The position numbers were made by a program, and so were the translations under genes. Source: Jaapia argillacea MUCL 33604 (lineage: Eukaryota > Basidiomycota > Agaricomycetes > Jaapiales > Jaapiaceae). From it: a stretch of 38,556 nucleotides of DNA. The stretch spans positions 1-38,556 of the forward strand of contig KL197714.1 in the NCBI GenBank assembly GCA_000697665.1, given 5' to 3'. Shown one piece after another: positions 1 to 38,556 of this stretch; positions within the stretch are counted from its first letter, which is position 1; the number at the start of each line of letters is the position of its first letter. The notes beneath the pieces were generated by a model that ran no database searches, was not told the DNA's origin, and saw only the letters and a list, made by a program, of their open reading frames with translations.

Positions 1-2311
1 AAGGATTGGGATCCGGTTTAGGAAGGTGGCTGAAGTTGTGGCTGAAGCTTGGTCTTGTTTGGTTCCATTCTCGTTCATGTGCACCAGCACACTCTCTTGT
101 TTCCCCAGATTGTCTTTCACTACATTGTCTACGGTCTCATTCACTTGCTATTGCTCTCTTGTGTGTAGTTTTGGTGACTCGGATGACCACTCAACTCATA
201 TCTTCGTTAGACTCCCAAGAGAATGGCACTTGCGCCACCATTTGGCCTTTATGGAAAGCGGCACTTGAAAATATGAAGACATCCAATTACACCAAATCTT
301 TCGACACCATGCCTGAGCTTCAACTCGATGACATTATCCTCACTGCAGAGGAGAACCAACTGTTTCACCAATGTCAAGCTCATACAATTCTATGAATCAT
401 TGTCAGCCATGGTGGTGAATGTTTCAAGAAGTTCAAGAAGGACCTTGAAAAATCTCAACCCACAACTTCTCAAAAAGTTGAGGTTCACAAGATGCCACTT
501 CATCCCCTTCCTGCTATGGACATCGAGGGGGCCACGATCCTCAGCAATGGCGAGGTTGTGCAGGCCATCTTCAACAAACTCAGGGTCGACACATCTGAGT
601 CAACTACCGCCTTTGATACCATTAAAATCTTCACTGGAGATCAATTATCTGTTGCTAGGTTGCAAGCCCTGGTCAACATCCAAGCTGGTCAAGAAGGAGG
701 CTATCCTGGTTTTGGATGGGGTATATGGATGCCTGGGTTGTTTCATGCAAAGATCGCAGATATGCATGGGCTGTTGGTCACCCACTGGGGGAGGCAAAAT
801 GTCTCCAATCCAGGATCTCTGGCCTTTCACAACACTTGCTTGAACCGAACTCCCATTACTCTCTCCTCCCTGCCACTGTTCTGTATGTGTCGGGATCTCA
901 TCTTTGTCTCTCTCTCTATTCCCGTATCCTTCATTGTCTACAACTTGTATCTGGGAAAACACTTGATGAGTATGTGGAATCTGCCACTTGGGACACCCTC
1001 ATTGCCAACGTGAACACCATCCTTGGTCACTTTGCCAGTACTGAAGTTGTTGCAAAACTCTGGGACGAACGGCTATGCCATGATCCAGAAGAGCATGGGG
1101 ACATGATTTTCGAGAACACCGTGCTGTTTTTACGTGACACATTGATCAGCAGAGAGTTCATGGATGCTATCAAGTCTGGAGATTCTGGTTGTATTTTCCT
1201 CATTCTCAAGACTTGGGCTCTACACTTTCGAGGGACTGGAAGGACCAAATATGCACATGAGATGCTCCACTTGCTCCATAACCTATAGCATGTGTGGCCA
1301 AAGCCTCTTTGGTACAAGTCTCACCTTTTCTTTTGTCGATGAATTTCGTTCATGACACATCCACAGGGACATAATCATGAACAACTGGCTTTTGAATCTA
1401 TCAGGTAATCCGAACTCGTGGGTTGAGGTGGATCTTGTTCAAGAACACCTCAACTTCTGGATCAAGGTATGATTCTGTTCATTTTCGGTTCACTTGATTG
1501 TTGATGTTCCACATTGTTAGAAATTTTACAAGGTGCGCAGTAGCGCTGCCTCGTGGGATTGGGCAGCTATGATCTCACTGTCGGTGATGCTGCTCTGAGA
1601 CAGCACGAGCCCATGGACCTCACACAGGACACCCCAATTCTCATGCTCAGCCTCAAAGACCACGGCGTGTATGACATGCAACCAGGGCGTGTTTTCGAAG
1701 ACCCAGAAGACAAGCCCATTGTTGATTCCATGACTACTGGACTGCAATCCCTCACCAACAGCAGTACGAACCCACTTGTTGAATACAACAAGGCTTTCCA
1801 ATACCTTCAAGCTCACCACCGCATGCAACCCCTTGTCAGCACCAGATACCTACCCAAGCTCACAATCCCATCACCTCCGAGTCTGCCATTGGTTCAACAA
1901 ACTGATGCTTCCATTTCAACTACCCAATCTGGGCCTCTCACATCTGATTCTGATACCATGGTTTTCATGCAGAGCAGTGAGGGAGAAGGCTCAGGAAGTC
2001 TTGTTCATATTGGCGAGGACAATGTTGCTGAAGGGAATTTTGGTGAGGAGGACAGTGTTTGCAAGGATGATGAGGATGACAGCAGCAACAGAAGTGAGGA
2101 TAACAAGGATGAGGATGACCAGACGAACACCTTCAATCTCAAGACTGAGTTCCTCTTACAAGCCAGCCCTTTTGATCCAACACTTACCTGCTCAGACGAA
2201 GGGGATGTCTCATTTGATATGGATTTAGACATGGGGGTTGGAGATGGTTGGTTGGGTATTCATGTAGATGAAGGTTTCGAGAGTGATGACGACAACTTCA
2301 CTGATGAGTAG
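1..2311 (+). pseudogene. DUF6589-domain protein, decayed, 5'-truncated by window edge
   Basis: The reading frames match the DUF6589 family of Agaricomycetes, known to me as a highly copied family of unknown function with transposon-like distribution. Recognisable blocks are PLHPLPAMDI (about 498), GDQLSVARLQAL (about 636), GFGWGIWMPGLFHAK (about 711), FENTVLFLRDTLISREF (about 1110), GRTKYAHEMLHLLHNL (about 1240), NNWLLNLSGNPN and VDLVQEHLNFWIK (1380-1466). An acidic tail ends at 2311. Introns are likely at 1312-1366 and 1467-1520. The gene is broken by an in-frame TGA at 393-395, a 2-nt frame slip in a (TC)n run at 907-917, a TAG at 1286-1288, and a 1-nt slip near 1583. Similarity is convincing from about 170 onward; bases 1-169 may be intron or upstream sequence. 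Family assignment is from memory of conserved motifs, not a search. Confidence 0.85.
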
Positions 2312-2635
2312 TGTACTACACAGGATGATGGGTGTTTGCATTTCATTTGTTTCATACAGGCCCAAGATGAGAATGGAATCAAGCACTCACAAGAATACAA
2401 AACACCAGCAACTGCAATTTGGGAAAAAGCTGCCAGGCTTTTCGACTGAGAAGCCTATTCCCTGGTTGTGAGGGAGGTTCAAGCTGAGCCACAACACCCT
2501 AGTATTAGGAGTCTGACGACACGTGCAGCAAAGCAAGAACACCCAAATATTAGGAGTCAGAATGCAGTCTGTGTGGTCAAAGAAGTCAGTTGTAAAATAA
2601 GATCAAGAATGCACTTGGGATGGTATATGAAATGT
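2312..2635. other. Intergenic, no gene seen
   Basis: This stretch follows the DUF6589 pseudogene and runs up to the minisatellite. Short open frames here lack any recognisable motif. Confidence 0.4.
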
Positions 2636-2990
2636 GAATCCACATGAATGTGGGATGGCATTAGCAGACAGTCATCCACCTGTACAAAATGGGCATCCAC
2701 GTGAATGTGAGGCGGCATTAATGAACAGTCATCCACCTGCATAACATGGGCATCCACATGGAAGTGGGATGGCATGAATAGCAGACAGTCATCCACCTGT
2801 ACAAAATGGGCATTCATGTGAATATGGGGCAGCATTAACAAACAGTCATCCACCTGTACGCAATGGGCATCCATGTGAATGTGGGGCAGCATTAACAAAC
2901 AGTCTTCCACCTGCATGAAATGGGCATCCACATGAGTGTGGGGCGGCATTAATGTAGCAGTCATCCATCTGCTCAAATGGGCATCTGTCG
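2636..2990. repeat. 57-bp tandem repeat (minisatellite), about six copies
   Basis: The phrase gtcatccacctg recurs at 2671, 2728, 2788, 2845, 2902 (gtcttccacctg) and 2960 (gtcatccatctg), giving periods of 57, 60, 57, 57 and 58 nt. Each unit also holds a gggcatccacatg-like block and a gggcagcatta-like block. Because the first four periods are multiples of three, the minus strand stays open across the array (2557-2976) and would encode a 19-residue unit with a PHIHVDAHF-like core. No start context, splice signal or family supports a real protein, so this is annotated as a repeat. Confidence 0.9.
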
Positions 2991-4176
2991 GTAAGACAGG
3001 TCAGCAAATTGAGAGCAACATCTATATTGCTAGCACATATTAAGGAACATAAGAATCTATCATATAAATCAGCAAAGTAAGTGTTGTCGTGAGTATCAGT
3101 ACCACAGATGAGTCTCAAGTTAGTGAAAGGAAGAGAATGGTTACATCAGTTTGATTAACCAACAACTTGAAGGTCAGTACAATCCATGAAACTGATTAGA
3201 TGATAAATAGGAGGGGGAGATGGCAGCAAGGCAACAGCCAGCCACATAGTGACCCAGCTGGTGAATGTACTAGACACTACAAGGAAATAAGAATGCAAGA
3301 TGAAACGAGAACTCTGTCCAGACACATCTTCATAGTGTCACATGTGGACATATGATTTACGTTCATAGCCGGCATCCCCAGCAAGGGCGGCAACGTGACG
3401 TTCACGCAAAACATGTAATTCGGCCAGAGGATGCACTCACCGAGCCCTTATCTCGGAAGGATCCTTGGAAACAGTGGGTGACTTTAGATTGAGGCTGCAG
3501 CATAGGCTAACTGCGGTATGTCCGTCAACTGAGTATTACGGCGTGATAGCCAGTGACGCATCGAAGAGACTCGAGATACCCAAACTCTAGGAGCTGGTGA
3601 GACAACAGAAGGGGAACGATCTACAGTCTAAAAGGTAGAGTGAAAGCATGAAAAGCTGAGCTGCAGAGTTTGGTACCGAGCCAGGTCGACGAGATATCGC
3701 GCGAGGATTGTGGTGGCAAGAGCAAACCACCAATGCTGCCCGATTCATCCAACTCATGCGAACACCACAATCTCTTGCCTTAGTCCTCCATCTCTCGGCT
3801 TCCTCTGCTCGTTCCTCACTTCATCCGCCTCGCTCATCGTCACTGGGCTGAGATTAATAAATATGTAGGCTTCCTATAGGGATAACGGATCCTCGGGGTG
3901 CAAAACACCTTAATAGCATAGTATTCTATTCAACGGAACGAAACGATATCTATGAACAAGTTTGAGGTGAAGGGGTCAAACTGAGGAGCTACCCAAGAGA
4001 GCTGCAGGGTGGAGAGTCGAAATTTCGTTGAAGTCCGACGCACGATTCCATGTAACTTTTGACTCCAGCCAAATCGGGCCCGGAACGTACCAGTCCGTTC
4101 GCAAGCTCACGCTTTGTCCCCTTTGACGTGAGCTATTTTTGTCTGAACGGATGGTAGCGAGTCTACACAAGAGCGA
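2991..4176. other. Intergenic, no gene seen
   Basis: About 1.2 kb without a supportable coding region. The distal part is the 3' flank of the minus-strand gene that ends at 4177. A weak 10-bp inverted repeat (gattgtggtg at 3706, caccacaatc at 3763) is the only structure I saw. Confidence 0.4.
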
Positions 4177-6095
4177 TCATAGCTCAACCTCGTCAAACCT
4201 CGGGTCGAAATCCATCCACAGCTTCCTCCTCTCCATCTCTTCTTCTTCCTTCTTGGTTAACTTCCTTGGTTTCACCTTCACGTCCTTTCCCTTGCCTTTG
4301 CCTTCCATCCCCACTTTCACTTTCACCACCTGGACGACCTCTTCCTCTTCCGCTCCCTCGAACTCGTTATCTGTTCCTTCCTCCTCTGCCTCCTCTTCGT
4401 CTGCACGTTCCTCACCATCCTCCCCGCACTCATCCTCGTCTTCTGCACGTTCCTCATCATCATCACTCCACCCACTCTCCGCACCCCCTCCCCTCAATCC
4501 CTCCTCCCTCTCCTCACCTCCACCCCGAACCAACTCATCAACCAATTGATCAACCTCATCCACCTCTCCCTTCCCCTCCTCTTCATCCGAATCATCCAAC
4601 GCTCCGAGAGATTTGTTCGTAAGCCTCGTAAGCCGCCGTTGAGCTCGGTCAACTAAGAGTCTGTGTTGTGGATGTGTTGGAGCTGGAGTTGTCGTCGGTA
4701 GTGAAGTAAGGCATTCAGGTGAGAACGGGTTGAAAGACGATGATGTACCCTAATGATAATACCGTCAATAGAAGAAATCATAGTTCAGAGAATTCGAAAC
4801 TTACCTCATCGAAAGGATCAGACGAAGGTCCATTCCCAACCATAGGCGACGAAGACCTCGCATCTCCAAATTCTTCCCCGCCAATCTCACCTCCACTCCC
4901 CCGTCCTTTGCCACTCAACACCTTCTCATACTCTGCGCACTTTCTCAAGAACCGCTCGAAAGCGTCGGGTGAATTGTACTTGATAGTCGGGAGATCTAAG
5001 AGTAGGGCGCTTGCTGGTGAACGTGTGAGGGTGAACGCGGGGGAAGTCGAGGTGGGAAATCGGAGGGGGAATGGTGGGCGGGACGGTTTGGTTGAGGTTG
5101 TGGTTAGAGCGAATCGACTTTGGAGGAGGGCGAGTTTGTCGGTTGCGCTCGTAGTAGCGAACGGGTTCTTGGCGGACTTGCTTGTGCCAGCGAACGGATT
5201 ACTCCCTTTGCCGGTCAACTCGAAGGAGTTCTTTGACACTTTCCTCACCAACGGGCTCCCATCGCCGAACTCGGATGGAGGAGTTTGACCGAGGTCAATC
5301 GTACCTCTCGCGCGGAAGACATGGGGTTTGTTCCCAATACCTTTCCGTGATGGGATTGCGGGAGAGGTGGAGGAGAGGGAGGGGAGAGTGGTTGTGTTGA
5401 GCGTTAGGTGCAGGGTTGTGTAGAGGTTGTGATGCTATAAGACAAGACGAACGTTAGAGATGAAGAGTAAGGGACAAAGGGAGGGGGCTTACGTAGATGA
5501 TACCGCGTCGCTGATCAGCGCCTTTCGGCCAGACATTCCCTAGAGCGAAATCATCCTCGTTCTCCCAACTCCACTCCCCGCTCTCCTCTTCCTCGTCGTC
5601 GAATATCCCGTCAGCATCCTCGTCCTCCGGTGCATCGTATGCATCCTGTAACGAAATATTCCGTGCATATGGATCTCGTACGCTAGACAACTTCGCCCAC
5701 GTCTTTCCCGACTTGATATGACCTGGTTGTGAAAAGGGTTTGGCGGAATGGGTGACGATGGATTTTTGGACTTCGAATAAGTGACTCAGGTCGTCGTCGT
5801 CGGACAGTTTAGACTTGGAGGGAGATGAAACGGCTGAACGGGCAGGCAAGTCGAATAGAAATAAGAGTAATTTGTGAAGGTGCTTGAAAGTGTAGTTCGC
5901 GGGGACCTGGACGATTCTGTACGGACCATCCCTATCCTTCGCACTTCCATCCTTCCCATCTTTCCATTCATCCTCATCAGCAACCTCTCCTGGCTTCAAA
6001 CTCCTCTTCGACCTCTTGGATAATTTCCCTGCGTCCCCTAGACTAGTCGCATGAGCCACTTGAACCCTTAGAACCAGATGTTTCGAGAAAGGCAT
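4177..6095 (-). CDS. Conserved fungal protein with probable pRiA4b ORF-3-like domain
   Basis: Three exons, all phase 0: 6095-5493, 5434-4805 and 4749-4177, giving 601 residues. Splice sites are TAC|gtaag with ttatag|CATCAC, and GATGAG|gtaag with attag|GGTACA. I chose the ATG at 6095, which directly precedes FSKHLVLRVQV. Residues 5-110 resemble the plasmid pRiA4b ORF-3-like fold: an initial beta strand, then YRIVQVPANYTFKHLHKLL (59-77) and SHLFEVQ (104-110), matching the family's 'L..LH..I...F.W....H..F' pattern. An acidic stretch (155-182) separates this from a Ser/Pro-rich middle. Three NPF tripeptides lie at 279, 290 and 418, and the C-terminal third is very acidic before a lysine-rich KPRKLTKKEEEE block. 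Function is unknown; NPF motifs are classical EH-domain ligands. The domain call is inference; the splicing is well supported by continuous frame. Confidence 0.75.
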
Positions 6096-6902
6096 AGCCT
6101 TGGGCAATTCAATTTGGACTCTCGACCTCCGAGAGAACCCGAATGGGTTGGAGGGAGAGCCCGAGGGTGTTCGTAGGCATAGCGGGGTGTGTAGGTGTGC
6201 TCGTCGTCACTGATGGTGTTGACGCCGAGGCCAAAGGGGAGGGAATAGCACGACGCTTTGCAGGGGGGATGGGGAGGGGCGAGGATGATGGGGGAGAGGA
6301 ATGGGTGTAGACGTAAGGGTCGACAGGGAACAGGGACGTTTGGGTGGCATTGTCGCGGTTGTCGATGACGGCGATTGGCGGGATTATTCCTTCGACTCTA
6401 CACAACCGAGTGATTCAGAAGACCCGCTACGAAGGCAGAGGGAATCAAATGAAAAGCACCATGCAACTGTGCCGCTCCTCTGCACTACTTCGGAGCGGGA
6501 TGAGCACTCAGGCGATACATAAGTCTTTCCTGGGCCTGGAGGTTGGAACAGAGGGGAAGGGAGAATGTTTTTTGGAGGGAAAGGAACATTGCCTAGATTT
6601 TGTAGGTGGCAAATTTCGACCAAGGATCGAGTTTCACAGCCACCCAAGCATGACGCCCGGCTCTCCCCAACTTGCACCACTCCCATTCCCTGAAGCGACC
6701 TACATAGCATCTGACTTCAATTCACGGAGGGATACTCTCGTAAGACTTTAACTGCTATTCACTCTCACAACCTACACCCAAGGATCTCCAACAGGTATCA
6801 TACAACGGAGCGGAGGTGTCTCGTCGCTCCCCGATGGAAGCTCGAACTTCATCGAAACACAGCATACAATATCGGAATCGCAGTTCACGGCCTTCTGCAT
6901 CC
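6096..6902. other. Intergenic between two minus-strand genes
   Basis: This 0.8 kb holds the 3' flank of the S1/P1 nuclease gene and the probable promoter and leader of the downstream minus-strand gene. A Pro/Ser-rich minus-strand frame at 6109-6405 has no good ATG before residue 76 and no usable splice into the next gene, so I do not call it coding. Confidence 0.4.
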
Positions 6903-8132
6903 TCACTGAACCCAAAGCCCCACCTCCTCCGGATCCGCAAACAACCAATTCAACACGCCCGCAAGCCTAACACCTCCCATAGCCATCAACCTCTCCAACA
7001 CCCATTCATCTTTAATACGACCAGCATATTCGGGAATATCCAACTCGGGGTAATCTGGATGTCGGGGTCGTGGTGCATTTGACGTGAGATTGAGCTCGGA
7101 AGGCCAGACAAGGTCGCAATTGAGTTGATGGATGGGTTTCGCCCATGCGTAGGGGCAAATAGTTGTATCATCTGTAGGATCCATAGTCGTACCTGTACGA
7201 GGCTGTAATCCTATGATTGCCACGATACTCTGCGTGAGACTTGACACGGAGCCGAACCATCCAATGCTTCGACCGCCATCGTAGGACTTGGATTGAGCCG
7301 CTGGAGCAGAAGGTTCCATCGGGACCTCGGGGCACGTGAGCCAGTCGTTCACTTCGTCAAACCATTTGCCGCCTTCGCGAAGACCTTCCCAAAATACGCG
7401 TCGAATATATGGATCGTAGATGGCTCCGCGGAGGTTACGCTCGACAGAGGGAAGAGGGATGGGATGGGTATAGTTACGGGGGAGCGTTCGGAGGCGTTGG
7501 GAGAGGAGGAGGGAGTCCCAAAGCGAGTGTAAATCTACTTATTGAGTGAGAAGCTGGAGGGATGAACGGGATAAGATAGACGTACTGGTGACGCGCCCAT
7601 CGAAAGAGACTTTGGCTCCATTCCCACCTCGATCCCTACCCGTGAGGTGAAGAGGCATGTGCATATCCCCAATGAAATGGACCAGAAACTTTAGGGCTTC
7701 TTCGGCCCTTGCATCATTACTCACGCTCAACTCGTTGTTCCTCTGCTGTTCAACCCACTCAACCAAAATCCCCGTAACATTCCTAACTCCACCCAACACA
7801 TTCTCGTTCTTCTTCCCATTCCAACCTCCTTCCCCTGGGAAGACACAGGTATCGCTCGGGTGGTCGTCCCACGAACCAACGTAATGAAGAGGTCCCGACC
7901 ACCTCGCATGTATCCTAATCTTGTCGGCCCAAGCAGCAATGGGAGCGATGTGGCAGGAAGAGGACGGGTTGTCGGGGTATAAGATCGAGCAGATGCGTGT
8001 GAGGGCGGTGGGATGGAGGTGGACTTGAGCTATCGTCGCTATTATTTCGTGGCCTGCCGCCCCCCATCCATAAACGCTGGGAAGTTGGACACTCAAGCCT
8101 AGCAAGGCGAGCGTGAGGGTAGGCCAGTACAT
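6903..8132 (-). CDS. Secreted S1/P1-type nuclease
   Basis: Two exons, 8132-7586 and 7534-6903, encode 392 residues; the intron is A|gtacgt to aagtag|AT and restores GRVTNLHSLWD. Residues 1-22 form a signal peptide ending ..PSVYG, so the mature enzyme begins with Trp23. The nine zinc-binding positions of P1 nuclease are all present: W23, H28 (GWGAAGHEI), D70 (AAWADKIR), H83 (LHYV), H152 and D156 (LVHFIGD), H162 (PLHL), H185 and D189 (LHSLWD). The family hydrolyses single-stranded DNA and RNA and removes 3'-phosphates, using three zinc ions, outside the cell or in the secretory path. The protein is somewhat longer than typical family members (about 270-340 residues), the excess lying in the C-terminal half. 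It is divergent from the RUS gene. Confidence 0.95.
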
Positions 8133-8394
8133 CAGTTTCTTGCAGGTATCAATGGTAGTGTTGGTGGTATACGAGGTTGGTGGTCTGGATCAAGGAAGTG
8201 AACAAAGAGGACAAGCTTGAAGAACAAGAGCGAGAGACGAAGACAAAGATGTCATGTCGCGTGAACGAGACGTTCACAACTGTCCACTCTTTACAGGCTC
8301 CGGATTCTGAACCTCCTTCATTTGGACTGTGGCCTTCAAGCGCCCTTCTTCAAGAAATATTCCCAACGTCGTTCCGTCAAGCAGTACTCAGAGG
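8133..8394. promoter_or_regulatory. Shared divergent promoter region
   Basis: Only 262 bp separate the ATG of the minus-strand nuclease (8132) from that of the plus-strand RUS gene (8395). The nuclease-proximal half is purine-rich on the plus strand, hence pyrimidine-rich in the nuclease's sense, as expected of a fungal leader. I see no clear TATA box. Assignment as a bidirectional promoter is inference from geometry. Confidence 0.5.
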
Positions 8395-10165
8395 ATGCTG
8401 GTGGAGGAACAAGACGACACCGGCCGTGTGCTGGCCAGATACTCAGTGTCTGGAGAGGAGGATGCTGAGGTCCACCTTGATTCGACGTCGAGCTGGAAGG
8501 TATATCAGCTTGACAACCTCCTCATCGAGATATTGACAGTGTACGATAGCGTGAGTCTCATCAAACCGACGGGCAAATCGCTAGAGTGAAGATCGCCCCG
8601 CTTTCTCAGAGGGCTTTGCGGTTGATGGAAGATGTATTCCTACCCGCTGGTTACCCGTCCAGCGTTTCCCCAGGTCCGAACGCCTCCAAATAATGTATCT
8701 ACATGTCCGGTTATCTGATGAGTTCTTCTCATCCGTTATTCAGACTACTTCCAGTTCGTCTGTACTCAAACTACGAATTCTGTGGAGAAAACTGATCCAC
8801 GTTGTGAAGCTACCAAGTCTTCAACGGCCTGCAAGCGCTGTGTAGCTCACTTGCAGGACTGATTTCATCACGAGCTGTCTTGGAGGGTACGACTTCTCAT
8901 CTCATTCGTGCTCGCCGGCCGACGTGCTGACCCTCTTGCGTAGGCTTTGGAGTTGGCAACGCATCGGCATCAGCTACACAGGCCATGCTTCTCACAATCC
9001 TCCAAGATGCTATTAGTCGTCTCTCCAGTTAGTATGCCGTCTCTTCCTCTGGAGCTATCTCCAATATCCTTCCCTCTTCCACAGCCATCGCGGCGGCATA
9101 TTACCTCGGAACTTCTCTCTTCCCAGAGTGCAAGACCTACCGCCTCCTCGCGGACATCTTGAACGACTGCGCCATCATCATCGACTCCCTCTCTCCCCTC
9201 ATCCCTCTTCATTACGCAAAAGTACGAGCGGCTGGGCTATGTATCAGTGGTTCGTTGAGAGCGCTGTGCGGCATTTGTGCAGGAGGATCGAAAACGGCGC
9301 TGACTTTCCACTTCGTGAGAGGAGGTGGGGGAGCCGCCGGGGATGTTGGGGATCTGAATGCGAAGGATGGGTCGAGGGAGACTGTTGTCGGTCTGTTGGG
9401 AATGTTGGTGCGTATATCTTGCTCGTACACCCCCTCTGTTTCTCACTCTCGTACATACGATGTTGGCAGATCGGTACATTCCTCCTCCAACATTCATCCT
9501 CACCCACCTCGACCTATATCGCCCTGTTCGTCTTGATTGCAGGCCACATCGTGTCAAATTATTTAGGTGTTCGAAGCGTCGCCATGTCGACTCTCAATCG
9601 ACAACGTGCCTCGATCGCTTGGCAGGCTTTCCGTCACTCGCAAAGCGAGAGAGAGGCTAGTGTACCATCCATCGAACAAGTCGCCGCTCAAGAGAGGATT
9701 TTTGCTTTCCCTGACGAGATCAGGGACATTGATACAGGTGCTTCCATCGGGCAGTGCTCGATCGGAAAGTCCTTCCATTCGACAGTGCTCTCTCTCGATG
9801 CGGCCAGTGGCCGCAAGGACGATGTCATATCTAGCAAGGTGCTAGAGCAATTCTCCAAAGAGAAATTCATCTTATGGCCCGCCGACGTCACCCGACAATC
9901 TTCCCTGTCGCGCCAGCGGCAACACGTGTTCCTCAAACGAGGACATACCCCGATGGACCATCTAAAAGGGTGGGTACTCGCAATCGAGACCTCATCCACA
10001 CCAGGGTCCGTAGACGACGCATTGAAACTACTAAATGAAATCTTCCCGACATTTATCGAGCTCATGAAAGTGAAGGGTTGGGATATTGAGGAGGGGTTGG
10101 TTTTGTCGGGATCTATGACGACGTTGGTCATGGCTGAGATACCGATTGACAAGAAACTGGTGTGA
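8395..10165 (+). CDS. RUS-family (DUF647, root UV-B sensitive) membrane protein
   Basis: Seven exons: 8395-8550, 8610-8673, 8744-8761, 8818-8886, 8944-9027, 9085-9407, 9470-10165; 469 residues. Family hallmarks appear in order: LMEDVFLPAGYPSSVSPDY, LQALCSSLAGLISSRAVLEG, FGVGNASASATQAMLLTIL, YRLLADILNDCAI, GSLRALCGICAGGSK, LNAKDGSRETVVGLLGM and NYLGVRSVAMSTLNRQRA, then a soluble C-terminal region. RUS proteins are integral membrane proteins with homologues across eukaryotes; plant RUS1/RUS2 act in UV-B tolerance and vitamin B6-linked growth, but the fungal role is not known. The 18-nt third exon is the least certain; it was chosen because it alone keeps frame and the family residues YFQFVSFNGLQAL. 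The ATG at 8395 is the first in the conserved frame. Confidence 0.9.
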
Positions 10166-10217
10166 GATGGATGGAGTCGCTCCGAACGGGGGATATTTCT
10201 ATATTGTCAAGTAGTTC

Positions 10218-10223
10218 AATAAA
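10218..10223 (+). terminator. Candidate polyadenylation signal of the RUS gene
   Basis: AATAAA lies 53 nt after the stop codon of the RUS-family gene, a usual distance for a eukaryotic poly(A) signal. Fungal signals are loose, so this is a candidate only. Confidence 0.45.
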
Positions 10224-10238
10224 CATGATGAAGCGCAT

Positions 10239-10244
10239 AAAAAA
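10239..10244 (-). terminator. Candidate Pol III terminator for tRNA-Asp
   Basis: Six A residues on the plus strand give a T6 run on the minus strand, 17 nt beyond the 3' end of the left, truncated tRNA-Asp copy. This is the expected RNA polymerase III stop for a minus-strand tRNA. The complete copy to the right has its downstream flank lost in the N gap. Confidence 0.55.
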
Positions 10245-10261
10245 TGTCGAAAGAGGTAGAG

Positions 10262-10307
10262 CTCTCTGGCGGGGAGTCGAACCCCGCTCTCCCGCGTGAC
10301 AGGCGGG
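10262..10307 (-). tRNA. tRNA-Asp 3' portion, cut by the assembly gap
   Basis: The 46 nt are identical to the 3' part of the complete tRNA-Asp at 10693-10764, covering acceptor 3' strand, T arm and most of the anticodon arm. The remaining 26 nt would fall in the run of N. This is either a second tandem tRNA-Asp or, more likely, the same gene assembled twice at unmerged contig ends. Confidence 0.6.
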
Positions 10308-10678
10308 NNNNNNNNNNNNNNNNNNNNNNNNNNNNNNNNNNNNNNNNNNNNNNNNNNNNNNNNNNNNNNNNNNNNNNNNNNNNNNNNNNNNNNNNNNNNN
10401 NNNNNNNNNNNNNNNNNNNNNNNNNNNNNNNNNNNNNNNNNNNNNNNNNNNNNNNNNNNNNNNNNNNNNNNNNNNNNNNNNNNNNNNNNNNNNNNNNNNN
10501 NNNNNNNNNNNNNNNNNNNNNNNNNNNNNNNNNNNNNNNNNNNNNNNNNNNNNNNNNNNNNNNNNNNNNNNNNNNNNNNNNNNNNNNNNNNNNNNNNNNN
10601 NNNNNNNNNNNNNNNNNNNNNNNNNNNNNNNNNNNNNNNNNNNNNNNNNNNNNNNNNNNNNNNNNNNNNNNNNNNNNN
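10308..10678. other. Assembly gap (371 N)
   Basis: The run of N separates two contigs whose adjoining ends, 10248-10307 and 10679-10738, are identical over exactly 60 bp. No sequence content can be assigned. Confidence 1.
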
Positions 10679-10692
10679 CGAAAGAGGTAGAG

Positions 10693-10764
10693 CTCTCTGG
10701 CGGGGAGTCGAACCCCGCTCTCCCGCGTGACAGGCGGGTGTACTATCCGATATACTACCAGAGA
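10693..10764 (-). tRNA. tRNA-Asp (anticodon GTC)
   Basis: Read on the minus strand, a 7-bp acceptor stem pairs TCTCTGG with CCAGAGA and is followed by discriminator G, as expected for tRNA-Asp. The anticodon stem CCCGC/GCGGG closes the loop CTGTCAC, giving anticodon GTC. The T arm is CGGGG-TTCGACT-CCCCG, and there is no intron. Length is 72 nt including the discriminator. Confidence 0.95.
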
Positions 10765-10881
10765 CATGAAGAGTCCGGTACTATAAGTATTCATCACTGA
10801 TCGTGATTGGATTCATCGAAAGCGCAAGCTCGCTGCTCCGATGAATGTACCGACGATGGCTGGAGTTTGATGCTTCATCTT

Positions 10882-12784
10882 TCACTCGGGTCGAGCAACG
10901 AGAGAGCTCAATCGCACCTGGGTAGGGTCAGAAGCCTTCATCACGTCTCCAGCCAACCCTGGATCGAAACGAATCGCCCGTGAGACATCCAAGGTATCCG
11001 CCCCACCCGAGGGCTGGCCACGAAGGTGTTCTCGGGCGTTGAGCCTGTTTGTGCAAGGTGTCAATGGAATTAAGACAGACGTGCAACGATACGCACATGG
11101 TCAAAATTGCATTGGCGTACACTACAAGATTTGGTGAGACTTCATATAACGAGTCGCTGTAGACATTCGTACTCACGGCTGCTATTGCTCGCTTCCATTG
11201 CACTATATGCAGGCGAAGTGGTTATCGCCTCATACTGGAAGGGGATGAGGTGTAGGTCCCTAAAGGTCACATTCAAGACGTTTGACGTACCAACACGAGG
11301 TAGAGGATGCACGCTATGCTATTGCATCGTACTTGGATGAGGGCGACTACTAAGAGACTCAGGCTAACTTATGAGTACCTTGTAATTAGCCCGGTCGCGA
11401 TAGTGTAATGAATTAACGTGGTCGTCAACGATTTCATTCTGGCGAGCAGGAAAAATGAGCGCTGGTTGACGCTTGGGTAGGTTTCATGAATGTGTTACCG
11501 TCGACTGAGCTGTAAGCCCTGGCCAAGGAGAACAATCATAGCGACTAGGGATCCGCAGCACGCGTCAAAAAATATGGTGTTCGACAAGTCCATGGACAAC
11601 ATACTGGTGATCGCACAGTCAAGTATTGCTGAAGAGAGGAGTTCAAGCCAGCCGAACCACTAACGGTGGATCTTTAGATTGAGCGGTGTGGGTGGAATTG
11701 TTCGATTCACCCACCATTCGACTCTTTGGATTCAAGTTTGGTTCAATAGCGCTTGGTGACAGATTCAGTTCACAAATGACTGAGAAAGAGATAGATAGAG
11801 ACTCACAGAGTCACGATGACCACTACGGACTGAAATTAGCACGGAGCATCAGACGCGATTCATTCGCGACGTCGGACTTACCGAAGCCAGCAGCTAATCG
11901 CAAGTTCAGTCGAATAGAGGAATCCTAGAGGTGCACTAACTCACCAATGCACAATGCAGCAACCCCAAATGTTATAGTAGTCAAGGAAACTCGCCGCTTG
12001 GAGCCCGTCACATTGGATAATACTTGGCTGATGTCAGTGATCCTGCGGTCAAAAATGACGAAGAAAAAGAGCACATTTCCATATTCTTTCCAGATATAAA
12101 CTATGGAGCTTAAGTTCGTCTTTGTCAAACATAGGATGGTGAAGCCACCTTTGTACGAGTCGCGCAACAACAATCTGGGGGGACAGTGTAAATTTAGCCA
12201 TGGACGATTGGTGAGAAGAGTATCATGTTACGCGAATGATGGGTCCAGCCTACACGGGAGGTTTAGTGTGATATGGTCCACGGTGTAATTTCTGACTTTT
12301 ACGAACTCTGAGGCTCCTACAGTCTCCATCAGTAGGTTGCCTCATTTACCCGAGTCGAACACTTACCAGAACGAGGAGCCCATCAACGCCGGGTTGCACA
12401 AGTCAGTGATAAGGTAACGATAGCCAATATCTACCGTGAACGCGAGGTGAAGAGCATCAAGGACACTGCAAGCTGTGAGTCAAAATCCATCTGAATTGAA
12501 ATAATAGTTACCATAGAGCTGCGACCTGATATCCTTCGACATCAGCCTCCGTGAACAGCAGGCAAGGAAGACAGACATACAGCCACTTGGAACCAGACTC
12601 GGTCGTCAAAATTGCGGCTGAAATAGATATAGCCTTGCATGATAGTAATCCCGAAAAGACTATAGCAAAGTTGTCTTAATGCACGTAGACTCGGCTGGAG
12701 ACAAGCTGTCGCCAACATAGACCCAATCACGGTACCGATAAAGAAGACACCGAGAGTGCCACTGATAGAACCAGGAGTAGACAT
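10882..12784 (-). CDS. DUF6534 membrane protein, copy 1 (18 exons)
   Basis: Exons: 12784-12717, 12659-12581, 12525-12512, 12465-12367, 12316-12307, 12174-12149, 12100-12075, 12022-11945, 11893-11882, 11822-11807, 11751-11715, 11659-11605, 11544-11499, 11438-11379, 11318-11291, 11234-11177, 11121-11097, 11044-10882; 299 residues, no stop. About seven hydrophobic segments lie near residues 10-40, 50-70, 90-107, 118-142, 158-180, 192-217 and 228-246, ending in the family signature LYANAILTMLNAREHLRG, then a short polar tail. DUF6534 proteins are integral membrane proteins of unknown function, abundant in Agaricomycetes. Exons 3, 5, 9 and 10 are only 14, 10, 12 and 16 nt. Their lengths equal those in copy 2 at 27096-29106, which supports the model strongly. 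Intron 1 is 57 nt and stop-free. Confidence 0.85.
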
Positions 12785-14880
12785 CGCGGGAAGTGAGGGA
12801 ATAACGAATAACTGACGAGGATTGACGAAGGAAACGCACCCATTTTAACTTCAGCATTGGCTACTGGCATGATGAAAACAGCTGGTGAGCATCACCAATC
12901 CTTGTCAGTGGTTTTGAGATCTTCCGTCTTCGTAAATCAAAGATCACTATGTTGGAACATGCATCATCTCCATGATCGTGTTTGAGCGCGACGCTAGACG
13001 TAAGTGGGATACACAAGAGGGTGTGGGGTGTAGAGAGGCCGTGTCATTACGTGAGGTTGCACGCCTTTCAGGTCACTATTTGGTTTGTGGATAGCGAAGG
13101 CTAGATTTCCTGCCATATGACTGCCTGTAAATTTCTTCTTGTCACTTGAATGTATTGCCTGGGTCAGGGTGCAAGGCGACGATGGAGTTCACTAGCTACA
13201 ACGGAAGAAATATTTTAGATACGACACGTAGAGTCAGGTTAGGTACTAACCAAGAAAGAAAGCCATTGGAGACCATCCTTGGCATGACTGGCACGCTATG
13301 AACCGAGACCAAAAGGCTCGGACATCAGGCCTCTGGTGTGAAAGGGATATATCTGGATGCTTGACTCGTCAACGATCCTGTGCGTGACGAAGGTTTGTTG
13401 ATGCCCGCAAGACGCGTGGATGTTCAACCAGACGTAAAACTTTGAGAGACACGATGCACCATTTACCGGTTCCCTACCCTTCGGTGGTTGGTTTCGTGCC
13501 CGGCGCTGGGACTGGCACACGGCCGTAGCCTCTGTTCGCTGTGTTATTTAGCTTGTTCACCGGGAACTCCAGAAAAAGATGAAGACCGTACGGAGAATTG
13601 CGTTCATCAACATCAACATGAGGCATGACTTGAGAGTGTTTATGCTTAATGGCTGATTCTGGGACTCCACGGCGGACGCAGATTTCCATCAATGTGTGAT
13701 GAATGTTTGAATGTTTTGAGAACAAGCTGTGTATATAACGGAGAGAACCTTCGCCAGCTCTACACCAAATCGTGGTCTACAGCTAGTTGCATATCAATAG
13801 TCCAAAGTCCCTCCGTTGCGCTCAGGGACACTGCTGAGAAAGCTTTCCTAAGATGGTAAAAACTCGGTGGGCCATCAGGAGCTCGCCTCAACATGAACAA
13901 AAATCTCGCAACAAACTGGCGTTGCCGCGGTGCCCCTCACAAATGTGGGCTGATTGCTGTTTGGTATGCTGTGCTCGTAAATAAAGATCCCTGAGCGGAA
14001 ACGGCATCACTTGGACTATTGATATGCAACCAGCTGTAAACCTTCGCGGACCGGTGGACAACTTGAACAGACGAAGGAAGCGAGCATTAATATTGGTAGT
14101 CGCGACCACCTGTAGAACCGGTTTTTCAGTTCGACCAGATATCTATTCCCTGCGCTCGTCCTACCCTCGACGAAACGTATCTGATTTCGCTTGCTCTCCG
14201 AGGGGAACTTGCAGTGAAAGTCACAGTGTCTTCGGTGTGCGGTCCGATGGATCGCTCCGACAACCTTTTTCTGTCGTCAATTATGGCAACATGGCGCGAA
14301 TGTGACTTGATACCTGCCACCGTTTGTTCAGATAGTGCTCAGATGACGGGAGTCGTTATGGAGCATTCAGCCTGTGCAGGGCGATAGCTGGCGAGGCGAG
14401 CTCATGACATCCCAGGTGACCCAATCAGCTGAATGCATAGCTACTCAATTTGCTATCAACTTGTGCTGAGGCCTGTGTATAAAGGTCTCAGCTCGAATAT
14501 CACTGCTGATTTCCTCTCCCCATCTCACCCACTAGAGGGTCTCCCTAACTTTCCTTCCCAAAGCTCGGTCCCTTCGACACGGTTGCCGACAGTTGCCGAC
14601 AATGTGGATCGACAGCTAAAGATTCTTCAGATCATCTACGGCGGCCTGCCACAACTGGGATGATCGCCTTGCGTTGGTGCATGCAGGTTCATCGAGTGCG
14701 TCAGCACAAGCATCTTCGAGCCAATGCCTGTTCATTTATCCTCTCCTCTATGATCTCCCTTCCAAATACATCTGCACACCCAGCCCCGACTCGCCACTCA
14801 AGTAGGTCCACCATTGTTTGTCAAAGCGGAGATGGTTTTGGCAGGCCGCTGCCGAAGGACGTTCGAAATTTGGATGCAAG
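12785..14880. other. Intergenic, no supportable gene
   Basis: This holds the promoter side of the DUF6534 gene ending at 12784. Minus-strand frames at 13296-13725 (up to 83 residues) resemble nothing I know and lack splicing support. A TATA-like gtgtataaagg lies near 14476, followed by a CT-rich stretch, which could mark a promoter for an unidentified transcript. Confidence 0.35.
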
Positions 14881-15126
14881 ATGTTTTGGGTTGGAGTGCT
14901 CGGGGTCCTTGTTGTTGTTGGGCGCGTTTCGCAAGCGCGCCAACGGCACGGCAAGGTTCAGACCATCACAGATGTGTCGTTGATTGGACTTTACCCCACA
15001 TCCAACCGATCAAACCCCGCACTTCGAATTCCACCGCCTGTCCCTCAACGTCATCGTCAAGCGAGGTGTGTATTTCCTGCTCACGACCATTCGTCCCGTT
15101 CATCCTCTCTGACTAGGCTGACATGA
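14881..15126 (+). CDS. Possible small secreted protein, weak
   Basis: An ATG-initiated 81-residue frame starts with MFWVGVLGVLVVVG, which could be a signal peptide or anchor, and continues into a basic, Pro- and Ser-rich region without known motif. A possible donor (gtgtgt) near 15066 may shorten it. There is no homology evidence and the composition matches neighbouring non-coding DNA, so it may be chance. Confidence 0.15.
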   Translation: MFWVGVLGVLVVVGRVSQARQRHGKVQTITDVSLIGLYPTSNRSNPALRIPPPVPQRHRQARCVFPAHDHSSRSSSLTRLT

Positions 15127-18100
15127 CAAGTTGCGGAGGGAACCTGGAGAGCATTCAAGAGGTTTGAACCAACTGCCAAATGCCGACTATCATGGAGATT
15201 ACGTTCAGATTCATTCCCCGAAGGCCTTGACGACACCAGCCAATGTGGGAGCAGCAAAAATACCTCGGCTACAGGTTTGGGTTCCACCAGAAGACTCTGG
15301 TATCGTATCCATCTTATATTTCTGAAAATCAGATGAAGCTAGGCGCACAGTTTGGGTCTGGTTCTCATGCTGATGCAGGTATTTCGGGGTTCAGATAGCT
15401 GAATTACCAGTGAGTGTAAGTATCACTTTGCGACGTCCCTCAAGCCTTCCTATCCATTCTCCCTCTCGTCCAGCCTCGCCCTTGCTCGGAAATTCGTTCG
15501 TATTCATTCCTCCTCGATGCTCTCACCGGCTCCAGTTGAGCATATCACACTCAGAATACCTCTATGACACATCTCTGCACCTTGTATCCACCAGCACACT
15601 AGCGGCTTACGTCTTTCATCGGCGCTTTGACTCTCATCTCCACATCTACACCTTCTGTGGCCTCACAATTATCCTTCCACCCCTATTCGCAACTTCAGCC
15701 TTTTCGTGCGACCAGGTTCGAATTCTAGTCAATCTCGAAGTCCCTAGCTACTCAGCCCCCGTCCCGCCTCTGCCCCTCGCTCCGGTTCTCCTCCCCCTCC
15801 TCACTTCTTGTAGAAGGCAGTTGACGGTTAATCACGGCTACTCGCTTCACCCCGAAATTTCCAATCACCGAGAGTTCAGTAACCTCCCCTTCAATTACAA
15901 ACGTCTGTCCCTGATCGTCCCTTAGGTCTCAGGCCCCGTAGTAGTTGTCTAGGCTCTTTGTTCCCTCCTTTAGTTTGCTCTGCGCAAGTGCTGCACGAGG
16001 CTACTGCTGACGCCAAGATCTTATCCATCAAATAACCTCAGGCTTCTCCCCTCTATCGTGCACTGTTTATGGAACTGGCACGCGGATATCTGGTTTATCC
16101 TTCCCTTCCGTGATTCGATGGAACCTGTGGACCTTTTTCTATCTTGACTTTGTCTCTGCGCACGCGATTGTTGGGGCTTCTCTGGGTTCTAGTCGAGTCG
16201 ATCGTTGAACATCACTGCGGAAAGAAGAGAACTTCGCGGACAAGAGGTCCAAGACTCCAAACCCTCGGCGTTCCGATTTCATATCCAGCTACAAGGGTTA
16301 GCTCCTCGCGATCTTTCGCTTGTGCCACAGGTACGAGGAATAGCCACATACTTGCGTCCGTCTCTTTCTTCACGGGAGAATGTATATCGGCTGAGGAGGT
16401 AAGGTTTGGGTCTCTCGACTTTGATGGTGAATCTTTTCCATTCCAATTGGGATTTCGTTCCATGTGCTACGACTGAATGGGATGCGGGGTGATTTTTGTC
16501 AGCGCTCTCGACTTTCAACTGCTTGGTGTGATACGACAACTCGTATCCGTGGTTCTCTACAACATCTCCGATCTCCATGCTCTACAATCTTCGTTATTCC
16601 CTCCACACATGTCTGTCCAGTGCAAGTACCCATCAACACAACACCTCATCACCCTAACACAATCTCTTCTCTTCAACAAGCGCCGAATCCACATCGTGGC
16701 CCGCTTCGCGCTTTATGCTCAATTCATCCGTTTTGAATACGATTTTCGTCAATAACCGATGAGAGCCTCAACGTTATCTTGTCGGTTTTTTCGGGACGAG
16801 TGGAATGGAGGGGTCGGTCGGTATTTAATTAACGTTGACAGGTATGGGCCGTAGGCACTTTCGTTCGTCTAATTGAATCGACGATTGGCTTGCGTGTGTG
16901 TAATATCGTCGTCGACCATGTGGGTGTCTGTGGGGAATATGATATATGTGGTACGAAATTGTAGCCTATGATGGTATAGGACGGAGGGTGTAGTTACGAC
17001 AACCGGATGTATTGCGTATGGTTGTTAACCCTCAAGTTTGCGGACGCAATTCATCTCAGCTCATTTACACTTGGTCAAGCTCCAAACCCCAACCAACTCC
17101 GAAGCCGTAACGACAATCTCCGTCCCAAGAGAAAACGCAACCCATCTCCTTATGTCCATTCTCTCCCATCTTGGCCCTCTACCCCCCCGGCTTGCTGATA
17201 GGAACGTGCTTTGTTGATGAGATAGGGAAAGCCATATGTGCGACTTGCGGCACCGAAGTAATCTGGGCGATGCATAATAATCCGAATGTGCCGACCTCCG
17301 AATCTCGGTGCCGAACCCCAGCTTTAGTCCTTCAGTCCAAGATTAGTGGCGTTTGCCAAGGTTGGTGGCATATAGGGAGGGAACGTGTCCAAGGGATTCC
17401 CTTTGTTCCCCCGATGATTGGAATGGTGCTCGTACTCAGCTAAGCAGCTTCCACTATGATTAGTGTCGCTTTCCCAATCTGTCGGGCCCCAGATAAATGG
17501 AGGGAGGGACAAGAGGAACGTTGATCATGAACGCAGGAATAGAATAGTAAGCAGACGGCGCCGGCAAAAAAAGCGCTAAGCGCGTCTGTTCATCCGTTCA
17601 CGCCACGGCCACCCAACCCAAGTTCAGCCCAGCTATTTTTGATCTGGGGTTGTTTGGTTCTGACGCTTAGAACAATATGCTGAGTGATACAAGAGCCAGT
17701 TGGACGGAAGATGGGAGTAGAAGATAAGGTTAAATGGAGGGACGGGGGAGCGGAAGGAAGGAAGGAAGGGAGGGAGGGAGAGAGGGAGGCCCAGGGGATT
17801 GGGGTATTCGCATGCTGGGGTATTCGTATGCGGGGTTCAAAGTGGGTGGGGGTAAGCTGGGGTAAGCAGAGTTTCATGTAAAAGTAAGGTTTGGTGGACG
17901 TGAGGAGGGGTTTCGTTTGTCAGGTCTCAGGTCAGGTCAAGGTCCGGAGTATAACTATAAGTAAGCCTCGAGGGAGGATTTGACATTTGACATTTTGACG
18001 CTGGCCATGGGAGTGGGATTGTTGACTGAATGAACTGAATCGAACGAAGGCCAAAGCGGGATGTCGTTGTAAGGATCAAGTAGCATGTTCCGTACAGACG

Positions 18101-19186
18101 AAACAAGGATATTTGGAATTGAGGATAATAATTGGGATGTGGGGATGGGAGATTACTTTGTGTGATTGTTAATAGTACTGAGGGCATGCGGCAGTGGTGG
18201 CGCGAGGCAATGCAAAGATGAAGAGGGGTTTACGGAAGGGACTTACGTTGAGACTCTCCGAGACCTTCTCATCGTCTATGTAAATCCCCGAGTGGTCTTC
18301 TTTCCTCCAGAATCAAAGAGAAAGAAACCGACGAAGAAAAAGCGTGAGTGAAAAATACCAGTAAAATTCCCAAGTTATTCAGGAATATGATGTAGCAATG
18401 CAGTGTGGGAGAAGATAGAAGAAGGTTTCGGGGACTTGTTGATGGGCCGATGCGTAGTTTGGTTTTGATGGTCAAGGAGCGAGAAACATGAGGATGATGC
18501 GCATTTGTTGTGAAATCGATTTTCTGGATTGGGTCGTGGCGTAGCTGTTGTGTCGGTCGATTGACGTGTGAGACCGGATCTACGTCGTAATTAGCGGATG
18601 GGTAGTGTTGCGAGTACACTCCGATATCCAAATGTTAAGCACAATTGCATGCGAGGGAGGGACAATCGAACAAGGAACGCGGGTTGTTACAGGAAAGAAG
18701 GAGAGGAAATCTGGAAGTTCGACGAAGGAAGGTGGAGGAAGTGATCGATCGGGTTGTCTGGATACGATGGGTGGATGGATGAAAGCTTTTGGCTGGATGC
18801 CGAGGAGTGAAAAGGTTTGTGATTTGAGTGTTTGAGTTTCGGGCTGCCCGGGTGCTGTGGCCCTCGTTGTCGGGATCCGCGTGTGTCGCTGGATTGATTG
18901 TTAGGTTGGTGCTCGCTGTGGTGGGGAGATGGAGTACTGCGATGGGTAGGGCCGGTACAGAGGGGGAAAAAGAGAAACCTGTTGCACCACTTGGATGAGG
19001 CGCCACCAAGGAAGGTCCGAGCCTGAGTGACATTGCGTGTTCGAGAATAGCTACAAGATTGCCTGCGAGAATATAGATGCTGGATGGAGGGCGATATCCG
19101 GCAAGGATGACACCGTGCAAGCGGTACCGGTCGGAAAAGCAGAGGATCCATTGTGGACGTTGCTGATTCCTGTGTGAACTTGCGAT
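15127..19186. other. Gene-poor region with switching purine/pyrimidine skew
   Basis: No convincing coding exon was found. From about 15420 to 16720 the plus strand is C/T-rich, as in fungal leaders; from about 17700 to 19320 it is G/A-rich, including a run of GGAA and GGGA units at about 17750-17790. Long overlapping open frames on both strands here reflect low stop density rather than coding signal. It could hold untranslated or non-coding transcripts; the right end is probably upstream control DNA of the bHLH gene. Confidence 0.35.
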
Positions 19187-19230
19187 GGAAATTGTCAAGC
19201 CAAGATCTCCAGTCGATCTTGACAATTTCC
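19187..19230. promoter_or_regulatory. 13-bp perfect inverted repeat (hairpin)
   Basis: GGAAATTGTCAAG at 19187-19199 is the exact reverse complement of CTTGACAATTTCC at 19218-19230, with an 18-nt spacer that itself contains a shorter overlapping inverted pair. It lies about 307 bp upstream of the bHLH start codon. It may be a protein-binding dyad or an RNA hairpin; the role is unknown. Confidence 0.6.
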
Positions 19231-19536
19231 TGATTTGGGCGTGGAAGAATGACGATGATGGGAGAAGGGTGTGCCTGAAAAAGAGGCTGCGTGTTTGGTA
19301 ATGTTTGTGGGGAAAGATAGATGCCGAAAGAAGGAGGGCCAAACAACTCAAGAAATGCGGGGAAGATCTTAGCGGTCCGAAGACCCCGATAACACCCTGC
19401 CCCCTTCCTGCCATTCTCTCTTTGCCATTCCCGCATCGTCCTTGTCGTCCACTTCCTCCTCCTCCTCGCTCCCAACATTCTACATCCCAAAAAACAAGCC
19501 TCCTCGTCGTTGTATTCGTCGTCGCCGCCATCGCCC

Positions 19537-22242
19537 ATGTCGTTCTTCGCGTCGGCCACAACGGCGTACAAACCCGCCATTATTCGTCAAGAAGGTTTCC
19601 ACCTGCCAAACTCTCCCAATCCACCCTCCCCTCAATCATCGTCATCGGGCGGTAACGGCGGTGGCAACAATAATTCGTCATCAGGAAACAACAACTCCAC
19701 TTTTGACTTGAACAACAATATGTTCATGTCCCATTACCTCCCTGACTCGTTTCGCAAGTTTCATGGCGCTGAGGGCGGTGGCAGCAGCATGGATTTCGGC
19801 GATGAACTCGCCAGTTTGATGGTCCACTCGCCTGCTCCCCCTTCGTCTCATGAACGCTCCACACAATCACCCGGCGCAGAACACAACAACCAAAATTCGT
19901 CAAATGGCTTCGGTGGACATGCAGACGAGCCTTATCGACCACACAACATATTCGACATCTCGGCGCCTACTTCCCATCATCACTCTTCATCCCAATCACA
20001 CCTGAATGGAGGCTTCCCTTCACATTTCTCATTGCCTCCCCCATCACACGCCCCACACAGACCCGACATTTCGCAACCATCTTCGCTTCACTCGCATCAC
20101 ACCCACAACGCCGGTCCAGGGTCCTTACACGAGTCCCCTTTCCATGGTCATTTTAATTCCACTCTACCGGCCCTCAATTCAAGTCTTCGCTTCGACCCAC
20201 AACCTCCCCCTCCCCACCAAACTCACCCACCACCCCTCGAATCATCTTCGCTATCTTCTACTTCTACTTTCAATTCCCACTTGCAAGGTCCAGGAGGCGC
20301 TGGAAATGGAGCAGCAGAATTCGAATTCAGTCACATTAGGACCCAACACACACCCTCGCCCTCCCTGTCCCACTCTCACACCCGCCACTCCCACGTCTCC
20401 CGCTCCCGCTCTCGTTCTCGAGCGCCCTCAAACGGACCCACCCAGAACTCGCTCGTAGGCGTCTCCTCAAACCCATCCGGCCCAGGCCCAACCCGAACTC
20501 AATCCTCAACCCGAGCCAAACGCAACTCCATCTCATCCACCTCTCCTCCTCCTCGTCCCACACCCACAGCCATCGTCATCCCGAGATCTTCCCATCAGCA
20601 TACGAGTGGGTGGTTTATCCCCCAACAGCATACCGTACATCATCCGGAGTTCAGCTTACCGACGCCGGATAGTACGAGTGCGAGTTTTGGACAATTTGGC
20701 AGTAGTTTGGGGATTAGTCCGAAGGATGTTAGTGGAGGGATCGTTGGAGGCGGGGTTGGCTTGAAGGGAGAGAGTCCGCCGATTGGTGTCGATGACGTTG
20801 CTGCTAAACAGTGAGTCTTTCTCTCCCTTTTCTTTTCGCTCTACCTGCTCCCGCGAGGCTTGCCTCATTGGGCACGTGGTCGATATCCTGTTCTTTTTAT
20901 TTTTATCGCTCGACTTGTGTTCTGCGGTTTTTTTTTTGGTCATCCAATCGCTAACGTTTTGCGCCCTCCCGCGCATCTGAGTAGAGCCGCGATCGCATCC
21001 GAAAAGCGTAGACGGAGAAGAGAATCTCATAATGCAGTCGAGAGACGCCGGAGAGATAACATCAATGAAAAGATTAGTGAATTGGCGACTTTGATACCGG
21101 AGTGTATGTTGGATCCTAATGGTACGGTTGACACTTCCCACTTACTCACCCCCTTCATCTCGCTCACTTGCATATACCAGCGCCGACCTCAACTCCAACA
21201 GAAACGGACTTGATCCCCACTTCACCAGATGGGACGGCCGGCTCTGGGAACCCTGGAGCTTCGCCTAATACGCCGAATTTGGCTGCTGCTAATGCTAGTA
21301 CGCCTACTGCTGAGAAGGCGGGTGCTGGGGCTGGTGGGGAGGGAGAGGGTGGGCAGGGTGGTGTGAAGGCGAATAAGGGGATGATATTGAGGAAGAGTGT
21401 GGAGTATATTAGGTGGGTGTTTCATCCTATTTTTGTGGTTTGGGTGGGAGGTTGGGGCGCGTGAGCTGCGAGATGGGTGCATGCGCTGTTTTGGTTCATG
21501 TGTGCGCGCAGGAGCGGGGTGTATACTCTGTTTCTTGTTTATCTCCCAGTCCCAAGTGCCGATGTAACCGTTTGCTAATCTTGGTTCGTTCGGCAGATAT
21601 CTCCAACAACTCGTGACAGCTCAAGCATCCCGCAACCGTGACCTCGAACAACAACTCTCTGCACTACGAGGACACGAATCTGGTCAGTCATCCACAAACG
21701 GTACTCCAATGGGCGTTAACGGTATCATGCAAAACCATCACAAAGATGACGGAGATGATATGGGCGGTCTCATGTTGCACGAAGAAGTCGTCGGGATGGG
21801 TATGGGCATGAACGGTCTCCATTTCGGCAACCACAATGGCGGTTCAAATTATGGACGAAAAGGATCTGGAGGCTCAGCTTCTTTCCATGGATTTGATCAT
21901 TTGGAAAGTGTTGAAGAGATGGATCATGATCATGATATGGATGTTGTTGAAGATCAGTCGAGATCGCCTGGTGGTGGGGTTGATGATGATGTGGATGGTG
22001 ATGCGAGACCTGGGACTGCTGTTTCGGCTGCTTCGCAACCTATTACTTCGCCCAGTGCTGCTGGGAGTGATGGGGATGGAGGATCGGATGAGCAGGAGAG
22101 AGAGAGGGAAGAGGAGGAGAGAGGTAGGAGGGGGAGGGATGGGAGGGTTAGAGAAGTTAATGGGAGTGGGGTTGGGGTCAATGGGAGGAAGAGCAAGAGT
22201 CGAAGTGAGAAGTTGGCGAAGAAGGAGGAGATGGAGTCATGA
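19537..22242 (+). CDS. bHLH transcription factor (Myc/USF-like, class B)
   Basis: Four exons (19537-20810, 20985-21121, 21181-21412, 21597-22242) give 762 residues. Residues 1-420 are low-complexity, rich in Ser, Asn, His and Pro, typical of an activation region. The basic helix is at 432-455 with RRESHNAVERRRRDNINEKI; the H-E-R pattern (H440, E444, R448) predicts binding to CACGTG-type E-boxes. Helix 1 ends at ..LIPECMLDPN (470). Helix 2, GMILRKSVEYIRYLQQL, starts only near 537, so the loop is about 67 residues and rich in Gly, Ala, Thr and Pro. A short coiled coil follows (RNRDLEQQLSAL), then Met/Gly/His-rich and acidic stretches and a basic end KSKSRSEKLAKKEE. Introns fall just before the basic region, in the loop and in helix 2. 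It probably dimerises in the nucleus; targets cannot be told from sequence. Confidence 0.92.
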
Positions 22243-24353
22243 GAACTTTTTTTGTGGAACGTCTTGCCGCGTGCGAGCAGGTCGTTCACCTGGTTACTCT
22301 CGTGTCTCTACCTCGGTGCTCGCCCTTCGAGCCGTCTCTGACCCAAAAAAATGTCCCGCTGCTCAATCCGACTCCCATCCATCACTCGACCCTATGCTCC
22401 ACGAACTCTTGCCATTGTTATCTTGTCCTCCTTTGTCTCTTCGAACTACCCTCCCGATACCCGTCCACCTCCGGCCCCTGCCTTCCCCCCAGGACCACCC
22501 GCCAAGCTCTATGATCACCCCTCACTGAATTATGCTTCAAACCTAAGCGACACCTTCATTCCATGCTCTCCCTACGGTTTCTATCCGCCATCACGACTCG
22601 ACTGAAACTCCCGCCTCTGCTTCCTCCTTTACCATCCTCCTCATTGACGATGACTCATTTTGGGATTATATCTAATTCTTTCCGACACCCACGTTGACCA
22701 GTTCCACACATTTACGGTTGACTCTCCATCTTGGTTCCTTTCCACCTCTCCATCTGGTTGCACTTTTTTCTCCTCGTGCTTGCTCTCATTGCTTAATCGA
22801 TGCTGCGGAAAAGCGCTTCACCGACTTTGTGTTTTTTGTCTCCGTCTCTTCTTTCCGTTGTTACGCAAAGAACGTGTTATGTATGATAGTTCTGGTGTAT
22901 AAGAAGACTTTGAAACAAGGACGTTGTTCCCAACCCAAAACCACATAAACAATCTAACAAGAGCTTGAGACAATCATCGTCGACGCAATTGGCCCATCAA
23001 ACTTTCCATTACACCAGATCTCCATCGTGGATTCTTTCGAAGGCTAAAAAGGTGCCGCGTGGGGATGAGGTACGAACCAACTGAATGGTGCCTCCTCCCC
23101 CGGGGCTGAGATGGAAAGTAGCGGCCGTTTGGCGTGAGCTTGTTTACCGCTAGACGCTCGCGTGAATAGATTCCGTTCTCCCCGGTCGGGTGCAGTCGAC
23201 CTTGTTGGGGTATTTATCTGATGGAAAGAGATGGTAGAAGGGGAACATCTGATTAGACAAGGAGATGAGGGGCTGTGGTTTGTCTTCACGGTTGTGGGGT
23301 ATTGGGTGATATCCCACTTCTGGAGAGAAGGCGTGGAGACAGCTCCGAGCATCGGGGACTTGGACTTTTGCTATTCGTTGAAGGGGTGTGGATATGACAG
23401 AATGCCAAGGAGGGTCGAGGGAGGTAACAGCATTTTGGCATGACAGATTGACAGTCGGTGTGAGGAACAGTCCCACTGTGGGGTTCCAAAGGACGGGGAT
23501 GCCTGCGGAACCTTGAAGGATCGGAGTTCGTAGGTCTAGAAGATGTCCTGGTCTTCTTTTGATACGAGTTGAGACAAACAGGACGAGAAGTGGGAGATAC
23601 ACACCGGCGTGAATCAGGGCAGTACGAGTCTGGTGGGTGGTTCGTGCTGATATCGTTGAGACGGGGAAAGCAACCCTGCGTATCCAGGGGACCAAACAAG
23701 TTTCCGTGAATGAAGTGTCAGAGTTGACCGGCGTAAACCCTTGATCATTGTCATTGTACGTCGGAACTGGAGGGACTATTTTTCGTCGGTGCCTCGATTC
23801 TAAGACAGGCTAGGAGGGTGTGTCGCAACTGGAGACGAAACCTTACTCACCTGGAGAATGATGGAAAGGCCCAAGAGACGATGATGGGGAATTCATCGCT
23901 GGTGCTTCGATATCTCGAGGCTTCTATGGTCATATTATAGTATCAGAGTAATGTTAACGAGCGATATTCGGGCAGGGTGGCTTGCCGTTGGAGCTAGAAG
24001 AGTATGCAATAATCAATGGTGAACTTGAGTTGATACTCAAAAATAGATGAACGAACCTGGCTCCCCTGAGTGCTTGGGCTCTCTTTGGCTGGTGTGATGG
24101 AATTTGACTTCAGAGACTCTGATCGTGACCACATTGGGAGGCTTACAGGCGAACCGCAATGTCGAAGACGCTGTCAAGCTGTTGGGTTTGCCACCTTTTC
24201 CTCGTCTCCCGTGACTCGCCAACGACAATTTCTCACACTTGCCAGTGATCCCAACTTCGCTACCATGAACCCTTGGATCTGATCCCACTCACCAGTGCTG
24301 GCACGAGGACAGGCCAACAAAGCTCAAGCTCAGCAAGTATCGAGATCTATGAG
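22243..24353. other. Intergenic, no supportable gene
   Basis: The first part is the CT-rich 3' flank of the bHLH gene; an ATG-initiated 84-residue frame at 22351 and several minus-strand frames at 23044-23700 lack family support or proper starts. The right end is the promoter side of the GPI3 gene. Confidence 0.4.
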
Positions 24354-26155
24354 ATGGAACCCCTAGCGATTGCGTGCGTTAGCCAAGTCATTTACGACCT
24401 TGCTGCTGCTAATACACCCCAATTACAGCATGATATGCGACTTTTTCCACCCAAATGTCGGCGGAGTGGAGAATCACATATATATGCTGAGTTGCAAGCT
24501 ACGAGAGAGAGGACATAAGGTGGATTCGAACAATGCCCTGGAGAACCCCGTCTGACGCGATGGCTACTCAGGTTATCATCATAACGCATAGTCACCCGCC
24601 AGATAGGGTGGGGATCCGTTGGCTCTGTCCGTCTTTGAAGGTGTACTATATACCATTCCCGACTCTTGTTTCCTCCGCCACTCTCCCAAATTTCTTCACA
24701 TTCCTTCCCTACCTCCGCACCATCCTCCTCCGAGAGCATATCACTCTTATCCACTCTCATGCAAGCTTGTCTTCCTTGGCCCACGAAGGGATCCTTCACG
24801 CCCACCTTCTCGGTGTTCGTACCGTCTTCACTGACCACAGCTTGTTCGGGTTCGACGACGCTGCGAGTATCCTCACGAATAAACTCATCGAGGCGGCCCT
24901 AAGGAACGTCGATGCGGTCATCTGTGTATCGCATACGGGGTACATTGTTTGCCCTACTTCCACGAAAGCAGATGACCTACTAATTCAGCCGCGAGAATAC
25001 AGTTCTTCGTGCTCAACTATTTGAGAACCGTCAATCGGAACAACCACTGAAACCAAGTGCATATGTTAATCCCAATGTCTATGTGGTCCCTAATGCCCTT
25101 GTGGCAGAACGGTTCAAACCAGCGGAGTCGTCACCGACATCTGATACAGGTACTCCTTTTTGTTTCTACAAGTTCGACGTCTCCCATTCATCTCCCATTC
25201 ACGCCCACAGTTACCATCGTGGTAGTTTCTCGCTTGGCTTATCGCAAGGGCATAGATCTTTTGGTCGCCACTGCGCCCCGAATCTGTGCAACCTTCCCGA
25301 AAGTCAAGTTTATTGTCGGTACGTCGATCTATGTAGAATTTTGCCCCGAAGGCGTCTGAACACAAAGATGGACAGGTGGCGACGGCCCTAAGATGGTCGA
25401 ACTTCTCCAGATGCGAGAGAAACATCTCCTGCAAGACCGGATAGAGCTACTAGGACCAGTTCGTCCAGGTGACGTTCGCGATGTTAGCTCCTTTCGCAAC
25501 TCAACGAAATCCTTCAGCTCGATAATCCTGATCTCCTCATTTAGGTGCTGGTCCGCGGTTCGATATTCATGAACACATCATTGACGGAATCGTTCGGCAT
25601 TGCGATTCTCGAAGCCGCCTGTGCTGGACTCTACGTCGTATCCACTCGCGTCGGAGGCGTTCCGGAGATTTTGCCCCAAGATATGATCTCTTTCGCAAAT
25701 CCAGACGAAGATGGTGACTTCTCCCCCTTATCGTCTCCGTAACGTCTCTTCTCACTCTCATCACAGATGTATTTCGTGCCATGTCAGAGGCCATCGAGTT
25801 GGTGTCCAAAGGCCAACGCGACCCCATGCAAGCTCACGAACGCGTCCGTCAATTCTACGACTGGAGTCAAATCGCACATCGCACGGAGGTTGTGTATGAT
25901 ACTGTGCTCAAGTCTGAAGCGAGAGACTTATGGACGAGGATTCGACGGTTGGACGTTCCATTTGGTGATGGCCAATTAATTGCTGAACCGAGTGTTGGTT
26001 TTTACAGGACAATGGAGCTTGGACCTTTTTCCGGACCTATCTTCACGATCATCTTGATCGTGGACTGTTTGTTCTTCATGGTCCTCGAGTGGTTCATGCC
26101 ACGAGAAGATATTGACTATGTACGAGTGGGGTGGGAAACCCCGAAGTCCTCATGA
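24354..26155 (+). CDS. GPI3: GPI-GlcNAc transferase catalytic subunit GPI3 / PIG-A
   Basis: Nine exons: 24354-24373, 24429-24519, 24572-24939, 24989-25149, 25211-25318, 25376-25482, 25545-25713, 25767-25947, 26008-26155; 450 residues. It is a GT4 glycosyltransferase that moves GlcNAc from UDP-GlcNAc to phosphatidylinositol on the cytosolic face of the ER, the first step of GPI-anchor synthesis. Diagnostic stretches are [19 protein letters not shown] (7-25), [14 protein letters not shown] (38-51), [40 protein letters not shown] and the EX7E motif ESFGIAILE (E300, E308). A single C-terminal membrane segment (about 412-428) ends in LEWFMP, as in PIG-A. The 20-nt first exon was picked because its join gives the conserved AMICDFFHP. 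The last intron (60 nt) is stop-free, so retention would add 20 residues. Confidence 0.95.
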
Positions 26156-27095
26156 CTCTTTTTTGGCTTGGCTATGAACTTCTCCCCTTCTCTTCACATT
26201 TTTCTCGTTTCTCAGATCCAGCTTGTCCTGAGTTGCTTATCATCTGGATCTGGCTTGACGTCGCCGTTTTGATCCAACAGTTGGGTTGGACCATTCCACC
26301 CCTCTTGAACTGCAATACAACCCGAGGCTTTTCAATCTACCCTCCCTTCCGTTTACGCGACTGAAATCGGTCTCAATCGCTTTTGATACGACGATCTATC
26401 TTTGGTACCATTTCACTGTCGCCCTGAGGCTGTGCAATACCTCGTTCTCCGAAGGTACCACATGCACTTTTCTTGGAGCAGTCCCACCCCGGGCGAGCCT
26501 TTGGAACGTTACTATTCGTATCGTATCGTATCACAGGCGCACCGAGTTCTTACCTCTTCGGCCTATTTCGGCGTCCTGCATCGAGTGTGCGAATGGCTGT
26601 TCTAGAGATGCTATCAGGTCGCTTCACCTTCTAAGCTCCACCCCTCTCAGCGACGGAAACATATCTTACCATGCGGTCGATCGCAAACTCCCGTCATCTG
26701 CGAGGATTGGCTTTCCTCCGGTCCATGCGTTTGGTTGATTGTGCGTCATGGTGGCCACAAGTTCAAAGGTTTGCCATCCGACCTACGGACAATGGGATGC
26801 ATCTGACGACAATATCTACAGAGCCCGCACGACAACCACAGCCCAGAAGATCGTTTGGTGGCATGCCATTGGTATAACTTAATCCATCATGATCAACTTT
26901 CCTGATGTAGCAGAGAGGACGTTCCGGTTCTCATGCTAAACATGTGTCTTTCCGTGTACGTGACGGCATCCCACCCACCTTCTATCGCCGGTGATTGGGT
27001 CAAGAATATGAAACTAGTTGTCTCAGGTACTGCTCCGCCTCTCATCGAGGCGATATAACAACTCAGGGATCTCGCCTTTTTCAATCACCTTCTCG
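26156..27095. other. Intergenic; unassigned open frame
   Basis: A 150-codon plus-strand frame (26286-26738) without an ATG near its start reads like a leucine-rich fragment at first, but no repeat register or known motif could be confirmed. The right end carries the promoter of DUF6534 copy 2. Confidence 0.3.
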
Positions 27096-29106
27096 ATGAC
27101 TTGCGAAACCGCTTCAATTAGTTTCGGTCTTGGGATCTTTTATATTGGAATTGTAATTGGAGCCATGTTCGTCCCCCGCGCCTCTTTTGATGGTGGTTTG
27201 AATCTCATCATGTCACTCATAGCCTGTTTGGAATCACTGTTATGCAAGTCTATGTATATTACAGCCACTATCCGGAGGACCGAATTTCTTTGAAAATATC
27301 AGTACGCCAATTTTTCCCAGCAAGAATTCATGGCGATCGTTCTGACAACTTGCGGCATAATAGATAGCAGCTTTATGGTCAGTTGCAGTACAACTACGGT
27401 TTCCGATCGCCCCCATCGCTCAATGTTAAGACAGTGTTTTCGACACATTGCATCTGATAGCATGTGTCGACATAGGCTATCGCTACCTCATTACAGATGC
27501 ATGTAATCCAACTTTCATGAACAGTAGCTTCTGGTGGGTGGCATCATTGCGAGCAACTAGCCAACCGCTCACGTAGCTCTACAGGAGTCTTCGGGTTCGT
27601 TTCCACTTCTTATCCGAGCTATAGTCCTAAGCCATCACCTCATGCCCCTTTAGACTGCTCCCATTAGCCGCGTACTGTGGATCTCAGTGGACTTCCGTTA
27701 ACTTCGAACTAATCCACTATCACCTGCAGATGTTTGCCACGCGCCTTGTCCAATGGTATGGACTCACTCTCGATGGTTTATGCCGCGCCGATTAAAAAAC
27801 ACCACACGCAGCGTATACCTGGCAGGAATATGGAAATGTATTCATTTATACCATTGTTTGTGGTAGTGCTGCTCACCTTCCTGCAGTGCGCTCTCAACTA
27901 TTCGGGACTGGGCAACACCGACTCGTATCGCGTATCGTTGCTGTCGTATTTGCGTTGTTGCTCATGGGTAGGCATTTTCCGCTTCGTCCGAGACTACTTA
28001 TATCCATCTTGCCATTCCGCCAGGCGCTGGTCCTGGTAAGCTGTCCCCGACCGTTGGTTCAACTTCCCACTGATTATGAGATTCAGTGGAAATTGTAACC
28101 GTGTAAGTCGTTCTGCGATAAAAGCCACATCGATGCCGATTTGATCACAACTTGTAGTGCAATAATACCTGACCTGAACGTCGAAGAGCGGCAAGTAAGT
28201 GACATGATTCACTAGCTATCTCGATTAGTAAGATCCATATCCCCTGATATCCTAACAGTGGTGGGGGTGGCTGGAACTGGCAACATCGGCGTTCCTTGAT
28301 TGTTGTATCGCAGGTACTTCCCCTGCCTCAACTATACCCAAGCTCCTGTCCTCACTGAATTATCTCTCGGACTTAGCCACCATGATCTTGCTCATCCGTC
28401 GTGGTTTGCATGGAGGCCGCCGGTCAGTTTCTTGATCGCCGATATTTCGTATTGACCTTCAAGGTAGAATGAAATCTTTGACATCAACGCTCATTCAATA
28501 CACCATCGCGTCGGGTCTTATCACGAGGTACCTCCCTTCCTCTCTTAAATCTCCTTGATTGCGCTCAATTCTTTGTTGCAGCTTGACGTGCGTCATATAC
28601 CTTCTACTGGTATGCTCCTATCGCAAGAAGTCATCTGAGATATTAAATAACCATGCCTTGTTTAATAGTATGTTGTGGATACAGGCTCAATCTCATTTGG
28701 CGCCATCGAGCCCTGTGTCAGCGGTGGTAATACCTACTAAATCTCGGTGTGCCACAATTCTGATATCCTTTCAGTGTACTCAATCTCCATGTTGGCGAAG
28801 TTCGTTGGCTTCGTTTCTCCTCATTCTTCGATGCCTCTGATAGCAGTAACAACCTTCTTCGACAGGTTAAATGCCCGGGAACATCTTCGACGACGGCTTT
28901 CCGAAGCTCCCATCACTATGGATTTGTCTCGCCAGATCGAATTTCGCCAAGGCAGTGGCACCGCGGTGGAGCTGACCAAAGAGGGTGTTGCACAGGTTGG
29001 TTGCCCATGTTTATCGTGTAGTATTGACCCTTCTGATTCACTTTACCTTGCATTGCCGCCATCATCACAGTCCTCGGCCGGGCCGGGCGCTGCACACTCA
29101 GTTTGA
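27096..29106 (+). CDS. DUF6534 membrane protein, copy 2 (18 exons)
   Basis: Exons: 27096-27166, 27223-27301, 27364-27377, 27435-27533, 27585-27594, 27730-27755, 27812-27837, 27887-27967, 28024-28035, 28087-28102, 28158-28194, 28259-28313, 28377-28422, 28468-28527, 28582-28609, 28669-28726, 28775-28799, 28866-29106; 327 residues, no stop. It shares with copy 1 the motifs LFGIT.MQ.Y.Y, DIGYRYLITD.CNP, SSFW, LDC.I, MKSLT.TLI.YTIA.GLIT and LNAREHLR. About seven membrane segments are expected; the C-terminal tail is polar. Exon lengths match copy 1 except exons 1, 8 and 18. The last 110 nt of exon 18 are uncertain because an alternative donor lies at about 28996. Function is unknown. It lies 0.94 kb after GPI3, on the same strand. 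Confidence 0.85.
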
Positions 29107-29600
29107 TGTAGCAGACAACTGTCGAGTGACTACTGGCATGGAATTCTGGGACATTTGTATTCCCCATCCACCACTAAGATCATGTTGTTTCTCGAGTGAA
29201 TTCTCCACCGCAGGCACACCGTCTTATTCATTGGGGCTCTGTTGAGTGATATGGCCACTGTTCACTGGCGGGCGAAGGCTTATCAGGTATTATCAGGTAA
29301 ATGCTCCCCGTTTGACGGGATGTCAGCTCGACCTGACACCCCATTTTACCACCAACATCAGAAAGTCCTGTTCACGTCTCCGCGAGTTCATCAAACGACG
29401 TGCCCTGACAGTGTCCTGTGTGACTGTCCTGGGATGGATCATCTGTTATTGATGTACTTTGAAGCTACACCATTATGCTTGACCTCATGGGTTTCACGTT
29501 GTCCAGCTTCCATGATGTGTTTCAACCACGTCAATATACGGCCATTGACCTGGAAGAAGTCTGAAATGAAGGCTATTCGCACCGCCATCACTTCACCATC
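29107..29600. other. Intergenic, no gene recognised
   Basis: A plus-strand frame (29242-29664) runs into the left arm of the inverted repeat. It has no known motif and no clear splice pattern. Confidence 0.3.
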
Positions 29601-30428
29601 GAGGGATCGTTCGATGGGTATTCTTCGATTGGGTTTGATGGGAGCAAAAAGGACAGAAGTGTGATTTGAGTCACAGAAACGGTCAAGCCCCGAAGTGCCG
29701 GAACAACCGAGGGCGTGGCATCGTTGAGAACGGTGGCAGAGTGGTCGTGTTCGCTGTTGTGGTAAGTGATGACAACAGCTTAATGGTTTACAGTTTCATT
29801 TAGGGTCGCAAAAAATCGATAAAAATCTGGGAAAAAATATGAATTATGAAGGAGAAGTCTACTATGCCTGTCTCTGAATATATGGTGTCTTTTGAGACCA
29901 AAAGTGTGAGAAGTGAGGAGGAGGTGGAGGAGAAAGGGTAGGGTGAGGGTGATGAAGAGGGGAGGGGGGGAGTGAAGAGGAGTTAGGGAGGGAGAAGGCC
30001 CCAGGGAGGGAGAGAGAGGGGAAGAAGAAGAGGGGGAGGGAGGGATGAGAGAGAGAGGGAATATGGGAATAGGGAGAGGGGGGGAGGGAAGAGGGGGGGG
30101 AAGCAAAGAGGGGGGGGAGGGAAGAGGGAAGAGGGGGAAGAGCCTCCTCCTCACTTCTCACACTTTTGGTCTCAAACAACACCATATATTCAGAGATAGG
30201 CATAGTATACTTCTCCTTCATAATCCATATTTTTTTCCCATATTCTTTTATCGATTTTTTGCGACCCTAAATGAAGCTGTAAACCATTAAGCCGTTGTCA
30301 TCACTTGCAACAGCGAATACGACCACTCTGCTGCTGTTCTCAACCGTTTCTGTGACTCAAATCACGCTTCTGTGTCATTTTGGCTTCCATCAAACCCAAT
30401 CGAATGATACTCATCGAACGAACCCTCT
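29601..30428. mobile_element. Inverted-repeat (fold-back) element with polypurine core
   Basis: Left arm about 29601-29922 and right arm about 30143-30428 are reverse complements at roughly 85-90 percent by eye, for example gattgggtttgatgg, tgatttgagtcacagaaacg, agggtcgcaaaaaatcgat and gagaccaaaagtgtgagaag. The left arm carries about 41 extra bases near 29684-29724. The arms flank a strongly purine-rich core. I found no clear target duplication and the outer edges fade, so it may be an old non-autonomous element or an inverted duplication. Confidence 0.6.
29907..30142 (+). repeat. Polypurine tract (about 236 bp, G/A-rich)
   Basis: The plus strand is nearly all G and A with many runs of four to nine G. 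It is the loop of the surrounding inverted repeat. Such sequence can form triplex or G-quadruplex structure. Proline- and serine-rich minus-strand frames across it are by-products of composition. Confidence 0.85.
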
Positions 30429-32449
30429 CAAGTAGCCGCAAGGGTCTGATAGTATGAAACTTTGGGTGAGCTTCATTGTCATTTCTATTAGAGTTGTCGA
30501 GTCATTCGTCGGCTTAGGAATGGCTCTTCTCTTAGCTCCTTTGAGTTGCATGGGAACCGCGATGAGCAATACCTCAAAGTCTTCCTTAATCGTCATTCCA
30601 TCTGGTTTCAAGTTCTTAGGTTTGCGATGAGCGAAACTCCTTCCCTCCTGCCTCGTACCGGTGCAGGAGCCTTCTATGTCGGGATTGTCATCGGTTCGAT
30701 GTATGTCTTTCCTCTCACACATCGATCTCTACTGACTCGAACGTTCATAGACTTTTCGGGATCACCATTCTCCAAGTGTACCTATTGTAGTCGTGGGTTT
30801 GCTGACGGTTTACTGCTGAAACTATCTGTATGTGTCTGTCATCTTTATCCGGACCCTATGAGCACATTATATTTTATCGCAGGTGGCTGCGCTCTGGTAC
30901 GAACAACCTTAATGCTTCGGAACCCGTTATTTACCACAGCTTCATCAGTTTCCTGGACGGACTTCATCTTGTCTTCGTCGTTCACGTTGGCTACCATTAT
31001 CTCATCGTTGATGTCAACGACCCGGAGGTCCTGGAAGAGGGCTTTTGGTGAGTCAATTCCTTCAGAGACGTCCGATATTTGATTAACAAGGGATTCAGGA
31101 GTCTCCAGGTCAGTAGTTTCCTGCTTTTATATGGTTCACTTCTGACTAATGACTAGGCTACACCCATTGCTCGGGTATGAGTGCCTGAGATTTTTTGTAG
31201 AGGAACAACGCTCAAGCACATTTGTAATTCCAGATTCTCGTTGCTCGCCTGGTACAATGGCAAGTACACAACATCATAACGGTAGAACTCAGCCACTGAA
31301 CAGCAACAACGTTAGCATCTATCTAGGCAGAATCTGGCGGAGTATGTGTGCACTCCCCGTACACCTGTTTCGATTGGATATTGAATTCTCACAGTGCTAT
31401 CCAAAGCCATTGGAAAATCTCGCGGACGCTGTCTTATGGTAGAAAACTCTCACTGGCACTAACACTGACCCAGATACTTTTCTAACATTTTCGTAGATAA
31501 TCACCGCCGTCATAGCAGCTTCCTCGTGTATAGGTTGGCCTTTTCCACGCATCTACAATACCGGTCGCTCACTACCAGATTTCCCAATTTTCCCGATTTC
31601 CAGCCGCCGGAATAGGTAAGATAACATAGTTTTCTTGGAGTTCGAACTGTGGACTACACTTCTCTGGATCTATCAGTGGTTATTGTTGCTCTGTGGGTGT
31701 CACTTCCATTACCTCCGACCGGAGATTAACCCCGCTCATGCGGCGCCACGGAAAGCGATGCTAGCACACAGTTTCGTGGGGTGAGTTTGCTGGCCGAAGG
31801 CAGCTTGGTTTCTCCCCTTAAATTTCCCATCGCAGTGGCCGGGATGGCTGGAATTCACCTCCTCCGCTTTTCTCGATTGTTGTATTACCGGTAATTCTAT
31901 CTCATATATTCTGAGCATGGTATCAGCAACGACTAATGTTCGCTTTGCCTCCGTAGTCTTGATGATCCTAGTCCTTCGCCGAGGCTTGAACGGAGGCCAA
32001 AGGTTTGTCTGTTCAAATTACTTGCTAGTAGCATCTCGTCAATGTCCCATCTAGAATGAAGACTTTGGCATCCACCCTCATCCAATACGCAATTGCAAGT
32101 GGACTTGTTACTAGGTGCGGTAGGGCTTCGTATCGTGATATCATAACGGACGTATTGACCAGCACCGTCTCATCAAGCGTGGCTTGTGTGACCTACCTGA
32201 TATTGGTGGGTAGAACAGTCGCACGACACCCTAAGCCATCGTCTGATAGTACTTGTTGACAGTATGAGCAAGTCAAGAACTCCTTTGCGTACGGTGCCAT
32301 GGAGGCGATTGTCAGCAGCTGTGAGCCCGCATCTGGTCGTCCTGTCCACCGGAACCTAACGGGTCACACAGTGTACGCGAACTCTTTGCTTGTCATGTAT
32401 GGGACGCACTCCATGACTTCGACTCGGAGTCTATTCTGACATCAATCCA

Positions 32450-32458
32450 GGTTAAATG
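32450..32458. repeat. Target-site duplication, left copy
   Basis: GGTTAAATG borders the left terminal inverted repeat and recurs exactly at 34170-34178. It covers the last base of the intron and the first eight bases of DUF6534 exon 18. Confidence 0.85.
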
Positions 32459-32710
32459 CAGGCTCCTTAAACCATCCGTCGCTACAGCGTTCTCGCTCCT
32501 TCATCCGAGGGCAAGATGGTGATGTGGCAACTTTGTTTGTACATATGTATAGAATTACTATATTAGGCTGAACAAGAGGAGGAGAACGCTGTAGGACGGC
32601 TGGCACAAATGGTCATCCGAGGATTCGCCGATCGACGAATATGGTGTCTGAGTCAGCCAACGAAACGTTGAATTCGTGTCGAAACCCCAGCTGGATAACC
32701 TCCACTCAAG
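32459..32710 (+). repeat. Left terminal inverted repeat
   Basis: 252 bp matching the reverse complement of 33909-34169 with a handful of mismatches, a 1-nt indel and one 8-nt deletion near 32692 (caattcgt is absent here). Confidence 0.9.
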
Positions 32711-33908
32711 CTCACTATCCTAGCATCAACGCGGGGGTGAGCATACTCAGATACTGATCATCGTGAGGTCATAAAAACATCAAAATACCCATATGATTAA
32801 AGTATAATCAATTATCTACCAAGATTTCTGGTCAATACGGTGTACAATCAAAAGGCGAGAGTTAACATGGTCCGGGAAGTGGGGGGTTGATTTGAAGAAG
32901 GGCTCAAGCGGGTGCGTTTGGCAAATTGGAGCGTCAATCGGGAGGATGGATAGCTTATCACACCAAGCTTTGGGAGAATTGAGAATGGGAAGGAAAGGGA
33001 TTGAGCATAACGAGTGTGCAGAGGGGAAGGTACTGGAAGTGTGACAGATGCGTCAATAATCCCTCGTCAGACTCAAGGATGCATGGATCTTCCGCGCCAA
33101 TTACACCTGTCCACCAACGCTCGAGATTTGCAGCGGCAAAATACTTGTGATGTCTTGACGCGGTCTGAAGCAATTATGACGAGAAGCTAGACTTGCAGGG
33201 AGAAAAGCAGGTTTTCACCGACAATGTAGATGCCGTTGATCCCCGTGGGTTGGGCAGGAATTGTTTGCGAGCGGACGAGTTGACGAGAAATCGGAACTGA
33301 CCGAGGCACGAAGATCCCCACAATCAGAGACCCAGGTAGCCAGGGTTGGGTAACAAGAAATGATATAGCAGGAAGGGAGCTGATGCCTTGTTGTCGACCA
33401 GCCTGACGTCTCAAATCGGCGAGGATACTTCGACACCGATATCGTGCCCTCTGCAACACCTCCAGACAAGTCAATCACCATCTCTCCAGTTAAAACAGCT
33501 AGATGAAGAGGTCCTGAAACCTATACTGATCCGGGTGGGATTTGGCATCGTTCGATGTTTTGATATTGACCGAAATGCCGGGGCCTACGCCATTAGGTTC
33601 AGTTCAGTCTCTTGACAGACCGAGTGGTTGCCACTGCTTGATGAGACCGAGGCCATGGACATCCGAGAACAAGACCCTCACACTCGAGATCGGAGACATG
33701 ACAGTTCAAAGCAGAATTTTGAGATCGATAGAAAGCGGCATCGGAAGGCGAGGTGAAGTGATATGGCATGGAGTAGCTACCACAGTGGGGCCGCAGGTTC
33801 AAACAAGCTGGCGGGATGTGGTAAACTGGCGAGATGCGGTAAACAAAGAATGAACGAAGACACATAAACCCGGAGCAAAAGTGAAGCGAGAGGACGAAGT
33901 GTTGTTGT

Positions 33909-34169
33909 CTTGAGTGGAGGTTATCCACGAATTGAGCTGGGGTTATCGACACGAATTCAACGTTTCGTTGGCTGACTCAGACACCATATTCGTCGATCGG
34001 CGAATCCTCGGATGACCATTTGTGCCAGCCGTCCTACAGCGTTCTCCTCCTCTTGTTCGGCCAAATATAGTAATTCGATACATATGTACAAACAAAGTTG
34101 CCACATCACCATCTTGCCCTCGGATGAAGGAGCGAGAACGCTGTAGCGACGGATGGTTTAAGGAGCCTG
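33909..34169 (-). repeat. Right terminal inverted repeat
   Basis: 261 bp, the inverted counterpart of 32459-32710. Its inner end reads cttgagtggaggttatcc on the plus strand. Confidence 0.9.
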
Positions 34170-34178
34170 GGTTAAATG
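34170..34178. repeat. Target-site duplication, right copy
   Basis: GGTTAAATG, identical to 32450-32458, immediately before the resumed DUF6534 exon 18. Confidence 0.85.
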
Positions 34179-34375
34179 TAAGAACCCACCTCCGCCAACA
34201 GCTGGCAGGTGGTTCCATAACGGTGGATGTTTCCGAGCGGATGCAATTTCGCCGACGAAATAGTTCATCGTTGAACGAAACGCCGAAGGAGCCCCCGATC
34301 GAGGGTAACACAGGTAAGATCGACATTTCGTACCGATATCTCAGCAGACTCATTCCGGCAAGTAGAAGTTCCTGA

Positions 34376-35927
34376 CACCATCCTCGAGACGGCGGATTTA
34401 CCGTAATCCCCACAGCGCAAAGACCGGCAACGAGTGTCATACAGCCGTGTCGGGATGTTGCCAGTGCATTCCATCCACCAAGAGAAAGGTTTCACGAACT
34501 GCTGAGAAACAAACTCCTTGTACTGTAATGAATATCGTCGGATTCAGGTCACCACGGATAAACCGGACAGCAGAGATGACGAGTGACTGCCCCAATCCAA
34601 CGAAGGGCCCTTGCAGGCGGGCGCCGGAAAGTCGAGCGGGCTACTCAGGTGGTCGACAATGAGGCGGATTGAACATATAAGCAAGGAAACGAGGACCGGA
34701 GTCCTCAGTTCACAGGCGTGGTTATCGTCGTTTAAAGGAAAGGCAACGCGTGCCCGAAGTGCCACACGATTATTTCGTGAAGCGCTGGCACGACATTGTC
34801 GTTTAAAATCACCCTGAAAACCGCCGCTGTTGGCTCGGGGCCTCTGGAATTTGTTGTCGGTCTGTCAATCCTTCGTCGAGATGGGAAGAATGAGGTCGGA
34901 GAGTGATGGACGCGAGGCTTGGTCACGAAGATGGGGCTTTGGGTAACAATGGATATTGCAGGCTACGTGCTCTCTTGCCTGCCAGTAGGGACAGACTCAA
35001 GCCAGCACCATGTAGCTAGATACATGAATATAGTACTTAGATTGTGGAGAGAGGTACGGAAAAGACACGGAATGGGAGCAGGTGGGTGGGAAAAAGAAAT
35101 CTATAGAGGCGAGCAACGCTGCGAGCGATGCGTGAGACGACAAGGAGTGTCTATGCATCGTCGCGTCTTATATAGTGCTTCGAGATGATAACCACGAGGA
35201 GATTGACAAAGGGAGATGAGATGAAAGACGAGAGAAAGGGAGAAAGGCAGTCGAGATAAGATATACGTCGTAGATTGACCCACTGCATTGCCACACACAC
35301 CAAATCGGTAGCGGCGCTGGAGCGCCAGAGTCCCCGACTCCGATTTACACAACTGCCCCTCCATTTTATGCATCACAATAAACACCAGGACTATGTACAG
35401 GATCGTAGCTGGGACCTCAAGACATGGCCATCGCCACTACACCATTGCTATACCATTGACGCATGGCCTCGGTGGTTCCTTTCACTCTGGCTTAAAGGGA
35501 TTGTAATAAGGGGGAAAATCACTGACATCGCGTGCAACACCCGGGGCCGGACAATGCGTCATGAAGTGGACAGGAGCGGCCGTTCGAGCCTTCTTTTCAA
35601 CGAACAAGGCAACGATAGACAGAATAAAATGCGGGGATTTTGTTCTTGGAATATCAGAGGTAACTGCGACACCGCTGCGGTGGATTGGGCAGACGGAGAG
35701 GAGGGCGTGAACAAGGCCAAAGTTCCATGCATAAAGAAAAGGCCGAATACACGCCACATCCACGTGGGGTTCCAGCCCTGGGGCCAAAGCGTCATTTTTC
35801 GCACGACCAACCGTGTGCCTGACGTTTCCCGGCCTCTCCATCACTTCGTTCGGAGTCGGGGACAATGCACTATCCAACTTTTCGATCTTTTTGTGGGTTT
35901 GAAACTGGCTTTATGCTCTAATCGACC
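34376..35927. other. Intergenic, no gene seen
   Basis: About 1.55 kb after DUF6534 copy 3. Several frames of 70-130 codons exist on both strands but none starts with ATG in good context or shows a known motif. Confidence 0.4.
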
Positions 35928-36548
35928 ATGGTGGACGACAAATATATCGGACTTGCACTTGCTACATCCAGCTCACTGGCCATTGGAACCAGCTTCATCA
36001 CCAAAAAGGTCCGTTACATCCCACTCTCTCGCGTTTACGACAGGACTCGGAGGTGGTATTGACTGCTCATGATGGTGCGGTGTTATCTTGTTTCCGTGTG
36101 TAGGGTTTGAACGATGCTGGGGAGAGAGGCACTGGTGGACAATCATCGGACAGCTACTCGTATTTGCGGAACCCAATTGTGGGCAGTAATACCAACCTGC
36201 GCGCATTCAATGTATGTTTTTGGCATCTGCAATGGAGATGACTGATCTGCGGACGCGGGGGTAGTGATTCTGAGAGAAAGTACGCCCTACCTCAGTTCGT
36301 CTCCTTTTTGTGCCCTGATCTCTGGCCGGTCACTCAGCCGCAATTTTTGCTGTATACACATTCGCTCCTCCAATATTGGTGACACCACTCGGTGCTCTTA
36401 GCGTGCTTGTACGGTGTAGCATATGTCGTTAAGCTGGATCCATCTAAGTTGCGGTTTCAGTGCTATCTTCGCGTCGTTCCTGTTGAATGAGCTCACTCTT
36501 CAGCTACATATTCTGCATTCGGCTGACAATCCGCCCATCAAGACCAAG
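35928..36548 (+). pseudogene. NIPA-type magnesium transporter fragment
   Basis: The start reads MVDDKYIGLALATSSSLAIG (exon 35928-36008), then GLNDAGERG..SYSYLRNPI from 36104, then AVYTFAPPILVTPLGALSVL (about 36338-36413), then AIFASFLLNE and LHSADNPPIKTK up to 36548. These are the N-terminal hallmarks of the NIPA/DUF803 magnesium transporters. The gene is broken: the WWAGM block after RNPI is lost around 36180, the glycine-rich stretch between FLLNE and the LH motif is deleted, and the remaining membrane segments of the family do not follow. The next 2 kb show no credible continuation, so this is a truncated relic. Confidence 0.75.
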
Positions 36549-38340
36549 GTGTGAAATCTCTACGTGATAGGCACCCAGCCAGAAATACCCCAGATCGTTC
36601 TCACCTCCACGATAGTCCCAATTTTCCTACTCCAGAGGACTCGATTCCACTCCTCCTACCATCTCGCATACGTACCAGGACATCCAATTTCATCCACCCC
36701 ACAAGTTTTGGCTTTCCCGCTTGTTCCTGCTCATAGACATCGTCGTCTCCAGCGGACCCATGCGCGTCGCTGCCATCCAGCCAAGCCATAAGCAACCCAG
36801 TCCCGATGGGGGTGTACGTGCATGAGGCTCTGCGGCGATCGCGGACTTCGGATTGCGTCCTCCAATGGACGCTCTACTACCTCGAGCCAATTCGCCCGAA
36901 GGTCCCGAAGTAGGTGCGCAGGAGAAGTCAAGGGGAGGGGGAGATTCGGATGGAGAGGGACACGCAACTACCTAGAGTGGGAGTTGGATACCGAGCCTAC
37001 GCCATTTTCAGAGAGGGAAAGGTCAAGAACGATTTTCAGGCCCTGGTCCCTATCCCCACATATGCCTGCCACTCTGTCGCTCAGATGGCCCACTGGCTGT
37101 TCGAGCCTACCGGGATCTCAATACCGGTCAACCTGGTCATCCCCATCCCCACTTAAAGATCACCACCCACTTCAATCGTCAAGAACTCGCTGCTACCATC
37201 CGCTCCCGTCACGGTAGCGTTCCCTCGCCATGTTCATCGAACGACTATACGCCTCTGCTTTATCTGGATACCTCATATTCCCGCTGTTGTCCAAGGTTCA
37301 TGATCAGCTTGGAAGCGTTCGCGTTTACCGGACCGGCGGTTCGGTAGTGCTCCTTGGGGATTCCTCTCATTACTGCTGGCAACTTCTTGGCCTCCTCTTG
37401 TCGACCGCTTCTGGCATTCTTGTGTGGCGGTGGCGTTGGGCTCGCTCTGCAAAGACTATTGACATATTCATTTGGGTTTTACTGCCATCCCTCATGGAAT
37501 GTTCAACTGTCGGCCCTTCTTAATTTATTTGCACATATCCATATTGTCATTTTCCACCCTGTCTACTCTCTTTCCGAATATACCTCTTTGGTTGGACATC
37601 CTATGCAAAGCCTGTATCAAGATTGTCTGGATCTTGAGCTAAGATTATGTCCGGCTTTGGAACTTTAACAAATAAAAGATCAGGCCGGCCGCCCCGAGGG
37701 AGGATCTGGCATCCCAATTATTCTTCATGTCACTATGGCGTGGCCACGTTAAACGGACCACAGCGATAGCGGCAGAGGTACGAAAGTCAACCATCACCAA
37801 ACAGCCCCCATACTAATAGACTGCACTTGCACATAGGATATCCTAGCGGAGCAGCGAATCAGGTTTCAGAAAAGCTCGAAATTTTCATTCGTGGGTATTC
37901 CAAATTGTAGGATATCCTACTGCAAATACACTCTAGTGCGAACCTGAACGGTGAGTGATGGATGAGGTGTAAGATATTCCCCCGTCTCTCTTGCCTTATA
38001 TTATGGACCCCGAATTTCGTCTTGGCTGTATCAGAATGGTGACGGGTGGATGTACTAGTGGCTTGATCGTTCCGAAATGCCAAGGGTTGGCCATACGCTG
38101 CGAAACAGTCTTGTGAGTGATTGGTATGGCTTCCTTCTTCTTCCATCCTATCCTTGCATCAGCATTCTCACAAATCTCTGACGCACTGGCGGCCCTGGAG
38201 TGCTGGCCGCCAGTGTGCCAGAGCCCCCAGAGTGTCAGCATACCAGAGTGCGAAGACATTCCAAGAGGGCGAAACTTAGAGGGCGATTAGTTACTGAGTA
38301 TCAATAATATTAATGATTGGAACTTGAACCAACGAAATGC
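36549..38340. other. Unassigned region
   Basis: Plus-strand frames at 36822-37217, 36914-37156 and 37230-37668 have some hydrophobic stretches but I recognise no family and could not splice them into one protein. They might be diverged remains of the transporter next door or unrelated. A perfect 11-bp hairpin lies at 38184-38215. Confidence 0.3.
38184..38215. repeat. 11-bp perfect inverted repeat
   Basis: CACTGGCGGCC at 38184-38194 pairs with GGCCGCCAGTG at 38205-38215 across a 10-nt spacer. The flank repeats short ccagagtg motifs. Role unknown. Confidence 0.7.
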
Positions 38341-38450
38341 AAGTCGGCGTTGCATTTGGTCAAAATTGTCCACACAGCAAGGTTCGAACGCCCAACCACT
38401 TCCTGATCACTGAGACAATATATTCCACTACACCATACAATGCATACTTA
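38290..38450 (-). mobile_element. tRNA-derived SINE candidate
   Basis: On the minus strand a Pol III A-box-like TGGTGTAGTGG (38435-38425) is followed about 45 nt later by a B-box GTTCGAACC (38389-38381). The sequence does not fold into a clean tRNA cloverleaf, and a second B-box-like ttggttcaagttcc follows near 38325. This pattern fits a tRNA-related SINE or tRNA pseudogene; its ends are not defined. Confidence 0.45.
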
Positions 38451-38556
38451 CAAGAAAATGTTGACTAACACTATGGTATTCCACTGACAAGACACCCGAA
38501 AAGGAAACACCAAACGAAAATTTCTACAAGTCCCCACCAACCCCCACCAAGAATGA

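Follow-up and report, generated by a model that had tools for sequence, protein, structure and literature searches.

An element inserted in the modelled last exon of a probable host gene

The window (the whole stretch of 38,556 nucleotides that was analysed) harbours an element of 1,711 bp between two copies of a perfect 9-bp duplication, GGTTAAATG (Table 1), as a preliminary description of this DNA had stated. The ends of the element read CAGGCTCC...GGAGCCTG. Its terminal inverted repeats (TIRs, or arms) were described as nearly identical and about 250 bp long, and the alignment agrees: the arms (252 vs. 261 bp) differ by three substitutions, a 1-bp gap and an 8-bp gap. Repeat finding returned 237 nt at 97% identity and 19 nt at 100%, with the 237-nt call extending 7 bp into the duplications at each side. 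The preliminary description had also read recent movement from the arm identity, and this was not shown. Because the two arms are mobilised as one unit and may differ from the outset, their identity gives no insertion date; dating on this basis was rejected because the arms are not identical by origin.

No recognisable transposase frame was found in the 1,711 bp, as had been proposed. None of the five frames that lie inside the interior or overlap with it has a Pfam match, and the longest stop-to-stop frame inside the element is 125 aa. The interior (1,198 bp) matched only itself in a search of the same genome, and no match was found to the interiors of four other copies of the family (C3, C22, C4 and the short C14 copy). 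Consequently, the arms are a property of the family and the middle is not. The idea that the window copy arose from the C3 copy by simple internal deletion was rejected, as the interior is single-copy and has no match in C3.

The element interrupts a probable DUF6534 gene, entering its modelled last exon after the first 8 nt. When the flanks are joined and the modelled GTATG...CCAG intron is taken out, the last exon is open to its end; the duplication overlaps this intron by one base, its first G, which closes the intron's AG. The claim that the reading frame resumes past the right duplication therefore stands once the modelled intron is removed. The host peptide was modelled with two introns removed (modelled, not annotated) and with the upstream exons left out. 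It matches DUF6534 over profile positions 26-80 of 80 with an E value of 5.3e-4 and 21.5 bits, under the curated cut-off of 28.2 bits; the position in the last exon was retained in our model, and the name DUF6534 given to the gene earlier is probable. In the modelled frame of the occupied site, 37 arm-derived residues follow '...SLLVMLN' before a stop. The insertion, at the end of the DUF6534 domain, would thus replace a 65-residue C-terminal tail by 37 residues read from the arm, and the domain would stay nearly whole, since the lost part is the tail only.

Table 1. Features of the element and of the modelled host gene (positions in the window).
Feature	Position	Strand	Basis
Host-gene coding stretch upstream of the insertion, in frame continuously from 32056	32131..32205	+	model, not annotation
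Host-gene penultimate exon	32263..32396	+	model
9-bp target duplication GGTTAAATG, left copy	32450..32458	.	sequence read
First 8 nt of host-gene last exon, cut by the element	32451..32458	+	model
Putative non-autonomous AcademH-like element, 1,711 bp	32459..34169	+	repeat finding, arm alignment, flanking duplication
Left TIR, 252 bp, start CAGGCTCCTTAAACCA	32459..32710	+	arm alignment; also in other copies
Outer 13-bp motif CTACAGCGTTCTC, left arm (arm position 24)	32482..32494	+	motif scan
Inner inverted motif copy, left arm (arm position 124)	32582..32594	-	motif scan; pairs with outer copy in predicted single-strand fold
Interior, single-copy in genome, without Pfam match	32711..33908	.	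genome search and Pfam scan
Right TIR, 261 bp	33909..34169	-	arm alignment
Inner inverted motif copy, right arm	34034..34046	+	motif scan
Outer 13-bp motif, right arm	34134..34146	-	motif scan
9-bp target duplication GGTTAAATG, right copy	34170..34178	.	sequence read
Remainder of host-gene last exon up to the stop codon	34179..34375	+	model

Copies of the family in the genome

Copy counts come from a search of the element's own genome (43.7 Mb) and are lower bounds. The left arm has at least 14 matches, both window arms among them, and the terminus CAGGCTCCTTAAACCA occurs exactly at least 16 times. Allowing up to two mismatches, the terminus gave 45 matches vs. 33 for a reversed control pattern; inexact matches are thus mostly due to chance, and for this reason an inexact end entered the count only if a second end accompanied it. 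Both ends of the family, exact or with up to two mismatches, are present at eight places, and a perfect 9-bp duplication flanks six of them: the window element, three copies that share its long arms (C3, GGGTGGTGG; C22, TTTAAAACC; C4, CCCCAGACC) and two further copies (C4:1321607, CCTGGGACG; C3:1183491, GCCTAAGTC). Eight of the nine duplication bases agree in the C42 copy, and no target duplication was found at the short C14 copy. Searching with the left repeat, as the preliminary description had suggested, thus recovered further copies that share these ends and have duplications of 9 bp, on whose existence its reading of the locus depended.

Approximately 170-230 bp of arm are common to five of the eight copies (window, C3, C22, C4 and short C14). 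The copies C4:1321607 and C3:1183491 have only the outer 40-55 bp in common with the other five, plus a weak inner 50-bp match. The interiors of the C22, C4 and short C14 copies are related to one another, and parts of them are also present at C27, where a ninth copy (378376-387717) is split, with both ends in the same orientation and a Ty3/gypsy-type element (named by eye from its frames) between them. The flanks of this copy, agatagact and ggtctatct (read backwards), agree at eight of nine bases, i.e. the duplication is inverted, and the interior pieces have opposite orientations, which would fit an inversion of part of the element subsequent to its insertion.

Relatives encoding DUF6589 and a helicase

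The C3 copy (1071141-1077258, 6,118 bp) has 264-bp arms that are 97% alike, and the outer 173 bp or so of these are 92-94% identical to the window arms. Six ORFs were scanned in this copy, and only two products gave matches above the cut-off: DUF6589 (E 4.5e-45, Pfam scan) and, convergent with it on the opposite strand, a helicase (DEAD, E 4.6e-7) whose closest solved structures are RecQ and WRN. There are in-frame stops, one inside the helicase frame and one upstream of the DUF6589 core; unless introns account for them, the C3 copy is probably inactive in its present form. The DUF6589 frame at C12 also has in-frame stops. For the autonomous partner that the preliminary description considered possible, a coding relative with shared ends was found; an active one was not shown, given the stops.

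A second, different family is represented by the C14 element (572971-578850, 5,880 bp), which also encodes DUF6589 and a helicase (DEAD domain), with 45% and 47% protein identity to the C3 pair. Its 202-bp arms are 98.5% alike, are flanked by a perfect 9-bp target-site duplication (TSD; CGCTGTGGT) and are the only such pair found in the genome. The C14 helicase has one relative among contigs of a viral collection, encoded on IMGVR_UViG_3300028454_000087, with 35% identity over query residues 15-91; a single DUF6589 protein had no match in the viral contigs.

Genome-wide, DUF6589 has 23 matching stretches at 12 loci. Seven loci were matched with a piece of the C3 helicase (219 aa) as the query, each no more than 4 kb from a DUF6589 match, and six of these seven pairs are convergent. 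No helicase match was found at the remaining 5 of the 12 DUF6589 loci. At C35:182868-188755, DUF6589 and the helicase are divergent, unlike the six other pairs. The window itself contains a DUF6589 fragment (306-1601) split over frames; contig C6 starts at window base 1, and the upstream part of this fragment falls off the contig. The C3 helicase had no match in the window.

Inverted repeats were examined around six of the pairs (C3, C14, C12, C87, C13 and C40; C35 was left out) and are present around all six, long in five cases and of 39 bp at C40. They measure 180 bp (95% identity) at C12, 173 bp (94%) at C87 and 206 bp (81%) at C13, where several other inverted repeats make the boundaries doubtful. 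No 9-bp duplication was found at C87, C13 or C40. At C12 the left end is of the family type and the right outer end is lost, so there is no assessable duplication. Stretches of N occur in the flank of C3 and inside the C12 element (866 N).

The DUF6589 core differs at codon positions 1/2/3 by 0.30/0.20/0.63 between C3 and C12, and by 0.45/0.33/0.67 between C3 and C14; the helicase differs by 0.42/0.29/0.64 between C3 and C14. The third-position excess in the DUF6589 core is as expected under protein-level selection. Two motifs stand out in this protein: a G-D motif whose D is invariant in five rows and, upstream of it, a D-N motif kept in most rows, C21 excepted. These residues may be catalytic. 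The DUF6589 profile gave nothing significant against solved structures (best E 0.5). In the literature search no paper naming DUF6589 was found, and its accession PF20231 appeared in a single paper, on an unrelated matter.

A paired 13-bp motif in the arms

All of the 17 arms compared (this family plus C12, leaving out the two C42 arms and the lost right end of C12) carry a 13-bp motif that begins at position 24 and is repeated in inverted orientation 99-125 bp inward (positions 123-149). The two copies match on average at 12.59 of 13 bases, compared to a median of 7.53 over 70 start positions, and none of 200 shuffles of one arm gave 13 matched bases. The matches range from 11 to 13 bases: 11 in the left arm of the short C14 copy and 12 in its right arm, both C27 arms and both C3 arms. 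No motif pair was found at the C42 ends, the best pair of the long C14 element was only 9/10, and the C87 and C13 arms have no such pair (one unrelated 9-bp match at C13). At C40 there is one 13-bp pair, outside the arm match and on one side only.

The motif is CTACAGCGTTCTC in the main subfamily, CTGTCGCGTTCTC in C4:1321607 and C3:1183491, and CTATAGTGTTCTC in C12; outer and inner copies are altered together between these three subfamilies. Seven distinct motif pairs were compared, in which 88 of 91 cells (96.7%) pair, with G-T counted as a pair; four of the 13 positions changed on both sides and eight are invariant. For these seven rows, 0 of 500 shuffles reached the observed covariation score, and 146 of 500 reached the number of pair types. 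When the partner was slid by +3 columns the covariation score was the same (0.224 vs. 0.223), but 57% of the cells were paired vs. 97%. Homogenisation between copies could mimic selection on the motif pair, and seven related rows are few.

In the predicted fold of single-stranded DNA, the motif pair forms a stem and the pairing extends at one or both sides. Fold z scores were -4.2 and -4.3 for the two window arms, -7.8 for C4:1321607 and -6.6 for C3:1183491. Two arms were also folded on shorter stretches, ending before or within the inner motif, and scored -0.37 and -2.45 (-7.8 and -6.6 on the longer ones). The left arm of C12 gave a z of -2.2, with 4 of 200 shuffles equally good. The hairpin is a predicted stem, and the prediction does not imply single strands in the cell.

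Classification of the element

AcademH is said to be the helicase-encoding lineage of the Academ superfamily, a description attributed to Kojima in 2020. AcademH elements carry terminal inverted repeats. Excerpts of the literature give AcademH a TSD of 9 or 10 bp and AcademX one of 3 or 4 bp (PMC10045372), describe DEAD/recQ helicase domains in fungal Academ copies, often annotated as host genes (PMC6416283), place AcademH at low copy number in Basidiomycota, Ascomycota and Mucoromycota (PMC10799480) and report putative non-autonomous Academ insertions in Marasmius oreades (PMC8290104). In our genome, a TSD of this length was observed in six of the eight family copies and in the C14 element; a superfamily II helicase is encoded by the C3 and C14 elements, the window copy being without it; the candidate for the DDD/E transposase of Academ type is DUF6589, with the G-D and D-N motifs described above; and inverted repeats bound the window, C3, C14, C12, C87 and C13 elements, with 39 bp at C40. 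The window element is probably a cut-and-paste DNA transposon, non-autonomous and of AcademH-like lineage (probability of roughly 0.8). The likeness is to published descriptions of AcademH. Against it stand the lack of a demonstrated catalytic fold in DUF6589, a TSD in only two of the six gene-bearing elements, the stops in C3 and C12, a C3 interior unlike that of the window copy, and the 5 of 12 DUF6589 loci without a helicase.

The elements with DUF6589 and a helicase might instead be a separate superfamily that came to resemble AcademH by convergence, both in the length of the TSD and in having a helicase. DUF6589 is unnamed in the literature searched and AcademH was compared by description, which leaves room for this view; as the AcademH descriptions agree on every point readable in the excerpts (helicase, 9 or 10 bp TSD, Basidiomycota), we consider it unlikely. 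It overlaps the AcademH-like reading, and the probabilities of the readings do not sum to one.

Less likely still is a KolobokH-type element, i.e. a fungal DDE transposon with a RecQ helicase. Kolobok elements target TTAA. The duplications here are of 9 bp, and TTAA is present in two of the six perfect ones and absent from that of C14. Excerpts of PMC9587614 describe KolobokH as having a RecQ helicase and occurring in fungi only, with the helicase downstream of the transposase domain, while it is on the opposite strand in our elements; the order of the genes is by itself no sufficient argument against Kolobok, since the same excerpts place the RecQ helicase of a red-algal Kolobok on the complementary strand, as here.

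The smallest probability goes to the Mutator-like element of the preliminary description, a non-autonomous copy moved by a MULE transposase with 9-bp duplications and long arms: both features are present, yet they are not specific to MULEs; the three MULE-domain loci found in a six-frame genome-wide search lie neither in nor near the copies (no MULE locus has one of the 45 end matches listed, with 0-2 mismatches, or one of the 14 arm matches within 100 kb), so that no MULE transposase flanked by the repeat emerged; and the sole gene-bearing copy with these arms, C3, encodes DUF6589 and a RecQ-like helicase and has no MULE match. MULE and Academ are both named as sources of non-autonomous insertions in a fungal genome in an excerpt of PMC8290104. 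The Mutator call is corrected here to AcademH-like, and an element with long TIRs and a 9-bp TSD can be misfiled when its gene-bearing partner is missing.

Proposed mechanism and comparison with known systems

Under the AcademH-like reading, the DUF6589 protein would act as transposase: it would recognise the ends, perhaps through the outer and inner 13-bp motifs, and would cut and join DNA with a 9-bp stagger; the helicase may aid end unwinding or the processing of intermediates. The window copy, having no genes, would have used proteins supplied from elsewhere when it entered the probable DUF6534 gene. More tentatively, and with the odds rather against it, DUF6589 may be an unrecognised transposase family accompanied by a RecQ-type helicase, acting on ends with family-specific inverted 13-bp sites; these sites would co-evolve, the reason being either that both are bound by the protein or that the end forms a hairpin after unwinding by the helicase, and the arms would be kept around unrelated single-copy interiors. 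DUF6589, a Pfam family of unknown function, is hereby linked to a helicase-bearing transposon lineage (7 of 12 loci in one genome), and the arms offer a concrete and testable candidate for a recognition site or hairpin.

Among known systems, AcademH resembles our elements as a fungal DNA transposon with a helicase gene and a 9-bp TSD, a comparison made by description; DUF6589 as candidate transposase, and the 13-bp motif pair in the arms of this family, are features described here. MULEs have long TIRs, TSDs of 9-11 bp and non-autonomous copies, and are alike in these respects; they are unlike this family in that no MULE domain was found with its ends, the partner genes being DUF6589 and a RecQ-like helicase. 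KolobokH is similar as a fungal DNA transposon with a RecQ helicase, and differs in its TTAA target (9-bp duplications here) and in the strand of the helicase. Finally, like MITEs and long-TIR non-autonomous elements, the window element is without coding capacity and presumably depends on proteins in trans, but it is set apart from them by its 1.7 kb length, arms of about 250 bp and single-copy interior.
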